A stretch of DNA of 64,000 bases from Natrarchaeobaculum aegyptiacum (lineage in GTDB: Archaea; Halobacteriota; Halobacteria; Halobacteriales; Natrialbaceae): positions 1,922,001 through 1,986,000 of the forward strand of contig NZ_CP019893.1 of the NCBI RefSeq assembly GCF_002156705.1, written 5' to 3'. The notes under the pieces were generated by a model. The model saw nothing but the letters and a program-made list of their open reading frames with translations, was not told where the DNA came from and ran no database searches. How positions within the stretch are numbered: position 1 is the first letter of the stretch; the number at the start of each line of letters is the position of its first letter. A program made the position numbers and the translations under genes. Shown here in pieces: positions 1 through 64,000 of the stretch.

Positions 1-24
1 GTGGAGGTCTGCGCAGACCTCCAC
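1..24. repeat. 24-bp perfect palindrome inside the transposase gene
   Basis: Bases 1-12 are the exact reverse complement of bases 13-24, so both strands encode VEVCADLH. It falls in the conserved VEVCADLH block of the transposase, so codon choice alone may explain it. Nothing shows that it is a recombination site. Confidence 0.6.
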
Positions 25-342
25 CTGCTCAGGAAGCACAGTGAGTACGTCCTTCTGGAGAAGCGTGTTCCCAACTTGTTCAACCGATTCGAGGTCGAAT
101 TTCTCGCGGAGATGGTACAGAACGGTGTTTTGGTGAGGAGAGTCTTCACTGTCCTCGCAGAGTGTCGAGACCGAGGTCCCGTCGGCGCACGCGCCGACGA
201 GGACCTCATAGATGTCTTCAGCATCGATTTGAGCATTATCGCTCAGACCGAGAGAAACTTCCTCGTCAATCGTGTTGACGAGGAAGTTAAGGAGCTGGTC
301 CTCGTGGATTGAACCGTCTGCTTGCTGTGGGTTCTTAGGCAC
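1..342 (-). CDS. ISH3-family transposase, N-terminal part (cut by window edge)
   Basis: Read leftwards from a GTG at 342, the frame stays open to base 1 and gives an acidic N-terminal region. It contains DIYEVLVGACADGTSVSTLC, then SPHQNTVLYHLREKF, then LPEQVEVCADLH. This order of blocks is what I recall for haloarchaeal ISH3-family transposases, where the last block leads into the catalytic domain. That domain would lie beyond the window edge, so the protein is partial and its activity cannot be judged. The start is inferred: GTG followed by PKNPQQADGS. It lies in the loop of a 12-bp inverted repeat (316-359) that could affect translation. The element abuts the 3' end of the neighbouring leftward gene. 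An open frame of the same span on the + strand is its shadow. Confidence 0.8.
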   Translation of the reverse strand, partial: MPKNPQQADGSIHEDQLLNFLVNTIDEEVSLGLSDNAQIDAEDIYEVLVGACADGTSVSTLCEDSEDSPHQNTVLYHLREKFDLESVEQVGNTLLQKDVLTVLPEQVEVCADLH

Positions 343-359
343 AACTTCAGCAAGCAGAC
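316..359. repeat. Inverted repeat around the transposase start codon
   Basis: GTCTGCTTGCTG (316-327) and CAGCAAGCAGAC (348-359) are perfect 12-bp arms around a 20-base loop that holds the GTG start at 342-340. In transcript the start codon would sit in a hairpin loop with the first codons in the stem. Such structures can limit transposase translation. It might instead be part of the IS end. Confidence 0.6.
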
Positions 360-362
360 GTC

Positions 363-917
363 TCAACTAACCAGCTTTGTGAAGTACTGAGTATCTCCCT
401 TTGCTTCCTCACGAAGAGAACGGATACGCTCAGTGTAATCCTGATTGATAACGAGCTCGAGTTCTTCACCCGTTTCGTCTTCAAACCGCCTGCCGAGTTC
501 CTCGAGGCCGTCGATTAACCCACTCCCTCTTGCCCAACCGGTGACCACGGGTGCCCAGAACTGGTACACGTGATCGTCGGCATTCGCAAAAGTATCATTC
601 ACGTAGTCGTAGTCCTTGGAGAACTTCTGCTCGAGCTTTTGAAGCGAGAACCGGTGTGCTTTGGTGTTTGTGAATTGGTCCCACCAGCCTTCCTCGGGAT
701 CTCCCGAGTAAAGTTTTCCACTCATGTGAGTAACGACTTCACAGACGTAGACAGTCTGCTGATCCGTATCCCGATCGTTGTCGATCGCGATAACATCAGC
801 TTCCATCTGGTTCCCACGCTCTCTAGAACGGTTGTTATAGCTGATGACTTCACACCCATTCATCCGTTTGTGGTACGCTCCAACCAGCAGTTCACCCCAG
901 GTTGCATTTATCGGCAT
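363..917 (-). CDS. Hypothetical protein, weak PD-(D/E)XK nuclease-like pattern
   Basis: This 184-residue acidic protein starts at an ATG about 25 bp downstream of an AT-rich TATA-like stretch (near 935-943), which suits a leaderless transcript. I do not recognise the family with certainty. E9, D41 (in EADVIAID) and E60 (in VYVCEVV) are spaced as in PD-(D/E)XK folds, where a core strand carries D and the next carries ExK. Here the K position is V62, so catalysis is doubtful. Its stop codon lies in bases directly beside the ISH3 element. The C-terminus may therefore have been altered by insertion, or the element may have landed just past the gene. A nuclease-like host or plasmid protein is a guess. 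Confidence 0.6.
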   Translation of the reverse strand: MPINATWGELLVGAYHKRMNGCEVISYNNRSRERGNQMEADVIAIDNDRDTDQQTVYVCEVVTHMSGKLYSGDPEEGWWDQFTNTKAHRFSLQKLEQKFSKDYDYVNDTFANADDHVYQFWAPVVTGWARGSGLIDGLEELGRRFEDETGEELELVINQDYTERIRSLREEAKGDTQYFTKLVS

Positions 918-1234
918 TGCGCGTAAATTGTGCTAATTTGATAAGAGACCTTGGGTACAGAGAGTCACCAGAAATGTCTAATTCCGACGCATGCGTCACT
1001 ATCTGACTCTCCAGTAAATCGACAATAAATGTAGAGCTACCACTTGTTTATAAATGAGGTCTTGAGCATCTATTCGCTGAATCGACTGTGCCGATTTCCC
1101 GGCCAGTTTCCGGCCAGTTTCCGGCCACGAAGTACAGCCTCTCTCGTGCGTGTCTTTCGGCCCATGAGCCGATATGACGATTTTCCGGCCATCACCGGTG
1201 TAGCAATATCACCAATGGCATCTTCGAGTCTGGT
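918..1234. other. Intergenic region with short tandem repeats
   Basis: No convincing gene is visible in these 317 bases. The left end carries the promoter of the leftward hypothetical gene. An AT-rich stretch near 1020-1065 and the tandem GGCCAGTTTCC copies at 1101-1127 follow. The right end precedes a small rightward gene at 1235. Confidence 0.5.
1101..1127. repeat. Tandem GGCCAGTTTCC repeat, about 2.5 copies
   Basis: Two exact 11-base copies (1101-1111 and 1112-1122) are followed by GGCCA, and TTTCCGGCCA-like sequence recurs near 1184-1192. Short iterated sites beside a small gene in a mobile region could bind a regulator or replication protein. No Rep gene is visible here. Confidence 0.55.
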
Positions 1235-1525
1235 ATGTCTCAGAGTACTACCAGTACACCCCCGAAAGCAACCGATTCGCTCGGAAGGTTCGACGTCGAG
1301 ACACCGGAGGGATCGGGAACAGTAGAGGTAGCCGGAACACCGACCAACCGGGCCCGGATCGACGTCGAACTCGAGAGCGGTCGCCGGTGGATCTTCGGTG
1401 TCAACGACGACGTCGCGGCGCTGGTCCTGGTGTTGAACGAGAACGGTGCACGCGTCGACCCGGAACTGCCCAGCTGGATCGAGCCGGTGATTCAGCAAAC
1501 TGGGCTCGAGGGGGTCGAATCGTGA
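1235..1525 (+). CDS. Small acidic hypothetical protein
   Basis: The ATG at 1235 opens a 96-residue frame with haloarchaeal composition. The protein has a Ser/Thr-rich N-terminus, then a predicted beta-rich middle (GSGTVEVAGTP, RARIDVELESGRRWIFGV), then LPSWIEPVIQQTGLEG. I see no catalytic motif, membrane segment or signal peptide. It stands alone between an intergenic region and the convergent HicB gene. Its place in the integrase-bearing region suggests an accessory function. No function can be assigned. Confidence 0.6.
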   Translation: MSQSTTSTPPKATDSLGRFDVETPEGSGTVEVAGTPTNRARIDVELESGRRWIFGVNDDVAALVLVLNENGARVDPELPSWIEPVIQQTGLEGVES

Positions 1526-1583
1526 TGTCTGCGATGATCATCGATCCATGCAAACCGGGAGTCGGAGTCCGTCGTCCGTCGTG

Positions 1584-1847
1584 CTACTGCATGAAGTCCG
1601 GGAGCTCACGGCCGTCGGTGTCGACGACTTCGTCGGGATCGATCCCGATCTCGCGAAGGAACTCCTCTTCGTCCTCGATCGGTTCGCCTGCCTCTCCTGT
1701 GTGGAGTGCTACCGCCTCATCGAGGTTATCGAGTGCTTCCTCGCGGGTTTTGCCCTGGCTGGCGACGCCGACCCCCTCGTCGATCGCCGACCACCAGCCG
1801 TCGTCTTCTTCGATCAGACGAATCTCGCGACGGTCCTGTGCGCCCAT
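1584..1847 (-). CDS. HicB-family antitoxin-like protein
   Basis: The 87-residue product shows the HicB fold signature: a beta-hairpin with IRLIEEDDGWWSAIDEGVGVASQG, then the helix TREEALDNLDEAVALHTG. HicB proteins have a partially degraded RNase H fold and neutralise the HicA mRNA interferase. Many archaeal ones stand alone and are thought to be regulators. No HicA-like ORF is visible beside this gene, so it is an orphan here. The start at 1847 (MGAQDRRE) is preferred over an upstream in-frame ATG because it matches the fold and removes overlap with the upstream gene. It lies 37 bases downstream of the phiH1-like repressor on the same strand, so the two are probably co-transcribed. Confidence 0.8.
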   Translation of the reverse strand: MGAQDRREIRLIEEDDGWWSAIDEGVGVASQGKTREEALDNLDEAVALHTGEAGEPIEDEEEFLREIGIDPDEVVDTDGRELPDFMQ

Positions 1848-1884
1848 GGAAGAGATTATGACTGACCTGCAGATAAGCGTTCGA

Positions 1885-2148
1885 TCACTCTGGCTCGAGA
1901 TCGTCCGCGTCGAGTTCACCCTCGAGGTACGCTCGACCATCCTCAGTGATCACGTAGTATCCTGCATCGTCAACCTTCTGGACAAATCCGACACTGCAGA
2001 GTGGCCGAAGACGATCTTGTATTGTCTTTCTAGACCTATCGACGTTGAAGCCGATAACTGCGGGCTTGAGTGCGAGATCAGTATCCAATATCTCGAGAAT
2101 GCGGTCGTCGGTGGGCTGTTGCATCCAAGAGCCCGGTTTTTTCATCAA
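1885..2148 (-). CDS. phiH1 repressor-like winged-helix regulator
   Basis: This 87-residue protein is nearly all one winged helix-turn-helix: GSWMQQPTDDRILEILDTD, then the recognition region IGFNVDRSRKTIQDRLRPLCSVGFVQKV, then a wing (GYYVITEDGRAYLEGELD). That pattern is typical of the large haloarchaeal family named after the phage phiH1 repressor. The family occurs in proviruses, plasmids and chromosomes. It precedes hicB on the same strand. Two nearby Met codons (residues 1-2, then residue 9) leave the exact start open. Its promoter region (2149-2260) is AT-rich and is a natural site for autoregulation. Confidence 0.8.
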   Translation of the reverse strand: MMKKPGSWMQQPTDDRILEILDTDLALKPAVIGFNVDRSRKTIQDRLRPLCSVGFVQKVDDAGYYVITEDGRAYLEGELDADDLEPE

Positions 2149-2478
2149 CGGACAAACGACCTCCGACCCTTTACTTGGTTCGGAACCACCACCTCGTCTC
2201 CCTATATAGTAAGACTTTCCGGACTATTTAGACATAATATTTATTGCGACGTGTCCCAGACTGTTCAGATAGCGCGAGTTACACATGGGCCTAACCGTCC
2301 GTCGGGCCCAGTGCAAAATGCGGTCCGGTGCTTGCGACACCGGTTCCGCGAGGCTCGCGTAGATCCGGTACGCAAGCCATGCGACGTAAGGATACTCGGG
2401 GACTTGAATACCCCGACCGACCAGACGAATCGCTCTCCAACCGACCCGACGGCTCCATCGACGCTCGAGGTGAGCGCG
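2149..2478. other. Divergent regulatory region between repressor and PadR-fusion genes
   Basis: No gene is supported. The AT-rich part near 2200-2250 has TATA-like sequences usable in both directions: CTATATAG read leftwards for the repressor, and ATAATATTTATT rightwards. A GGGCC...GGGCCC inverted repeat lies near 2288-2310. The rest is a long GC-rich leader before the Shine-Dalgarno at about 2467-2473. It is the obvious place to look for repressor operators. Confidence 0.5.
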
Positions 2479-3267
2479 ATGGGGCGTAAGTGCCGGCGCT
2501 GCAGCCAGCGAACCGGGCCGAAGCGTCGCCTTTGCAAGTCCTGTGCTCGCGAAGAGCGATTCGACGGGCGACCGTCACCGACGACGCCGCTCGAGACCGT
2601 CGACGGCGAACCAGTTCGTTCATGGGTCGACGTCGACGGGACGTGGCACGCGTCGATCGCGTTCGACGGACACGAGCACGTCTTCGCCTGCGGTACCGTT
2701 TTCACGGCGTTCCCTGCGGACGCGGTGACACAGTATCTGGGACGCCTCGAGCCGGATACGGTCTGTCCGGACTGTCGAGCGGCACTGGACCACGAGACGA
2801 TTCCCGGGCCGTGGGCACGGGCGATTTTCCACGAGGATACCACCATGACGACTGACGAGACCACTACGACGGAGGAACAGAATAACGAACTCATCGCGGA
2901 CGGCGGCGTCGACTGGATCGATCTGACCGGCTTCCAGCGCGACATCCTGGAGGCGATCTCCAGGCTCGAGCGCGACGGCGAGAAATGCCACGGGCTCGGC
3001 ATCAGGGACGTCCTCGAGCGGCAGTACGAGGAAGTGCATCACGGGCGGCTGTACCCGAATCTGGACAGGCTCGTCAACTGTGGTTTCGTGGAGAAACGAG
3101 TCCTCGACAAGCGGACGAACGAGTACACGCTCACTGACGAGGGACGTGCAGTCCTACGAGAGCGCGTCGAGGCACTCGCCGAGGCGTGCGATCTGGCAGT
3201 CGCCGCTACCGACGGTACTGGAGAGGCTTCCATTGCCGATCACTCCGCGAGCGAGGACGAGCGATGA
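2479..3267 (+). CDS. Zinc-ribbon/PadR-type regulator fusion
   Basis: The ATG at 2479 follows a good Shine-Dalgarno (GAGGTGA) and opens 262 residues. Residues 1-25 carry C5-x2-C8 and C19-x2-C22, a treble-clef-like zinc site. A second group (H65, H67, C71, C96, C99) could bind another metal. From about residue 145 the protein is a PadR winged helix: DLTGFQRDILEAISRL, HHGRLYPNLDRLVNCGFVEK, YTLTDEGRAVL. PadR proteins are usually free-standing and about 110 residues long in haloarchaea. An internal ATG at 2845, preceded by GAGG, could start a separate PadR protein, so this may be a fusion or two overlapping products. The stop overlaps the next start (ATGA). Confidence 0.75.
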   Translation: MGRKCRRCSQRTGPKRRLCKSCAREERFDGRPSPTTPLETVDGEPVRSWVDVDGTWHASIAFDGHEHVFACGTVFTAFPADAVTQYLGRLEPDTVCPDCRAALDHETIPGPWARAIFHEDTTMTTDETTTTEEQNNELIADGGVDWIDLTGFQRDILEAISRLERDGEKCHGLGIRDVLERQYEEVHHGRLYPNLDRLVNCGFVEKRVLDKRTNEYTLTDEGRAVLRERVEALAEACDLAVAATDGTGEASIADHSASEDER

Positions 3268-3584
3268 TCGACGTCGACGAACTCTCCGCGGAGGAGATCG
3301 AGGCCGTCGTCAACACGCGCGGCTTCCAGAAGATGCTCGCCTACCGGCGGCTCTCGGACGGGATCGAGGTCCTCGAGGACGAGGACCAGATCTTCGAGTC
3401 GATGGTCGCCTCGATCACGAAACAGCACTCGCAGGTGCGATCAGAGGAGAGCACCCGCGAGTTCTTCCGCCTCTTCCGTGACGAGGTGGAGACGTTCACC
3501 GAGGGACTTGCCGATCAGGAGAACGCCGCCGACGAGGACGCCCTCGAGGATCTGATCGTCGAGGACGGTGGTCTACGTGGTTGA
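3264..3584 (+). CDS. Small acidic hypothetical protein coupled to the PadR fusion
   Basis: The ATG at 3264 overlaps the preceding stop by four bases (ATGA), pointing to translational coupling. The product has 106 residues, is strongly acidic and predicted mostly helical, beginning MIDVDELSAEEIEAVVNTRG. I see no signal peptide, membrane segment or known motif. The upstream in-frame extension is rejected because it would overlap the PadR gene by 80 bases. It may be a partner of the PadR-type regulator; this is inferred from overlap alone. Confidence 0.65.
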   Translation: MIDVDELSAEEIEAVVNTRGFQKMLAYRRLSDGIEVLEDEDQIFESMVASITKQHSQVRSEESTREFFRLFRDEVETFTEGLADQENAADEDALEDLIVEDGGLRG

Positions 3585-3789
3585 CGGGTGTCTCGCACTC
3601 GAGCCACACACAGACGAGCACGCGCGTGGGGTGGCTGATCACCGCCCTGCGCCGACCACACGACGCGATCGAGCCGGCTCCCCACTCCAGAGAAACCACT
3701 CGAGTCGGCCGACGATCGCGAACGAACCACTGACGACTACCCCGGATTCCGCCGGGGCCAGTCCAGACGCGTCCAGTTTTCGCGAACCC

Positions 3790-3954
3790 ATGAGTTCACA
3801 GTCTACTTTCAGATCGCCCGATAGCGATCACGATCCGTGGGAAGAGCTTGCCGAACACGAAGAGACACTCGAGATGCTCATCGAGGAGGACGTCCCGATG
3901 GCACGAGATGCCGAGATCCTGCTCGAGGAACTCGAAAAGCGGGGGTACAGATGA
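3790..3954 (+). CDS. Very small acidic protein (54 aa)
   Basis: An ATG at 3790 gives a 54-residue protein: an N-terminal Ser/Asp-rich stretch, then two amphipathic acidic helices (PWEELAEHEETLEMLIEE and MARDAEILLEELEKRGYR). Wobble GC is high and the composition is haloarchaeal, which supports real coding. It faces the integrase gene with about 20 bases between the stops. No function is recognisable. A longer in-frame extension upstream has un-haloarchaeal composition and was not used. Confidence 0.5.
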   Translation: MSSQSTFRSPDSDHDPWEELAEHEETLEMLIEEDVPMARDAEILLEELEKRGYR

Positions 3955-3974
3955 CTGTCGCCGTCGACACCGGA

Positions 3975-5186
3975 TCAGCGGCCCAGCAGGGCGTTCTTGA
4001 TCTCGGGGTCGTCGAGGACCTGCATGGCCTCGAGGACCTCCTCGGCCTTCCCGGGCGGGAGCTCGGCAAGCGACCTCGACTCTCGTTCACCGGCCTCGTC
4101 GAGTTCGGTAGCGGCCTGCGGGTCCATCGCCTGCCCACACCAGACGCAGATCGGTTCCTTCCGGGGCGTGTCCCGCCCGCAGCGGGGACACTCGAGCGGG
4201 GCCGTCGGGTCGGGTTCCTCGTCCTCGACGTCGATCCCGTGGACGCGCGCAATCTCGCGCTCGCTCTCCTCGGCGAAGACGCTGATGTACCGGGAGGCGA
4301 CTCTCGAGCCGCGGACCCAGCCGTGGTGTTCCTCGATGTGGGCCTGGTTGAGGTTTCGCGAGGCGAGGAAGGCGGCGCTGGACTTCCGGAAGTTGGTGAG
4401 CGTGACGGGCTTGGTGACGCCGGCTCGCTCGGCAGCCTCGTCGAGAATCTTCGAGACCATCCGGTCGGAGATGCCCTCCGGCTCGGTGATCTTCGACCAC
4501 AGTGGTGCGTCGGGGTCGTCCCGGTCGGGGTGGGCGTCGAGCCAGCGGTTGACGTAGGGAACCGCCGGGATGAGCATGACCGTCCGGCGGCCCTGCTTGC
4601 CCTCGACGGTCACCTGCAGCCCGTGTTTGTGGTCCTGGACGTCGCCGACGGTGAGGTCCTTGAACTCGCCACCGCGGAGGCCGGCGTCGAACTGCAGGGC
4701 GATCATGGCCGCGTCGCGTGCGTTGTAACACTCGTCGATCATCGGCTCGACGTGCTCCTCCCATCGGAGCATGTTCCGCGGATCGGGCGTCGGGTCGTAG
4801 TTGCTCGAGGTGTTGGTCGGGACCCACTCGATCGACTCCGGTGGATCATCGCCGTCGGTGACGCGCTTCGAGAAGACGCGCAGGGCCGACCGGTAGTCCC
4901 GGTTTGTCTCCTCGTTGTCGTAGGTCCGGTTGATCCAGCCGACGATTCGCTCGGCGGGCCCACGGTCCTCGAGGGCGTCGGCCAGCGTGCCGCCCTCGAG
5001 TTCTTCGGCCATGATGGTACAGTGTCGGAGGAGCTTCTCGTGCCGGTAGTCGGAGTACTGCTGTGCGAGGAGGTCGAGCCGATCGCTGAAGGCGAGGAGC
5101 AGTTCACGATCGCGCTCTGCGATCTCGTCGCTGTCCTCGATGCGATCCCGGAGATTGTCGATTCGATCTCTTGGTGTCGACGCCAT
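3975..5186 (-). CDS. Tyrosine recombinase/integrase with C-terminal zinc ribbon
   Basis: This 403-residue protein has an N-terminal SAM-like DNA-binding half and a C-terminal catalytic half. Visible catalytic residues are R171 (GLRGGEFKDL), K197 (VEGKQGRRTV), R267, H287/H288 (EEHHGWVRGS) and the nucleophile Y300 (ASRYISVF). The usual H of the H-x-x-R box is N265 here (NFRKSS), a variant seen in archaeal integrases. After the catalytic domain lies a CPRCG...CVWCG zinc ribbon (about residues 336-357). It probably integrates the surrounding element. No tRNA or duplicated att core is visible beside it. Transcription should start near the ATG at 5186: a TATA-like TTATAA lies at 5212-5217, with a palindrome between. 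Confidence 0.9.
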   Translation of the reverse strand: MASTPRDRIDNLRDRIEDSDEIAERDRELLLAFSDRLDLLAQQYSDYRHEKLLRHCTIMAEELEGGTLADALEDRGPAERIVGWINRTYDNEETNRDYRSALRVFSKRVTDGDDPPESIEWVPTNTSSNYDPTPDPRNMLRWEEHVEPMIDECYNARDAAMIALQFDAGLRGGEFKDLTVGDVQDHKHGLQVTVEGKQGRRTVMLIPAVPYVNRWLDAHPDRDDPDAPLWSKITEPEGISDRMVSKILDEAAERAGVTKPVTLTNFRKSSAAFLASRNLNQAHIEEHHGWVRGSRVASRYISVFAEESEREIARVHGIDVEDEEPDPTAPLECPRCGRDTPRKEPICVWCGQAMDPQAATELDEAGERESRSLAELPPGKAEEVLEAMQVLDDPEIKNALLGR

Positions 5187-5506
5187 AAGTCATTAATCGA
5201 ACTCGATTACCTTATAATTGAAGCTTTGAACCTCGAGTTAGAATCCGGCCCTTGGCTTTTCGGTGCCGAAACGTCGTGACCGGCTGGTCGAGCCGGGGAG
5301 AGTTTGTGTCTGGTTGTGCTCCGGTTCGGGTGTGGGTGTGATTCCGTGTACAGTGTTTTGCTGGCGTCGTTCAGAAACGGCGTTGTGGCCCATTGGGACG
5401 ACAGGACGGGGAGACACGTTCCCAAAACCGACGTGAACTACTCTTTAGTGATATTTCGAAACTCGAACACCAAAATTTCATAGTGTGCCAGCAGGATGGA
5501 AACCGT
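5187..5506. other. Region between integrase and Tat-signal protein
   Basis: These 320 bases carry the integrase promoter and palindrome at the left. A short CCGGCT...AGCCGG inverted repeat follows near 5280-5296, and an AT-rich promoter-like stretch (TTTAGTGATATTT, about 5442-5454) precedes the next gene. No ORF or tRNA is supported. An att site could lie here, but I see no duplicate of any part of it. Confidence 0.5.
5194..5217 (-). promoter_or_regulatory. Integrase promoter with palindromic operator candidate
   Basis: TTATAA at 5212-5217 lies about 28 bp before the integrase ATG, the spacing expected for a leaderless haloarchaeal transcript. Between them TAATCGA and TCGATTA (5194-5200 and 5203-5209) form a perfect palindrome with a 2-base spacer. 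A dimeric regulator bound there would cover the transcription start. The nearby phiH1-like repressor and the PadR fusion are candidate ligands; this is inference. Confidence 0.6.
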
Positions 5507-5920
5507 ATGCGACTATCGCGACGAGCGCTGTTCGGACTGGCGGGTGTGGGTGGGCTCACGCTCGCTGGATATCTTGGTGTTAGCTGGCTCGGCGACTCGG
5601 AGGTGTCAGAAACGTCGTCCGACGACGGTTCCGAGGGGTACGGAAACGAGACGGCGTCGGCCGGGCAACCGGCTGCGATCGAATCAGGGGGCGACTCTGG
5701 GGGAGACGACGCGGGTGCAATAGATGAGCAATCGTCGGCCAGTAGCGGCGGGAGCGGTGGTGGGAGCAGTGGTGCAGCTGTGAACCCATCGACCAGTGAC
5801 GACGGCGAGGCTGACGAGTCAGCCGTGTCCAACGACGGTGACGACACGGCAGAGCCAGACGATGAGATCACGGAGACGACCCGGGGTTACGGCCGCGATC
5901 CATACGGTCATCCCGCGTGA
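5507..5920 (+). CDS. Tat-exported acidic low-complexity protein
   Basis: The 137-residue product begins MRLSRRALFGLAGVGGLTLA, a twin-arginine signal (SRRALF) with a hydrophobic core. There is no Cys lipobox, so cleavage or membrane retention by the N-terminal helix are both possible. The rest is Gly/Ser/Asp/Glu-rich and likely disordered, ending GYGRDPYGHPA. Haloarchaea export many folded proteins by Tat. The start at 5507 is chosen because the Tat motif must be N-terminal. It is convergent with the GlmU-like gene and marks the right border of the mobile region. No enzymatic function is visible. Confidence 0.7.
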   Translation: MRLSRRALFGLAGVGGLTLAGYLGVSWLGDSEVSETSSDDGSEGYGNETASAGQPAAIESGGDSGGDDAGAIDEQSSASSGGSGGGSSGAAVNPSTSDDGEADESAVSNDGDDTAEPDDEITETTRGYGRDPYGHPA

Positions 5921-6019
5921 ACGGTCGGCACTGGGAGTAGACCTCTACGCACCGTTCGGGCTGTGACCACGGCGTGACAGGTCTGTTTTACCGTGCGTGA
6001 TCGGTCCTCGAGAGTCGCC

Positions 6020-7204
6020 TCACCGATCGCGGTCGACGACTTCGCCCGGGAGGGTGGTCGCACCCGCGGAGAGTTTGACGCCGGGGTAGAGACTCGAGTT
6101 GATGCCGGTTTTGACGTCGGGGCCGACGACGACGCCGAATTTGCGGCGGTCGGTGGAGACGCGGTCGCCTTTGACGTCGAGCGAGACGGGCTCGTCGTCG
6201 TGGCGGAGGTTGGCGACGGTGGTGCCGGCGCCGAAGTTGACGTTGCGCCCGAGGAGGCTGTCGCCGACGTAGGAGAGGTGGCTGACGGTGGCACCGGTCA
6301 TGAGAACGCTGTTTTTGATTTCGACGGCGTTGCCGACGCTGGCGTCGCGGTCGATGAGGGTTGCGCCGCGGACGTAGGCGTTGGGGCCGACGCTCGCGCC
6401 GGAGCGGACTATCGCGGGGCCTTCGATTACGACGCCGGGTTCGACGGTGGCACCGTCCTCGACGACGACCGCGCCCCGGAGGTCGGCGTCGTCGCTGACG
6501 TCGCCGTCGAGTCGTCGTTCGAGATCGGCGAGCTTCCACTCGTTGGCGGAGAGCAGTTCCCAGGGGCGGCCGACGTCGAGCCAGCGCTCGAGGGTGACGG
6601 GTGTGACGGTGTAGGTATCGATGACGCGGGCGATGACGTCGGTGATCTCGTACTCGCCGCGGTCGCTCTCGGGGACCTCGAGCCAGTCGCGGGCGTCGCC
6701 GGGGAAGACGTAGGCGCCGGCGTTGGCGAGCGTGGAGGGTGGTTCCTCGGGTTTTTCGACGATGCCGGTGACGGCGCCGTCGGCGGTCTCGAGGACGCCG
6801 TAGTTACGGGGGTCGTCGACCTCGACGGCGGCGACGGCGGGGGCGGCGTCGAAGAGGCGGGCGATCGAGTCGGGGTCGTAGAGGTTGTCGCCGTTGAGGA
6901 CGGCGAACGGCTCGTCGGTGAGGTGGTCGCTGGCGGCGGCGACGGCGTCGGCGGTGCCGCGCTGACGTTCCTGAACGGCGTAGCTGACGGGCGTGTCGCG
7001 GTAGCTGTCGCCGAAGTAGTCGCGAACGGCGTCAGCCTCGTAGCCGACGACGAGGACGAGTTCGGTGGCGCCGGCGTCGATGGCGGCGTCGGCGGTGTGG
7101 GCGACGAGTGGACGGTCGGCGACGGGGAGCATCGGTTTCGGGACGTCCGCAGAGAGCGGCCTGATCCGTGTGCCTTCTCCGGCGGCGAGCAGGACTGCTT
7201 TCAT
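6020..7204 (-). CDS. glmU: Bifunctional GlmU-like sugar-1-phosphate nucleotidyltransferase/acetyltransferase
   Basis: The 394-residue protein has an N-terminal nucleotidyltransferase domain: MKAVLLAAGEGTRIRPLS, KPMLPVADRPL, then VLNGDNLYD with the metal-binding Asp. The C-terminal left-handed beta-helix has hexapeptide repeats and the archaeal acetyltransferase features NFGAGTTVANLRHDD and KTGINSSLYPGVKL. This matches archaeal enzymes that acetylate GlcN-1-P and transfer UMP to give UDP-GlcNAc. It is divergent from glmM with its own TATA-like box (7229-7236), about 29 bp before the ATG. With GlmM and GlmS next door, the pathway from fructose-6-P to UDP-GlcNAc is complete. Exact sugar and nucleotide specificity is inferred. 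Confidence 0.88.
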   Translation of the reverse strand: MKAVLLAAGEGTRIRPLSADVPKPMLPVADRPLVAHTADAAIDAGATELVLVVGYEADAVRDYFGDSYRDTPVSYAVQERQRGTADAVAAASDHLTDEPFAVLNGDNLYDPDSIARLFDAAPAVAAVEVDDPRNYGVLETADGAVTGIVEKPEEPPSTLANAGAYVFPGDARDWLEVPESDRGEYEITDVIARVIDTYTVTPVTLERWLDVGRPWELLSANEWKLADLERRLDGDVSDDADLRGAVVVEDGATVEPGVVIEGPAIVRSGASVGPNAYVRGATLIDRDASVGNAVEIKNSVLMTGATVSHLSYVGDSLLGRNVNFGAGTTVANLRHDDEPVSLDVKGDRVSTDRRKFGVVVGPDVKTGINSSLYPGVKLSAGATTLPGEVVDRDR

Positions 7205-7228
7205 CGTGGGCGGATATTCCGTCCGGTG

Positions 7229-7311
7229 ATTTATAAGCAGGGGGTCGGGGCGAAGAAAATACCCCGGTATCGGGGAACGCTAATTCAGCGCCGGGACCAC
7301 GCGATTTTATA
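7229..7311. promoter_or_regulatory. Divergent glmU/glmM promoters
   Basis: Read leftwards, TTATAAAT (7229-7236) lies about 29 bp before the glmU ATG (7204). Read rightwards, TTTTATA (7305-7311) lies about 29 bp before the ATG at 7337. Both spacings fit leaderless transcripts, and the second favours 7337 over 7322 as the glmM start. Confidence 0.6.
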
Positions 7312-7336
7312 CGTTCGTTCGATGAACGGTCGGGAC

Positions 7337-8671
7337 ATGTTTGGTACGAGCGGTATTCGTGGTGAAGTTGGTACGGACGTGACGGCGGCGCTGGCGCTTG
7401 GCGTCGGGCGTGCCCTGCCAGCCGAGGGGTACGACCGCGTGGTCGTCGGTCGGGACGCCCGACCCAGCGGGCGGTTGCTCGTGGATGCACTCGCCGCTGG
7501 CGTCAGAGAGTGCGGTGGCGACGTGATCGACGTCGGCGTGGCGGCGACGCCGACGGTCGCTCGCGGCGTCGCCTCCCTCGAGGCGGACGTGGGCGTGGTC
7601 GTGACGGCCTCGCACAATCCGCCGTCGGACAACGGGATCAAACTCTGGAACCCATCGGGGCAGTCGTTCGACGGCGACCAGCAGGCGGCGATCAGCGAGC
7701 GGGTTCGAGAGGACGCGGCGCCGCTGTGTGGCTGGAAGGACATCGGCGAGCGGTACTGTCGTGACGATGGTACGCTGTACGACGAACACGTCGCGGCGAT
7801 CTGTGCCGCCGTCGGCGAGTCGGCGTCGGCGCTTTCGGAGCTCACCGTCGTCGTCGACGTCGGTAACGGGACCGGCGGCGTCACCGCTGACGCGCTGTAC
7901 GAACTCGGCTGTACGGTACAGACGTTGAACGGCCAGCCCGACGGCCGGTTCCCCGCGCGGCCCAGTGAGCCGAATGCGGAGACCCTCGAGACCTTGCTAC
8001 AGACGGTCGGGGCCACCGATGCAGACCTCGGGATCGGTCACGACGGCGACGCCGACCGGATGGTCGCGGTCGACGAGACGGGAACGTTCGTCCCGAAGGA
8101 CCTCCTCCTCGCGCTGTTCGCCCGGGAGGCCGCGGGTGACGGCGATCAGGTCGCCGCGCCGCTGAACACGAGCCTCGCGGTCGACGACGCACTCGAGGCG
8201 GTTGGCGCGTCGGTGACGCGGACGCCCGTCGGTGACGTCCACGTGGCCGAGCGCGCGAGCGAGTCGAGCGTGGTCTTCGGTGGCGAGCCGAGCGGGGCGT
8301 GGATCTGGCCCGACGAGACCCTGTGTCCGGACGGTCCACTCGCGGCCACGAAACTCGCCGCGCTGGTGGCCCGTCGCGGCCCGCTCTCCGAACTGGTTGG
8401 CGCGCTCGAGACGTATCCGATCCGGCGGGATTCGATCGCGGTCGAGGACAAGGAGGCGGTGATGTCGGCCGTCGAGTCGGCGGTTCGCGAGCGCGGGGAC
8501 GTCTTCGACGCGATGGACGGTGTCCGAATCGAGGGCGACGACGGCTGGACGTTGATCCGACCGAGTGGGACCGAGTCGCTCGTCCGGGTGACCGCCGAAG
8601 CGCGCGAACCAGACCGCGCCGACGCGCTCTTCGAGGACGCCCACGGGCTCGTACTCGAGGTGAGTTCCTGA
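7337..8671 (+). CDS. glmM: Phosphoglucosamine mutase
   Basis: This alpha-D-phosphohexomutase family member has all four signatures: the phosphoserine loop TASHNPPSDNGIKLW, the metal-binding DGDADRM, the sugar-binding GEPSGAWIW and the phosphate-binding RPSGTESLVRV. It starts MFGTSGIRGEVG, the usual archaeal GlmM opening, at an ATG correctly spaced from a TATA-like box; an in-frame ATG 15 bases upstream is less likely. Its length (444 residues) is normal. It converts GlcN-6-P to GlcN-1-P between GlmS and GlmU. Specificity for glucosamine rather than glucose or mannose is inferred from the flanking glmU and glmS genes. Confidence 0.9.
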   Translation: MFGTSGIRGEVGTDVTAALALGVGRALPAEGYDRVVVGRDARPSGRLLVDALAAGVRECGGDVIDVGVAATPTVARGVASLEADVGVVVTASHNPPSDNGIKLWNPSGQSFDGDQQAAISERVREDAAPLCGWKDIGERYCRDDGTLYDEHVAAICAAVGESASALSELTVVVDVGNGTGGVTADALYELGCTVQTLNGQPDGRFPARPSEPNAETLETLLQTVGATDADLGIGHDGDADRMVAVDETGTFVPKDLLLALFAREAAGDGDQVAAPLNTSLAVDDALEAVGASVTRTPVGDVHVAERASESSVVFGGEPSGAWIWPDETLCPDGPLAATKLAALVARRGPLSELVGALETYPIRRDSIAVEDKEAVMSAVESAVRERGDVFDAMDGVRIEGDDGWTLIRPSGTESLVRVTAEAREPDRADALFEDAHGLVLEVSS

Positions 8672-8765
8672 CGAACGCAGGTATTTTCTCGAACATTTTA
8701 GTTTATTCTATCGTGGATCAGCTAGTTATATATGGGTCGGGTGGCTACGAAATTAGCAGACACAC

Positions 8766-9977
8766 ATGGGTTCGCTCTCTGCAGTCGTCCTCGCAGCCGG
8801 TGAAGGCAAGCGGCTTCGACCGTTGACGCGGAATCGACCGAAGCCGATGTTGCCCGCGGCGACGACGCCGATTCTTCAGCGCGTCTTCGACGAACTCATC
8901 GGCGCGGGGATCACGGATATCACGGTCGTGGTCGGCTACCGACGCGAACGCGTCCAGTCGTACTTCGGCCCGACCTACCGGAACGTCCCCCTGGCCTACG
9001 TGCGTCAGGCGAAACAGCTCGGCACCGGTCACGCCCTGTCGGTCGCCGTCGAAGCCGTCGACGGCCCGTTCGTCGTGGTCAACGGGGACCAGATCGTCGA
9101 CCGTCAGATCGTCGAGGACGTGGCCACGACCCACCGATCCGGCGACGCGACGGCGACACTCGGACTCCTCTCCCGTCGCGACGTCAGCGGCTACGGCGGC
9201 GTCATCATTGAGCGCGCAGACGGCGTCGCGGGTGATGGATACGTCCGCGAACTCGTCGAGCGGCCACGGGACGACCGGGACTATCGTCTCAACGCGGGCG
9301 TCTACGCGTTCGAGCCACCGATCTTCGACGCGATCGCGGAGACGGAACCGCAGGCAGGTGAACACTCACTGATCGATGCCATCTCCCGGCTGATCGCCGA
9401 CGAGACGACGCCGATCCAGGGCGTCGAGTCCGACGGACTGTGGGTCGATGCGACCTATCCGTGGGATCTCCTCTACGTCTCGCGGGAGTTACTCGAGCGC
9501 TCGACGGACGGCCCGGAGCGCCGCCATCGGGTCAGCAATCTCGCGTCGGTCCACGAGGCTGCGGTCGTCCGCGGTCCGGTCGTCGTCGAGGACGACTGCG
9601 AGATCGGTCCCGGTGCGGTCGTCGGGCCCTACGCCTGTCTCGGTGAGAACGTCACCGTCGAGTCCGGCGCCGTCGTCGAGCGAAGCGTCCTCGACTCGGA
9701 CGCGCGCGTCCGTCCGAACGCGACCGTCCTCGAGTGTGTCGCCGGCCAGGGCGTCGAGATCGGTCCGAACACGACGATCCCGGGTGGTCCGGGTGACGTC
9801 CGCGTCGGCGACCGCGTCTTCGAGGACGAGTCCCTCGGTGCGCTCCTGGCCGACCGCGTCCGCGACGACGGTGACGCTACCTACGTCCCGGGCACGGTCG
9901 TCGGACCGGACGCGTCGGTCGCCGCCGGCGCGACCGTCCGTGGAACCGTTCCTGGCGAGACGGAGGTGCGTTCCTGA
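8766..9977 (+). CDS. Second GlmU-like sugar nucleotidyltransferase
   Basis: The 403-residue protein has a full nucleotidyltransferase domain (AVVLAAGEGKRLRPLTRNRP, KPMLPAA, VVVNGDQIVD, LNAGVYAFEPP) and a beta-helix domain. It lacks the NFGAGT and INSSLYPG acetyltransferase motifs of the first GlmU-like protein, so it probably catalyses only sugar-1-phosphate activation. Candidates are UDP-GlcNAc pyrophosphorylase or another NDP-sugar pyrophosphorylase. A TATA-like box (8726-8734) precedes it. Its TGA overlaps the glmS ATG by one base, so the two are translationally coupled. Confidence 0.82.
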   Translation: MGSLSAVVLAAGEGKRLRPLTRNRPKPMLPAATTPILQRVFDELIGAGITDITVVVGYRRERVQSYFGPTYRNVPLAYVRQAKQLGTGHALSVAVEAVDGPFVVVNGDQIVDRQIVEDVATTHRSGDATATLGLLSRRDVSGYGGVIIERADGVAGDGYVRELVERPRDDRDYRLNAGVYAFEPPIFDAIAETEPQAGEHSLIDAISRLIADETTPIQGVESDGLWVDATYPWDLLYVSRELLERSTDGPERRHRVSNLASVHEAAVVRGPVVVEDDCEIGPGAVVGPYACLGENVTVESGAVVERSVLDSDARVRPNATVLECVAGQGVEIGPNTTIPGGPGDVRVGDRVFEDESLGALLADRVRDDGDATYVPGTVVGPDASVAAGATVRGTVPGETEVRS

Positions 9978-11782
9978 TGTGTGGCATCATCGGCTACGTC
10001 GGCGACGACGCGACCGCCGCAGACGACGCCGTCCTCGACGTACTCATGACGGGCCTCTCGGGACTCGAGTACCGCGGCTACGACTCTGCGGGCGTCGCCG
10101 TCGCCAACTCTTCACTTGCTCTCTACAAACGCGAAGGCGACATCTCGGCGCTCGAGTCGGCACTGCCCGACGGCAGCGTCGACGGCGTCGCCGGCATCGG
10201 GCACACCCGCTGGAGCACCCACGGTCCTCCGTCTGACGCCAACGCCCACCCACACACCGATCCCGCCGAGCGCGTCGCGGTCGTCCACAACGGGATCATC
10301 GAGAATTACCAGTCCCTGCGCGACGAACTCGAGGCCGACGGCCACGCCTTCGAGAGCGATACCGATACCGAGGTCGTTCCCCACCTGATCGCCGACGCAC
10401 TCGAGTCGGGAGTCGACCGCGAGACGGCGTTCCGCCGGGCGATCGACCGGATCGATGGCAGTTACGCGATAGCCGCGGTGTTCGCCGGCAGCGAGGTCGT
10501 GTACGCGGCCCGGAACGAGTCGCCGCTGGTACTCGGCGTCGGTGACGACGGCCACTACCTCGCGAGCGACGTCCCCGCGTTCATCGAGTACACGGATCGG
10601 GTGATCTACCTCGACGACGGGGAGTTCGCTCGAATCGGCCCCGACGACCTCGTCGTCACTGACGAGAACGGGACCGTCGTCGACGCCGCCGTCGAGACGA
10701 TCGAGTGGGACGCCGCAGACGCGGGCAAGTCCGGCTACGATCACTACATGCTCAAAGAGATTCACGAACAGCCGACGGCGGTTCGCCAGTGTCTGAGCGA
10801 GCGGGTCTCCGGCCTCGAGCGGACGATCGACGTCGACTCGATCGCCGATCTCGAGCCGCCGGCGCGGGTCCAGTTCGTCGCCTGCGGGACATCCTATCAC
10901 GCGGCGCTGTACGGTACTCGATTGCTTCGTGAACGCGGGGTCACCGCACAGGCGTTCCTCGCCAGCGAGTACGACGCCGACTCGGTGCCGGTCGACGAGG
11001 AGACGCTGGTCGTCGGCGTCACCCAGAGCGGCGAGACTGCAGACACGATGACTGCGCTGCGTGATGCAACCAGTGCGGGCGCGACGACGCTCGCGGTGAC
11101 CAACGTCGTCGGCAGTTCGGCAGCCAGGATGTGCGATCACGTCGTCTACGTCAGGGCTGGCCCCGAGATTGGCGTCGCGGCCACGAAGACGTTCGTCTCC
11201 CAGCAGATCGCCCTCGCGCTGGTGGCGTGTGAACTCACCGGAACCTACGACGACGATCTGGTCGAGGCGCTTCGAGCACTCCCCGACCAGCTACAGGCGG
11301 TACTCGACGAGTCTGCCACCCGTGACGTCGCCGAGGAGTACCTCGAGTCCGACGCCTACTTCTTCATCGGCCGGGGGTACAACGCACCGGTCGCACTCGA
11401 GGGGGCGCTCAAGATGAAAGAGATTACCTACAAACACGCGGAAGGCTTCGCCGCTGGCGAACTGAAACACGGGCCGCTGGCGCTCGTGACCGACCGAACG
11501 CCGGTGTTTGCGATCGTGACCGGGGGAGCGAACCCCCGAAAGACCGTCGGCAACGTCAAGGAAGTCGAGACCCGCGGCGCGCCGGTGGTTGCCGTCACCG
11601 ACGGCTGCGTGGACGTCGAACGCTACGCCGACCACGTCCTCCCGGTTCCGGAGAGCCACCCCGCACTCACGCCGATCCTCGCGAACGTCCAGTTGCAGCT
11701 GGTCTCCTACTGGGTCGCAAACCGGCTGGGTCGATCGATCGACAAGCCGCGAAACCTCGCCAAGAGCGTCACCGTCGAGTGA
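9977..11782 (+). CDS. glmS: Glutamine--fructose-6-phosphate aminotransferase
   Basis: MCGIIGYVGD places the N-terminal nucleophile Cys directly after Met, followed by the class II glutaminase domain (GIGHTRWSTHG, VVHNGIIENY). Two SIS domains follow (VACGTSYHAALYG, GVTQSGETADT, AATKTFVSQQ, GALKMKEITYKHAEGF, GELKHGPLALV). The protein ends DKPRNLAKSVTVE, the conserved C-terminus. At 601 residues it is full length. It makes glucosamine-6-phosphate, the committed step to UDP-GlcNAc. It is coupled to the upstream nucleotidyltransferase by a one-base overlap, and a small membrane-protein gene overlaps its 3' end. Confidence 0.96.
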   Translation: MCGIIGYVGDDATAADDAVLDVLMTGLSGLEYRGYDSAGVAVANSSLALYKREGDISALESALPDGSVDGVAGIGHTRWSTHGPPSDANAHPHTDPAERVAVVHNGIIENYQSLRDELEADGHAFESDTDTEVVPHLIADALESGVDRETAFRRAIDRIDGSYAIAAVFAGSEVVYAARNESPLVLGVGDDGHYLASDVPAFIEYTDRVIYLDDGEFARIGPDDLVVTDENGTVVDAAVETIEWDAADAGKSGYDHYMLKEIHEQPTAVRQCLSERVSGLERTIDVDSIADLEPPARVQFVACGTSYHAALYGTRLLRERGVTAQAFLASEYDADSVPVDEETLVVGVTQSGETADTMTALRDATSAGATTLAVTNVVGSSAARMCDHVVYVRAGPEIGVAATKTFVSQQIALALVACELTGTYDDDLVEALRALPDQLQAVLDESATRDVAEEYLESDAYFFIGRGYNAPVALEGALKMKEITYKHAEGFAAGELKHGPLALVTDRTPVFAIVTGGANPRKTVGNVKEVETRGAPVVAVTDGCVDVERYADHVLPVPESHPALTPILANVQLQLVSYWVANRLGRSIDKPRNLAKSVTVE

Positions 11783-12096
11783 CCGAAAGAGACACCCGTG
11801 TCCCTGCTCCAGCCATGACGACCGCTCGTCGAATGCGATTCGTCCACGCCCAGCTTGCGTGGATGCTCGGGACGGTGCTCGTCCTCACTGTCCTCGACTC
11901 GCTGTCGTTCGAGCTTTTCTTCCTTTGCTCGTTGATCGGACTGCTCGTCCTCGTCGAGCTTACGGCACCGGTAAACGTCGCTCCGCGCTGGCGCCGCCGA
12001 CTTCCGTGGCTGGTCGCACTCGGAATAGTCGGGTTCGCCCTGTACGTGGTCCGACGGCTCCTCGAGATCCTCCCCCCGGAGGTGCTGACGTGGTGA
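11779..12096 (+). CDS. Small polytopic membrane protein
   Basis: The GTG at 11779 overlaps the glmS stop by four bases (GTGA); an ATG at 11815 is an alternative start. The 105-residue product has three predicted transmembrane segments (around LGTVLVLTVLDSL, LFFLCSLIGLLVLVEL and LPWLVALGIVGFALYVV) separated by Arg-rich turns. No family is recognised. It lies 7 bases before the DUF4350 gene and probably belongs to the DUF4350/MoxR operon. It may be an accessory subunit of that membrane system. Confidence 0.65.
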   Translation: MTERDTRVPAPAMTTARRMRFVHAQLAWMLGTVLVLTVLDSLSFELFFLCSLIGLLVLVELTAPVNVAPRWRRRLPWLVALGIVGFALYVVRRLLEILPPEVLTW

Positions 12097-12103
12097 AGTA
12101 CCG

Positions 12104-13366
12104 ATGACGGCTCACCCCGACGACGGCGGCGATGGCGACAGCGCAGCCGCGTCTACAGACGACGAAGCGGGGATGGACGCCGGCCGTTCGCTCGAGGTCG
12201 ACTGGACTCGACTCCTGACCTACGGGCTTGCCGGGGCGGTACTGATCACGTTGCTCGTCGGTGCGACGACGTCGACGGTCGCGTTCGGGCTGTTCAACCC
12301 CGCGTGGGACGGTGCTACGGACCTTCGCGGCCAGCTCGATTCGGCCCCTGGGGCTGAACCAGTCGTCGTCCGCGAGACTGGCTCCTACGGGGACCATTCA
12401 CCGACGGAGACGACGGCGTTCGTCGTCGCACCCGAGGAGCCGTACGATCGGGCCGCGATGGACGACGTCGCCGCGTTCGTCGAGGCCGGCGGAACGCTCG
12501 TCGTTATGGACGACGGAACCGCGGGGAACCGCCTGCTCGAGGGCGTCGGCGCGGACGCGCGCTTCGACGGACGGGTCGTCCGGGACGAGCGGGAATACGA
12601 TCAGGGACCGCAGATGCCGGTCGTCACCGCCGTTGCTGACGACGCCCTCGTCGCAACTGTCGACGAGGTCACACTCAATCGTGGGACGGCGATCGAGACC
12701 GGTGACGACGAGGGGTCGGCCGAGTGGAACGCCTCCGGGACAGACGACGAGGCGACGGTGTTGCTCGGGACGAGCGAGTACGCCAGTCTCTCTCCGACTG
12801 GGTCCGACCGCGAACCAGCCAGTGTGGCGCCACCATCGGGTCCGTACCCGGTGGCGACGGTCGAGTCGGTCGGTGACGGTCGGGTCGTCGCCGTCGGCGA
12901 TCCCAGCATCGCTATCAACGTGATGGTCGACCGGTCGGACAACGAGGCGTTCCTCCACGCACTCGCTGGCGACGGCACCGTCCTCTTCGACCGGTCACAC
13001 GGCGGCGACTTGCCACCGCTCTCGAGTGCGGCGTTGACGATCCGTGAATCGCCGTCCCTGCAGGCGCTGGTCGGATTTGGCGCCATCTTCGGCGTGGTGG
13101 CTGCAACGAGTCGCCGCGGTCGTCGGGTCGTTACCGGTGTTCGCTCTCGGTGTCTCACGCTCGTCGCTATCCTGGCTGCTACTACCGCCAGTGACACTCG
13201 GCCGTCGTCGGCGTCCGCTGGGGACGACCGATCACGTCTCTCCCCGGCAGCACAGGCACGGTACCTGCGGTCGAACCATCCGGAGTGGGACGAGGAACTG
13301 ATCGAGGGCACGATAGGAAAATTCAACATGGAACGGGACGAACACATCGGGAGAAACGACGAATGA
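12104..13366 (+). CDS. DUF4350 domain membrane protein
   Basis: The 420-residue protein has an N-terminal membrane helix (about residues 38-62), then a large extracytoplasmic domain with RAAMDDVAAFVEAGGTLVVMDD and RVVAVGDPSIAINVMVDRSDN. These are typical of DUF4350, which resembles a GATase-like/ThuA fold. A second membrane segment lies near residues 314-335. The C-terminal tail is cytoplasmic and ends close to DEELIEGTIGKFN. DUF4350 genes neighbour MoxR and DUF58 genes in many prokaryotes, and a MoxR gene overlaps this one by ATGA. The family function is unknown; membrane-complex assembly is a guess. Confidence 0.82.
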   Translation: MTAHPDDGGDGDSAAASTDDEAGMDAGRSLEVDWTRLLTYGLAGAVLITLLVGATTSTVAFGLFNPAWDGATDLRGQLDSAPGAEPVVVRETGSYGDHSPTETTAFVVAPEEPYDRAAMDDVAAFVEAGGTLVVMDDGTAGNRLLEGVGADARFDGRVVRDEREYDQGPQMPVVTAVADDALVATVDEVTLNRGTAIETGDDEGSAEWNASGTDDEATVLLGTSEYASLSPTGSDREPASVAPPSGPYPVATVESVGDGRVVAVGDPSIAINVMVDRSDNEAFLHALAGDGTVLFDRSHGGDLPPLSSAALTIRESPSLQALVGFGAIFGVVAATSRRGRRVVTGVRSRCLTLVAILAATTASDTRPSSASAGDDRSRLSPAAQARYLRSNHPEWDEELIEGTIGKFNMERDEHIGRNDE

Positions 13367-14430
13367 ACGGATCGAACGACGGCACTGACGGTACTGGGGG
13401 TGACCAGCACGGCAACCCTGCTGCGGTGTACGACGCACTGCGAGGCGAGATCAAACGCGTACTCGTCGGAAACGACGAACCGATCACTGCGCTCACGGTC
13501 GCCATGCTCTCTCGGGGGCACGTCCTGATCGAGGGTGTTCCCGGCATCGCAAAGACGACGGTCGCGACGCTGTTCGCACGGGCAAGCGGTCTCGAACAAA
13601 GCCGTATCCAGATGACGCCGGACGTGTTACCGGCCGACGTCACCGGAACGACCGTCTATCGTGAGCACACCGGTGAGTTCGAACTGAAACGGGGGCCTGT
13701 CTTCGCGAATCTGGTCGTCGCGGACGAGCTCAACCGTGCGACGCCGAAGACCCAGTCGGCGCTGCTCGAGGCGATGGGCGAACGACAGGTGACGATCGAG
13801 GACGAGACCTGTCAGTTGCCGACGCCGTTTATGGTCGTTGCGACGCAGAACCCCATCGAGATGGAGGGGGTCTTCGAACTGCCGGAAGCCCAGCGTGACC
13901 GGTTCCAGTTCAAACTCGAGATGGACGTCCCGGACCGGGCGGCCGAACGAACGCTGGTCGACCGGTACGATTCGACGCCGGACCTTGGACCGGGGACGGT
14001 CGATCCGGTCGTTTCACCCGAGGAGGTGCTGGCTGCACGACGGGCGGTCGAGCAACGACACGTCGCGCCGGCGGTCAAAGAGTACGTTCTCGATCTGGTA
14101 GCGGCGACCCGCGATCATCCGAACGTCGCTCACGGGTGCTCGCCACGGGCGACGCTCGCGTTTTTGATCTCGGCGAAAGCCCACGCGGCGATCAACGGGC
14201 GAGCGTACGTCATCCCTGACGACGTCAAGCGCTTTGCGACGCCGATTCTCGCCCACCGACTCGTGTTGAGCACCGATGCGGACCTCGGTGGCGTCACGGC
14301 CGACGATATCGTCGACGACGTCGTCGAGTCGGTCGAACCGCCGGGGGCCGAGGCGTTCGGTCGCGGGCACGGCGGTGAGTCAGAGTCGACGGCCGAGACC
14401 GACGGCGGGTGGGGCTCGCGCTCGCGGTGA
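13363..14430 (+). CDS. MoxR-family AAA+ ATPase
   Basis: The 355-residue protein shows a Walker A variant GVPGIAKTT (residues 58-66), Walker B/sensor region LVVADELNRATPKTQSALLEAMGE, sensor 1 VVATQNPIEMEG and the arginine-finger region LPEAQRDRFQFK. The C-terminal lid domain follows. MoxR ATPases act as chaperones that mature metal- or VWA-containing complexes and are regularly paired with DUF58 proteins, as here. The start at 13363 overlaps the DUF4350 stop. The last 30 residues are Gly/Ser/Glu-rich. It is convergent with the leftward block that contains the DUF58 gene. Confidence 0.93.
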   Translation: MNGSNDGTDGTGGDQHGNPAAVYDALRGEIKRVLVGNDEPITALTVAMLSRGHVLIEGVPGIAKTTVATLFARASGLEQSRIQMTPDVLPADVTGTTVYREHTGEFELKRGPVFANLVVADELNRATPKTQSALLEAMGERQVTIEDETCQLPTPFMVVATQNPIEMEGVFELPEAQRDRFQFKLEMDVPDRAAERTLVDRYDSTPDLGPGTVDPVVSPEEVLAARRAVEQRHVAPAVKEYVLDLVAATRDHPNVAHGCSPRATLAFLISAKAHAAINGRAYVIPDDVKRFATPILAHRLVLSTDADLGGVTADDIVDDVVESVEPPGAEAFGRGHGGESESTAETDGGWGSRSR

Positions 14431-14447
14431 CCGCTGTCGGTCCCCGG

Positions 14448-15608
14448 CTACCCGTCGGTGGCGGTTGCGTCGCCCCGGTTTTTCTCGTTTTCTGTCGTCG
14501 TGGGTTCGTCGACGTCTGTCTCGACGTCGCTGGCTGGCTGTTGGCCGTCGGCAGGCGAGTCGGTCGAGACTGATCGGTCGGACTCCTCGATCGTCGCTTT
14601 TTCCCCACTCACGCCGGCTCGCTGTGGCTCGTCTCCGTCCGTTACGTTCGATTCGGCTGCTGTCGCCGTCTCGTCGGCACGGTCGCTTTCTGCCCACCGG
14701 CAGGTCACGAGCCAGTCGGCGCGGCCGTCACCGCGCGTCACCTCGAGGTCGACCGGTTGCTCGAGACCGATCGCGAGCCCGGTTGCGAGAAACGAGGCGA
14801 TGGGGTGATCGAATCGATCGACGTCGCCGACGGCGCTCTCGCTGATCGCGACCGTGACCTGTGCGGGTTCGACGCTCGCTTCGGCACTGGTAGCGAGCTC
14901 GAATTGCTCGACCAGCGCGTCTGTAAGCTGGTTCGCGAGCGGTCCGGGTCGCGTCGCGAGGTCGCTCGTCAGGCCACGTTCGAACGTCTCGAAGAGCGCG
15001 TGTCCAGTCGGCTCGAGCACGAGGCCTCGCGTCTCCTCGTCGGTGACGATCGGCCCGTCGACGGCGTCTTCGGGGAGGTCGACGTCGGGGTGGTGAGGTA
15101 CGAACAGTCGACAGGCGCTCTCCTCGTGGCCGGGGACGTAGAGTCGTCGGTCGTCCAGTCCGAGTGATCCAGCGAGATCGGCCAGGTTCCCCGCGAGCGC
15201 GGCGTAGATTCGTTCGCCGACGTCGGCAGCGACGAATGCACCGGGTGAGAGGTAGTACGTCAACACGCCACCGATGGCCCCGATCGCAGCGAGGACGAAC
15301 AGTACGTCCCGAACGCCGGGGAAGACGGCAGCGCCGGCAACTGCCAGGATGGCGATCGCGAGCAGTCCCAGTGCTCTCGTGCGATTTCGTGACTGCCTGA
15401 GTCGGGCGTATTCAGTACGGAGCCGCCGATTCTCCGCCTCGAGCAGGTCGGCGCGTGCCTGAAGAGCGAGGTGCTGGTCGACGTCGGCCGATCGACCCGG
15501 CTCGCCACCGGCAGCAGCACCTGGATCGTCGTCGATATCGGGGGTCGTCGCACCCTCGCTCGAGGGGGGCTGTGTCGCCTGTTGATCGTCGAATTCGAAC
15601 GTGCTCAT
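14448..15608 (-). CDS. Membrane protein with coiled coil and acidic C-terminal tail
   Basis: Residues 40-75 form a likely coiled coil (LALQARADLLEAENRRLRTE). Two membrane helices follow (ALGLLAIAILAVAGAAVF and VLFVLAAIGAIGGVLTYYL). A soluble domain of about 200 residues contains RLYVPGHEESACRLFVPHHP. The last 80 residues are low-complexity acidic sequence. I recognise the type from haloarchaeal DUF58/MoxR clusters but cannot give a family number. It is the third gene of a leftward block starting with DUF58, 34 bases after the preceding gene. A structural partner role is inferred from position only. Confidence 0.72.
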   Translation of the reverse strand: MSTFEFDDQQATQPPSSEGATTPDIDDDPGAAAGGEPGRSADVDQHLALQARADLLEAENRRLRTEYARLRQSRNRTRALGLLAIAILAVAGAAVFPGVRDVLFVLAAIGAIGGVLTYYLSPGAFVAADVGERIYAALAGNLADLAGSLGLDDRRLYVPGHEESACRLFVPHHPDVDLPEDAVDGPIVTDEETRGLVLEPTGHALFETFERGLTSDLATRPGPLANQLTDALVEQFELATSAEASVEPAQVTVAISESAVGDVDRFDHPIASFLATGLAIGLEQPVDLEVTRGDGRADWLVTCRWAESDRADETATAAESNVTDGDEPQRAGVSGEKATIEESDRSVSTDSPADGQQPASDVETDVDEPTTTENEKNRGDATATDG

Positions 15609-15642
15609 GGATTCTTCGGGTTCGGGGAAAGGTCACAACGGC

Positions 15643-16299
15643 TCAGCGATCTCCGCTGGTTCGCTGATCGGTGGTCCTCGAGTCGGTGCTCTCGTTCGTG
15701 TCGTCGTTTACCGGGCCCTCGTTCCCGAGTTCGGGAGCGGCGGCGTCGGGTTCGAACCCGGTCTCGAGTGTGTCGACGACGAGTCGTCCGTACCGGTCGA
15801 TTCCGACGGCTCCGATGGCGAGGAGGCCGAGGAGGACGATGCCGACGGCCCACAGCGGGAGGGCCGGGCCGGCGAGCAGGAGCGAACTCGTCAGGACGAG
15901 CCCCGCACTCGCGCCGGTCGTCGCGAGCACGACCGTTTTCGGGTGTGCCGTCCCTTCCCAGTCGGTGCTCACGAGCGCAACGAGCGCGAGCGGGGCGAGC
16001 CACGCGAGCTGTGGCTCGATCTGGACGCCGGCGTCGATCTCGACCCCGAGCCTGAACGTATAGCTCGGGGCCGCGACGAGGCCGACGGTTCCAACCCCGA
16101 TCGCGACGGGCGTCTCGAGGAGGAACCACGTGAGCGCGATCGCGAGCCAGATCACGGCACCGGGCCAGCCGGCAGTGACGAGCAGTGCAGGAGCGGCCAG
16201 CGCGAGGCTGGCGAGTTGTGCGGTCGGCCGTCGTCGCGCTCCGTCGCGTCGACGTCTGCCGCCGACTGCCCGACGTATCGTCGCCGGTTTCCCGCTCAT
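15643..16299 (-). CDS. Polytopic membrane protein of the DUF58/MoxR cluster
   Basis: The 218-residue protein has an Arg-rich N-terminus and about five or six predicted membrane helices (for example LASLALAAPALLVTAGW, AVIWLAIALTWFLLE and PLWAVGIVLLGLLAIGAV), then a hydrophilic Asp/Thr/Arg-rich tail. No catalytic motif is seen. Its ATG overlaps the DUF58 stop by four bases (ATGA), so the two are translationally coupled. It likely sits in the cytoplasmic membrane beside the DUF58 protein. I cannot assign the family. Confidence 0.7.
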   Translation of the reverse strand: MSGKPATIRRAVGGRRRRDGARRRPTAQLASLALAAPALLVTAGWPGAVIWLAIALTWFLLETPVAIGVGTVGLVAAPSYTFRLGVEIDAGVQIEPQLAWLAPLALVALVSTDWEGTAHPKTVVLATTGASAGLVLTSSLLLAGPALPLWAVGIVLLGLLAIGAVGIDRYGRLVVDTLETGFEPDAAAPELGNEGPVNDDTNESTDSRTTDQRTSGDR

Positions 16300-17783
16300 C
16301 GAGGCTCACCTCCCGTGGCTGGAGCACGCGCCCGACTCGAGCGTTCGTCCCGGCGTCGCTGTCGGTGTCCCTGCCGTCCGGCGCCGAGGACAGTCGAGAG
16401 TCGGTCGCCGGGTCCGACCTCGAGGGCGGTGACGCCGTCGAGGCGGGAGAGGTCTCGGCGCACCTGTTCGAACGCGACGTAGCGGTCGAATGCCGACTCG
16501 AGTTCGGTCAGGTTGTCGGTCTCGTAGAGAACCGAGGCGGCGATGACGACGACAACCTCGTTGCCGCGGGCGCGTGCGAGCGCGATCGTTTCACGGAGGT
16601 CGCCGGGGCGTTCGTCGTCGGTGAATATCACCGTTCGGCGACGCCGTTGCTGGTTGGTGAGCGTGGCTTTGAGCCCGTCTCTGAGTGACTCGACGGCGAC
16701 GTGTTCGGCCCCGCCTGCTCGCGCTTCGAAGAACGGGCGGAGTGTGTCCGCGAACGGATCGTCGTCGCTCCCGGTGATCGAGGTGAGGTGCGATCGGGCC
16801 GCGTCGCCGGTGAGGTGCCGTTCGGTGGCGCGACTCCCGTCGCTCGGGCGCAGATCGAGAAGTCGTCGCCTGATCGTCCGGTGGCCACTTCCCCCGGTGG
16901 CGTGCTCGAGGTGAGTCTCGATGCCGTCGTCGTCGACGGTAACGAGGCCGACTGGATCGCCACGGTCGATGGCGCGTTCGGCCATCGAGAGGGCGACCTC
17001 GCGGAGGTGATCGAACTTGGTGGCACCGGTCGGGCCGTCTGCGAGCGTCGAGCGGTTGTCGATCAGGAGCGTCGTTTCGCGGTTGATCTGGGTATCGTAC
17101 TCCCGGACGTAGGCCGTTCCGAAGCGTGCCGTCGCCTTCCAGTCGATTCTGTCTGCGGTGTCGCCGGGGACGTACTCACGAGCCTCCGCGGGTTCGTCGC
17201 CGGATCCGAGTCGGCCACCGTCGTGATCACCGTAGGCCGTGCCGATTCGTTCGCCGCCACGTCCGACGTGAACCGGTTCGGATTCGCGGGGTTCGACGGT
17301 GATCGTCGCCTGCACGTCGAGAGTGAGCGTCTCCCGGAAGCCGTCGGTGGCTGCGGTGACCGTGACGGGATCGAATTCGTGCCGGCCGGAGATCGGCCAT
17401 CTGACGTCTTCGTGATCGTCGGCGGCGACGGCACCCGGCTCGAGCGTCACCATCGGAGTCGTCTCCCCGGGTTCGATCGTCGCCTGTCGGGGGACGCCGG
17501 CGGTCACGGTGACCGACAGCGGCGTCGGATGGTCGAGTCTTGCGTGGAGTCCGACCGGAGTCACGTCGTCGGTCCGGACGGCGTCTCGCACCGCGCGCTG
17601 GTCGATCGAGAGCGTCTCCGTAACCGACTGTAGATCACGCGTAAACGCGACCTGTCGCCCGAGAAGCCAGCCCCCGACGAGGCCCGCCCCGACGAGCGCC
17701 AGAACGTCCTGTGTAAGGACGGCGTACCCGGTCAGAACGACGGCGATCGAGCCGTGTGTGCGTGTTTTCGTCGTGAAATCCAT
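16296..17783 (-). CDS. DUF58 domain protein
   Basis: DUF58 is identified by REYVPGDTADRIDWKATARF and by the VWA-like segment after it (TTLLIDNRSTLADG ... VGLVTVDDDG). An N-terminal pair of membrane helices (residues about 10-40) and a beta-rich domain precede it. DUF58 proteins are membrane-anchored partners of MoxR ATPases; they are encoded back to back here but on opposite strands. The start at 17783 (MDFTTKTRTHG) is chosen. An in-frame GTG at 17822, about 25 bp from an AT-rich TTATTC box, would add 13 residues. The protein is coupled to the downstream membrane protein by ATGA. Confidence 0.88.
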   Translation of the reverse strand: MDFTTKTRTHGSIAVVLTGYAVLTQDVLALVGAGLVGGWLLGRQVAFTRDLQSVTETLSIDQRAVRDAVRTDDVTPVGLHARLDHPTPLSVTVTAGVPRQATIEPGETTPMVTLEPGAVAADDHEDVRWPISGRHEFDPVTVTAATDGFRETLTLDVQATITVEPRESEPVHVGRGGERIGTAYGDHDGGRLGSGDEPAEAREYVPGDTADRIDWKATARFGTAYVREYDTQINRETTLLIDNRSTLADGPTGATKFDHLREVALSMAERAIDRGDPVGLVTVDDDGIETHLEHATGGSGHRTIRRRLLDLRPSDGSRATERHLTGDAARSHLTSITGSDDDPFADTLRPFFEARAGGAEHVAVESLRDGLKATLTNQQRRRRTVIFTDDERPGDLRETIALARARGNEVVVVIAASVLYETDNLTELESAFDRYVAFEQVRRDLSRLDGVTALEVGPGDRLSTVLGAGRQGHRQRRRDERSSRARAPATGGEPR

Positions 17784-17822
17784 CGTCTGTGTGGCCGTCG
17801 CCTCGACGGCACTGACTGTCAC

Positions 17823-17878
17823 GGTACATGGCGACTTCGATTGAATAACTTTTTGATTTTAGGGTCGAACGTAGATAT
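17823..17878. promoter_or_regulatory. Divergent promoter between DUF58 and DUF4129 genes
   Basis: The 56-base AT-rich stretch (TTGAATAACTTTTTGATTTT around 17841-17860) separates two oppositely directed genes of the same putative membrane system. It lets both be controlled from one place. The spacing would support leaderless transcripts from either GTG. Confidence 0.5.
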
Positions 17879-20161
17879 GTGAACTCGAGAGTGGATCGAC
17901 GAATATCTGTGGCGTCGCTGCTGGTCGTCTTGCTCGTTGCCGGGAGCGTCGCGACGGTCGGGGGGACGAGTGCGGCCGTCGATACGGGGGCCGACCCGGC
18001 GACTACGTCGGGCGCGACAGCGCCGCTACTGACGAACGAGGTGAGTGTTCAGGCAGATTCTGGCGACGCAAATCAGTCGGAACCCCACGTTAATCCCGAC
18101 GAATACGACGAAGACGGCGATCTATCCGACGTTCGCACCTGGCAGGTCCAGCAACTCGCGAACCACATCCAGAACGCCACCGACGACCTCGAGACGGGTG
18201 ACGACGTCGAGGACCACTTCGACGAGTCGTATCGGGAACACTACGACGAGTACGCCGGACTCGTCCGCGAGGACGGTGGATTCGACCAGTCTGACACCGA
18301 CTTCGCTACTGGGATCGACCTTCCCGACGCGTTCGAGGACGTGGCCGACGACCTCGTGACCTTCGCCGTCGCACTCGAGAGATACGACGACGTGGCCGAC
18401 GACTACGAGCGTGCTGTCGAGCGAGGCGACGAGGACAGCGCTCGCGATATCGCACTCGAGCTCGACGTCTACGCAGCCGAGGTCGAGGAGACGGGATCGC
18501 GACTCGACGAGCAGTTCGACGCGATCGAGGCCCACACCGCGGCCGACCTCGGTGACGCACCGGAGGCCGTCGCCTCACACCGTGACCGCGTCCGTGAGGC
18601 CCACGCGGACGTCGCAGCCGAGCAGTTCGTCGAGACGCCGATCGACGCGACGGCGGACGCAGACGCCATCACGCCGGCCGACACCGTCACCGTAACCGGT
18701 TCGATCGACGTCGACGACCGGTGGCCCGACGACCGTGAGGCCGTCACGATCGAGGTCAACGGCGATCCCCACACGGTCCCGCTCGTTCGAAATCCAGATC
18801 GCGAGGGGACCGGAATCGATCACGACGGGGACTTCTCACTCGAGTACCAGCCCGATCCGTTCGCCCCGACGACCGACGAACTGACCGTCACGTACGTCCC
18901 GACGCCGGGCATCGGGCATCGAGCGGCCGAAACGACGGTCCCGGTCGCCGTCGAACCCGTCGACCCATCGGTGTCGGTCTTCGGCCCGGAGCACGCCGCC
19001 TACGGTGACACCGTGCTCGTCGAAGCCGAACTCGAGGTCGACGGCGACCCCCTCGACGACGTTCCGATCGCCCTGAGCCTCGGGGGCGAGGAACTCGAGG
19101 TCCTCGAGACGACAGACGGTACTGTCGCGCAGCTCGTCACGATTCCCGCCGCCGTTCCTGCGGGCGAACCCGATCTGGTCGCGACCGTCGACCTCGAAGG
19201 GAGTGCGATCGGCACCGCCGAGGACTGGACGCCGGTGCGTGTCGACGAACTCGGGACGCAACTGTCGGTGACGGCCACGAGCGCCGAGGCGGACGACGAG
19301 ATCGTCGTCGACGGGACGTTACGGACCGACGGCGGCCAGCCAGTCGGCGGCCAGCCGATCCAGTTCGCCGTCGACGACGAACCAGCCGGGGAGACACAGA
19401 CGGCTTCGGATGGTTCCTTCGAGCAGTCGGTTTCTGCACCAGCAGACGGCGAGAACGCGACGGTCACGGCGTCGTTCGACGGTGGTAACGGAAACCTCGA
19501 GTCGACCCAGGAGCGAACGACCGTTCAGACGACGACGGGTTCCTGGCTCGAGGACCTCCCTGCGGTCGCGTTCGTCCTCGCCGGAAGTATCGTCCTCGGC
19601 GGCGTTCTGGTCGGTCTCTGGCGGTTGACTCGATATTACCGGACCAGTCGCGGTGGCACCGCCGGTAGACCCCTCGCGTCGAGCGGGCCGTCCCCGGGGA
19701 CACAGGGCATCTCGTTCGATCCGTCCGAGGGAACGTTCTCCGTAGAGAGGGGAGATGGGGTCGACGAGTCGATGTTCGACGATCGTCTCCCCGTTACGGT
19801 CGGTCCATCCCACGCCGAGGAACTCCTCAAACAGGCCTCGACGCAACTCTCGAACGGCCAGACCAACGACGCCGTCCAGTCGGCCTACGTCGCTGCCAGG
19901 ACCGAACTCCAGTCGTACTTCCCGGAGGGGAAGGCCCTCACGCACTGGGAGTTCCAGGAACGATATTCTGGCCCGCACGCCGACGCGCTGGCCGAAATCA
20001 CCGAACAGTACGAACGGGCGGCGTTCGGTCTCGAGCGAATTTCACGAGAAGAGGCATCGAACGTCGTCGTCTCGGCGCGTCATCTGGTCGAGGGGATGCG
20101 AGGCGGTGACGCCGACGCCGCTTCAGAATCGGGAGCCGACGGCGTCATCCTCGAGGAGTGA
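17879..20161 (+). CDS. Secreted/membrane DUF4129 protein with Ig-like repeats
   Basis: The 760-residue protein starts at GTG 17879 with a Sec-type signal (VASLLVVLLVAGSVATVGG). A long acidic helical region (residues about 60-230) follows, then three beta-rich Ig-like/CARDB-type domains (residues about 240-540). A membrane helix (AVAFVLAGSIVLGGVLVGLW, about 560-580) and a cytoplasmic DUF4129 domain near the C-terminus (HAEELLKQASTQLSNGQTND to SARHLVEGM) complete it. DUF4129 is often attached to transglutaminase-like proteins in MoxR/DUF58 operons. The outer domains suggest a cell-envelope role; this is inferred. Confidence 0.82.
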   Translation: MNSRVDRRISVASLLVVLLVAGSVATVGGTSAAVDTGADPATTSGATAPLLTNEVSVQADSGDANQSEPHVNPDEYDEDGDLSDVRTWQVQQLANHIQNATDDLETGDDVEDHFDESYREHYDEYAGLVREDGGFDQSDTDFATGIDLPDAFEDVADDLVTFAVALERYDDVADDYERAVERGDEDSARDIALELDVYAAEVEETGSRLDEQFDAIEAHTAADLGDAPEAVASHRDRVREAHADVAAEQFVETPIDATADADAITPADTVTVTGSIDVDDRWPDDREAVTIEVNGDPHTVPLVRNPDREGTGIDHDGDFSLEYQPDPFAPTTDELTVTYVPTPGIGHRAAETTVPVAVEPVDPSVSVFGPEHAAYGDTVLVEAELEVDGDPLDDVPIALSLGGEELEVLETTDGTVAQLVTIPAAVPAGEPDLVATVDLEGSAIGTAEDWTPVRVDELGTQLSVTATSAEADDEIVVDGTLRTDGGQPVGGQPIQFAVDDEPAGETQTASDGSFEQSVSAPADGENATVTASFDGGNGNLESTQERTTVQTTTGSWLEDLPAVAFVLAGSIVLGGVLVGLWRLTRYYRTSRGGTAGRPLASSGPSPGTQGISFDPSEGTFSVERGDGVDESMFDDRLPVTVGPSHAEELLKQASTQLSNGQTNDAVQSAYVAARTELQSYFPEGKALTHWEFQERYSGPHADALAEITEQYERAAFGLERISREEASNVVVSARHLVEGMRGGDADAASESGADGVILEE

Positions 20162-20257
20162 ACTTCACTGGGCGATTTCGATCGCTGCCAGCCTCTGCAT
20201 TGTTATCTCACACGAAACCGTTCAATTTTTACGAATCTGGGGAAAACAAGATCTTCG

Positions 20258-21370
20258 ATGAGTATCGGTCGACCCATCCGTCTCCTCGCCGTGCGGATTC
20301 GGCGTCTCTGCCCACCCGATCTCGCGGCGATCCTCGCGTTGACGATCCTCGTCAACGTGGTGGCAGTGACGCCGGGACTTCGAGCGTCGGCGGTGCGGAT
20401 CCCGCTGGGGCTCTTCTTTCTCCTCGTGGTACCGGGGTACGCTGTTCTCGCGGTGGTCTACCCCGAGTCCGGCGACGCACCAGCCGCTGATCGCTTGCGG
20501 TCAGCTGGTGGGTCGTCCGCCATGGGGACGGGTGGCTCGACCGGCGTCGATGTGCGCGATCGACCGCTGGTCTCGAACGGCGAGTCTCCCGCCGGTGGCG
20601 CACGCGGTATCGACGGGATCGAGCGAATCGTTCTGGCCGCCGTTTGTAGCGTCGCTATCGTGCCGCTGATCGGCCTCGTCTTGCACGCGAGTCCCTGGGG
20701 TATCAGCGGCGGGTCGTACCTGCTTGCCACGTCCGCGTTCGTCGTCGCGACGACGATCGTTGCCATCCAGCGCCGGCGCGCCCTTCCAGCGTCAGCACGC
20801 TATTCGTTCCCCGTTACAGACTGGGTCGAAACCGGGCGATCTCACCTCGTCGCGGCTCCCACGCGCATGGACGCACTCCTGAACGTCGCGGTGGTCGCGT
20901 CGCTCCTCGTCGCCGCCGGTGCCGTCGGCTTCGCCGTCGCGACGCCAGCGGTCGGTGAACAGTACTCTGCGGTCTACGTCGGGACCGAAGACGAAGACGG
21001 CGAGTTCCTCGCGGCGAATTATCCGTCGACACTCGAGGTCGGCGACGCAGCCGACGTGGTCGTCGGCGTCGAGAACGCCGAACAGCGCCCGGTGGAGTAC
21101 ACGGTCGTGGCGGTCGAACAGGAGATCGACCGTCACGACGAGACCACGGTTTCCGTGACCGACCAGCGTGAACTCGAGCGGTTCGAGCCCGAACTCGACC
21201 ACGGTGATAGCTGGACGCAGACGCACGCGATCGAGCCGACGGTCGACGGCGAGGTTCGGATCGTCTGGCTGCTCTTTACCGACTCGGTCCCTGCCGAGGA
21301 CGATCTCTCGATTTCGGCAGCCGACGAGTACGTGCACCTCTGGCTCGACGTCGAGGAACCACTGGAGTGA
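20258..21370 (+). CDS. DUF1616 membrane protein
   Basis: The 370-residue protein begins with PPDLAAILALTILVNVVAV and GLFFLLVVPGYAVLAVVYP, the hallmark of DUF1616. More membrane helices and a second conserved part (EQYSAVYVGTEDEDGEFLAANYPSTLEVGD) follow. The external C-terminal half looks like a beta-sandwich (VVVGVENAEQRPVEYTVVAV). DUF1616 proteins occur in archaea and are often next to surface-polymer or glycosylation genes; no reaction is known. A TATA-like TTTTTACG (20226-20233) lies about 29 bp before the ATG, so this gene probably has its own leaderless transcript. Confidence 0.85.
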   Translation: MSIGRPIRLLAVRIRRLCPPDLAAILALTILVNVVAVTPGLRASAVRIPLGLFFLLVVPGYAVLAVVYPESGDAPAADRLRSAGGSSAMGTGGSTGVDVRDRPLVSNGESPAGGARGIDGIERIVLAAVCSVAIVPLIGLVLHASPWGISGGSYLLATSAFVVATTIVAIQRRRALPASARYSFPVTDWVETGRSHLVAAPTRMDALLNVAVVASLLVAAGAVGFAVATPAVGEQYSAVYVGTEDEDGEFLAANYPSTLEVGDAADVVVGVENAEQRPVEYTVVAVEQEIDRHDETTVSVTDQRELERFEPELDHGDSWTQTHAIEPTVDGEVRIVWLLFTDSVPAEDDLSISAADEYVHLWLDVEEPLE

Positions 21371-21380
21371 TCGGGGTAGA

Positions 21381-21902
21381 TCAGCCTGTGTTCGCGTCCG
21401 TTCGACCGGCCGGTGAGCGGTCGACGCGTCGGCGAAGCTGCCAGAGGGCCGCCGCGATTACGCTCGAGAGGGCTGCTGGCAACCAGTCAGAGCTGTGAAA
21501 GAGGTTGCCAGCGGGTGGTCGGTACTCGGTGAGCGGCCAGAAGATGGGGTAGGTGTATCCCGTTCTGGTGACGAGCAGCGCGTCGAGGACGTGATGTGAG
21601 GCGACGCCGACTGCGAGGAGCGCGATCACCCGTCGTCGGTAGGCGGGACCGACGAGTAACGACCACAGTAACAGCGTAACGACCGTGCCGCCGAGTGTGT
21701 GCAGCGCGAACCAGTCCCACGGGATGCCGAGTACAGCCATCACCTCGTATCGGGAGATGAGGAGGTTGATCTTCGCCAGATCCGGCAGGGCGGCGCCGAT
21801 CATGACGACGGTCACGTGTGCCGGTCGAATCCACTCGTACCGGAACGAGAGGATCGTCCCGAGGATGTACCCCGCGAGGACGTGCGTCAGCAGGTCAGGC
21901 AT
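21381..21902 (-). CDS. YdjM-like membrane-bound metal-dependent hydrolase family protein
   Basis: The 173-residue protein has four or five membrane helices. It also has the family landmarks: an N-terminal PDLLTHVLAGYILG, then MIGAALPDLAKI, and later VASHHVLDAL. The conserved His/Asp residues (H7, D at ALPDL, HH and D of HHVLD) are those used to propose metal binding. The reaction is unknown; some relatives are linked to lipids. It overlaps the upstream leftward gene by eight bases, so they form an operon. The gene is convergent with the DUF1616 gene, with 10 bases between the stops. Confidence 0.82.
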   Translation of the reverse strand: MPDLLTHVLAGYILGTILSFRYEWIRPAHVTVVMIGAALPDLAKINLLISRYEVMAVLGIPWDWFALHTLGGTVVTLLLWSLLVGPAYRRRVIALLAVGVASHHVLDALLVTRTGYTYPIFWPLTEYRPPAGNLFHSSDWLPAALSSVIAAALWQLRRRVDRSPAGRTDANTG

Positions 21903-22569
21903 CGTCGTTCCCCGGTGTGGTCGTCGTTGCGTTTCTCTCGGCGGTCGTTACGGTGGGCGGGTCGTCAGTGGCCGTTTCGTGGACTCGCTCCCGGTGGATC
22001 GTTCGCTGCGGTTGCCGCTGGTGGTGACCCTGAACGCACGCCTCTGGTCGTGCTTGTACGGCCGGTGTCGCCCGTGGAACGAACGCGAGTTGCGCCCGAT
22101 CGAACCGCCAGCCACGGACGAATCGAACGACGACCCAGAGCACCGCCACCGCCGAGACGCCGTACATGTAGTACGATTCCCACGGTTCGCGGGTCTCGCT
22201 CCCGACGACGACGATCGTCGACTCGTCGACGAGGTCACCGGTGACGAGTTCCCGTGAGTCCATCGATGGCTCGGCGACGTAACCCTCGAGGACGAACTCG
22301 GTCGTCCGGTCGTCGCCGTAGGTGACTTCCATGACTACCGGGTCGGTCTCGACGATCGTTCCGACTACAACGACCCGCTCGCCGACGTATGCGTCCGGCT
22401 CGGGGGCGAACTCGTCTTCGGTCGGGAGTCGATCGCCCAGCGGTTCGTTTCCGACTTCGCCGTAGCCGACGATCAGGCCGACGAGACAGCCGACGAGAGC
22501 GATGGCGATCAGGACGCGACCAATCTGGCCAAACGGTTCGTGCGTCGTCATCCGTCGATACTCGGTCAC
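21895..22569 (-). CDS. Membrane-anchored protein with an OB-like domain
   Basis: The 224-residue protein has an N-terminal membrane helix (RVLIAIALVGCLVGLIVGYG). An extracytoplasmic beta-rich segment follows (AYVGERVVVVGTIVETDPVVMEV and LVTGDLVDESTIVVVGSE), like an OB or cytochrome-maturation fold. A second helix (YYMYGVSAVAVLWVVVRFV) leads to a basic cytoplasmic region (RGWRFDRAQLAFVPR). The GTG at 22569 is preferred because GGAG lies six bases upstream; an ATG at 22551 is the alternative. The last 50 residues overlap no other domain and are Thr/Arg-rich. Function unknown; it is coupled to the YdjM-like gene. Confidence 0.65.
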   Translation of the reverse strand: MTEYRRMTTHEPFGQIGRVLIAIALVGCLVGLIVGYGEVGNEPLGDRLPTEDEFAPEPDAYVGERVVVVGTIVETDPVVMEVTYGDDRTTEFVLEGYVAEPSMDSRELVTGDLVDESTIVVVGSETREPWESYYMYGVSAVAVLWVVVRFVRGWRFDRAQLAFVPRATPAVQARPEACVQGHHQRQPQRTIHRERVHETATDDPPTVTTAERNATTTTPGNDDA

Positions 22570-22682
22570 CTGCTCTCCGACGCTGGCTAACCTATTCTTT
22601 TCGGTTCGTCTGTCGTTCGTTTTTCTATGATTGGTTATGCGCTATCTATCTCTAAATAATTATTCTACTTGATATCGATATA

Positions 22683-22690
22683 ATTTATAC
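22683..22690 (+). promoter_or_regulatory. TATA-like box of the lasso-peptide operon
   Basis: ATTTATAC is centred about 26 bp before the PqqD-like ATG at 22713, so the mRNA should begin at or next to the start codon. The preceding 70 bases are unusually AT-rich (for example TCTAAATAATTATTCTAC) and could hold regulator sites. Confidence 0.65.
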
Positions 22691-22712
22691 CACTGGATGG
22701 ATTGTACTGTCT

Positions 22713-23024
22713 ATGGGGAACGGAGACGAATTACCCGGAACTGCGGTGATAGTCGCGACGGACGACCAGCTCGCCACGACGGTGGACGACGAGACGGTCC
22801 TCTTGCAGACCGATACCGGTACGTACTACGGTTTCAACGAAGTCGCTGCCCGCGTCTGGGACGTCGTTCAGGAAGCCACGACAGTGACCGAAGTCGTCGA
22901 GACCATCCGCGCCGAGTACGACGTCGACGCGTCACAGTGTCGACGCGACGTCGAATCGATCCTCCACGAGATGGAAGCGGCCGACCTCGTTCGGATCGAC
23001 CTCGAGCCGGCGACGGCCGACTGA
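22713..23024 (+). CDS. PqqD-like RiPP recognition element (lasso B1-type)
   Basis: The 103-residue protein is a winged-helix PqqD/RRE domain: DDQLATTVDDETVLLQTDTG, YYGFNEVAARVWDVVQEAT, then DVESILHEMEAADLVRID. In split lasso systems this free-standing domain (B1 or E) binds the precursor leader and presents it to the peptidase and the cyclase. It is the first gene of the operon. It is 12 bases from the B2 gene and has a clear leaderless promoter. The matching leader motif is present in the precursor encoded at 25572. Confidence 0.9.
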   Translation: MGNGDELPGTAVIVATDDQLATTVDDETVLLQTDTGTYYGFNEVAARVWDVVQEATTVTEVVETIRAEYDVDASQCRRDVESILHEMEAADLVRIDLEPATAD

Positions 23025-23036
23025 CACCGTCAGCGT

Positions 23037-23540
23037 ATGGGTCGAGTCGCCGGGTTCCTCGCCGTGTCGGTGGGTGAGAAGTTCCGACTACTCCTCGCTG
23101 CAACCGTGCTCCTGACCGTTCGCGTCGGGATCGTGGTCGGATCGTTCGACCAGTGCAGACGCTGGCTGCTGGTACCGGCCCGACTCCTCTCGGGGATCGT
23201 CCCCGGCTCCCCGTCACCGGTCCGCGTCGCGTGGGCGGTCGACGCGGCCGATCGATCCATTCCGGGCCACCGAACCTGCCTGATGCGCTCGCTCTCGTCG
23301 GAGGTGCTCCACGTTCTCTACGGCCACGACGTGGTCCACCGGATCGGCGTCGACGCGAATCCGCCACCGGACGCTGACCGGCCACGCCGGCCGTCGCGCG
23401 CGGCCATCACACCACCCGCTGGGATCGACTTCGAGGCGCACAGCTGGATCGAGTACGACGGGGAGGTCATCATCGGTCACCTCGAGGACCTCTCCCGGTT
23501 CGAACCGCTGCCGCCGTTGAACGACCACGGGGACCCATGA
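23037..23540 (+). CDS. Lasso peptide B2 protein (transglutaminase-like leader peptidase)
   Basis: The 167-residue protein matches the lasso B2 family. An N-terminal hydrophobic helix (FRLLLAATVLLTVRVGIV) is followed by the Cys of GHRTCLMRSL (C81), the His of FEAHSWIEYDG (H135) and an Asp (D141). These form the papain/transglutaminase-like triad that removes the leader. Spacing and order are those of bacterial B2 proteins, with the leader-binding part supplied by the separate PqqD-like gene upstream. Its 3' end overlaps the cyclase gene by ATGA, so the two are made together. Confidence 0.9.
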   Translation: MGRVAGFLAVSVGEKFRLLLAATVLLTVRVGIVVGSFDQCRRWLLVPARLLSGIVPGSPSPVRVAWAVDAADRSIPGHRTCLMRSLSSEVLHVLYGHDVVHRIGVDANPPPDADRPRRPSRAAITPPAGIDFEAHSWIEYDGEVIIGHLEDLSRFEPLPPLNDHGDP

Positions 23541-25510
23541 GCGGGATCTGTGGGGTCTTCGATCGGGCCGATGGGTCGGTGATGGGCGACGACGTGGCGA
23601 CGGTTCACGCCGAGCTTTCCCACCGTGGCCCGGACGGTGACGGACTCTGGCGAGCCGACCGGGTGGGGCTGGGCCACCACCAACTCGAGACGACGCCGCA
23701 GGCCCGGTTCGACGACCAGCCGATCGTCACCGACGACCTCGTCGTTACCGCTGACGCTCGCCTCGACAACCGCGAGGCGCTGCTCGCCGCCCTTGCCGTT
23801 GCAGCGCCATACGAACGGGTCCCGGACAGCCAGCTCGTCTCGGCGGCCTACCGGCGGTGGGGACCACAGTGCGTCGAGCACCTGCTCGGGTCGTTCGCGT
23901 TCGCCATCTGGGATCGACGGGCGAACCGACTGTTCTGTGCCCGCGACCGCATCGGCGTCAAACCGCTGTACTATCACGCAGGCGACGACGCGTTCGCGTT
24001 CGCCTCCGAACCCGGCTCGCTCCTCACACTCGAGGCCGTCCCGGACGGCATCGACGACCGGCGTATTGGCGACTTCCTCACTGGCCGGCTCGAGGACGAG
24101 CGCGTCTCGTTTTACGAGTCGATCGAACGACTGCCGCCGGCCCACGCGATAATCGTGACTGCCACCGACGCCGATCGCTGGCAGTACTGGGACCTCGACC
24201 CGACGCGGACGATCACGCTCGCCTCGGACGCGGCTTACGAACGCGAGTTCCGCCGGTTGCTCGAGCAGGCCGTTCGCTGTCGGCTGCGCGCGCCAAGCCG
24301 GGATGGCGCGGCCGGTTCCCGGAACACTCGAGTCGAAACCCCACGTCAGGGAGGTGTCGGCACCGAACTGAGCGGTGGACTCGACTCCTCGTCGATTACG
24401 GTACTGGCGAGGGACCTGTTGCCGGACGACGTTTCGCTCCCGACGTTCTCGAACGTCTTCGAGGATGCGCCCTCGAGCGACGAACGGGAGTTCATCGACC
24501 CGATCGCCGATCGCAACGGGATCGTCCCCGAGTACGTCTTCCTCGACGAGCGCGGCGTCCTCACCGATCGAGAGCGCGTCTTCGGGGGCCTCGACGTGCC
24601 GCCGCACAACACCCTTCACTTCGGCGAGTGGACGCTGTTGAACCGTGCATCCGACGCCGGGGTCTCGGTCCTGTTGAACGGGGCCGTCGGGGACAGTGCG
24701 ACCAACTACGGGCTGGGACTGTTACCGCAGTGGTTTCGAACGGGTCGCTGGCGAGCGCTCGCCCGCGAACTCACCGCGATGAGTGAGGTCCTTCGAACCT
24801 CCAGACCGCAGGCGTTCCGTGACCACGTTCTGACGCCGCTGGTTCCACCGCCTGCGAAACGACAGTACCGTCGGTTGCGCGGCGAACCAATTCTCGAGGC
24901 GGCGGCCAACCCGACGCTCGCCGACTCGTTCGTCGACCGGGTCGACCTCCGGAAGCGGTACCGTCGCCTCGATTCGACGTCGGTCCGGAGCCAGACCACC
25001 GATCGCCTGCGCCAGTATCGCTCGCTTCGGTCGGGTCGACACGCGGCGAACCTCGAGGTGCGTGATCACCTCTGTAGCGCGGTCGGCATCGAACCACGGT
25101 ACCCGTTTACCGACGCCCGACTGCTCGAGTTTTCGCTCGCGATCCCACCCACACAACAGTTTTCCGACGGGTACACGCGGTCGATCGTTCGGCGGTCACT
25201 CGACGACCTGTTACCGGCGGTCGTGCAGTGGCGACCCTGGAAGACGATGTTGAACGAAGGCTTCTGGAACGCACTCGCGCGCGAAGACGACGCCCTTCAG
25301 ACACTGATCGCCGACCCCGCGCCCGTCGACGACTACGTCGATCCCGACGCGCTGGCGCGTGCGTACGACCGGTTCGACGCCGACCCGACGTCGACGGACG
25401 CCCGCGCCCTCTGGCGGGCCCTCTCGCTGTCGACCTGGCTCGAGTGCCAGCCAGCGCGGCCATCGACAGCAACCACGGGAACACTCGAGCCAGTGAATAA
25501 TTCCGAATGA
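23537..25510 (+). CDS. Lasso macrolactam synthetase (asparagine synthetase-like, C protein)
   Basis: The 657-residue protein has an N-terminal class II glutaminase-like domain (residues 1 to about 200; SHRGPDGDG, RLDNREALL, FAFAIWDRR, DRIGVKPLYY) and a C-terminal AsnB-type ATP pyrophosphatase domain (ELSGGLDSSS). Canonical AsnB starts MCGI with nucleophile Cys2. Here it is MSGICG, with Ser in that place, so glutamine hydrolysis is unlikely. Lasso cyclases adenylate the acidic side chain at position 7-9 of the core and let the core N-terminus attack it. The gene overlaps B2 by ATGA and is 61 bases before the precursor gene. An ordinary asparagine synthetase is less likely. Confidence 0.88.
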   Translation: MSGICGVFDRADGSVMGDDVATVHAELSHRGPDGDGLWRADRVGLGHHQLETTPQARFDDQPIVTDDLVVTADARLDNREALLAALAVAAPYERVPDSQLVSAAYRRWGPQCVEHLLGSFAFAIWDRRANRLFCARDRIGVKPLYYHAGDDAFAFASEPGSLLTLEAVPDGIDDRRIGDFLTGRLEDERVSFYESIERLPPAHAIIVTATDADRWQYWDLDPTRTITLASDAAYEREFRRLLEQAVRCRLRAPSRDGAAGSRNTRVETPRQGGVGTELSGGLDSSSITVLARDLLPDDVSLPTFSNVFEDAPSSDEREFIDPIADRNGIVPEYVFLDERGVLTDRERVFGGLDVPPHNTLHFGEWTLLNRASDAGVSVLLNGAVGDSATNYGLGLLPQWFRTGRWRALARELTAMSEVLRTSRPQAFRDHVLTPLVPPPAKRQYRRLRGEPILEAAANPTLADSFVDRVDLRKRYRRLDSTSVRSQTTDRLRQYRSLRSGRHAANLEVRDHLCSAVGIEPRYPFTDARLLEFSLAIPPTQQFSDGYTRSIVRRSLDDLLPAVVQWRPWKTMLNEGFWNALAREDDALQTLIADPAPVDDYVDPDALARAYDRFDADPTSTDARALWRALSLSTWLECQPARPSTATTGTLEPVNNSE

Positions 25511-25543
25511 CGCTTCTAGTAATTACACAATAGCTAGATGAAA

Positions 25544-25549
25544 TTTATG
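25544..25549 (+). promoter_or_regulatory. TATA-like box of the lasso precursor
   Basis: TTTATG within AAATTTATGTGG is centred about 26 bp before ATG 25572. The precursor therefore seems to have its own leaderless transcript, separate from or added to read-through from the cyclase operon. This would let the peptide be made in excess of its enzymes. Confidence 0.6.
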
Positions 25550-25571
25550 TGGGTGGGGGTTCAACCATCTG

Positions 25572-25718
25572 ATGATGTCTCAGGACACATCACGCGGATA
25601 CGAACGACCAGAACTGACCGAGTACGGAAGCGTCGAATCGATCACGCAGAACGACAAGATCGGTAACGGGGAAGACCAGTACTCCGGTGCCACGTCGCTG
25701 ACCGGTTCGATCGTCTAG
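25572..25718 (+). CDS. Lasso peptide precursor (A gene)
   Basis: This 48-residue ORF is below common size cut-offs. Its leader has Y10, P13, L15, G19 and T25 in the order YxxPxLxxxGxxxxxT, the pattern bound by PqqD-type recognition elements in lasso systems. With T25 at position -2, the core starts at N27 and runs to V48 (22 residues). E34 is then core position 8 and D35 position 9, so an 8- or 9-residue ring to the N-terminus is possible. Asn as first core residue is unusual, since Gly, Ala, Ser and Cys dominate. Ser and Thr residues near the C-terminus (T41, S42, T44, S46) could be kinase targets. ATG 25572 suits the TATA spacing; ATG 25575 is adjacent. It is placed just after the cyclase. 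Confidence 0.85.
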   Translation: MMSQDTSRGYERPELTEYGSVESITQNDKIGNGEDQYSGATSLTGSIV

Positions 25719-25892
25719 GCCGGCGACCGAGTCCCGGACGAGCGTTGGGGGACGATGGAGTGTCGGCGTCCCAGCACAGCGCCCAATCACTGTGAACTAT
25801 TTTTCGCGGAAACGAATCGCTATCGCTGGCCGTGAGCACCTGTCTCGAGTACCGACGGTCGATCAGCGCCAGCCCGACCGGTGGCCGAATCG
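25719..25892. terminator. Region after the lasso precursor with T-run
   Basis: This 174-base convergent gap separates the precursor stop from the HPr-kinase-like stop. TATTTTTCGCGG near 25799-25809 is the only T-rich stretch and could end the rightward transcript. A GC-rich part precedes it. I see no second precursor in either direction here. Confidence 0.4.
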
Positions 25893-26822
25893 TTAGACGG
25901 ACGAGGAGACGGGAGCGAACTCGCGGAGGTCAGCCGCCACTCGTTCGACGAGCGTCGGGAGTTCGTCGTGGCGCTGTGGGCGGGACAGCCGTCGAAACGG
26001 AACCGTCGTCGCGACCTTCGAACAGTGTTCGAGGTTGGTTCCCGTCGCATCGGTCTCCTCGAGCATGCCGCCGGTGTACGTTCTCGAGATGAGTTCGATC
26101 ACGCGGCGCTGGGGATCGACCGGTTCGAGTGAGAGCGTCTCGCCGGTCGTGAGGAGGTAACAGGCTACCAACGGGACCGGCTCGTGACGCGGCTCGAGTT
26201 GCTTGTAGCGTTTCACCGAGTCGGTCCCGTCTTCCGGGCGCGTGGTTCCCTCGATTTCGAGGGCGTCGATGGCGTCGGGTTTGAGTCGCAGTTGCGGAAC
26301 GCCGGGGAGGACGATGGGCCCGTCTTCGCCCGGCTGGATGCCGACGACGTCGTCCTCGAGCGTCGTGTAGCCCGCCGCGTGGAACGCAGCAGCTGTCGTC
26401 GACTTCCCTGCCCCACGCGGGCCGAGGAACACTGCTGCGCGTCCCTCGACGGCGACTGCACTCGCGTGGAGGACGAGCGCTCCTCGCTGGTGACAGAGGA
26501 CGCCCATCATTTCGTTTTCGAAGAGCCGACGGACGACCTTTCGAGGGACGTCACCGGCGGTGATCGAATCGTCTTCGGCGTCGAACGTGACGCGTGAGCC
26601 ATCCTCGACGAGGAACGTTCCGATGCCGTCGTACGTGAGTCGACACTGGGTCGGCGTGGCCTGAATTCGACGCGTACCTTCGCCGGGCACCGAGTCCGGG
26701 ACCGGCTCGAGCTGGCCGTCGTCGATGACCACGTCGGGGGACGGGACGTCGTCTCTCGTCGGTAACTCCGGGAGTTCGAACGCCGACCGAATCGTGAACC
26801 CGTAGGCGGTATACCGAAACAT
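25893..26822 (-). CDS. HPr kinase-like protein of the lasso cluster
   Basis: The 309-residue protein has a Walker A loop GPRGAGKST (residues 134-142). The preceding LHASAVAVEG strand and the following TLEDDVVGI acidic pair (D157, D158) match HPr kinase/phosphorylase folds. There is no PTS HPr gene nearby. In bacterial lasso clusters such kinases phosphorylate a Ser at or near the precursor C-terminus. Here the precursor ends GSIV with no terminal Ser, so the target could be S46 or another Ser/Thr, or the enzyme may act otherwise. A TATA-like CTAAATAG (26842-26849, minus strand) about 24 bp before the ATG gives it its own leaderless start. It is convergent with the precursor. Confidence 0.82.
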   Translation of the reverse strand: MFRYTAYGFTIRSAFELPELPTRDDVPSPDVVIDDGQLEPVPDSVPGEGTRRIQATPTQCRLTYDGIGTFLVEDGSRVTFDAEDDSITAGDVPRKVVRRLFENEMMGVLCHQRGALVLHASAVAVEGRAAVFLGPRGAGKSTTAAAFHAAGYTTLEDDVVGIQPGEDGPIVLPGVPQLRLKPDAIDALEIEGTTRPEDGTDSVKRYKQLEPRHEPVPLVACYLLTTGETLSLEPVDPQRRVIELISRTYTGGMLEETDATGTNLEHCSKVATTVPFRRLSRPQRHDELPTLVERVAADLREFAPVSSSV

Positions 26823-26952
26823 AGGTTTCTTTCACACGTGTCCTATTTAGTTGTACTATATTCATTCTTCCAATGATCGCCTTCTACCGCAGCTAGTTCG
26901 AAATCTCACACGCGCTCGGCCCGTCGTCGCGTGCGGTTGACCGCCGGGCCAG

Positions 26953-28767
26953 TCACGGCGACGGCTGACTCGACTCGAGTTGTGAGTCGTACAGCTGGGC
27001 GTACGCCGAGTCCTCACTCAGGAGGTCTGTGTGAGTCCCCGATTCGACGATTTCGCCGTCGACGACGGTGTAGATGCGATCGGCATCGCTGACGGTCGAG
27101 AGCCAGTGGCCGATGACGACCGTCGCGTACTCGCGATCCATCTCGTCGATGGCCTCGAGGATCGCCGCCTCGGTCGGCGAGTCGAGTTCGCTCGTGGCCT
27201 CGTCGAGGATCAAGACGTCGGCGTCTGCAAGCAACGCCCGTGCGATGGCGATACGCTGGCGTTGCCCGCCCGAGAGGCGCACGCCGTCGTCACCGAGTTC
27301 GGTGTCGAGGCCCTCGGGTAACTCATCGAGAAACGTCGACACCTGGCTGCGCTCGCAGGCTCGCTCGATGGCCGCCTCGTCGGCGCTCGGATCGCCGATC
27401 GTGACGTTCTCCCGGAGGGTACCGGTGAACAGGAACGGCTGCTGGGGAACGACGGTGACACGCTCGTGCCACTCGTGGCGGTCGAGTCGCTCGAGGGGAA
27501 CGCCGTCGACGGTGATTTGACCCCGGTCTGGTTCGTAGAGTCGTGCCAGCAAGGAGACGATCGTGGACTTGCCGGCGCCGGAGGGACCGACCAGCGCGAT
27601 CGTCTCGCCGCGATCGACGGTGAGCGAAACGTTCCGTACGTCGGTTCGATCCGCGTCGTCGTCGTAGCGAAAACACACGTCCTCGAACTCGACGGCTGTC
27701 CGGTCGGGAACTGGCTCCCCACTGGTGGGCCGGGTGTGTTCGCCGAATTCCTCGATGAGCGCCTGTGCCCGGACGAGGTGTGGCAGCGTGCCGTCGATCG
27801 AGTACAGGGTGTTGTTGAGTGCGCTGATCAGCGGTGAGAGTCGATAGATCGCGAACAGGAACGTCCCCAGGGTTGCAAAGTCAAGCGCCAGATACTGGAT
27901 GGCGACGTAGACGAGGCCGAAGACGACGAACGCGTTGAGCAACTGGTTGAAACTGCCGAGAGCGACGTGGTTTCGCTCGAGCCTGACGCGCGTCTCGACC
28001 AGTCGATCGTGAGCCCGGTCGAACTGGTCGGCGAGATCAGATTGCATAGTGAACAGCCTGATCTCGCGAGTTCCCTGCGTCGCAGCGTTGATCAGTGACT
28101 GGATCTCCTCGTTGGCCGTCGCGACGCCGTCGCCGACGTCGTATCCCGAATCGAGGCCGAACCGGGTGAGAACTACCACGAACCCGAGCACGACGATCGT
28201 CGCGATCGTCAGCGCGGGCGACAGGACGATCGCGATCGTCGCGTACACACCCGCGAACAGCACTTTCTCGACGGCGCTGAGGACGTCACCGACGACCCGA
28301 CCGGCAGCACGGGTTTCCGTGACGACGGTGTTGACGACCTCGTCGCCATCCTGCCGGTCGACGTACGCCACGTCAGCGGCGAGCAACGCCTCGTACGACC
28401 GACGGCGGAGCGCCGCCATGTACGTCGTCGTGAGCGATGCCTGAAGCCAGCCGATCAGGAAACTCACGCTGTACCGGATGGTCATCACGATGGCGAGCCC
28501 GAGGATCAACGTCTCGAGCGTGGCGGGAATTCCAAGCGCGTCGTATGCCCGAACGAAGACCGCAGCGATCGGTGATGCGTCTTCGCCGAGTCCGTCGCTG
28601 GTCATCGCGAGTTCGATGATCGGAAGCAAGAACGTGAGTCCGATCCCCTCGAACACGGCCGCGAAGAGTTTCAACACCAGAATCGCCGCCGCCAGCGCCG
28701 GCCGGTGTCCCATCGCTCGCCGGAGCGCCTCGAGTTTCTCGGCGAGTGTCGGCTCGCGGTCGATCAT
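26953..28767 (-). CDS. ABC exporter, fused membrane and ATPase domains (lasso D type)
   Basis: The 604-residue half-transporter has about six membrane helices in residues 20-330, then the nucleotide-binding domain. That domain has Walker A GPSGAGKST (394-402), Q-loop VVPQQP, signature LSGGQ (498-502), Walker B VLILDE (518-523) and an H-loop His in VVIGHW. It has no N-terminal C39 peptidase, as expected because leader removal is done by B2. It most likely exports the mature lasso peptide and gives self-immunity. It lies 99 bases downstream of the nucleotidyltransferase gene on the same strand, with no clear promoter in the gap, so co-transcription is likely. Confidence 0.9.
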   Translation of the reverse strand: MIDREPTLAEKLEALRRAMGHRPALAAAILVLKLFAAVFEGIGLTFLLPIIELAMTSDGLGEDASPIAAVFVRAYDALGIPATLETLILGLAIVMTIRYSVSFLIGWLQASLTTTYMAALRRRSYEALLAADVAYVDRQDGDEVVNTVVTETRAAGRVVGDVLSAVEKVLFAGVYATIAIVLSPALTIATIVVLGFVVVLTRFGLDSGYDVGDGVATANEEIQSLINAATQGTREIRLFTMQSDLADQFDRAHDRLVETRVRLERNHVALGSFNQLLNAFVVFGLVYVAIQYLALDFATLGTFLFAIYRLSPLISALNNTLYSIDGTLPHLVRAQALIEEFGEHTRPTSGEPVPDRTAVEFEDVCFRYDDDADRTDVRNVSLTVDRGETIALVGPSGAGKSTIVSLLARLYEPDRGQITVDGVPLERLDRHEWHERVTVVPQQPFLFTGTLRENVTIGDPSADEAAIERACERSQVSTFLDELPEGLDTELGDDGVRLSGGQRQRIAIARALLADADVLILDEATSELDSPTEAAILEAIDEMDREYATVVIGHWLSTVSDADRIYTVVDGEIVESGTHTDLLSEDSAYAQLYDSQLESSQPSP

Positions 28768-28866
28768 CGCGTGTGCCTCGTGGGGTGGTCGCTGGCTTCG
28801 TCGACTACGGTAGCGAGACGGGCACGCGCCGCTCCAGCACCCGTTTTCGGGACGCGAGCGATCATC

Positions 28867-30138
28867 TCACCGTCCCTCCGCCTGCGGGTGGTCGCTCGTT
28901 CGGACGCCATTGCAAAGCGCCCCCGTCGCGATTCGAACCGGCCTGACGACGCCGTACAGTGGCGCGAGCGGTCGGGGGAGTGCGATCGCCTCCACGTCGG
29001 ACCGGTTGGGCTTGAACAGCCAGTTCGCCCAGAACGCGACTCGATCGCGAGTGCGATCGAGTGTCCGCGCCTGGAACCGCCGTTCCTCGAACTCCCGATA
29101 GGGACGATCCGTGAAGAGCCGATCCTCGACTGCCGCGAGCAGCCCCTCGAGTGTCTGGTCTGTCGCAATCTGTCGACGAACGCGATCGGGCACCGACACG
29201 TCGTAGAGCCAGTCAGTCACGGCGAGTCCGAGCAAGAACAGTCGACGGCAGTCGTGTCTTTGCGCGCGCTCGAGGATTGCGTCCCAGTCGACGGGCTGGT
29301 TCTCGAGTGCGACGGCGACGTCGTAACTCCAGTGGAGCCGCTCCCACCGGTGACGACTTCCGTGAATACAACAGGCGAGTAGCCGATCTTCCGGGGAAAA
29401 CACCGGGACCTCGGTACCGGCGACGGTCGTCGTCGACCGTCGATCCCACAGGCACTCGAGGTCGAATTCGGTCGGAAAGTGCCTCGAGAGGACTCGCCAG
29501 TGGAGTTCGACCTCGAGGTCGTCTCGCTCACGGTAAAACGTGTACTCGCGTTCGACGCGCCGGTAGGCCCACTCCTGAGTCGGCGTCAGTTCCGTCACCG
29601 AATCGTCGAGGTAGACTGGTTCGAATCCCAGTCCCTCGAGGATCGACTTGATCGCCGGGATGTCCTCGCGCGCGACGAGCACGTCTACGTCGCGAAACTC
29701 TCGACACCCGACGTCGCCGTAGAGGTGGCTGGCGATGACGGGGCCGCGATACGGAATCGCCCGGATCCCCTCGGACTGGAGCGTCGACGACAGGTTCGCG
29801 ACCGCCCCGAGGAGGCGAAGGTTTCGCCGCGCGACGAACTGGGATCGTTCTCGAAACGTCTCGAGCACTTCCGTGGGGACCTGAGGAGCTTCCATCGTCG
29901 TTTCGGTCGTCTGCCCCGTTTTGCACCCTGGTCCCGTCTCCAGGGCCGATTCGGCCTGATCCGTGACATCCTGTAGTGCTTCGTACACCAGTGGTGAGAC
30001 CGTGTGCCGGGTCGCACCATCGAGAACGCCGTCCCAGTCGACCGACTCGAAGTCGGTCGTCTCGAGGCTCGAATCGTGTATTCCCGCTCGAAGACACTGG
30101 ACGACGAACTGCGTCTCTGTCGTGCACCCTTCCCCCAT
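28867..30138 (-). CDS. PF14907-type nucleotidyltransferase of the lasso cluster
   Basis: The protein matches the uncharacterised nucleotidyltransferase family PF14907. It has IPYRGPVIASHLYGDVGCRE, then FRDVDVLVARED with the D-x-D metal pair, then VELHWRVLSRHF, HGSRHRWERLHWSYD and a helical C-terminus. Members of this family recur in lasso clusters of bacteria, where their role is unclear; acyl or nucleotidyl tailoring has been suggested. The start at 30138 (MGEGCTTETQ) is chosen because a TATA-like TTTTATTA (30165-30172, minus strand) lies 30 bp before it. An upstream in-frame ATG at 30177 lies on the far side of that box. The length is 423 residues. Confidence 0.82.
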   Translation of the reverse strand: MGEGCTTETQFVVQCLRAGIHDSSLETTDFESVDWDGVLDGATRHTVSPLVYEALQDVTDQAESALETGPGCKTGQTTETTMEAPQVPTEVLETFRERSQFVARRNLRLLGAVANLSSTLQSEGIRAIPYRGPVIASHLYGDVGCREFRDVDVLVAREDIPAIKSILEGLGFEPVYLDDSVTELTPTQEWAYRRVEREYTFYRERDDLEVELHWRVLSRHFPTEFDLECLWDRRSTTTVAGTEVPVFSPEDRLLACCIHGSRHRWERLHWSYDVAVALENQPVDWDAILERAQRHDCRRLFLLGLAVTDWLYDVSVPDRVRRQIATDQTLEGLLAAVEDRLFTDRPYREFEERRFQARTLDRTRDRVAFWANWLFKPNRSDVEAIALPRPLAPLYGVVRPVRIATGALCNGVRTSDHPQAEGR

Positions 30139-30444
30139 TCTATCGATATTCTCAGGGTGGTGGATAATAAAATTCACTATGATTGGCTTGGTACTTTCGT
30201 CCTGGTGGCCGCTCGACTGCCAGAACTCACAGGCTCCAGCATCGGTGGGCAGCGCTCAGAACACTCCACTGCTATTATGGGGACTGGATAGCAAATAATT
30301 AAGGTGGATAACGAGAGAATCAATCGTATCGTCGATCCGAACGTGCGTTCTGGAAACCACCGCCACAGTTCGCTGGCAGGCCGATTCCGGCTCGAGCACG
30401 TGCGACCGACGGATCGACAGCGAGCCCCTGACGCCTGATCACCT
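30139..30444. other. Divergent intergenic region right of the lasso cluster
   Basis: These 306 bases hold the nucleotidyltransferase promoter (30165-30172) and a rightward AT-rich box (GCAAATAATTAAGG, about 30290-30303). The latter lies about 140 bases before the next gene, so that gene may have a long leader. No ORF or second precursor is convincing in either direction. Confidence 0.5.
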
Positions 30445-30843
30445 ATGGTCGAAAAAACACCAAACCACGGACTTCACACGTACGAGCAGGGCGAAACTGA
30501 CTGGACGCACACGCCCGATATGGAGACGATCGAGGAGCGACTCGTCGTTCGAGCGCCCGAATCTGAACGCGACGAGTACGAACCACACCCTGCCGCGACG
30601 TTCGTCGCGATCGATACTGGTGCCGTCTACGACGGAAACGGGTCGACGTGGTTCCGTGCGACGCGTCGATACGAAACCACACGGGCTGAAGAGACGACGA
30701 CGGAGTCGTTCGTCGCCGAGGACGCACTCGCGATCCCGACCTACGAGAGCCGCGACGCGATGGAATCGGCCATCGACGACCCGGGCAGTTACCTCGGCCT
30801 CGTCGACGGCTCACTCGAGGTCGTCACGATCGAAGACCAATGA
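30445..30843 (+). CDS. Protein with tail-fibre-like N-terminal domain, free-standing
   Basis: The 132-residue acidic protein begins MVEKTPNHGLHTYEQGETDW, a pattern like the start of phage tail fibres and minor tail proteins. It continues with ATFVAIDTGAVYDGNGSTWFRATR, a short beta segment also common in such proteins. It is a near copy of residues 1-119 of the next protein: both have PNHGLH, METIE, FVAIDT and YLGLVDGSLEV blocks. No signal peptide or membrane segment is seen. A gene-duplication remnant or an adaptor that pairs with its neighbour are the two obvious readings. Confidence 0.7.
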   Translation: MVEKTPNHGLHTYEQGETDWTHTPDMETIEERLVVRAPESERDEYEPHPAATFVAIDTGAVYDGNGSTWFRATRRYETTRAEETTTESFVAEDALAIPTYESRDAMESAIDDPGSYLGLVDGSLEVVTIEDQ

Positions 30844-30961
30844 GTGACCGTCGGCTTCTGCCCCATCGTTCCATCCGGCTGGACGGCTCATTCCGTCGCC
30901 TCGCGTTCGATGGCTCCAGCTCTTACCGGGCCGTCCGAGTAACCCAGCGGGGTGTTCGGCC

Positions 30962-32182
30962 GTGGTAGACCGCACGCCGAACCACGGGCTGCACCTGTAC
31001 GAACCCGGAGAGACGGACTGGTCGCACTCACCGGACATGGAGACGATCGAGAAACGGCTCGTCGTTCGTGCACTCGACGCCGACCGATCCGCGTACGAAC
31101 CACACCCCGGTGCGACGTTCGTCGCGATCGACACCTTCGCCGTCTACGACGGGGACGGCTCGCGGTGGGTGCCCGCGACACGAGAGTACGAGACGGTTCG
31201 TACGACCGATGGACGGACGGGCCACCTCGCAGTCGACGACGCATTCCGCGTCCCCGAGTACGACGACCGTGCCGAGATGATCGGCACCATCGACGGCGGC
31301 CACGCCTATCTCGGTCTCGTCGACGGCTCACTCGAGGTGATCGACGCCACCTCGGTTTCCGAGATCGGTGACCAGTACGTCCACGTCGCGTTCGACGACG
31401 AGGCACACGTGGGCTCTCGTCCCGATCGAAACGAGATCGTTCCGGACCCGAGCGGTCTCGGAGACGTCTTGCGAGTCGCATTTCCAGAGGAAGGTGACGT
31501 CTACGGCGCGTCGTGGTCCTACCACGTCGGAGACTACTTCGAGGTCGATTACGACGACCCCGTCGAGGATGCCCACGCCCGGTTCGAGGTGTACTTCCCC
31601 GGGGCGTTCGAGTACTACGACCTCCACCCACACGGTGGTGGAAAACTTCCCGGATTCGCCGACCGCCGAAACCCCGAGGCAGAAGACAGTGCCGGGTGGG
31701 GCAGTCGTGACCCACGGGACGACGACCGGGACGGCTGGGGTGGTCGGCTCAACTTCTACAAACCCGGCCACTCCTGGGGGGACGAGACCAGCGGTGTCGC
31801 CGGTCTCGGAACCCAGCTCTCTCACTACGCGTCGTCCGCTGACGGATACAGCGAGGCCGTCGGCGGTGGACCACTGGGCGAGGCGCCGGGACGATGGGTC
31901 CAGGTCGACCAGTACGTCGAGATGAACGACCCCGGCGAGGCAAACGGCCTCCTCGTCGTCTGGGTCGACGGTGAACTCCTCTACGACAAAGACGACGTCA
32001 TGTACCGCGACGAAGACGCCACCTTCCTCGGCGCACACGAGTTCTGGTTCAACGTCTACTACGGCGGCAGTCACGGCGCACAGCGAGACGACGAGTGGCT
32101 CGCCTTCCGCGACCTCGAGCTCTGGTGGGACCGTGGCCCCCAGTTATCGCTTTCCGGGGATTCCGACGGTTCGGTCAGTTGA
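30962..32182 (+). CDS. Tail-fibre-like domain fused to a polysaccharide lyase 14-like domain
   Basis: From GTG 30962 the 406-residue protein carries the duplicated N-terminal domain (residues 1 to about 125), then a beta-jelly-roll resembling PL14 alginate/glucuronan lyases. The landmarks are GASWSYHVGDYFEVDY, HGGGKLPGFADR, GWGGRLNFYKPGHSWG, RWVQVDQYVEMNDPGEANG and LLVVWVDGELL. PL14 enzymes cleave uronic-acid polymers by beta-elimination. No secretion signal is visible, so export would need another route or the enzyme acts inside. It lies beside a glycan cluster that makes a uronic-acid sugar donor. Catalytic residues cannot be fixed from sequence alone; a binding-only role is possible. Confidence 0.75.
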   Translation: MVDRTPNHGLHLYEPGETDWSHSPDMETIEKRLVVRALDADRSAYEPHPGATFVAIDTFAVYDGDGSRWVPATREYETVRTTDGRTGHLAVDDAFRVPEYDDRAEMIGTIDGGHAYLGLVDGSLEVIDATSVSEIGDQYVHVAFDDEAHVGSRPDRNEIVPDPSGLGDVLRVAFPEEGDVYGASWSYHVGDYFEVDYDDPVEDAHARFEVYFPGAFEYYDLHPHGGGKLPGFADRRNPEAEDSAGWGSRDPRDDDRDGWGGRLNFYKPGHSWGDETSGVAGLGTQLSHYASSADGYSEAVGGGPLGEAPGRWVQVDQYVEMNDPGEANGLLVVWVDGELLYDKDDVMYRDEDATFLGAHEFWFNVYYGGSHGAQRDDEWLAFRDLELWWDRGPQLSLSGDSDGSVS

Positions 32183-33122
32183 ACGCCTCTGTACGGTCGC
32201 GGTACCACTCGATCGTTCGTTCGAGTCCGTCGCGAACGGTCACCGTCGGCTCGAATCCCAGGTGGTCGTTCGCCCGCGAGATGTCGGCTCTCGAGTGATC
32301 GACGTCGCCCGCTCTGGGATCGACGTGGACGATCTCCGAATCGGTCCCGGTGAGATCACGGATTACCTCGGCCAGTTCGCGGATCGTGATCGCGGTCCCG
32401 GTTCCGACGTTGTACGCGGTGCCGACGCTGTCGGTCGTCGCCGCAAGGTGGTTCGCGCGGACGACGTCGTCGACGGCGACGAAGTCCCGCGTCTGCTCGC
32501 CGTCACCCTCGACGGTGATGGGGTCGCCCGCGAGCGCCTGCTCGACGAAGATGCTGATGACGCCGCTGTAATCACCCGCGACCTGGCCCGGCCCGTAGAC
32601 GTTGAAGTACCGGAGGGCGACGGTCTCGAGCCCGTAGAGATCGTGATAGCGGCGCGCGTACTGGTCGACGGCGTGCTTTTCGATTCCGTACGGCGAGGCC
32701 GGGTCTTTCGGCTCGTCTTCGGCGATCGGGACCGAGTCCGGTGAGCCATAGATCGCCGCACTCGAGGCCAGGACGACCCGGGCGTCGTAGTCGCGGGCGG
32801 CCTCGAGCAGCGAGAGCGTCGCCCGGACGTTGATTTCGTGGCTCGCGGTGGGATCGTCGATCGACTGGTCGACGCTCACGAGTGCCGCTTCGTGGAAGAC
32901 GACGTCGACGTCCGTCATCGCCCTCGAGAGCGTCTCCTCCTCGCGAACGTCTCCTTCGATGAGCGTCGCCGCTGGCGGAACGTTCGACCGATCGCCAGTC
33001 GTGAGCGAGTCGAGTACGCGAACGTCGTTTTCGTCGACGAGCGACCGGGTGAGGTGGCTACCGATAAAGCCGGCACCGCCGGTTACCAGTACGCGCTTCC
33101 CGGTGAGCGTGCCGTCGATCAT
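32175..33122 (-). CDS. NAD-dependent nucleotide-sugar epimerase (GalE-like SDR)
   Basis: This extended SDR shows the Rossmann loop TGGAGFIGSHL, the catalytic triad region SSAAIYG ... YGIEK (Y and K separated by three) and the substrate-loop RYFNVYGPGQ. It is 315 residues long from the ATG at 33122, which follows GGAG. An in-frame GTG 12 bases earlier is less likely. Such enzymes interconvert UDP-glucose/galactose or their N-acetyl or uronic forms. The neighbouring glycan genes favour a UDP-sugar. Its 3' end overlaps the 3' end of the lyase-fusion gene by eight bases, in convergent orientation. Confidence 0.88.
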   Translation of the reverse strand: MIDGTLTGKRVLVTGGAGFIGSHLTRSLVDENDVRVLDSLTTGDRSNVPPAATLIEGDVREEETLSRAMTDVDVVFHEAALVSVDQSIDDPTASHEINVRATLSLLEAARDYDARVVLASSAAIYGSPDSVPIAEDEPKDPASPYGIEKHAVDQYARRYHDLYGLETVALRYFNVYGPGQVAGDYSGVISIFVEQALAGDPITVEGDGEQTRDFVAVDDVVRANHLAATTDSVGTAYNVGTGTAITIRELAEVIRDLTGTDSEIVHVDPRAGDVDHSRADISRANDHLGFEPTVTVRDGLERTIEWYRDRTEAFN

Positions 33123-33469
33123 ACCTTCTCCCACGTGCGCCCGTGCGGTTCGACAGCCGATCCGCTACTCGGCACACCGGTAGTCGCCCGGTGGGTGGCC
33201 TCGTCGCGACAGCGTGTTCGTCGTATCATCATTGCGTTAGGGTAGATCTGGAACTGCTCGACGTGGCCGGTCGAGCATCCGGTAGTTATCGATCAGCAAA
33301 AACATAACTAAACTTTTCTATGTAGACACAATCAAAAACTATTTCGTTCCAGTGTGATTCGGATCGAATAGTATGGCCAGTGCGGTAGATTTCGGGTTCC
33401 CGATCGTCTCACACGCGGCCGTAGCTGACGGTGACGCTGCCCTACCGACCGCCGTACCGAGGACGAAGC
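33123..33469. other. Divergent regulatory region in the glycan cluster
   Basis: No gene is supported. The centre (about 33295-33345) is markedly AT-rich (ACATAACTAAACTTTTCTAT, CAATCAAAAACTATTTCG). It probably holds promoters for the leftward epimerase and the rightward ParB-like gene. A long GC-rich leader (33350-33469) precedes the latter. Confidence 0.45.
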
Positions 33470-34312
33470 ATGGCCACTAACCGCTCGAGAGCCGCGTTAC
33501 TCACGCTCCGAAAGGAAGGGTTCGCTCCGCTCGTCAGAAAGGGGACCTCTCGAGTCCTGTGGAATAAGCTCTTGCTCCCGATCTCGCCACGGCTCGCGCT
33601 GGGTACGTGGGATCAGTATCGGCGCGGACGCACCATGATCCAGCGGATCCGACACCGTCGATCACCCGATCGGTTCACGGATGCTGATCCGACCAAACGT
33701 CTTTCGGTCGATCCAGACCGGATTACGTACAAGATTCCGAGCACCGCGCCGCTCGAAACGGACCGGCCAGTTGGCCGCGTTGCAGACGGTCCGTGGGATC
33801 GTCATCGGATCAGGATCACCGAGCGGACGTTCTACCAGTCACTCGAGTCGGTGTACGTCGACGGTGCCAACTGGGAGTCGACCGAGTATTATCGGGCCGT
33901 CCTCGACGCCATCGAGTCGGGGCAGCGACGGTGGGGCTGTAGCTCTCCGGCAGATCTCGAGAGTAAATGTTCCCACGTCGATACGCTGTACGAAGCATTG
34001 CAATCGGAGGGATACCACGGACAGCGCGAACTCGTCGCTCGCGGTGAGGAACGATTTCCGTTGCGAGATCCGCTCGTTGCGATCGGGCGGGACGGCACAA
34101 TCTTGCACCTTCGGGATGGGAACCACCGAATCGGACTTTCGAAGCTGCTGGAACTCGAGTCGATCACGGTTCGAGTTGGTCCTCGACACGCCCACTGGCA
34201 ACGAATTCGAGACGCCATCGCCGACGCGGACACGGTGGCCGACCTGGAGCCGTCGGTGCGGTCACACCGTCGCCATCCGGATCTTGCGGATCTCGTCGAC
34301 CAGCTGGTGTGA
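33470..34312 (+). CDS. ParB-like domain protein, paralogue 1
   Basis: The 280-residue protein starts MATNRSRAALLTLRKEG. Its key region is LVAIGRDGTILHLRDGNHRIGLSKLLELESITVRVGPRHAHWQ. The last part matches the ParB/sulfiredoxin-type D-G-N-H-R nucleotide-binding motif followed by a helix and strand. ParB-like folds occur in proteins outside chromosome segregation. A second protein with the same layout lies at 41715-42452, so this looks like a glycan-cluster family of its own. No helix-turn-helix is visible, so partition or DNA binding is unlikely. An upstream in-frame ATG at 33431 would add 13 residues. Confidence 0.65.
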   Translation: MATNRSRAALLTLRKEGFAPLVRKGTSRVLWNKLLLPISPRLALGTWDQYRRGRTMIQRIRHRRSPDRFTDADPTKRLSVDPDRITYKIPSTAPLETDRPVGRVADGPWDRHRIRITERTFYQSLESVYVDGANWESTEYYRAVLDAIESGQRRWGCSSPADLESKCSHVDTLYEALQSEGYHGQRELVARGEERFPLRDPLVAIGRDGTILHLRDGNHRIGLSKLLELESITVRVGPRHAHWQRIRDAIADADTVADLEPSVRSHRRHPDLADLVDQLV

Positions 34313-34469
34313 GCATGGCTGTTACAATTACCGTTCGTCACGAGCCACGTGCCCTCGCTTTCACCGCTGTGGTCGCTGGGACGGCCGCTTCGGAACGACG
34401 CACTCGCTCACCTCGTCGATCGATCCGTTCGTATTGGAGTCGGGCGTTCGCCGTCGGAGGTGACTTCCG

Positions 34470-35924
34470 GTGAGTCTTCGATCCCGGTTCACCGCGGAAT
34501 TCCTCGGGAAACTCTTCGCAGCGATCACGGGAATGCTGGTAGTGGTTCTGCTGGCACGGTGGCTCGACCCAGCGGAGTACGGGCTCCTCTTTCTCGCTCT
34601 TTCCGTGATTGGGTTAGTAAAGTTCCTCTCGAAACTCGGCATCGGGAAGTCGACGGCACGGTACGTCAGCGAGTACAAGGAGTCAGACCCTGGGCAGGTC
34701 CCCCACATCGTCCGGACGGGACTCGCGTTCAACCTCGTGACCATCGTCGTCGTCGCGGTAGCCTTCGGTCTCACTTACGAACACGTGGCTCTCTTGCTGG
34801 GCGAACCCGACCTCTCACCGTACCTCGCGCTCGGCACCCTCTTTCTCGTCGTCGGAACGCTCAAGACCTACGTTCGAAAGGTACTGCAGGGCTACGAGGC
34901 GATCGAGAGTGCAGCGGCAGTAAAGGTCGTCGGTAACGGAGCCAAACTCTGTTTCGTCGTTGGCTTCGTCTCACTCGGCTACGGTGGACTCGGTGCACTG
35001 GGTGGATACGTGCTGGGGTACGGGCTGGCTGTCGCCGTCGGCCTGTACCTGATCGCAACTCGTGTCTACTGGCGACACGAACCGGCCCCATCGATCGAAC
35101 CGGGACTTCGACGACGAATCGCCGAATACACCGTTCCACTGACGGCGACGAGTACGGCAAACACCCTCGAGAAACGGCTCGACACGGTTCTGGTCGGTTT
35201 CTTCCTGACGCCGGTCGCCGTCGGCTACTATACGATCGCGAAACAGGTGGTCCAGTTTCTCGAGACCCCGGCGTCCGCACTCGGCTTCGCGATCTCGCCG
35301 TCGTACAGTGCCGCCAAGGCACGTGGTGACCCAGCAGCGGCAGCCAGACTCTACGAAACGGCACTCGTCAACTCGTTGCTCGTGTACGTCCCCGCTGCCG
35401 CCGGCATCATTCTCGTCGCGGAACCGTTCGTCACCGTGCTCTTCGGTGCCGAGTACGTCGGTGCCACCACTGTGGTGCAGGTGATGGCACTGTACGCTGT
35501 CACGATGTCCGTGACGGACATCACCAGTAACGGACTCGATTTTCTCGGGCGGGCCCGGATCAGAGCGATCGTCAAGACCGGGACCGCTGTGTTGAACGTC
35601 GGCCTGAACGTCCTTTTGATTCCCACGATCGGTGTCGAGGGGGCAGCGATCGCGACGGTCGTCTCCCATTCGATCTACACTGTCGTGAGCGTCTTCCTCA
35701 TTCACACTGAATTCGACCTGCGGGTTCGACATCTCGTCTCCAAGCTAGCACAGATCCTCACGATCACGCTCGTGATGTCCGTCGTCGTCTTCGCACTGAC
35801 GGTCACCGTCCACGGCTGGTTCGCCGTGGTTGGTGGTGCCGTCCTCGGTGTGCTCGTCTGGGTGACGCTGTCGTCGGCCGCCGGACTCGTCGACCTGCGT
35901 ATCATCACGGCAGCGCTCACCTGA
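34470..35924 (+). CDS. Wzx/AglR-type polysaccharide flippase
   Basis: The 484-residue protein has about 14 membrane helices and the MATE/Wzx pattern: RFTAEFLGKLFAAITGMLVV at the N-terminus, LARWLDPAEYGLLFLALSV, then FFLTPVAVGYYTIAKQV and DITSNGLDFLGRARIRA. It would flip a lipid-linked glycan across the membrane to the outside. A strong Shine-Dalgarno (GGAGGTGA, 34456-34463) precedes the GTG start at 34470. It is convergent with the FkbM gene. Substrate is unknown, but ManNAcA-containing material is suggested by the WecB/WecC genes. Confidence 0.9.
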   Translation: MSLRSRFTAEFLGKLFAAITGMLVVVLLARWLDPAEYGLLFLALSVIGLVKFLSKLGIGKSTARYVSEYKESDPGQVPHIVRTGLAFNLVTIVVVAVAFGLTYEHVALLLGEPDLSPYLALGTLFLVVGTLKTYVRKVLQGYEAIESAAAVKVVGNGAKLCFVVGFVSLGYGGLGALGGYVLGYGLAVAVGLYLIATRVYWRHEPAPSIEPGLRRRIAEYTVPLTATSTANTLEKRLDTVLVGFFLTPVAVGYYTIAKQVVQFLETPASALGFAISPSYSAAKARGDPAAAARLYETALVNSLLVYVPAAAGIILVAEPFVTVLFGAEYVGATTVVQVMALYAVTMSVTDITSNGLDFLGRARIRAIVKTGTAVLNVGLNVLLIPTIGVEGAAIATVVSHSIYTVVSVFLIHTEFDLRVRHLVSKLAQILTITLVMSVVVFALTVTVHGWFAVVGGAVLGVLVWVTLSSAAGLVDLRIITAALT

Positions 35925-35974
35925 CAGACCGATACTGCGGAAAGGGCTGACTGACTCGACGTAGCGGAGCATCC

Positions 35975-36967
35975 TCACCGCCGAAAGAAGACTCGATAGC
36001 CGTGCTCGATCTCTACGAGGTCCTCGAACGACAGTTCCCGTCGTTCTTCGAACCCGAGATACGAGATCTGTCCCTCGATCGAGACGGACTCGACGACGAA
36101 CCCGGCGTTTTCGAGCGTCTCGAGGAACGCCTTCGTCTGTTCGTGACGCAACATGTGGGGGTGCATCTCGAGGAACAACAGGAGTGGGTGATCCGACTCG
36201 AGGAGACGTTTCATTCCGTCGATAATTTCGATTTCGTATCCCTCGACGTCCATCCGGACGGCACCGACTGCCGCTGGATCGATTTCGCTGGTCCTCAGGT
36301 AGGAGTCGATCGACTCCATCGTGACCTGTCTGGTCGACTGGACGGCTTTGGTGTGGGCACCGATCTCGTCTGTCCGGATCTGGTTCAGGTTCGAGTGACT
36401 CGCCAGTTCGATGGTTGCAGCTCCCGGTTCGGGGCCAATCGCCAGCTCTTCGACGGTCACTCGATCGGCGTAGCCGTTTCGCTCGACATTTTCGCCCAAC
36501 AGCGGGAGCGTCCGTCCGTCCGGTTCGAACGCGATCAGATCCGTCTCCTCGCTCGTCGCCCCGAGTGCGCTCAGCGCGAAGTAGCCGGCGTTCGATCCGA
36601 CGTCGAGGACGACCATCGGCTCGTTTCGTTCGCGCTCGACGCGCTCGAGTTCGCGCTCGTAGATGCGCGTCGTGTTGTGTTCTCGTGTTCCGAACAGGTA
36701 GAGGTCACGTGACAGTCCGTCGTCGCTCACGTCGACGACCATTTGGTGTTCGCCGACGTCGACGCAGCGGCGATCACTACCCTTTCGCCGGACTCGCTCG
36801 AAGTACGTGTCGTAGTATTTGCGGCCGGTGAGGAGGTGACAGAACGCGATTGCGGCGGCGACGAACCGGAACCGTCTGGTCAGAATCGCGACTTCCGGGA
36901 GCTTCCGTCGGAAAAAGTACTTGGCTGCCGATGCGTCTGACCACGCTGACTGAATTCGTCGAATCAT
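35975..36967 (-). CDS. FkbM-family SAM-dependent methyltransferase
   Basis: The 330-residue protein has the FkbM SAM motif VVLDVGSNAGYFALSALG, the acidic-loop segment LIAFEPDGRTLPLLGENV and the later VGAVRMDVEGYEIEIIDG. FkbM enzymes methylate hydroxyl groups on sugars or polyketides. In a glycan cluster an O-methyl sugar is the natural inference. The start at 36967 overlaps the upstream stop by ATGA, so it is coupled to the polytopic protein gene. The upstream in-frame extension is Arg-rich and was not used. Confidence 0.85.
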   Translation of the reverse strand: MIRRIQSAWSDASAAKYFFRRKLPEVAILTRRFRFVAAAIAFCHLLTGRKYYDTYFERVRRKGSDRRCVDVGEHQMVVDVSDDGLSRDLYLFGTREHNTTRIYERELERVERERNEPMVVLDVGSNAGYFALSALGATSEETDLIAFEPDGRTLPLLGENVERNGYADRVTVEELAIGPEPGAATIELASHSNLNQIRTDEIGAHTKAVQSTRQVTMESIDSYLRTSEIDPAAVGAVRMDVEGYEIEIIDGMKRLLESDHPLLLFLEMHPHMLRHEQTKAFLETLENAGFVVESVSIEGQISYLGFEERRELSFEDLVEIEHGYRVFFRR

Positions 36968-38775
36968 GGGGTTCGAGTCTTTCCGATCCGCACCTCGCCG
37001 TTCGTGTAGATGCGGTTCGCCGTTCGGTCCTGGTGCAAGCGGTCGTAGTCGTCCTCGGTGATTCGAACCAGGTCGTCGTGTCGCCATTCGGGGTGAGCTT
37101 CGTGCCAGACGAGGTCTTCGGTTCGCAAGAGCACGTAGCCGTCTTCGGGTAGCCACTCGCCGACGGTCTCGGTCTCGTGATAGCCGAGGTGTGGTGCCAG
37201 TAATTCGAGGCTCGAGACGTACATGTCGTCGTTAGCTCTGTCTCTGGTCTCTGCGTACCCGTAGTAGCTGAACGGGTAGACGTCACCACCCATACTGTCG
37301 CCGTAACTGACGACCGACTCGTCTTTGGTCTCGAGGTGCCAGTCGTACCCGTCGCTGCCGGCGTGGGTCATGTGATAGTTGTCGGAATAGCCCGTCGAGA
37401 CCGAGAAGACGAGTCCGCCGAGCACCAGTCCGAGCACCAGCAGGCAGACGACGCCGGCGACTTTCGACTCGTTTCGTCGTCTCGCGGCGAACCAGAGTGC
37501 GAGACCGACGAGGAAGATGGAGACGAGTATTCCGTACTGTGCCGCTCTGGTGACACCACCTGCGTGGATGTCGAACACCATGAACGCGACACCGATGACA
37601 CCACCGACCGGATAGTGGACGGCGACGTGGCCTTCGTAGAACGTTGCTTTCGAGGACTGGACGAAATATCGCACGGCAACGTACACTGTGGCCACACCAC
37701 CGATCCCCAGATAGAGCAGGAGGACGCCCCAGTTTGGGACGAGAAAGTAGTAGACTAACTGCCATATTGTGTAGCCAACCTCTGTTGCAGTTGAGGCCGT
37801 CTGTGCACTCCCGCCGGGCTGCCGTTCGACGAGCGAGAGTGCCGTGCTGCGAATGCTTCCGTCGACCGTTCGGTGATAGAGATGCCAGCCGAGAAGACCC
37901 GCGAATCCGCCGAATACGAGTCCGACCCCTCGAGTAGCCGGGGTGGATATGTCAGCCCGCACGTGTCTGCCAGCGAATACGGCGGCGAGAAACACCGCAC
38001 ACGCGACAAAACTGAACAGCGCAGAGATCGGATGATAGATGACGACTGCTCCGCCGACGAGAGCGAACGTCGAGACGGCACGGCGTTGATTCCCGATTGC
38101 GTGTTCGTGAACGGCGTAGAGGAGTATCGGCAACAGTGTCAATCCAAAGACCCACGGTGCGAGCGTGAACCGGTTCTGCGAGTAGAAGATGGGGAGTGCA
38201 GCGAGCAACGTAAGTATCGCCAGCGCGGGCCGTCGCGATTGTGCCCTCGTGAACACGAACACGCCACCGACGAGCAATACCTTGAACCAGAACGCGATCA
38301 GGGGTGTCGTCGTCTCCACCTCGACTCCAGTCAGCTGACTCACGCTAACACTAAGGAGGTGTGTCGCAGGATACTGCAGGTCTGAAATGGTGCCCCTGTT
38401 CGCGATGTCGTCGATGAGACCAACGTGTACCCACACGTCGAACCCGTAGCCTGCATACTGGACGTATCCGCGGGTGAGTGGGAGTCCAAAGTACCCAGCG
38501 TAGGCAACGAGCGCACACGCGGTGGCGACCATCCACAGCCGTGACCGCCGAAGCGCCGAGTGAAAGAGCAACGCTCCGCTGCCGACGAGAACCGCGTATA
38601 GCAGGCCCCGTGCTGCGACGTGTCTCGAGGTGAACACCGACACTTCGTACTCCGTCGCTGGCGGCAACAGAGCGACGTAACTGATCCAGAGTGCAGTCAG
38701 GACAACCAGGAGTTTTCCACCCCTGTTTGCCCACGTCGCCGGGGGATTGGCCCAGTTCGATTCACACGAGTCCAT
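36964..38775 (-). CDS. Large polytopic membrane protein, possible GT-C-like glycosyltransferase
   Basis: From ATG 38775 the 603-residue protein has about 12 membrane helices, then an external C-terminal domain (GYSDNYHMTHAGSDGYDW to the end). The first outer loop has GYGFDVWVHVGLIDDI with Asp and His, which recalls the acidic first loop of GT-C transferases such as AglB or PMT. No WWDYG-like motif is seen, so it is not an oligosaccharyltransferase of the usual type. It could be a polymerase, a GT-C transferase or an unknown archaeal family. The start is uncertain; the nearest TATA-like box (about 38880) would give a leader of roughly 80 bases. Confidence 0.65.
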   Translation of the reverse strand: MDSCESNWANPPATWANRGGKLLVVLTALWISYVALLPPATEYEVSVFTSRHVAARGLLYAVLVGSGALLFHSALRRSRLWMVATACALVAYAGYFGLPLTRGYVQYAGYGFDVWVHVGLIDDIANRGTISDLQYPATHLLSVSVSQLTGVEVETTTPLIAFWFKVLLVGGVFVFTRAQSRRPALAILTLLAALPIFYSQNRFTLAPWVFGLTLLPILLYAVHEHAIGNQRRAVSTFALVGGAVVIYHPISALFSFVACAVFLAAVFAGRHVRADISTPATRGVGLVFGGFAGLLGWHLYHRTVDGSIRSTALSLVERQPGGSAQTASTATEVGYTIWQLVYYFLVPNWGVLLLYLGIGGVATVYVAVRYFVQSSKATFYEGHVAVHYPVGGVIGVAFMVFDIHAGGVTRAAQYGILVSIFLVGLALWFAARRRNESKVAGVVCLLVLGLVLGGLVFSVSTGYSDNYHMTHAGSDGYDWHLETKDESVVSYGDSMGGDVYPFSYYGYAETRDRANDDMYVSSLELLAPHLGYHETETVGEWLPEDGYVLLRTEDLVWHEAHPEWRHDDLVRITEDDYDRLHQDRTANRIYTNGEVRIGKTRTP

Positions 38776-38992
38776 AACCTGGTGGCCAGTGTCTGGTCCG
38801 ACTGCTGGCGTCCACCACTCGTTCCAAACGCGCCCGCTTAGTAATTTCGAATCCGAATGCAAAATGTATAGTGGGAGAATATAATATACCTCAGAACCAA
38901 TATTATGATTACTTCTCATCGACAGTATTTTATCCCCTTCTGGCGATTTTCTGGTGACGATCTCGCGCCCTGTGAAGGCCGGACGATACACA
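38776..38992. promoter_or_regulatory. Divergent AT-rich promoter region
   Basis: The 217 bases hold TATAATAT-type sequences around 38875-38890 (usable leftwards) and TATTTTAT (38926-38933, rightwards). The latter is 24 bp before a GTG at 38954 in frame with the GT2 gene, which leaves that start open. Confidence 0.5.
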
Positions 38993-40315
38993 ATGACGCA
39001 AGTGACATACGCCGATGGACGGATCGAACAGGAGGTCTCGGTGTCCACCGACGATCCCGTCGTCGGCATGGTGCTGACCCCAGACCGTGGTGCGACCGTT
39101 CCGGCGGCGATCCTCCGGGCCCGACAGCACGGCTGGCACACTATCGTCACCACTACCGATCCCGACCTCGAGTGGTTCGCGGTCGTCCAGGAGATGGACG
39201 ACGTCCTGACGGTGTCGCCGACGGATCTCGATACCGACGGTGTCACCGATCCGTGGGAAAACCTCACGCGGACCGCTCGATCCGCTGGCTTTCCGGGAGT
39301 GGTGGCCCACTGCGATCCGACCGTTCCGGTCGACTACGACGCGAGCGCACAGCGCCTCGCCGAGACCGACCGGTACAGCGTCGAGGCAGTCGCGACGCCG
39401 CCGGTCGACACGGAAGCAACCGTTCTCGCGGCGATCCCGGCGTTCAACGAGGCGGCGGAGATCGATACCGTCGTCTCGAGCGCACTCGAGTACGCAGACG
39501 AGGTGCTCGTCGTCGACGACGGGAGCACGGACGGGACGCCGTCGATCGCTCGCGAGGCCGGTGCCACGGTCGTCGAACACGAGCGCAACCGGGGGTACGG
39601 TGGTTCGTTGAAGACGATCTTCGGCCAGGCGGCTCGCTCGCAGGCCACACACCTCGTGATCCTCGACGGTGACGGCCAGCACGATCCGGCCGACATTCCA
39701 GCGCTGGTCGACGCCCAGCGCGATTCGGAGGCCGAACTCGTAATCGGCAGTCGATTCGCACCGGGCTCTGAGACGTCGCTGCCAGCGTACCGGCGGGTCG
39801 GCCTCTTCGTCGTAAACGTCCTGACGAACCTCAGCCTCGGCGTCGTCAGGCCCCGCTCGTGGGTGGGGGATACCCAGAGTGGGTTTCGAGCCTACGACAG
39901 ACGTGCGATCGAATCGCTCGCGATGGACGACTCGATCGGCGACGAGATGGGTGCGAGCACGGACATCCTCCACCACGCCCACAGCCACGACTACCACATC
40001 GACGAGGTCGGAACGACGATCGACTACGACGTCGACAACGCCAGCAGCCAGAATCCCGTCACCCACGGGTTACACCTCGTGGTCAACATCCTTCGGACGG
40101 TCGAAGAAGAACGCCCGCTCTCGAGTCTCGGCCTTCCCGGATTCGCCAGTACCATCGTCGGTGTCGGCGTCGCCTACCTGACGATGACGACCTACATCGA
40201 CGCAGGGACGTTCCCGCTCGGACTCGCACTGGTGTCGGTGTTTCTCACTCTCGCCGGCATCTTCGCGTGTTTCACCTCGATCATCCTTCACTCGCTGAAC
40301 CGCCACGTCGATTGA
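38993..40315 (+). CDS. GT2 family glycosyltransferase with C-terminal membrane helices
   Basis: The 440-residue protein has an N-terminal extension of about 130 residues, then a GT2 domain: VLAAIPAFNEAAEIDTVVSS, VLVVDDGSTDGTPS and LVILDGDGQHDPADIPALVD with the metal-binding D-x-D. GDTQSGFRAYDRRA is its acceptor loop. Two membrane helices end the protein (about residues 375-430). This resembles dolichol-phosphate-sugar synthases and AglJ-like enzymes that charge a lipid carrier. The start at 38993 (MTQVTYADG) is preferred; GTG 38954 in the same frame is possible because of TATA spacing. It is 18 bases before the next GT4 gene. Confidence 0.87.
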   Translation: MTQVTYADGRIEQEVSVSTDDPVVGMVLTPDRGATVPAAILRARQHGWHTIVTTTDPDLEWFAVVQEMDDVLTVSPTDLDTDGVTDPWENLTRTARSAGFPGVVAHCDPTVPVDYDASAQRLAETDRYSVEAVATPPVDTEATVLAAIPAFNEAAEIDTVVSSALEYADEVLVVDDGSTDGTPSIAREAGATVVEHERNRGYGGSLKTIFGQAARSQATHLVILDGDGQHDPADIPALVDAQRDSEAELVIGSRFAPGSETSLPAYRRVGLFVVNVLTNLSLGVVRPRSWVGDTQSGFRAYDRRAIESLAMDDSIGDEMGASTDILHHAHSHDYHIDEVGTTIDYDVDNASSQNPVTHGLHLVVNILRTVEEERPLSSLGLPGFASTIVGVGVAYLTMTTYIDAGTFPLGLALVSVFLTLAGIFACFTSIILHSLNRHVD

Positions 40316-40333
40316 CCGACTCCTGTCCAAGAC

Positions 40334-41695
40334 ATGCTCCTGACACTCCTCGATGCACTCGTCGACGGAATCGTCTCCAGTTCACACGCTCGAACTGACG
40401 ACACGGGCGACGACCCGAACGTACTCGTCGTCTCCCAGAAGTATCCGCCCGAGAACGGTGGCAACGCCGCACGAATCGGTGACCTGACCCGGCACATGAC
40501 CGAAGACGCCGACGTCACGGTGCTCGCTCCACCGCCGTGTTACCCGCCGACCGCGTTCGAGTGGTCCTGGAAACGCGCTCGTACCGAAACCCGCGACGGT
40601 GTTCGGGTCCACCGGCTCTGGGCCGTCCAGCTTCGCGGGACCGATCCGTCGTTTCTCGAGCGGATGGCCTACTACCTCACCTTTGCCGTCCACGCGTGCC
40701 TGTGGCTCTGCTGGCACCGCCGGGAGTTCGACGTCGTGGTGACGACCTCGCCGCCGATCTTCACCGGCTTTGGGGCCTTTCCCGTCCACCTGCTCGGGTC
40801 GATCACGTGGGTCGTCGATATCCGCGACCTCTGGATCGACGTCTCGGCGGACCTCGGATTCATCGACGACGACGGCCTCGCCGCCCGACTCAGCCGCCGC
40901 TATCGCGAACTCGAGTTACGTCGGGCGGATCTGCTCACCGTCACCTCCCCTGGAACGACCGAGCAGTTACGCGAACAGTACGACTTCGAGACTCCGGTCT
41001 CGCTCGTCCCTAACGGCGTCGATACGCGACGGTTCAGGCCTGCTGGCGACGTCGCGGTCGACCGCGAAGCGTCCGACCGCAGGCGTTCTACCCACACCCA
41101 CCCCGAGGTGGCAACCAGCGGCTCGGGTGCCTCGCAGGCCCCGACCGAGGTCGACCTGATCTACACCGGTAACCTCGGTTACGCACAGGACCTCGAGACC
41201 TGCATTCGGGCGCTTTCTCACACGGAGCGAGCGGTCACCCTCCGGATCGTCGGCGACGGCGACCGGCGAGACGCACTCGAGGAACTCGCTGTCGAGGTGG
41301 GCGTCGACGAGCAGGTCGAGTTCACGGGACTGGTCGATCGCGAGACCGTCCCGGATCTGCTCACCGACGCCCGGATCGGCCTCGCCCCGCTCGAGGACCG
41401 CGAGTCGCTTTCCTACGCGGTGCCGACGAAACTCTACGAGTACATGGCCTGTGGGCTGCCCGTCCTCGCGACCGGACGCGGCCAGATCGAGCGTCACGTC
41501 GACGACTCGGGCGCTGGCGTGGTCGCGGCCGACGATCCGGCGGCTGTCGCTGCGGTGATCGACGACTTGCTCGACGACGAGCAGGTGCGCCGCGAGTACG
41601 GTCGCCGTGGCCGCGAATTCGTCACCGACCAGTACGATCGACGTGCGATCGCCCGGTCGTTCGCGGCCGACCTCGACCGACTCTCGTCGACGTGA
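40334..41695 (+). CDS. GT4 family glycosyltransferase (WbuB-like)
   Basis: The 453-residue protein has the GT-B N-terminal domain (VLVVSQKYPPENGGNAARIG, VDIRDLWIDVSADLG). It also has the GT4 C-terminal donor domain (DLIYTGNLGYAQDLETCIRA, LRIVGDGDRRDAL and the E-x7-E region YEYMACGLPVLATG). It resembles WbuB/capsule GT4 enzymes that use UDP-activated N-acetyl sugars; donor choice is inferred. It follows the GT2 gene by 18 bases, so they form an operon. It is convergent with the second ParB-like gene. Confidence 0.88.
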   Translation: MLLTLLDALVDGIVSSSHARTDDTGDDPNVLVVSQKYPPENGGNAARIGDLTRHMTEDADVTVLAPPPCYPPTAFEWSWKRARTETRDGVRVHRLWAVQLRGTDPSFLERMAYYLTFAVHACLWLCWHRREFDVVVTTSPPIFTGFGAFPVHLLGSITWVVDIRDLWIDVSADLGFIDDDGLAARLSRRYRELELRRADLLTVTSPGTTEQLREQYDFETPVSLVPNGVDTRRFRPAGDVAVDREASDRRRSTHTHPEVATSGSGASQAPTEVDLIYTGNLGYAQDLETCIRALSHTERAVTLRIVGDGDRRDALEELAVEVGVDEQVEFTGLVDRETVPDLLTDARIGLAPLEDRESLSYAVPTKLYEYMACGLPVLATGRGQIERHVDDSGAGVVAADDPAAVAAVIDDLLDDEQVRREYGRRGREFVTDQYDRRAIARSFAADLDRLSST

Positions 41696-41714
41696 TCGGT
41701 CTCGAGGCTTTCGA

Positions 41715-42452
41715 TTAGAGCCCTGCGAGGTCGGGGTGGCCGGGGTCTTCGACCACTTCGGCTCCGTTTGCAACTCGGTCGCGTTTTGCCTGCCACTCGC
41801 TGTGCCGGACGAACACCCGAACCGGAACTTCCTCGAGGCCGAGCACTTTCGACATGGTACATCGGTGCCAGCCGTCCCAGAAGATAAACTCGCCGTCACG
41901 AGCGACGTTGACCGAAATTTCGTGAAGTTCTGGGCAGTAGTAGGCCCACGTGTGCCCCATCTCGTTGTCGGTCGATCCGTGAATGAGCTCTCGCTGGGTC
42001 GTGTACCCGTTTTCGCGGATGTTCTCGAAGACGGCGTCTAGCCCCGAACACCGCTCGTAAAACTCCTCGGCGCTCTCACAGCCGTACAGCGTCAACCCCT
42101 GATCTTCGATTTCGCTCGTCACGCGCTGTACCCAGGGCGTTTCCTGCCAATCGGCCCCCTCGAGGAAGTGTTGTTCGAATGAGACGTACATGTCGTGATC
42201 TTCGAACCGGCTCACCTGCCGGTCCCAGTCGCCGTCCTCGACGAGACAGACCGCAGACGAGCGGTTCCGGAACCGGGATCGTCCCTCCTGTAACAGCTCG
42301 ATCGTCGCTGGGTCGACCCACTGGAGCTCGAACGGATCGATGGGCGCGTCGTAGCGACGTGCAGTCGTCATCCACGTCTGCAGGCTCGCGCGATTTCGTT
42401 TGTACAGTGAGTAGAGGAGATGGAGTCGCGACCGAAATACGTCCGGCACCAT
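41715..42452 (-). CDS. ParB-like domain protein, paralogue 2
   Basis: The 245-residue protein shares with the protein at 33470-34312 the block ISVNVARDGEFIFWDGWHRC followed by TMSKVLGLEEVPVRVFVRHSEWQ. It also shares an upstream domain with YVSFEQHFLEGADWQ and a YGC-SAEEF segment. DGWHR replaces the D-G-N-H-R motif of the paralogue. Both keep an R/H pair that ParB-like folds use for nucleotide phosphates. It starts three bases after the stop of the GT4 gene upstream, in the same leftward operon. A role in glycan synthesis is inferred from location in both cases. Confidence 0.65.
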   Translation of the reverse strand: MVPDVFRSRLHLLYSLYKRNRASLQTWMTTARRYDAPIDPFELQWVDPATIELLQEGRSRFRNRSSAVCLVEDGDWDRQVSRFEDHDMYVSFEQHFLEGADWQETPWVQRVTSEIEDQGLTLYGCESAEEFYERCSGLDAVFENIRENGYTTQRELIHGSTDNEMGHTWAYYCPELHEISVNVARDGEFIFWDGWHRCTMSKVLGLEEVPVRVFVRHSEWQAKRDRVANGAEVVEDPGHPDLAGL

Positions 42453-42455
42453 TAG

Positions 42456-43574
42456 TTAAGACACTGAACCGACTGCAGTTAACAATTTTGCTCCGACACT
42501 CGACATCGAATTATCCTCTGTGACCCGTGTACGAGCTGCTTGCCCGATTCGAGACCGCCGATCGTCGTCTGTCAGTAACTCGCGGACGGCCGTCGCGATC
42601 GCACCCGATTCGGTCGGATCTGCGACGACGCCGGTCTCGTCGTGGTCGATCTGGTCGACCATCCCGACGGCATCGTTGGCGACGACGGGCAGTCCCATCC
42701 CCTGAGCCTCGAGAACGGCGTTCGGATAGCCGTCGAGGTGTGAGACGTAGACGAAGACGTCGGCGGCGGCGTACAGCGAGGCGACGTCGTCGACGAATCC
42801 GGCGACGGTGACCCGCTCCCTGACGTCCGCCGACACAGCGCATTCGACGGTCGTTCGAAGGGCCTGCTCGTACTGGCCACCGCCTGCGACCACGTAGTGG
42901 GCGTTCGGTCGCGCCTCGAGGACGCCCTCGAGTTCGTCGAGTGCGGTGTAGACGCCTCGAAACTTCCGTTCGAACGAGAGATTGGTCACGGTGAGCACGA
43001 GTTCGTCACACTCGACGTCGGGCGGAAGTGGGGATTCGGCTCTACCGGATCCAGTGGCTGGCGAGTTAGCGGTCGGATCGAACGCCTCCGGTCGAAACGG
43101 AACCGGGACGACCGCGACGGACTCATCCTCGAAGACGCCGCGATCGACGTACCGGTCCCGGAGATCACTCGAGACGACGATCGCACCGGTTGCGGTCTCG
43201 AGAATCTCCTCGCTCAGGCGTTTCGAGACCTGCCAGCTCACGTAGCGACCGTAATTCCCAGCGTTCCAGGCGCTCTCGAGGCGATCGGCGATCAGGTCGC
43301 CCGTCCGGTCGCCAACCAGACGCATCACGAGTGGGACGTCGTGACGGGCTGCGAGGCGGGCCGTGAGCACTCCCGGGAGTTCGTACAGGTCGAGCAAGAC
43401 GACGTCCGGTTCGAACCGTTCGAATCGGTCGGTGAGTTCGCAGTAGGCATCCCGGAGCCGCTGTGTTCGTGACCGTGAGGGGTCGATCTGGATCGTCGAG
43501 ACCGTCGCATCGGTCGTCTCGAGCGGTTCGGTGAGTTCCCACGGCCGATGTGAGGTGACGACGAGGATCCTCAC
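42456..43574 (-). CDS. GT4 glycosyltransferase, module copy 1, gene A
   Basis: The 372-residue GT4 protein starts at GTG 43574 with RILVVTSHRPWELTEPLETTD, overlapping the upstream stop by four bases (GTGA). It shows a GT-B fold with the donor motif VYVSHLDGYPNAVLEAQGMG containing the second E of E-x7-E. It is strongly similar over its whole length to 45056-46180. Together with the upstream GT4 gene it forms a two-gene module that occurs twice. The donor is unknown. Confidence 0.86.
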   Translation of the reverse strand: MRILVVTSHRPWELTEPLETTDATVSTIQIDPSRSRTQRLRDAYCELTDRFERFEPDVVLLDLYELPGVLTARLAARHDVPLVMRLVGDRTGDLIADRLESAWNAGNYGRYVSWQVSKRLSEEILETATGAIVVSSDLRDRYVDRGVFEDESVAVVPVPFRPEAFDPTANSPATGSGRAESPLPPDVECDELVLTVTNLSFERKFRGVYTALDELEGVLEARPNAHYVVAGGGQYEQALRTTVECAVSADVRERVTVAGFVDDVASLYAAADVFVYVSHLDGYPNAVLEAQGMGLPVVANDAVGMVDQIDHDETGVVADPTESGAIATAVRELLTDDDRRSRIGQAARTRVTEDNSMSSVGAKLLTAVGSVS

Positions 43575-44761
43575 GCGTCGATCGCCTCCTCGTGGAGCGA
43601 CTCGAGTCGCTTCGCGTGAGCATCCCAGGTCCACCCCTGCTCGAGCAGGCGCTGGTATCCAGCCGTTCCCATCTGTCGCTGTCGCTCTGGCTGGTCACAG
43701 AGAGAACACAGCACGTCTCGAAGCCGATCGGCGTCTTTCGGGGGGACGACGTACCCGGTCTCGCCGTCGGCGACCTGTTCGGGAATCCCGCCGACGTCCG
43801 TCCCGATGACGGCCGTGCGGGCGGCCATCGCCTCGTAGATGACCGTCGGCCGTCCCTCGCTGTGACTCGGGAGCACGAAGACGTCGGCGATGGCGTACAG
43901 TCTCCGGAGTGCGAGTGGCGCGAGGTCGTGGTGGACCGTCGTCTGTTCGGTCAATCCGTGGGAGACGATCTCCCGCTCGAGTGCTGGTCGACGTCGTCCG
44001 TCGTGACCGACGAAGAAGACGTGAACGTCCCGTCCGTCGATCGCTGGAAGGACGTCGATGAGTTCGTCGATTCCTTTTTTCGTGGTGAACCGACCACAGA
44101 AGAGCACGATCGTCTCGTCCGCCGGGAGGTCGAGTTCGCGCCTGATGCGATCGGCAGACCCGGTCGGGAATCGGTCGGGATCGGCACCGATCGGGACGAC
44201 CGTCGACGTTGCAGTCGGACAGATCCGGTCGACGCGGTCTGCGAGTGCCCGGCTCACACAGAGGACGCCCTCGCTCTCACGAAGCGTCCGTCGGATTCGA
44301 GCCTGAACGGTCCGGGAGAACCTCGAGAATTCGTTGATCAACGTCCCCTGCACGGCGACGAACAGCGGGAGGTCGTGTCGATCACAGTACTCGAGCATAC
44401 CGAACCCGTCCGGATACACGTGGTAGGCGTGGACGAGGTCCGGCACTGGGAACGTCCGCTCGACGTACTCGGGGACGCGTCGAGCGTACGAGCGCCCGGA
44501 GAGCCCGTAGAACAATCGCTTCGGAAGGAGGTAGAAAAACCGTGGATGGTGAACCTCGTACCGTCGGGTCTGTGCGATTCGTGGGATCCGGCGGTACTCG
44601 GCGTAGGGACCGAGTGGCGGGGCGAACGGTCGGGGGGAGACGACGTCGACGGTCGTCCCACGACTACACAGCGACCTGATCGACCGTGCGTTGAAGATAC
44701 CGTGATACGGGTCGATGACGTCGGGATGGGTCGCCGTCACGGCGAGTGCGCGATAGCTCAT
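43571..44761 (-). CDS. GT4 glycosyltransferase, module copy 1, gene B
   Basis: The 396-residue protein begins MSYRALAVTATHPDVIDPYH at ATG 44761. Its C-terminal donor domain includes VVPIGADPDRFP, VLFCGRFTTKKGIDELID and VFVLPSHSEGRPTVIYEAMA. It is highly similar to 46177-47367 throughout. It precedes gene A with a four-base overlap. An in-frame upstream extension to 44962 is Arg/Gly-rich and was not used. Confidence 0.87.
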   Translation of the reverse strand: MSYRALAVTATHPDVIDPYHGIFNARSIRSLCSRGTTVDVVSPRPFAPPLGPYAEYRRIPRIAQTRRYEVHHPRFFYLLPKRLFYGLSGRSYARRVPEYVERTFPVPDLVHAYHVYPDGFGMLEYCDRHDLPLFVAVQGTLINEFSRFSRTVQARIRRTLRESEGVLCVSRALADRVDRICPTATSTVVPIGADPDRFPTGSADRIRRELDLPADETIVLFCGRFTTKKGIDELIDVLPAIDGRDVHVFFVGHDGRRRPALEREIVSHGLTEQTTVHHDLAPLALRRLYAIADVFVLPSHSEGRPTVIYEAMAARTAVIGTDVGGIPEQVADGETGYVVPPKDADRLRDVLCSLCDQPERQRQMGTAGYQRLLEQGWTWDAHAKRLESLHEEAIDA

Positions 44762-45055
44762 CGTCGTCTTACCGACCCCTCGAGCTGCGTAACGTAGCCC
44801 CCCACCGGGCTGTCTGATCGGCCTTGCGGTCTGCCGAACGAGTACCGGCCGGTGCCTGCCTCCAGCGTCTGACCGCCCTGGGCCGTGTCCACTGTGAAAG
44901 TGATTCGAAAGACGCCGTATCCTTCCTCTTTGCGTCTTCCCCTGCCCCACCACAGAGTCCACTGCTCCCCAGGATTGTCCGCGCCGGTGTCCCCCTCGAG
45001 TCAGTTATTTGTTTCCGCATCTGTCTGTTTGTGTTAAAACACTCGTTTTCCGTAC
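44762..45055. other. Gap between the two GT4 modules
   Basis: These 294 bases separate two copies of the GT4 module transcribed in the same direction. There is no ORF of note. A short GTGTT...AACAC inverted element near 45032-45043 and T-rich stretches (TTATTTGTTTCC, about 45004-45015) could end the upstream transcript or hold a promoter. It is also the likely site of the recombination that made the duplication. Confidence 0.4.
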
Positions 45056-46180
45056 TCATCTGGCGCTTCTGAGTCGGCACAGCGCCGACACCAGTTGGGT
45101 ACCAATGACCGAAACCGCGTTTTCCGTGTCGACTCTGTTTCGAGCGTTCTCCCCGAGTCGACGCCCTTCGTCGGGTGACTCGAGGAGTCGTTCGACTGCG
45201 TTTCTGAGTGCTCCAGATTCGTCGGGGTCCACGAGCAGACCTGTTTCACCGTCCTGAATCTGGTCGACCATCCCAAAATCCTCGTTGGCGACGACGGGCA
45301 GTCCCATCCCCTGGGCCTCGAGGACGGCGTTCGGATACCCGTCGAGATAGGAAACGTAGACGAAGATGTCCGCGCTCCGGTAGAGGCTGGTGACGTCCTC
45401 GACGTAGCCAGTGACGGTCACCCGTTCGCGGATGGACGGCGGAAGACGTTCTATGACGTCGCGTCGAAGCCGATCCTCGAAGACCCCCCCGCCGGCGATT
45501 ACGTACTCGAGGTCTTCGTGGGTTCCCAAGAGCGGCGTAATCTCCGAGAGGATCGTCCGAACGCCGTCGTACTTGCTCTGGTACTTCAGATTCGTCACCG
45601 TCAGGAGGCGGGTTCTCGGTTCTGCGACCTGTTCCTCCTGAACCAACTGTCTACGGTTCGTATCGACGGTGTTGCCACCGTCGGAGAGCGTCTCCATCCG
45701 GAACGGAACCGGAACGACAGCGACGCGTTCTGGGCGGAACGTGCCCCGCGAACACAGCGTCCGTTTCAGGTCCGTAGAGACGACGATCGCACCGTCTGCG
45801 TTCGAAATCACCACCGAACTCAACAGGTACATCAGCCTGTAGACGAGTTCAGATCGTCGATCACCCGACGCACGAGCCGACTGGATCTGATCGAGCAAAA
45901 CACCTCCCGTCCGGTCGCCGACGAGCCGAACGACGACGTTCGTCCGGGCCAGTCGGCTGAACAGGAGGGTCAACAGGCCGGACACCTCGTAGACGTCTAC
46001 GACGACGATATCTGGTCGATCACCTCGAAACTCTCGGTACAGTCCGCGAACGGTATCGATCGTCCGCTGGACCAGCGACCGCGAGGCGTCGATCTCGAGG
46101 GTCGTGACGGATACGTCGGTCGTCTCGAGCGGTTCGGTGAGTTCCCACGGTCGGTGGGAGGTGACGACGAGCACGTTCAT
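45056..46180 (-). CDS. GT4 glycosyltransferase, module copy 2, gene A
   Basis: The 374-residue protein begins MNVLVVTSHRPWELTEPLET and carries VYVSYLDGYPNAVLEAQGMG, matching copy 1 gene A in order and spacing but diverged in many residues. The ATG at 46180 overlaps the upstream gene by four bases (ATGA). Divergence means the duplication is not recent, or that selection changed the specificity. It is the last gene before the 294-base gap. Confidence 0.86.
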   Translation of the reverse strand: MNVLVVTSHRPWELTEPLETTDVSVTTLEIDASRSLVQRTIDTVRGLYREFRGDRPDIVVVDVYEVSGLLTLLFSRLARTNVVVRLVGDRTGGVLLDQIQSARASGDRRSELVYRLMYLLSSVVISNADGAIVVSTDLKRTLCSRGTFRPERVAVVPVPFRMETLSDGGNTVDTNRRQLVQEEQVAEPRTRLLTVTNLKYQSKYDGVRTILSEITPLLGTHEDLEYVIAGGGVFEDRLRRDVIERLPPSIRERVTVTGYVEDVTSLYRSADIFVYVSYLDGYPNAVLEAQGMGLPVVANEDFGMVDQIQDGETGLLVDPDESGALRNAVERLLESPDEGRRLGENARNRVDTENAVSVIGTQLVSALCRLRSAR

Positions 46181-47367
46181 CGATCGATCGCCTCGCGGTA
46201 GTGTCGATCCAGTCGGGCGGCGTGGTCGGTCCACGTCCACCCGTGGTCGCGCAGTCGCTCGAGGCCGGCCGTGGCGAAGGTCTCACGCTGCCCTGGGTCT
46301 GCACACAGCAACTCGAGTTCGTGGGCCAGCGCGTCGGGCTCACCGGGTGGGATCACCACGCCGGTTTCGCCGTCGGTGACCTGTTCGGGGACGCCGCCGA
46401 CGGACGTCGCGAGCACGGCTGTGCGGGCGGCCATCGCCTCGTAGATGACCGTCGGCCGTCCCTCGCTGTGACTCGGGAGGACGAAGACGTCGGCGACGGC
46501 GAACAGTCGCCGTAGCGCGAGCGGGGGGACGTCACACATGACGGTCGCCCGGTCTGCGAGCCCAGCGTCGACGATGGCCGTCTCGAGCGGGACGCGGCGG
46601 TCGCCATCCCGGCCCGTAAAGAAGTAGTGGGCGTCGGTTTCGGCCAGCGTCGGGAGGGTCTCGATGAGGTCGTCGACGCCCTTCTGTCGGCTGAAGTGTC
46701 CACAGAAGAGCACGACGGGGCTCTCATCCGGAATGTCCAGTTCGTGGCGAATCTGATCGGTCTGGTCGGTCGGGAATCGACTCGGATCGGCACCGATCGG
46801 GACGACTGCGGTGTCTGCGTCCGGACAGTACTCCCGGACTCGTTTCTCGAGTGCGTCGCTGACACAGAGGACGCGTTCACACGCACGCAGCGTCGCACGG
46901 ATCTTCGAGCGAACGCCGCGACTGTACGATTCGAACTGGTTGAGCAAGGTTCCGTGTGCCGTCGCGAACAGCGGGACGTCGCGGTCGTCACAGTAGTCGC
47001 TGAATCCGTAGGCGTCGGGGTAGAGGTGGAACCCGTGGACGACGTCAGGCCGGTCGAACGTCCGGTCGGCGTACGCCGGCACGCGGGATGCATACGAGCG
47101 GCCGGTAAGTCCGTATCCCAGGCGTTTCGGGATTGCATACAGGAATCGCGGATGGTGGACCGTGTATCCCCGGGCTGGCGACGTTCGGGGGATGCGTCGG
47201 TACGACGAGTACGGGCCGATCGGCGGCGCGAACGGGCGCGGAACGACCGCGTCGACGGTCACGTCCCGATCGGCGAGCGCCCCGATCGACCTGGCGTTGA
47301 AGACGCCGACGTACGGATTGACCGGATCTGGATGATTCGTCGCGGCAGCGAGGAGTCGGTAGCTCAT
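46177..47367 (-). CDS. GT4 glycosyltransferase, module copy 2, gene B
   Basis: The 396-residue protein begins MSYRLLAAATNHPDPVNPYV, the counterpart of copy 1 gene B. It keeps VVPIGADPSRFP, VLFCGHFSRQKGVDDLIE and VFVLPSHSEGRPTVIYEAMA. Both copies have exactly 396 residues. Its ATG overlaps the stop of the heparinase-like gene by four bases, placing it in the wecB-wecC-heparinase operon. Confidence 0.87.
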   Translation of the reverse strand: MSYRLLAAATNHPDPVNPYVGVFNARSIGALADRDVTVDAVVPRPFAPPIGPYSSYRRIPRTSPARGYTVHHPRFLYAIPKRLGYGLTGRSYASRVPAYADRTFDRPDVVHGFHLYPDAYGFSDYCDDRDVPLFATAHGTLLNQFESYSRGVRSKIRATLRACERVLCVSDALEKRVREYCPDADTAVVPIGADPSRFPTDQTDQIRHELDIPDESPVVLFCGHFSRQKGVDDLIETLPTLAETDAHYFFTGRDGDRRVPLETAIVDAGLADRATVMCDVPPLALRRLFAVADVFVLPSHSEGRPTVIYEAMAARTAVLATSVGGVPEQVTDGETGVVIPPGEPDALAHELELLCADPGQRETFATAGLERLRDHGWTWTDHAARLDRHYREAIDR

Positions 47368-49334
47368 CGTCGTCGACTCTCGGTTCGGAGGGGCTCGATG
47401 CGATCTTCGGCTGGCAACTCACCGTCCGTTCGGAGCACGTACCTGCACGTCCTCCCGTGTTCGACCTCGAACTCGAGTGTGGTCCGTTGCTCACGGACAC
47501 CGAATGCCGGATAGTACTCACTCGCGACGGCTCGACTCGCGGCATCGGTCGTCAGGACCGAGACGAAAAGCTGCGTGCGAGCGGTATCGTCGGTGGCAAC
47601 GTACGTTCCCGGTTCGATCTCCCGAACCGTCACGGTGGGATGGAAGTGGAGCCGGCTCGTAAACGGCGTCTCGTCGACCGTGTCCGTCACCAGAACGTGC
47701 GCGTCGGCGGCGACGATCGTCCGCCGGTGCGTGTAGCCCCCTGTCCGATCCGCTTTGACCCCCGGAACCGAGCCGACCACGTCGCGGAGTCCTCCCGGTG
47801 CCCGGAACCGGCCCTCGAAGCGGGCCGGTTCGGTGGGTTCGTACCGCCGCACCGTCGGGGCCGCTCGAGCCCCCATCGCGTACTGGCCGGCGAGGGCGAT
47901 CGGTTCGCTCTCACCGACCTGCACGGTGTTGTGGGCGCGGACACTTCGACTGTACCGCCGCCGAACCGTCGGCGCGTACTCGTAGGTTCCCGTGTCGACG
48001 ATCATCGGCGTCTCGTCGACCCAGAGACAGAACTGAAGCTGATCGTTGTGGGAGTGACCGGGGAGGTGGCGCGGTCCGACGGGGCCGCCGTCGACGAGCA
48101 CTCGAGCGTCACCCGCTTCGAGCCAGTAGTAGCCCGACGCCGTCGGTGCCCTCGATCCTTCGACTGGCGTCTGGGACCGATCGCTCCCGGGGTCGATGCC
48201 GGCGGCGGCCGCGTACGACCGGAGGGTCTGGATCGTCTCGACCTCCTCGTAGACTGCGTCGTTGAGCAGTGGGATCCGACCGTTCGGTGGCTCGAGTGCG
48301 TCGAGAAATGCGACACCGTTCGCTGCTGTCTCCTCGATGAACCGGGGGACGTCCCGTCCGGCCTCCGTGAGGACGCTCGCGGCCGTGAGGTATCGACTGA
48401 CCGTCATGACGTGGTACATGGGGCTGCGTTCGAAGTGGCCACCGTCGTCGAGAAACTGCGTCTCGGTGGCGTGCTCGAGGACGTCGAGGCCGGTTTCGAT
48501 CCAGCCAGTCTCGTGGTCGTCGAACAGGACGCCGGCGACCACGAGTGCCGCGGCGTTCTCGATCAGGTGGTTGCCACCGACGTCCCACTCGACGTGGTTC
48601 GCGAGGAACGCGGCGTTCTTGTAGATCTCGTGGTAGAGCGTCCGTCCGGCGGCCGTCGACCCGTCGTGGCCGGCCCACACAGCGTATCGACACCAGTTGA
48701 GGAGCCGAAGCGAGACGGCGTGTGGAATCCACGAGCGACGCAGGTACTGCCGGGTACCGACCGGGTTCGACCCCGCCCAGTCGCAGATCCAGCGGTCGAA
48801 TCGCTCGTCGAGTCCGTCGCTCGCGTCCGGCCTCCCGTAGCCGAGGACGAGCCACTCGAGCGGTTCGAACGCCTGCAACTTGAGCCGCCACAGCAGCGGT
48901 AACTCGGTGAGGCGATCGTGATCCCAGTCCGGAACCGGTCCCTCGAAGTCGATCGACTGACCGAGGAACGTGACCGTTCCCGTCGCCGCCGCCGATGCAC
49001 CGTCGCGATACCGCGCTCGCGTCGCGTCGTCGAGGGCAGCCCTGTACCGTTCCGTATCACGGGCGATCGGCTCGCGCCGAACGCGAACGCGGGCGGGAAC
49101 CGTCCGATCGTACCGGCCGTCGAAATCGACCGGGAGTCGAGGGATCACCGCGTGTCTCGCCGTTCGCTCGAGGATTCCGGCGAGCTGGCGGGGCTGCATT
49201 CGCAGTGCAGTCTGGAGCGGAACGATACACGACTCGAGGTCGGCGGCCGGTCCGGATCGGTCCGTCGACTCGCTCGCGGCCGTGACGATCGACCGCTCGC
49301 GGTCGACCGGCCGCCCGGGTGAGGACTCGCTCAC
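47364..49334 (-). CDS. Heparinase II/III family protein
   Basis: The 656-residue protein has the alpha/alpha-toroid N-terminal part (ILERTARHAVIPRLPVDFDG, LKLQAFEPLEWLVLGYG, VGGNHLIENAAALVVAGVLF). Its C-terminal beta-sandwich carries GHSHNDQLQFCLWVDETPMI and RAHNTVQVGES. These are typical of heparinase II/III and alginate-lyase-like enzymes that act on uronic-acid polymers. In glycan loci it could trim or depolymerise the product. The GTG at 49334 (preceded by GGGGG) is the inferred start; a long upstream in-frame extension is Arg-rich shadow. It follows wecC by 95 bases and overlaps the next GT4 gene by four. No signal peptide is obvious. Confidence 0.85.
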   Translation of the reverse strand: MSESSPGRPVDRERSIVTAASESTDRSGPAADLESCIVPLQTALRMQPRQLAGILERTARHAVIPRLPVDFDGRYDRTVPARVRVRREPIARDTERYRAALDDATRARYRDGASAAATGTVTFLGQSIDFEGPVPDWDHDRLTELPLLWRLKLQAFEPLEWLVLGYGRPDASDGLDERFDRWICDWAGSNPVGTRQYLRRSWIPHAVSLRLLNWCRYAVWAGHDGSTAAGRTLYHEIYKNAAFLANHVEWDVGGNHLIENAAALVVAGVLFDDHETGWIETGLDVLEHATETQFLDDGGHFERSPMYHVMTVSRYLTAASVLTEAGRDVPRFIEETAANGVAFLDALEPPNGRIPLLNDAVYEEVETIQTLRSYAAAAGIDPGSDRSQTPVEGSRAPTASGYYWLEAGDARVLVDGGPVGPRHLPGHSHNDQLQFCLWVDETPMIVDTGTYEYAPTVRRRYSRSVRAHNTVQVGESEPIALAGQYAMGARAAPTVRRYEPTEPARFEGRFRAPGGLRDVVGSVPGVKADRTGGYTHRRTIVAADAHVLVTDTVDETPFTSRLHFHPTVTVREIEPGTYVATDDTARTQLFVSVLTTDAASRAVASEYYPAFGVREQRTTLEFEVEHGRTCRYVLRTDGELPAEDRIEPLRTESRRR

Positions 49335-49429
49335 GGTCGATCCCCCCGTTCGTGGTGGTTCGTCGGCTGTGGACGGCTTCTGGAAGCGACACAGATCGGC
49401 ATCGTCGTCGAAGTATCGAACATGCGCGA

Positions 49430-50719
49430 TCAGATCGTTCGAACCGGATAGCCAGCGTCTTCGAATCGGTCGGTGTCGAGGATCGCCCGCGAGTCGACGA
49501 CGACCGGCGGCCCGGACGGTTCGTCGTCGAAATCGGCGGGCGTTAGCCGCTCGTACTCGTCGTGGTCCGTGACGATCGCGACGCCGTCGGCGGCGTCGAG
49601 AGCCGACTCGAGTGACTCGAGGTCGATGGTCTGGTCGGTCACGTACGGATCGTGCAGGGCGACTTCGACTGGCGAGCGGGGCTCGCTGCCTGTCGTTTCG
49701 GTACGTTCCTGCAGGTGTCTCGCCAGCGCGAGGCCGGGACTCTTCCGCGGGTCGCCGACGTTCCCCTTGTACGCGACGCCCAGTACGGCGATTTTCGCCC
49801 CCTCGAGCGAACCGAGCCCTGCCTCGAGCAGATCGCCGACGTACGCGACCATTCCCTCGTTGATCGCGCGAGCGCGTTCGATCAGGTCGAGTCGGTCCGA
49901 GTCTGCCCCGAGGAACCACGGATCGATCGGAAGGCAGTGCCCGCCGACGCCGGGTCCGGGCTGGAGGACGTCGACCCGGGGATGGTTGTTCGCCAGCGCG
50001 ATCGTCTCGCGGGAGTCGACCCCGTAATCTGCAGCGATCGTCGCGAGTTCGTTCGCCAGCGCGACGTTCACGTCCCGGTAGGTGTTCTGGACCAGCTTGA
50101 CGAACTCGGCGACCGTCGGGGAGTGCGTCCGGTGGATCTCACCGTCGACGATACCGTCGTAGAGCGATGCCGCCGCGTCGGTGGCATCGGCGTCGACCCC
50201 ACCGACGATGCGGTCGTTCTCGAGGAGTTCCGTGACCACGTTCCCCGGCAACACCGTTTCGGGTGCGTAGGCCAGATGGAACTCCTCGCCAGCGCCCAGC
50301 CCCGATTCCTCGAGTATCGGCCCGAAGACGTCCGTCGTCGTTCGCGGCGGCACGGTCGACTCGAGGACGACCGTGTCCCCGTGCTCGAGTACGTCGGCGA
50401 TCGACGTTCCCGCCGCTCGGACGGCCGAGAGGTCGGCGTCGGTCGTCTCCTCGTCGAACGGCGTCGGCACGCAGACCAGATGGAAGTCGGCGGGGACGAC
50501 CTCGTCGCTGATCGTGAGCGTTCCGCCATCGAGCGCGCGGTGGACGAGGTCCTCGAGTTCGGGTTCGTCGACGTGGACCTCGCCCGCGGCGAGTTGCGCT
50601 CGGAGCGTCTCGTCGACGTCGTAGCCGACGACCTCGTGGCCGGACGCCGCGAACGCGGCGGCCGTCGGTAACCCGACGTAGCCCAGCCCGTGGACGCAGA
50701 TGCGATCGGCTCGGCTCAC
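49430..50719 (-). CDS. wecC: UDP-N-acetyl-D-mannosamine dehydrogenase
   Basis: The 429-residue UDP-sugar 6-dehydrogenase has the NAD loop VHGLGYVGLPTAAAFA, the substrate region YAPETVLPGN and the catalytic Cys loop PGVGGHCLPIDPW. The C-terminal domain begins KIAVLGVAYKGNVGD. It oxidises UDP-ManNAc to UDP-ManNAcA. The assignment to ManNAc instead of glucose rests on sequence flavour and on the overlapping wecB gene. The GTG at 50719 overlaps the wecB stop (GTGA). Confidence 0.88.
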   Translation of the reverse strand: MSRADRICVHGLGYVGLPTAAAFAASGHEVVGYDVDETLRAQLAAGEVHVDEPELEDLVHRALDGGTLTISDEVVPADFHLVCVPTPFDEETTDADLSAVRAAGTSIADVLEHGDTVVLESTVPPRTTTDVFGPILEESGLGAGEEFHLAYAPETVLPGNVVTELLENDRIVGGVDADATDAAASLYDGIVDGEIHRTHSPTVAEFVKLVQNTYRDVNVALANELATIAADYGVDSRETIALANNHPRVDVLQPGPGVGGHCLPIDPWFLGADSDRLDLIERARAINEGMVAYVGDLLEAGLGSLEGAKIAVLGVAYKGNVGDPRKSPGLALARHLQERTETTGSEPRSPVEVALHDPYVTDQTIDLESLESALDAADGVAIVTDHDEYERLTPADFDDEPSGPPVVVDSRAILDTDRFEDAGYPVRTI

Positions 50720-51819
50720 TGGGCGACCTCCTGGACGGGTGTCTCGAGGAGCGGTTCGAGAATTCGGTCTGTCGCTTTCCCGTCGCCGAACGGATTCTCC
50801 CAGTTGCCGACGTCGTCGACGGTTTCGAGCGTTCGATCCAGAATCGAATCGGGATCGGTGCCGGCCAGCCGGTTCGCGCCGACGTCGACGGTCTCCGGAC
50901 GTTCCGTGTTGTCCCGGAGAGTAACACACGGGACGCCGAGGATACAGGCTTCTTCCTGAATACCGCCGGAATCCGTCAGAACGACGCTCGCCTCGTCTTG
51001 CAGGACGAGGAAGTCGAGGTAGTCCTGTGGCTCGATCACGCGAACTCCGTCGGGAACCTCGAGCCCGAACGTGTCGATGGCTTCCTCGGCCCGTGGGTGG
51101 ATCGGATAGACGATCTCGATCCCGAACTGCGTGGCGACCCGGTCTGCGCCCTCGAGGATGCCAGCGAACCGTTCCGCGTCGTCGACGTTCTCGGCACGAT
51201 GGGCCGTCATCAGCCCGAACGCGCCGGGCTCGAGGTCGAGATCGGGGAGCACAGTGCTTTTCGCCGCCGCTAGCTCGCGATTCTGGTCGACGGCGTCGAC
51301 GACCGTGTTCCCGGTGACGTAGATCCGGTCTCGATCGATCCCCTCCTCGAGAAGGTGCGTTCTGGACTGGGGGGTCGGCGCGAAGAGGTACTCCGCGGTG
51401 TGGTCGGCGATCACTCGATTCGTCTCCTCGGGCATCGTCCGGTCGAAGCTCCGGAGTCCTGCTTCGACGTGACCGAGGTCGATCTCGAGTTTGCTCGTCG
51501 CCATCGTCCCTGCCAGCACCGAATTCGTATCTCCCTGCACCAGGACGACGTCCGGTTGCTCCTCGAGCAGCACCTGTTCGATGCCGACCATCATCTCAGC
51601 CGTCTGTTCGGCGTGAGTGCCAGACCCCACCGCGAGGTGGTGGTCGGGTTCGCGGAGCTCGAGTTGGTCGAAAAAGACCGCGTCGAGTGACTCCGTGTAG
51701 TGCTGGCCCGTATGGATGACCGTGTGTGGAAGCCGACTCTCTGTACAGGCCCGCAAGAGCGGAGAGAGTTTGATGATCTCGGGTCTCGTTCCGAGGACGA
51801 TCGCGAGTTTCGTCCCCAT
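50716..51819 (-). CDS. wecB: UDP-N-acetylglucosamine 2-epimerase (non-hydrolysing)
   Basis: The protein shows the WecB pattern: AIVLGTRPEIIKLSPLL, TGQHYTESLDAVFF, VQGDTNSVLAGTMA, HVEAGLRSFDR, MPEETNRVIADH, MTAHRAENVDD and VLTDSGGIQEEA. It converts UDP-GlcNAc to UDP-ManNAc, which WecC then oxidises. It is the first gene of the leftward operon. The start at 51819 (MGTKLAIVLG) is chosen over an ATG at 51843. Length (367 residues) is normal. The AT-rich region at about 51960-52000 is its likely promoter. Confidence 0.92.
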   Translation of the reverse strand: MGTKLAIVLGTRPEIIKLSPLLRACTESRLPHTVIHTGQHYTESLDAVFFDQLELREPDHHLAVGSGTHAEQTAEMMVGIEQVLLEEQPDVVLVQGDTNSVLAGTMATSKLEIDLGHVEAGLRSFDRTMPEETNRVIADHTAEYLFAPTPQSRTHLLEEGIDRDRIYVTGNTVVDAVDQNRELAAAKSTVLPDLDLEPGAFGLMTAHRAENVDDAERFAGILEGADRVATQFGIEIVYPIHPRAEEAIDTFGLEVPDGVRVIEPQDYLDFLVLQDEASVVLTDSGGIQEEACILGVPCVTLRDNTERPETVDVGANRLAGTDPDSILDRTLETVDDVGNWENPFGDGKATDRILEPLLETPVQEVAQ

Positions 51820-51959
51820 ACTGGACGCCTCTTCCTCGATCATCGGTCCTCGCTCCGCTGTTCGATCGGTGACCGAGTGGTGTCGATCCGACTGGAAGGC
51901 GAGCGATCGAGACTACACCACGTGTGGCGGCGTCCGACTGGATTCCCTGACCGCACCGC

Positions 51960-52000
51960 CCGATTACTACACATGTTATTCATATTGATTTACCCGTAGA
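51960..52000 (-). promoter_or_regulatory. AT-rich promoter candidate of the wecB operon
   Basis: Sequence such as CATGTTATTCATATTGATTTA stands out in GC-rich surroundings and lies 140-180 bases before the wecB start. No single best TATA box can be chosen. The long leader between would be unusual for this organism, so another promoter closer in is possible. Confidence 0.35.
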
Positions 52001-52062
52001 CGTGGTTGACTGAACGTAGCTTCATCTACGTAGGTAAAGAAATTAACGAAAATGCGACCGAA

Positions 52063-52194
52063 CTAATTGGGGGTCGACCCGCTCGTTAGCCGTACGCCCT
52101 CACAGGAGCCGGTATTGTCGCCGCAAACCGAACAGAACTGGGAACCGCCCACGCCCCCGACGCGGAAGTACGTGTCTCCGCCGACGACAGGCAT
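52063..52194 (-). CDS. Candidate 43-residue Cys-containing protein
   Basis: An ATG at about 52194 (minus strand) opens MPVVGGDTYFRVGGVGGSQF, followed by a C-x2-C pair and a third Cys, ending SGSTPN at a stop. Wobble positions are mostly G or C, consistent with coding. Small haloarchaeal zinc-finger-like proteins of this size are common. However, no Shine-Dalgarno or well-placed TATA box is seen and there is no recognisable family, so this may be a remnant. It lies between the wecB promoter and the att-like scar. Confidence 0.3.
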   Translation of the reverse strand: MPVVGGDTYFRVGGVGGSQFCSVCGDNTGSCEGVRLTSGSTPN

Positions 52195-52531
52195 CACTGG
52201 AGGATGCAACTCAGTCGACTGTCCATCGTTGGATCGAAGAAGCCGGCCGTTAGGTCCAAGGTGTTCACCCCCTACGGTGAATGTACGCGCGGTCAGTGGG
52301 CCGGCTCGTTGCGTCGGCGAGGCAGTCTGCAGCCGTGGGGACCAGTGCGTGGCAACGACAGTGCGTCCCCTCCTCGCCACCTCACCGGTACGAGCCCCTG
52401 ATATAAATATTTTGGCCGGAATCGGTCGGATAAATCGATATTTCTCGCCGGCCGGTATCTCTCACCGACTGGCATCTCTCCCTGTTTCGGTGTACTCGAG
52501 GGTTGTTCTTGGATCTGTTCGCGACAGGAAC
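52195..52531. other. Gene-poor stretch before the tRNA-like repeat
   Basis: I see no supported gene in these 337 bases. A TATAAATATTTTGG stretch lies near 52402-52415. Overlapping open frames on both strands have poor codon choice. It may be decayed DNA of a past insertion at the tRNA-Lys site. Confidence 0.35.
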
Positions 52532-52550
52532 GCGGGCCGGGCGCGATTTG
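52532..52550. repeat. Partial copy of the tRNA-Lys 3' end (att-like scar)
   Basis: GCGGGCCGGGCGCGATTTG here is identical to 52644-52662, which covers the tRNA-Lys 3' acceptor and T-arm plus two flanking bases. Similarity then continues with mismatches (ACAC-CG). Integrases that target tRNA 3' ends leave such a direct repeat, so this looks like one end of an excised or decayed element 112 bases from the tRNA. Confidence 0.65.
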
Positions 52551-52645
52551 GACACACGGTCGGACGTGCTCTCTCAGTTGCGCGCTCCCTGCGTTCGAAT
52601 CGCTCTGGCCGCTTTGCTCCTCACGAAAGTGTTCGTCGCAAAAGC

Positions 52646-52718
<73 letters not shown>

Positions 52719-52866
52719 TCACCACGACCTACCGGTGAGAAGCGGTTAAACGTTTCTTTCTCTTTGCGCCGATCACCAGCCGGCAGTTACAGCTACTGTA
52801 CGTCGGTTCCGGCGCACCCGCGCCCCGTCCTTCGGTTGGTCCGGTACATCGGTACAGCAAACCGTA

Positions 52867-53544
52867 TCACTCGAAGTAGGTCTCGAGCGCCTCCGTGACG
52901 ATCTCGCCGGGATCGACGTTATCGAGGGAGGCCTGCTGGCGCAGCAGTCGGTAGACGTCCGGGTCGATCCGGACGTCGATGCGACCGAGGGTGACGTCGT
53001 GGTCTGTGAGTGCACGTTCGATCGACGTGCCGTCGTTGACGGCGCTGGCGACGTTTCGCACCTGTCTGACGGTGAGGTCGCCGTCGAGGGTCGCCCACGC
53101 GAGCAGGAGTCTGCCCTCGCCGCTGACGCGGGCGATGTGTTTGGCTGCCGTCGGTGCGATCGCCCCGAGTGCGACCTGCTTGCGGACGGCTCGCGGGAGG
53201 TCGTGAACGCGGGCCCACTTGCGGATAAACGAGACGGTGACACCGTCACCGGCCCGTTCGGCGGCTGCTTTGTACGATCCTTCCCCGCGAACCAGGGCGG
53301 CACAGGCTGCGGCCCCGCGGAGCATGTAGAGGTGGTCGTCTTCGATCGCGCCGTCGGCGAACTGGGCGACGATCTCGGCCGCTTCGGCGAGGCTCTCGGG
53401 ATCGTCGGGGTCGAACTGGACGGCCTCGCGGGCTCGCTGGCCCGTGACGGTCTCGTCACCCCTGATCACGGGTTCGCCGACGGGAGATTCTCGGTCTGTT
53501 GGGATCGATCGCTCGCGCGACCGATCACCGGGTTCGGGAGTCAT
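52867..53544 (-). CDS. Haloarchaeal HTH/ParB-like DNA-binding protein
   Basis: The 225-residue acidic protein has a central helical region like the KorB/ParB-type HTH: EGSYKAAAERAGDGVTVSFIRKWARVHDLPRAVR, then LGAIAPTAAKHIARVSGEGRLLLAWA, as in ParB proteins that test a motif and then a helix bundle. The C-terminus (RIDVRIDPDVYRLLRQQASL...IVTEALETYF) is like a ribbon-helix-helix or CopG tail. It has no N-terminal ParB CTPase domain. I recall this as a conserved haloarchaeal family of unknown function, possibly a DNA-binding regulator. It is monocistronic, downstream of tRNA-Lys. Confidence 0.75.
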   Translation of the reverse strand: MTPEPGDRSRERSIPTDRESPVGEPVIRGDETVTGQRAREAVQFDPDDPESLAEAAEIVAQFADGAIEDDHLYMLRGAAACAALVRGEGSYKAAAERAGDGVTVSFIRKWARVHDLPRAVRKQVALGAIAPTAAKHIARVSGEGRLLLAWATLDGDLTVRQVRNVASAVNDGTSIERALTDHDVTLGRIDVRIDPDVYRLLRQQASLDNVDPGEIVTEALETYFE

Positions 53545-53650
53545 GTCTTCTCGTAGGGGGGTTGGTGATAAAAAGTCGGTCCCTGTGAGACTCGCCTCGA
53601 GTCGAGGCGTGGTGACCGACCGCCAGAGGTACTCTCAGTGGCGTTCGGGG

Positions 53651-53800
53651 TCACTCCTCGCGTTTCTCCGCGAGGTGTTCCCAGATTTCCGTGCAGCCGG
53701 CTCCCTCTTCGAGGTCGTCGAGGTGGGCGTCGCTTCGCTCGTCGGCGGACTCGGCGTCGATCGGTTCTGACTTCCGGTCACATTCGACTACATCGGTCAT
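53651..53800 (-). CDS. Small conserved-looking acidic protein (49 aa)
   Basis: An ATG at 53800 gives a 49-residue protein starting MTDVVECDRKSEPID and ending GAGCTEIWEHLAEKREE. The final GCTEIWE block resembles a short haloarchaeal protein I have seen as a conserved hypothetical. A TATA-like TTATGC (about 53826, minus strand) lies roughly 26 bp before the ATG, which supports a leaderless gene. Two Cys residues could bind metal or be redox-active. It is too short for common ORF cut-offs. Confidence 0.7.
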   Translation of the reverse strand: MTDVVECDRKSEPIDAESADERSDAHLDDLEEGAGCTEIWEHLAEKREE

Positions 53801-54114
53801 GACCCACCGTTCGAAGGGTGGTTGCATAAGGGTCGCTTCAGATGCAAGGGATACCCGTGCTGAGTCATGTGGGCCAGTGCTGCCGGTATCTCAGACGGCC
53901 CGCAGTCGCCGAACGGCTTCCAGTCGGTCGATTCCGACTGAGATCCTCGTCACGAACGTACTACGGATTTGACGGGAACGGGAGTGCGCATCATCGAAGG
54001 TATTGAACCCGCTCGCGGACGTCTGAGAGGAGACTCCGCTCTTCCAGCGATCGATACACGTTGTTCAGATTCGTGACGGATAGGCCTTTTAGGACACGAC
54101 CAGTACGCTCACAC
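53801..54114. other. Intergenic region between the small acidic protein gene and rimI
   Basis: No gene is well supported. A leftward frame reading NNVYRSLEERSLLSDVRERV at 53991-54090 looks slightly like a winged-helix end but has no start codon of its own and runs into rimI. The right end holds the rimI promoter (CCTTTTAGG, about 54084-54092). Confidence 0.45.
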
Positions 54115-54591
54115 GTGACGGTTCGCGCTCCGGCGGCGACCGACGACGACCTCACGGTCAGGCCGGCCGAGCGGGTCGACCTGCTCGCGATCGTCTCCAT
54201 CGAGAACGCGTCGTTCGACCAGCCCTGGCCCTACGACGCTTTCGACAGTTTCCTCGGTTCGCCCGGCTTTCTCGTCGCCGACCGAGACGGTCAGGTCGCA
54301 GGGTACATCGTCGCCGACGTGAGTCGCTCGCTCGGACACCGGTTCGGCCACGTCAAGGACATCGCCGTTCACCCCGACTGTCGCGGCGAGGGAGTCGGCT
54401 CCGTATTACTCGCGCGTGCACTCGGTGTCGTGGCTGGCCGTGGTGCCGACTCGGTCAAACTCGAGGTCCGGCGCTCGAACGAAGGTGCCCAGCGTCTCTA
54501 CCGGCAATTCGGTTTCGAACCGCTTCGCGTGGTCTCGGGCTACTACCACGACGACGAGGACGCGATTATCATGATCCGCTCGCTCGAGTGA
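54115..54591 (+). CDS. rimI: RimI-like GNAT N-terminal acetyltransferase
   Basis: The 158-residue protein is a GNAT enzyme: LTVRPAERVDLLAIVSIENA, SFDQPWPYDAFDSFL, the acetyl-CoA loop HPDCRGEGVGSVLLARAL and the late RLYRQFGFEPLRVVSGYYHDDEDAIIM. These features place it with RimI/Ard1-type N-alpha-acetyltransferases, which in archaea act on protein N-termini. The GTG at 54115 is about 25 bp after a TATA-like CCTTTTAGG, so the transcript is probably leaderless. An in-frame TTG at 54061 was not used. It is 87 bases before the DUF5810 gene. Confidence 0.9.
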   Translation: MTVRAPAATDDDLTVRPAERVDLLAIVSIENASFDQPWPYDAFDSFLGSPGFLVADRDGQVAGYIVADVSRSLGHRFGHVKDIAVHPDCRGEGVGSVLLARALGVVAGRGADSVKLEVRRSNEGAQRLYRQFGFEPLRVVSGYYHDDEDAIIMIRSLE

Positions 54592-54678
54592 TCGCCGCGA
54601 CGCTGGCCCTGCGTTCGGTCCCCGGCCCCGCCGTCCGCGAGCGTGGACGTTTTACCCACTGCCGACGACCGTCCCGAC

Positions 54679-55203
54679 ATGGGATACGCCTGCCCCGTCT
54701 GCGGCGTCGAACAGCCCGACGCTGCCCACCTCGCGAACCACCTCGCCGTCACCGCGTCGCTCGGCCGGGAAGACCACGAGGAGTGGCTCGCAGAACGCGT
54801 CCCCGACTGGGGTGAGATGGGCCCGACGGAACTCGGCGACCGCCTGACTGAGTACGCGCCAGCCGTCGACACACCCGATCCGGTGACGGGCCCGGAGCCG
54901 AGTCCACAGCACGGACGCGGACACGACCACGGTCACAGCCACGCTCACGACCACGATGGTGCCCGCCCGTCCGGGCTCGAGGACGCACTGGCCCACCAGA
55001 GCCGCCAGCCCGGTCGCGGCTCACTCTCGGCGGAGGCCCGCGGGGCCCTCGAGGAGGCACGCGAGTTGACCCGGCAGATGTACGAGTCGGGGTCGGATGC
55101 GACATCTGACGCTGAGTCCACACCCGATCCTGCCGATGGCGGAGACGCTGGTGGTGACGGAACCGCCAGCGACGAGACCGGGACCGCGAACGAAAACGCG
55201 TAA
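54679..55203 (+). CDS. DUF5810 zinc-finger protein
   Basis: The 174-residue protein begins MGYACPVCGVEQPDAAHLANHLAVTA, a C-x2-C...H-x3-H zinc finger (C5, C8, H17, H21). A His-rich stretch (GHDHGHSHAHDHD, about residues 81-94) and an acidic tail follow. This is the haloarchaeal DUF5810 pattern as I remember it. The His run could bind metal ions. A TTTTA box about 28 bp upstream fits a leaderless ATG at 54679. It is followed directly by the DUF5809 gene, its usual neighbour. Confidence 0.82.
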   Translation: MGYACPVCGVEQPDAAHLANHLAVTASLGREDHEEWLAERVPDWGEMGPTELGDRLTEYAPAVDTPDPVTGPEPSPQHGRGHDHGHSHAHDHDGARPSGLEDALAHQSRQPGRGSLSAEARGALEEARELTRQMYESGSDATSDAESTPDPADGGDAGGDGTASDETGTANENA

Positions 55204-55228
55204 CTTGGCCCCGCTCGAGTCTGTGTGC

Positions 55229-55648
55229 ATGGAGACGACAGGGCAGTTTACGTTCACCTCGAGTGCGGAGGCGCGGGAGGCCTACGAGTCGATCGGCCCG
55301 GCCGCCCAGACGGTCGTTCGCGAGGTCGCACGCGCCATGGACTTCGACCGCGAGGAGTACGACGACCGGGTCACGGGCGAGGTCGTCGAGACCGCCCGCG
55401 ACGCACTCTTCGCCAGCTTGCTCGAGGTGCACGTCGGGACCCGCGAGGAGTTCGACGACTGGCAGGCCGACTACGACGGCGAGGTAACTGTCGCCGGCCA
55501 CGAGGCGGTCGACAACGTCGTCTGGCACGCCGGCCCCGGGGGCGAGGCCGTCGCAGCGACGTTCCAGCAGGAAGAGCAGGCAGCCATCGCGACGCTTCGC
55601 CGGCAGGCGTTCGGCCGGCTCTACCGCGATCTTTTCGCGTCCGAATAG
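55229..55648 (+). CDS. DUF5809 family protein
   Basis: The 139-residue protein begins METTGQFTFTSSAEAREAYE and contains EVARAMDFDREEYDDRVTGE, REEFDDWQADYDGEV and AVDNVVWHAGPGGEAVAATF. It matches the DUF5809 pattern that accompanies DUF5810 in haloarchaea. The fold seems alpha/beta and soluble. No catalytic motif is visible. The ATG at 55229 is 25 bases after the DUF5810 stop, so the two are likely in one operon with a shared, unknown role. Confidence 0.8.
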   Translation: METTGQFTFTSSAEAREAYESIGPAAQTVVREVARAMDFDREEYDDRVTGEVVETARDALFASLLEVHVGTREEFDDWQADYDGEVTVAGHEAVDNVVWHAGPGGEAVAATFQQEEQAAIATLRRQAFGRLYRDLFASE

Positions 55649-55704
55649 GAGACGATGGCGGACGAAGCGTCACCTCTTTTCAGACGGCGACGACTCATTC
55701 TGCT

Positions 55705-56349
55705 ATGACCGAGTTCGACGCAGCCGACGTTCCCGACGACTGGACGCTCCTCGAGGAAGATATCGAGTACGAGACGCCGTGGTACGTCGGCGGATACGAC
55801 CGCTACGAACAGCCAGATGGAACCGAACAGAACTACTACTGGGCCGACTTGCCGGCGGCGGTCGTCGTCGTCGCCCGGATCGAGTCGACGGTGGCCGCGT
55901 CGCTGGACGGTGGCTCGGCGGCCGGTGGCAGCGACGCCAGCGCCGACAGTGACGGCCACAACGAAGGTGACGGCGACCACCTCCTCTTCGTCGAACAGTA
56001 CCGACCGGCGATCCGCGAGACCCACCTCGAATTGCCTGCCGGAATCGTCGAGGACGGCGAGTCCTACACCGCAGCGGCCGCTCGCGAACTCGAGGAGGAG
56101 ACCGGCTTCCGCCCCTCGAGTACGGCTCTGCTACAGGAGTACGCGGTCGCGACGGGCGTCCTCAGGCACGATCGGGGGGTCGTCTACGCGGAGGGGCTCG
56201 AGCCGGGCGAGCGCGACCTCGACACCAACGAGTTCCTCGAGGTGACGACGGTGCCGGTCGAGGAGGCGATCGATCGGGCCCGGGAGCAGCCGGCGAACGA
56301 TTCGACGATGTCGGCGCTGTTGCTGGCGAGTGAAGACGGCCTGCTCTGA
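55705..56349 (+). CDS. NUDIX hydrolase (ADP-ribose pyrophosphatase-like)
   Basis: The NUDIX box is visible as GIVEDGESYTAAAARELEEETGF, with the conserved G, REL and EE-x-x-E metal ligands. The preceding EQYRPAIRETHLELPAG is typical of ADP-ribose pyrophosphatases. The 214 residues include an insertion that is Gly/Ser/Asp-rich (about residues 70-90). The protein probably hydrolyses ADP-ribose or another nucleoside diphosphate derivative. The ATG is at 55705. It follows DUF5809 by 56 bases in the same direction. Confidence 0.9.
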   Translation: MTEFDAADVPDDWTLLEEDIEYETPWYVGGYDRYEQPDGTEQNYYWADLPAAVVVVARIESTVAASLDGGSAAGGSDASADSDGHNEGDGDHLLFVEQYRPAIRETHLELPAGIVEDGESYTAAAARELEEETGFRPSSTALLQEYAVATGVLRHDRGVVYAEGLEPGERDLDTNEFLEVTTVPVEEAIDRAREQPANDSTMSALLLASEDGLL

Positions 56350-56390
56350 GGGTTCCTCAGGGTGTATCACCGAGTCCGAAGATCGCGTGA

Positions 56391-57641
56391 TCACCGCTCG
56401 GGGAGCCACACGACGAGCACGAGCGCGAGCGCGCTGGCGGCCGCGAGCAGGTAAAACCCCTCGTCGAAGAAGCCGCGGTCGGCAACCAGTCCGAAGACCA
56501 GTGGACTCACTGCCCCGACGGTCATGTAGATCGTCCGGAGCGTCCCGAGGCCCGTGTTCTGGATCTCGTCGGGAACGACGGTCGTCATGTACGAGAGGAC
56601 GACGGTTCCGGTGCCGAGCATGATACTCACGAGCGCGGTCACCGCCGCGACGGCGAGGACGCTCTCGACCCGGGGTAACAGCACGAGCGCACCGCCTGAG
56701 ATGCCGAGGACGACGACCAGGGTTCGCCGCGTCCCCACCCGGTCGTAGGCCCTGCCGGCGAGGGGTTTGACGACGATACCGAACGCGAAAAACGCCGCGA
56801 ACAGTCCGCTCGCGAGCGTCGGCGAGAACTCCTTGACCTCGATGAGGTAGGTCGGAAAGAACCCCGTAAACGCCTGATAGACCGCATTTCCGACGATCTG
56901 AATCGCCGTAATGAGCGCGATCGACTGGACGGCCAGCTTCGAGATCGTCCGTCGGGCACCGTGAACCGAGCGGCCGCTCCCAGCGACCCGGTTCCCGCCA
57001 CCATCGCTCTGGGCTTCTGCCTTCTCGCCAATCGATCTGCTCGAGGTCCGCGAGGGGACGGTCACGAAGATGCCGACGGCGACGACGGCGAACAGGCCGA
57101 TGGTGAATCCGAAGCCGAACTGCCAGGCCAGCGCGACGGCGAGGACGCTGGCGACCGGCGGCAAGATGGTGTTTCCGAAGTCGCCAACGGCGGACATGAT
57201 TCCGATCGCGGTCCCGACCTGCTCGGGGTAGACGTCTGCGAGCGCGCTCAGTCGGACGACGCCGAAGAGAGCGGTCGCGAAGCCAAAGAGTGCGGTCGCG
57301 ACGAACAGCAGCCACGTCGGCCCTCCAAGGACGATCAGCGTCACGGTCCCTGCCGCGGCTGCCATGCTCACGACCATGGTCGTCCCCTCGCCGACCCGAT
57401 CGGCGAGGACGCCCCCCGGAAGCTGGCCGGCAGCGTAGGCGAACCAGAGAACGGACAGCAACAACCCAGCGGTCGCGAGCGTCAGGTCGTAGGCCTCCTG
57501 GAGGTGCGGCAGCAACACCGGAAATGCCTGTCTGACGCCGATCGAGAGGAACCAGCCGGCCGAAATCGCGGCCAGGACTTTCCCACGGCCGTCGGCCCAG
57601 TGCCTGCGGGTCGTCGCGACGATGTCTGTAAGCGACTGCAC
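56391..57641 (-). CDS. MFS transporter
   Basis: The 416-residue protein has 12 predicted membrane helices in two halves separated by a hydrophilic loop (about residues 195-230). It shows the MFS motif A-like GGVLADRVGEGTTMVVSM between helices 2 and 3 and the second-half copy GRAYDRVGTRRTLVVVL. The GTG at 57641 is about 28 bp from an AT-rich TTCAAGTAG (minus strand) and suits the length. The N-terminal extension upstream is Arg-rich and was not used. Substrate unknown. It is convergent with the NUDIX gene. Confidence 0.88.
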   Translation of the reverse strand: MQSLTDIVATTRRHWADGRGKVLAAISAGWFLSIGVRQAFPVLLPHLQEAYDLTLATAGLLLSVLWFAYAAGQLPGGVLADRVGEGTTMVVSMAAAAGTVTLIVLGGPTWLLFVATALFGFATALFGVVRLSALADVYPEQVGTAIGIMSAVGDFGNTILPPVASVLAVALAWQFGFGFTIGLFAVVAVGIFVTVPSRTSSRSIGEKAEAQSDGGGNRVAGSGRSVHGARRTISKLAVQSIALITAIQIVGNAVYQAFTGFFPTYLIEVKEFSPTLASGLFAAFFAFGIVVKPLAGRAYDRVGTRRTLVVVLGISGGALVLLPRVESVLAVAAVTALVSIMLGTGTVVLSYMTTVVPDEIQNTGLGTLRTIYMTVGAVSPLVFGLVADRGFFDEGFYLLAAASALALVLVVWLPER

Positions 57642-57820
57642 GTGCGTCGGTCCGTATCCGCTCTCACGGACGAAGCTACTTGAACGCTCGAGTCTCAGCC
57701 GCCCTTGCCTCGAGCCCGTTGGGCTGGCGGTTGCTGGATCGCGTCGCCCGAGCCACACCCGCTCCCACCGACCGACGAAAGTAGAAAGACAGTTCCGCGG
57801 CCGCCCCGAACAGTCGGCAA

Positions 57821-58672
57821 ATGCGAATCGCCGTTCCCAACAAGGGCCGCCTGCACGAGCCGACGATCGACCTCCTCGAGCGGGCGGGGCTCCATCTCGA
57901 GAACGGGGCCGACCGGAAACTCTACGCCGACACCGTCGACCCCGACGTCTCCGTCCTCTTCGCTCGCGCCGCGGACATCCCGGAGTACGTCGCCGACGGC
58001 GCGGCCGACCTCGGAATCACGGGCTACGATCAGGTCCGGGAAGCCGACGTTCCGAGCGTCGCAGAACTGCTCGACCTCGAGTTCGGCCGCTGTCGTCTCG
58101 TCCTTGCGGCACCCGAGGACGGCGACATCGAGGCCGTCGGCGACCTTGCGGGTGGCACCGTCGCGACCGAGTTTCCCACGATCACCCGCGAGTTCTTCGC
58201 CGAGGCTGGCGTCGACCCCGACGTGGTCGAGGTCTCGGGTGCGACCGAGTTGACTCCCCACGTCGAGATGGCCGACGCCATCGTCGACATCACCTCGACC
58301 GGGACGACGCTGAAGATGAACCGTCTGGCCGTCGTCTGTGAGGTCCTCTCGAGTTCCGTTCGGCTGTTCGGTCGCGAGGACGTCCTCGAGGACCCCAAAG
58401 TCGAGGAGGTCCGGACGGCCCTCTCGTCGGTCAAACAGGCCGAAGGCAAACGCTACCTGATGATGAACGTCCCAGAAGAGCGTCTCGAGGACGTCCGCGA
58501 CGTGATTCCGGGGATGGGCGGGCCGACGGTGATGGACGTTGCGAACGGGGGCGAGAAGGTCGCCGTCCACGCCGTCGTCGACGAACGCGACGTCTTCGAG
58601 ACGATCACCGAGGTCAAAAGGGCGGGTGCGAGCGACATTCTCGTGACCGAAATCGAGCGGTTGATCGAGTAG
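57821..58672 (+). CDS. hisG: ATP phosphoribosyltransferase (long form)
   Basis: The 283-residue protein begins [23 protein letters not shown] and has the PRPP loop [14 protein letters not shown] and the C-terminal ACT-like regulatory domain ([54 protein letters not shown]). It catalyses the first step of histidine synthesis, joining ATP and PRPP. The long form has its own regulatory domain and needs no HisZ. No other his genes are next to it, which is common in haloarchaea. Confidence 0.96.
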
Positions 58673-58703
58673 GGTTCGTGGCCTGCACGCTCGAGTAACC
58701 GGA

Positions 58704-59048
58704 TCAGCCGTCGGTCCGGTCGCCTCCCTCGTTTTCGTCGTCGGGATCGACCGGCGGTTCGTCGTCGGTCGCCTCCTCTTCTTCCTCCTCCTCGACGAGT
58801 TCCGGATCCTCGTCGTCGATCGGTGCCTCGGTGTCGTCCTCTTCGGGGGTGGTGGGGTCGTCTTCTTCGTCCGTCTCTGGGTCGTCCTCTTCCTCGTCTT
58901 CGTCCTCCGCATCGTCATCGTCGTCTTCCACCAGGAACCCGTTACATCCTGCGAGTACCGCAGCACCGCTGACTGCCCCCGCTCCACCCGCGAGGAGCCG
59001 TCGCCGCTCGAGGGCGCAGTCAGTTTCGTCTCCCGACACGCCGATCAC
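58704..59048 (-). CDS. Tat lipoprotein with extremely acidic body
   Basis: The 114-residue protein has a twin-arginine signal with lipobox: ERRRLLAGGAGAVSGAAVLAGCNG, where the Cys is the lipid-anchored residue. The mature part is almost entirely Asp, Glu, Pro and Thr (for example DDDDAEDEDEEEDD) and is likely disordered. It is probably attached outside the membrane. The start at 59048 overlaps the next gene by four bases. Low-complexity acidic lipoproteins are frequent in haloarchaea; no function can be assigned. Confidence 0.78.
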   Translation of the reverse strand: MIGVSGDETDCALERRRLLAGGAGAVSGAAVLAGCNGFLVEDDDDDAEDEDEEEDDPETDEEDDPTTPEEDDTEAPIDDEDPELVEEEEEEEATDDEPPVDPDDENEGGDRTDG

Positions 59049-59566
59049 CGCTCGTTGCCGCTATCGAAGCTCCCGTCGCCGGTGTCGGCGTCGTCTTCGA
59101 ATCGATCGGTCGCCTCGAGATCGAACTCGTCGGTCTCGAGTTCGTCGCCGTCGGCGGTGATGGAGCCGTCCTGAATCTCGATGGTCAGTCCCTCCGTGTC
59201 GGTGGGGCGACCGAGCAGGTCGTTGGTCGCTGACTCGACAGCGCGGTTGACCGACCAGACGAACCGGAGGACGGCCTCTACGTCGTCGCCAGCGTCGCGG
59301 ATGGACCGACCGGGTCGACCGGGGCCGCTGGGCCCGGGGGTTCCGAGGCTCTGGGCTCCCTCTGGGTGGAGGTACTGGAGCGGGTGATCCGACGGCACCT
59401 CGCGGAGGTCCACCTCGAACGACCAGAGGTACGGCAGGAACTGGATGGCGTACCCCTTCGGCTTGGGTGCGTAGCGGCCGGCGGCGGTGAGCGCGACGCC
59501 GATGGCCGTCGAACCGGTGTTCGTGTCGTAGTAGACGCCGGGCATTCCGGGGATGGAGAGTCGCAT
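59045..59566 (-). CDS. Hypothetical haloarchaeal protein beside the Tat lipoprotein
   Basis: The 173-residue protein begins MRLSIPGMPGVYYDTNTGST and has an alpha/beta middle (GRYAPKPKGYAIQFLPYLWSFEVDLREVPSDH). A Gly/Pro loop (GTPGPSGPGRPGRS) and a helical, acidic C-terminus follow. It has no signal peptide. The ATG at 59566 is preferred because the upstream extension is shadow sequence. It precedes the lipoprotein gene with a four-base overlap, so both may act together. I do not recognise the family. Confidence 0.7.
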   Translation of the reverse strand: MRLSIPGMPGVYYDTNTGSTAIGVALTAAGRYAPKPKGYAIQFLPYLWSFEVDLREVPSDHPLQYLHPEGAQSLGTPGPSGPGRPGRSIRDAGDDVEAVLRFVWSVNRAVESATNDLLGRPTDTEGLTIEIQDGSITADGDELETDEFDLEATDRFEDDADTGDGSFDSGNER

Positions 59567-59660
59567 ACTCGAGTGGAGTCGCTCCCGACGGAAGCGGTCA
59601 CACCCGGCAGTGTCACGCTCGAGTTTCCGACCCCCGTGTCTGCCTATGGCCCGCTCGTCG

Positions 59661-59861
59661 TCACTCGCCCTCGAGGTCGTCCAGCCGGGCTTCCAGCGTG
59701 GCGACCCGGCTGGCGAGTTCCACGGTGACGACGGTGAGGCCGATGCACAGTCCGACCACGAGCCCGAATCCGAGCCCGACCATACCACCGAACACGATGC
59801 CGACGAAGCCCAGCACGAGCGCAGGGAGGACGAGAAAGACGGGTTCCGTCTCGATCTCCAT
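59661..59861 (-). CDS. Small two-helix membrane protein
   Basis: The 66-residue protein has two Gly-rich membrane helices (FLVLPALVLGFVGIVFGGM and GLGFGLVVGLCIGLTVVTV) and a C-terminal amphipathic coil (ASRVATLEARLDDLEGE). The ATG at 59861 and its clean hydrophobic pattern support a real gene. Function unknown. It lies 94 bases upstream of the hypothetical gene at 59566 on the same strand. Confidence 0.65.
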   Translation of the reverse strand: MEIETEPVFLVLPALVLGFVGIVFGGMVGLGFGLVVGLCIGLTVVTVELASRVATLEARLDDLEGE

Positions 59862-59914
59862 CGGTACCCGGTTCCGTCTATCACTCTCTCACCATTACGG
59901 ATTGGTCCCTCGGG

Positions 59915-60661
59915 CTAGAACCCGTCTGCGAACTTGTCGCGCCTGTTGACGTCGATCTCGCTGATACTCGAGCCAGCCCGCGTCGCGGCGAAGACGATGG
60001 CGTCGGCGACCTCCTCGGGTTCGCTGGCCTCGCCCTCCTCGAATGCTTCGGCGAACGTCGCCCCGTCGGTGGTCTCGAACTCCGAGCGGACCTCGGCGGG
60101 GTTGACGACCGTGACGCCGACGCCGTCGTCGCCGACCTGCGCCGCGACGCTCTTTGCGAATCCGCGGGTCCACCACTTCGAGGCCGCGTAGACGGGGTTG
60201 AACGACCGCGGGTACTGGCCGGCGAAGCTCCCGACGAAGATCAGGTGGCCCTCGCGCTCGCGGACGTGGGGGATCGCCGCTCGCGTCGCGTAGAAGACGC
60301 CGTCGACGTTGGTCTCTTGCATCGTCTCGTAGTCGACAGTCGAGAGGTCCTCGACGTCGCTGCCACGCGAGAGGCCCGCGTTGTTCACGAGGACGTCGAC
60401 CCCGCCGAAGCTCTCGACGGTCTTCTCGATCAGTGTCTCGACGTCCGCTTCCTCGCGGACGTTCGTCGGGACGACCAGCGTCTCGACGCCGTACTCGGTC
60501 TCGAGGTCGTCGGCCAGTTCGGCGAGTCGGTCTTCGCTCCGGGCGGCGAGGACGACATCTGCGCCCTCGTTCGCGAGGCCGTGGCAGGTTGCCGCGCCGA
60601 TGCCCGAACTCGCGCCGGTGACGACCGCGACCTGTCCTGCGAGCCTGTCTGCTACTGTCAT
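59915..60661 (-). CDS. Short-chain dehydrogenase/reductase
   Basis: The classical SDR pattern is complete: VVTGASSGIGAATCHGLANE (NAD(P) loop), VNNAGLSRG, the catalytic Ser (GSFAG) and Tyr/Lys (VYAASKWW), then PAEVRSEF. The 248-residue protein starts at ATG 60661 with GGTGA nine bases upstream; an in-frame GTG six bases earlier is possible. The substrate cannot be inferred. It is a free-standing gene on the minus strand. Confidence 0.9.
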   Translation of the reverse strand: MTVADRLAGQVAVVTGASSGIGAATCHGLANEGADVVLAARSEDRLAELADDLETEYGVETLVVPTNVREEADVETLIEKTVESFGGVDVLVNNAGLSRGSDVEDLSTVDYETMQETNVDGVFYATRAAIPHVREREGHLIFVGSFAGQYPRSFNPVYAASKWWTRGFAKSVAAQVGDDGVGVTVVNPAEVRSEFETTDGATFAEAFEEGEASEPEEVADAIVFAATRAGSSISEIDVNRRDKFADGF

Positions 60662-60712
60662 GGTCACCGCTCAGTGGAACGTGCAGGACCGTCGATGTTT
60701 CGCTCTCTCGAG

Positions 60713-61351
60713 TCAGGCGAACAGGAACAGCCACACCAGATACGCGAGGACGAGGTACACCGCACGGTGGGCGAACACGGCTCGAGAGGGCAGCAACTTC
60801 CCCTTGTTCGCCCAGTTGACGAGCGTCTTGCTCATCATGATCGGTTTGAACAGGTCTCGTCGGCGAATCGGCTCACAGACCTCGAGCAGGTCGTCGATCC
60901 ACTCGAGAAACACCGTGAGCCGCTCGTCTTCGGGGCCGTCGCACTCGACGTAGGCGCTCAACTCGAGGTTCTGGCGGAACGCGACCTGCGTCAGGTTGGC
61001 CGATCCGATGACGACCGCGGGGTTCTCGCCGGTGCGGACGTACAGTTTCGCGTGGAGGAAGCCGTTGGGGTACTTGTAGAGGTGGACCTGGTCGCCGTCG
61101 TCGACGCTCCGTAACTCGCGGGCGATGGTCGGCGAGAACTGGTCTGCGGCTGGCCCGACGACGATCACGAGTTCGTTGTCACGGTTCCGTGAGAGGAAAT
61201 CCTCGATCTCAGAACGGAGCGCATGGTAGGCGTTGTAGGTGAAAAACCCCGTCACGAGGTAGATCGTCCCGTCCTCGGCGAAGAGACGTCTGATCTGGTC
61301 GTCGACGGTCTGGCTGCCCCAGCGGTTGTTGACGAGTTCGATGTCGCTCAC
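60713..61351 (-). CDS. Phospholipase D-like protein with C-terminal membrane helix
   Basis: The protein has one HKD-type motif, LHAKLYVRTGENPAVVIGSAN (H-x-K-x4...GSxN). The preceding part is typical of PLD-superfamily nuclease or helicase-associated domains. PLD enzymes use two HKD halves, so this 212-residue protein likely acts as a dimer. The C-terminus is a hydrophobic helix (AVYLVLAYLVWLFLFA), which would anchor it. The GTG at 61351 has an ideal Shine-Dalgarno (GGAGGTG, six bases upstream) and is chosen over a GTG at 61360. Confidence 0.8.
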   Translation of the reverse strand: MSDIELVNNRWGSQTVDDQIRRLFAEDGTIYLVTGFFTYNAYHALRSEIEDFLSRNRDNELVIVVGPAADQFSPTIARELRSVDDGDQVHLYKYPNGFLHAKLYVRTGENPAVVIGSANLTQVAFRQNLELSAYVECDGPEDERLTVFLEWIDDLLEVCEPIRRRDLFKPIMMSKTLVNWANKGKLLPSRAVFAHRAVYLVLAYLVWLFLFA

Positions 61352-61489
61352 GTCGTCCACCTCCGTTCGGTCGCATCACTCTTCGACGAGGGTCGGCATA
61401 TGCTTTCCGTGAGTTTGACATTCACTTCCTCTCGACCGAAAGAGCGTTTGAGAACGTCCGTATTTTGTGGACGAACATTGGCCGACCGG

Positions 61490-62095
61490 TCAGACGAGGT
61501 ACCGTTCCGGCACGTACCGCCTGAGCCCTGCTGGAAGGAATCGCACTCCCCAGCAGGCGACGTGCTCGAGCCGTTTTCGAGACACGGTGTACCCGATCGA
61601 GACGACCAGCAGGCCGCTGACCAGCAGTTCCCACTGGCCCTCGAGCGTGAACAGCAACGGAACTGCGAGGACGCCGGCGATTGCGAGATCTTCCGGGGAG
61701 CCGTCGTAGGGGATCACCCGACGTGGCGGGACCCAGCGGCCGCGGACGTGGTCGAAGACGGCGCGATCGGAGGGTGGGTTCTCCCACGGGCGGGCACCGA
61801 GGCCGCAACTGAGCACGTCGCCGTAGCAGTGCAGTGCAGCGGCGGCGAGGAACACGGCGAGGGCGATGGTCAGTGCGGACGGGGAAAGCAGCGCGAGCGG
61901 GAGAGCGGCGATCGCGCCGCCGGCGGCCACGACGGGTGCGTGGAACGTCTTCCGGTGGGTCGCGACGACGTCGAAGTCGGGGAGGATGCCGCCAGCGACG
62001 CCCGCGGCGAGCGCGACGGGTGCGTGATCGGGTGCGAAGAAGACGACCGGCAGGGCGATCAGGAGCCCCACCAGCGCGTGGGTCGTCACCATCAT
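61490..62095 (-). CDS. YdjM-like membrane-bound metal-dependent hydrolase family protein
   Basis: The 201-residue protein begins MMVTTHALVGLLIALPVVFF and has GILPDFDVVATHRKTFHAPV, the family's His/Asp landmarks, and about five membrane helices. It is a second member of the family seen at 21381-21902, but with clear sequence difference. The ATG at 62095 or 62092 is the start; the upstream extension is not hydrophobic and was not used. The reaction is unknown. Confidence 0.82.
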   Translation of the reverse strand: MMVTTHALVGLLIALPVVFFAPDHAPVALAAGVAGGILPDFDVVATHRKTFHAPVVAAGGAIAALPLALLSPSALTIALAVFLAAAALHCYGDVLSCGLGARPWENPPSDRAVFDHVRGRWVPPRRVIPYDGSPEDLAIAGVLAVPLLFTLEGQWELLVSGLLVVSIGYTVSRKRLEHVACWGVRFLPAGLRRYVPERYLV

Positions 62096-62219
62096 CGACC
62101 GATAACAGGGGCTATCGAACCAAAAACGCTCCGTCTGTGTGATCAGACTGTCTGGTGACAGGTCCTCGACTGGAACGATTCTCCGAATTCGAGACACACC
62201 GCGTCCGCTCGCCGCCTCG

Positions 62220-63821
62220 TCAGGCCTCGAGATCGTACAGCGCGCCGTACTTCTCGGTGACGTACTCGAGGAAGGGATCGGCGGTGAGCTCCTGCCCGGT
62301 CGCGCGTTCGATCAGTTCCTGGGTGGTGTAGCGTTTGCCGTGACGGTGGACGTTCTCGCGGAGCCAGCCGTTGAGGGCGTCGAAGTCACCCTCGCGGATA
62401 TCGTCGTCGAGGTCCCCGAGTTCGGCTTCGGCCGCGGCGTAGAGCTGGGCGGCGAGCACGGAGCCAAGCGAGTACGTCGAGAAGTACCCGAAGCTGCCGT
62501 GAGACCAGTGGATGTCCTGCAGGCAGCCCTCGGCGTCGGTCTCGGGACGAACGCCGAGGTACTCCTCGTACCTGTCGTTCCAGACCTGCGGGACCTCCGA
62601 GACCTCGAGGTCGCCCGAAATGAGATCGCGTTCGATCTCGAAGCGGATGACGATGTGGAGGTGGTAGGTGAGCTCGTCCGCCTCGACGCGGATGAGGTTG
62701 TCGTCGTAGACCTGGTTGGCCGACTCGTAGGCCTCGCGGGGGCTGACGTCCTCGAGTTCGGGGAATCGCTCACGGGCGGTCGGGAGAAAGTACTCCCAGA
62801 AGGCCTCCGACCGGCCCACGTGGTTCTCCCAGAGGCGAGACTGGGATTCGTGGACCGAGAGGTCACGGGCGTCGCCCAGCGGCGTGCCGTAGCCCTCGTC
62901 GGGCAGCCCGAGCGTGTAGTTCGCGTGGCCGAACTCGTGGATGGTCGAGGTGAGCGACCCGAGGAGGTCGTCCGCTTCGAATCGCGTCGTGACGCGGGCG
63001 TCGAACTGCGTCCCCGAGGAGAACGGGTGCGGGGCGGTGTCGAGTCGCCCGCGGGACCAGTCGTAGCCCAGCGCGTCGAGGGCGTCTCGCGCGAGCGCTT
63101 CCTGATCGTCGTCGTCGAACTGGCCTGCGAAGGCGTCGGTCTCGAGGTCGACCGCGCTCGCCTCGACCTGCTCGATGAGGGGAACGAGTTCGTCGCGCAG
63201 GCGCTCGAGCACCCGTTCTGCGGTCTCGAGGTCGATGTAGGGTTCGTAGTCGGCGAACAGGACCTCGTATGGGTCGGCGTCGGGGTCGATGCACTCGGCG
63301 TACTCCCGCTTGAGATCGACCAGCTTCTCGAGCGTGGGCGCGAAGGTCTCGAAGTCGTCGTTCTCCGTGGCCTCCTTCCAGACGGGGTGGGCGTTCGCCG
63401 TCGTCTCGGCGATCTCGGCGACGAGTTCCTCGGGGACGCTCGTCGCACGGTCGTACTCCCGGCGGACCTCGCGGACGACGGCGGTCTGGTCGCCCTCGAG
63501 CGTCCCGTCGTCGGCTTCGTTGTCGGCGGCCTCGCCATCGCCTGCGTCGCGGTCCTCGAGCGCTGCGAGCAGGTCGCCGGTCTCTTCGTCCGTGAGCAGT
63601 TCGTGGCTGATCGAGGAGAGTGTCGAGAGTTGCTGGGCGCGTGCGGGCGTCCCCTCGTCGGGCATTACGACTTCCTGGTCCCACTGGAGGACGCCGGCGG
63701 CGGCGCTCACGTTCGAGATGCGGCGGACGCGGTCTTCGAAGGCCTCGTAGGCGTCCGGCTGGGCGGTCTCGTCGCCGTCTGCCTCGGCGGCTGGGTCGCG
63801 CTGGGTGTCGTCGGTCGCCAT
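62220..63821 (-). CDS. M32 family metallocarboxypeptidase
   Basis: The 533-residue protein has the M32 HExxH zinc motif as HEFGH (residues 295-299; second-ligand E at about residue 325 in [10 protein letters not shown]). It also carries [19 protein letters not shown] and the N-terminal [14 protein letters not shown] that is diagnostic of the family. M32 enzymes remove C-terminal residues and are thermostable in archaea. It is cytosolic, with no signal peptide. The ATG at 63821 ([10 protein letters not shown]) is chosen over an in-frame start at 63875. An acidic insertion is seen at about residues 90-110. Confidence 0.93.
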
Positions 63822-64000
63822 ATGGGCCAGTACACCAGCCGTGGGCGTATCAACGTCGTGGTTTCGGAGACTCACGCGAGGCTCGACGATCTATCAGCCA
63901 TTCCGAGGTCGGGCAGCGCCCATCACGAGAGTGGAACGTGCAAGCCACGAACGGTTCCCCCTTCCTGACGTGTTCTCGGGTGCTATGGTTCTCGCATCCG
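63822..64000. other. Window end, promoter region of the M32 gene
   Basis: These 179 bases have no supported gene. ATG at about 63983 is followed by only six codons before the window ends, so whether a gene starts there cannot be told. Confidence 0.4.

Follow-up and report, generated by a model that had tools for sequence, protein, structure and literature searches.

What defines a lasso peptide is a bond between the N-terminal amine of the core and an acid at position 7-9, and it is this arrangement that genome-mining tools look for. A small open reading frame of the haloarchaeon Natrarchaeobaculum aegyptiacum raises the question of which amine and which acid close the ring when the core appears to begin with Asn, offers two adjacent acids and carries a Lys close to its N-terminus. 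The stretch of DNA that was analysed, referred to here as the window, is 64,000 nucleotides long, and the precursor gene and its neighbours lie at the following window positions.

22713..23024, + strand: B1, PqqD-like RiPP recognition element (PF05402, 5.7e-20; TbiB1, PDB 5V1U, 1.3e-13)
23037..23540, + strand: B2, leader peptidase (NF033537, 1.7e-19, above cut-off; Cys81/His135/Glu139 motifs kept)
23537..25510, + strand: C, asparagine-synthetase-like lasso cyclase (NF033535, 3.8e-174, above cut-off; PF00733)
25572..25718, + strand: A, precursor peptide, open reading frame of 48 amino acids, MMSQDTSRGYERPELTEYGSVESITQNDKIGNGEDQYSGATSLTGSIV
25599..25649, + strand: leader part Tyr10-Gln26 (Y-x2-P-x-L-x3-G-x5-T-x), with Y10, P13, G19 and T25 invariant in 20 homologues
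25650..25715, + strand: predicted core Asn27-Val48, given cleavage after T25-Q26 (T(-2) rule; shared B2 in three genomes)
25656..25676, + strand: K-I-G-N-G-E-D, Lys29-Asp35, proposed ring unit (invariant K and D, spacing 6)
25704..25709, + strand: Gly45-Ser46 near the C-terminus, putative kinase target (Gly invariant)
25893..26822, - strand: K, HprK-like kinase of the kind known from phosphorylated lasso clusters (P-loop GPRGAGKST)
26953..28767, - strand: D, ABC exporter (PF00005, PF00664)
28867..30177, - strand: N, nucleotidyltransferase of lasso clusters (PF14907, 5.6e-62)

B1, B2 and C thus precede the precursor on the + strand, and the kinase, the ABC exporter and the NTP_transf_5 protein follow on the - strand; as predicted from their sequences, these genes are a full lasso-type set of B1, B2, cyclase, kinase, ABC exporter and nucleotidyltransferase. 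B1 is the sole PqqD-family match in the genome and also matches NF033536 (4.5e-19), yet it stays under the cut-off of that model. In B2, Cys81, His135 and Glu139 are kept in 33/34 aligned rows, the odd one (L263) apparently being a mis-extracted frame. In the cyclase, which has a PP-loop reading SGGLDSSS, the glutaminase Cys2 is replaced by Ser2; its predicted model (mean pLDDT 73, moderate confidence) matches TsnB9 and the asparagine and beta-lactam synthetases. The kinase, a gene also found in homologous clusters, matches TIGR04352 over a partial stretch and under cut-off (1.2e-9). An ATP-grasp domain, the macrocyclase domain of graspetide clusters, was not detected in any of the nine proteins scanned from the cluster and its flanks.

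The precursor gene lies 61 bases beyond the cyclase gene. Its product scores 23.3 bits against the NCBIfam lasso-leader model NF033521, above the cut-off of 19, and nowhere else in the 3.93 Mb genome does that model score over its cut-off; against NF033528 (lasso_cyano) it reaches 24.0 bits, under the cut-off of 33, in a match limited to the leader. An earlier note, made from the letters of the window, had proposed a lasso-type precursor with a leader bound by the recognition element. The NF033521 match, together with a PqqD-like B1 and an intact-looking B2 in the cluster, bears this out, and the predicted open reading frame is confirmed as a genuine lasso-type precursor, beyond chance. The YxxPxL motif and its Thr are present and conserved, with Y10, P13, L15, G19 and T25 located in the translation where the note had placed them. 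Its count of the core is likewise reproduced: with T25 at -2, a position that depends on the inferred cleavage site, the product would be a 22-mer running N1 D2 K3 I4 G5 N6 G7 E8 D9 with a 13-residue tail, and the acids at 7-9 are E8 and D9. The precursor alignment had no matches when searched against viral contigs. Scans for bacterial-type promoters and terminators around the gene came back empty, as expected for an archaeal host; an A/T-rich AAATTTATG at 25541-25572, about 25 bases upstream of the first ATG, would fit an archaeal TATA box with a leaderless precursor transcript.

The choice between E8 and D9, which the earlier note had left ambiguous and had proposed to settle by aligning homologues, is decided by such an alignment. 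A protein search found precursor matches in 16 of the 391 genomes of the class, spread over 13 genera, and in the larger regions the majority of homologues adjoin lasso cyclases and are accompanied by the accessory genes seen in the window. Across 20 aligned haloarchaeal precursors, Y10, P13, G19, T25, K29, D35 and G45 never vary. The residue preceding the Asp (Glu34 in the window) may be E, D, S, T, P, V or M, and the residue after T-x (Asn27) may be N, Q, S, T, R, K, G or A. Since Lys29 and Asp35 are invariant while Asn27 and Glu34 vary, Asp35, at core position 9, is the likely ring acid, and the unconserved Glu34 was ruled out as ring partner. The idea that Asn is the defining nucleophile is not supported by this comparison either: the close homologue L004, 63% identical, has a Ser-initiated core, an outcome that the note had itself named as telling against its proposal. 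What the note had not picked up is the pair of invariant features on which the present argument turns, namely Lys29 and its fixed spacing to Asp35. Lys makes up only about 0.9% of residues in the host (10 window proteins), yet Lys29 is invariant.

The distance between the leader and this Lys is far from fixed. It ranges from TQ/ND-K in the window (the slash marking the end of T-x) through TQ/NQN-K, TE/QVN-K and TE/QQYN-K to TE/GSGTN-K and TE/TGSGNN-K. The K-to-D distance is nevertheless 6 in every haloarchaeal homologue, with Gly at K+2 in all except L064, and the Asp therefore falls at 9, 10, 11, 12 or 13 counted from T-x. For 12 of these precursors the T(-2) rule places it at 10-13, and all but one of the 12 lack any acid at 7-9. 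Towards the C-terminus, Ser46 is replaced by Asp in both precursors of one genome (L058 8427-8663 and 4118-4336), and the resulting Gly-Asp may be a phosphomimetic substitution at the putative kinase target. On the plasmid pHALXA01 of Halopiger xanaduensis (L063/L093) a precursor of this kind sits directly behind the cyclase and is missing from the gene table; that table is itself incomplete, and genes this short are easily missed.

The reading favoured here, to which we give a probability of roughly 0.45, is that the window precursor belongs to a distinct ‘K class’ of lasso-type RiPPs with an isopeptide ring between the Lys29 side chain and Asp35 and an exocyclic N-terminus. B1 would bind the YxxPxL leader, B2 would cleave after T25-Q26, and the cyclase would adenylate Asp35, the attacking nucleophile most probably being the side-chain amine of Lys29 and not the N-terminal amine. 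The resulting ring would contain 26 atoms, as many as a Glu-closed lasso ring of 8 residues, and by the same arithmetic every K-class member, joined from Lys to the Asp at i+6, would have 26 ring atoms. A short overhang, Asn27-Asp28 in the window, would lie outside the ring, while the tail may thread, the kinase may then phosphorylate a tail Ser, and the ABC protein would export the product. Such a ring would explain why the Lys is invariant and its spacing to the Asp fixed, why the N-terminal segment, as an overhang, is free to vary in length, and why Gly, Ala, Ser and Cys are scarce at position 1, as described below. We know of no lasso cyclase for which use of a Lys side chain has been demonstrated, and Lys29 could instead be a recognition residue.

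An ordinary lasso, in which B2 cuts after T25-Q26 and the Asn27 alpha-amine attacks Asp35, is unlikely but carries the most weight of the alternatives. Because the window spacer is only 2, it would give a normal ring of 9 residues and a threaded tail of 13, and Lys29 would be kept for another reason, such as recognition or activity. D9 is the commonest ring position in canonical relatives (29/57), T25 is invariant in the 20 homologues, and in further cyanobacterial relatives D8/D9 is combined with V, I, F, T, Q or N as the first core residue. The earlier note had called Asn rare as a nucleophile; Asn1 has been shown by mass spectrometry in metanodin (PMC12670498) and is no longer unprecedented. 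The difficulty lies with the homologues. With cleavage held at T-x, alpha-amine rings would range from 9 to 15 residues, so that K-x5-D precursors with close cyclases would need rings of 10-13 residues in haloarchaea, with 13 in Halosimplex L095, whose spacer is 6, and up to 15 in bacteria; published lasso peptides have the acid at 7-9 (PMC10368454), and a ring larger or smaller by a single residue is reported to lower the yield, such changes being poorly tolerated (PMC13352647). An alpha-amine isopeptide is indirectly disfavoured for the long-spacer homologues, and the invariant Lys is left without explanation.

The Lys-anchored reading draws further support from bacteria. A cyclase-alignment scan with one genome per species yielded 80 loci. 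Many of those found through the cyclase in bacteria carry ordinary precursors with the acid at 8 or 9 (GGGGSTAID in Mesorhizobium; VAGRNLTKD in cyanobacteria), and a separate bacterial group has K-x2-G-x2-D, with a K-D spacing of 6, spacers of 2 to 8 and Gly at K+3. K-x5-D enclosing a Gly is found again in cyanobacteria (Leptolyngbya QT-KTIGFKD; Pleurocapsa QVTVG-KIPGSGD), Chloroflexi (QIKN-KTTGGSD), Acidobacteria (EGSIPD-KVYGSSD), Rokubacteria (DQN-KKLGLSD) and Desulfobacterota. A few more bacterial K-class precursors were added by additional searches; at an Antarctobacter plasmid match the pattern found none. One acidobacterial precursor (L102 7019-7264) has Lys right after T-x (TQ/KVGTSTAD) and a K-D spacing of 7, an apparent canonical Lys1-Asp8 ring.

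The association between K-x5-D and the lack of an acid at the usual position was assessed in 98 different precursors encoded no more than 2.5 kb from a cyclase. K-x5-D occurs in 23/26 precursors without an acid at 7-9 and in 18/72 with one (p=1.6e-8, a value that overstates independence because the sequences share ancestry), and in those 23 the Asp lies at 10-15 counted from T-x. Shuffled cores gave a mean of 2.5 and a maximum of 10 with K-x5-D over 20,000 runs, and among spacings of 2-11 there is a strong excess at 6 only. At bacterial loci found via the cyclase alone the proportions are 8/9 without and 4/49 with an acid at 7-9 (p=2e-6, subject to the same shared ancestry). Although none of the 41 K-class precursors departs from a spacing of 6, this constancy partly follows from the definition of the class, and some rows were obtained with K-class queries; weight is therefore placed on the shuffles and the cyclase-only loci. 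The spacer between T-x and Lys is 2 to 8 residues long, most often 2 (17/41), and lengths of 0 and 1 were never seen. Position 1 is Gln or Asn in 26/41 K-class cores against 2/57 others, and Gly, Ala, Ser or Cys in 4/41 against 44/57, so that the usual N-terminal nucleophiles are mostly absent from K-class position 1. That a ring from a Lys side chain to the Asp at i+6, with the N-terminus free, is common to haloarchaea and at least five bacterial phyla is put at a little under an even chance.

In the cyclase tree, the K class comprises a haloarchaeal clade (16/16, support 100) and a bacterial clade (10/10, support 98), plus four single lineages beyond them, two haloarchaeal G-type cyclases being labelled K through gene proximity only. 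The K-class tree requires no fewer than 12 changes of spacer length. No cyclase residues were found that separate both K clades from canonical cyclases, the only candidates being weak positions 547, 550 and 522, and no active-site signature specific to the K class emerged.

Constant rings of known sizes could also arise if B2 or a second protease cut at a variable distance after the Thr, with the ring always starting beside the Lys: at the residue before it (Asp28 in the window, giving the 8-residue DKIGNGED) or at the Lys itself, for a 7-residue ring. This would account for the fixed K-D spacing, and in haloarchaea N or D usually precedes the Lys. That position is unconserved in bacteria, however (N, D, T, G, Q, L, A, R or P), the exact leader spacing of the Thr is retained, and in long-spacer rows Gln or Asn is found after T-x in 11/24 against 4/24 at K-2 (p=0.06). 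Against it there are also three genomes (G344, G103 and G1254), each with one locus in which K-class precursors and a K-clade cyclase accompany a canonical precursor and a sister-clade cyclase. The canonical precursors (GRHFSRVD, GNHFSAVD and GQHFSRVD, or GxHFSxVD, Gly1-Asp8), apparently with a kinase of their own, share one B1 in the cluster and one B2 genome-wide with the K-class precursors, so this sole B2 also serves T-x/G precursors. As there is a single B1/B2 but two cyclases, the simplest reading is that both precursor types would be cut at the same T-x site and would diverge at cyclisation, which makes shifted cleavage improbable. Three loci (L059, L065 and L249) contain HprK-like kinases of different kinds, one 54-60% and the other 30-34% identical to the window kinase, apparently one per precursor type.

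Haloarchaea also have related clusters with kinase, B1 and B2 and no detected cyclase homologue, and these lend something to the view that the product contains no macrolactam at all, the leader being cut, the peptide phosphorylated or otherwise modified, and the cyclase homologue doing other chemistry. Such a product is very improbable for the window, where the cyclase is above the lasso-cyclase model cut-off and K-class precursors retain the Asp at fixed spacing. The clusters in question (L066, L067, L069, L070, L073-L075 and L077-L079 of genus g33, together with L057, L072 and L076) have B1, B2, kinase and nucleotidyltransferase, and mostly an ABC exporter; no cyclase homologue was detected in the 19 kb covered. 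They encode very short leader-bearing peptides, for example MKEYETPSVETYGTVEEKTNWWDHDDGYGKWS; L057 has six paralogues with GSEP-like tails, and in L072 (12019-12177) the core is almost pure glycine. Possibly they make non-lasso RiPPs using lasso leader processing.

If the Lys-anchored ring is real, it would break the lasso definition and account for precursors missed by mining rules. It would amount to a new way of building knotted peptides by lasso-type cyclases not limited to the alpha-amine, in a distinct archaeal branch of the family, and the enzyme, installing side-chain to side-chain lactams while leaving the N-terminus free, would be useful for peptide engineering. Neither a lasso ring anchored on Lys nor this class of haloarchaeal precursors was found described in the open-licence literature searched.

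Among known systems, macrolactam-type graspetides have the same Lys to Asp/Glu side-chain lactam as proposed here, but are made by ATP-grasp ligases, of which none was detected in the window cluster. Lariocidin B resembles the proposal in having a Lys side chain in a lasso-peptide isopeptide bond, there as a second bond, from Lys2 to the C-terminal Arg, with isoforms tied to the clostripain-family peptidase LrcF (PMC11451635); in the open-licence literature searched this was the only such use of Lys found. Phosphorylated lasso clusters of the paeninodin type (BsfA, PMC10368454) share the HPr-kinase-like gene, whereas the window cluster is haloarchaeal and its candidate Ser, a possible phosphorylation site, belongs to a GS motif close to the C-terminus. 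Metanodin, whose Asn1-to-acid ring is supported by mass spectrometry (PMC12670498), is like the window precursor, as described, in having Asn directly after T-x as core position 1, so that Asn1 alone is no longer a first. The canonical class II lasso with split B1/B2 (TbiB1 type) has in common with the window the leader YxxPxL...T, the PqqD-like B1, the Transglut_core3 B2, the asparagine-synthetase-like cyclase and the ABC exporter. The K class differs from it in an invariant Lys six residues ahead of the predicted ring Asp, a Gln/Asn-rich position 1 and an N-terminal spacer of variable length.
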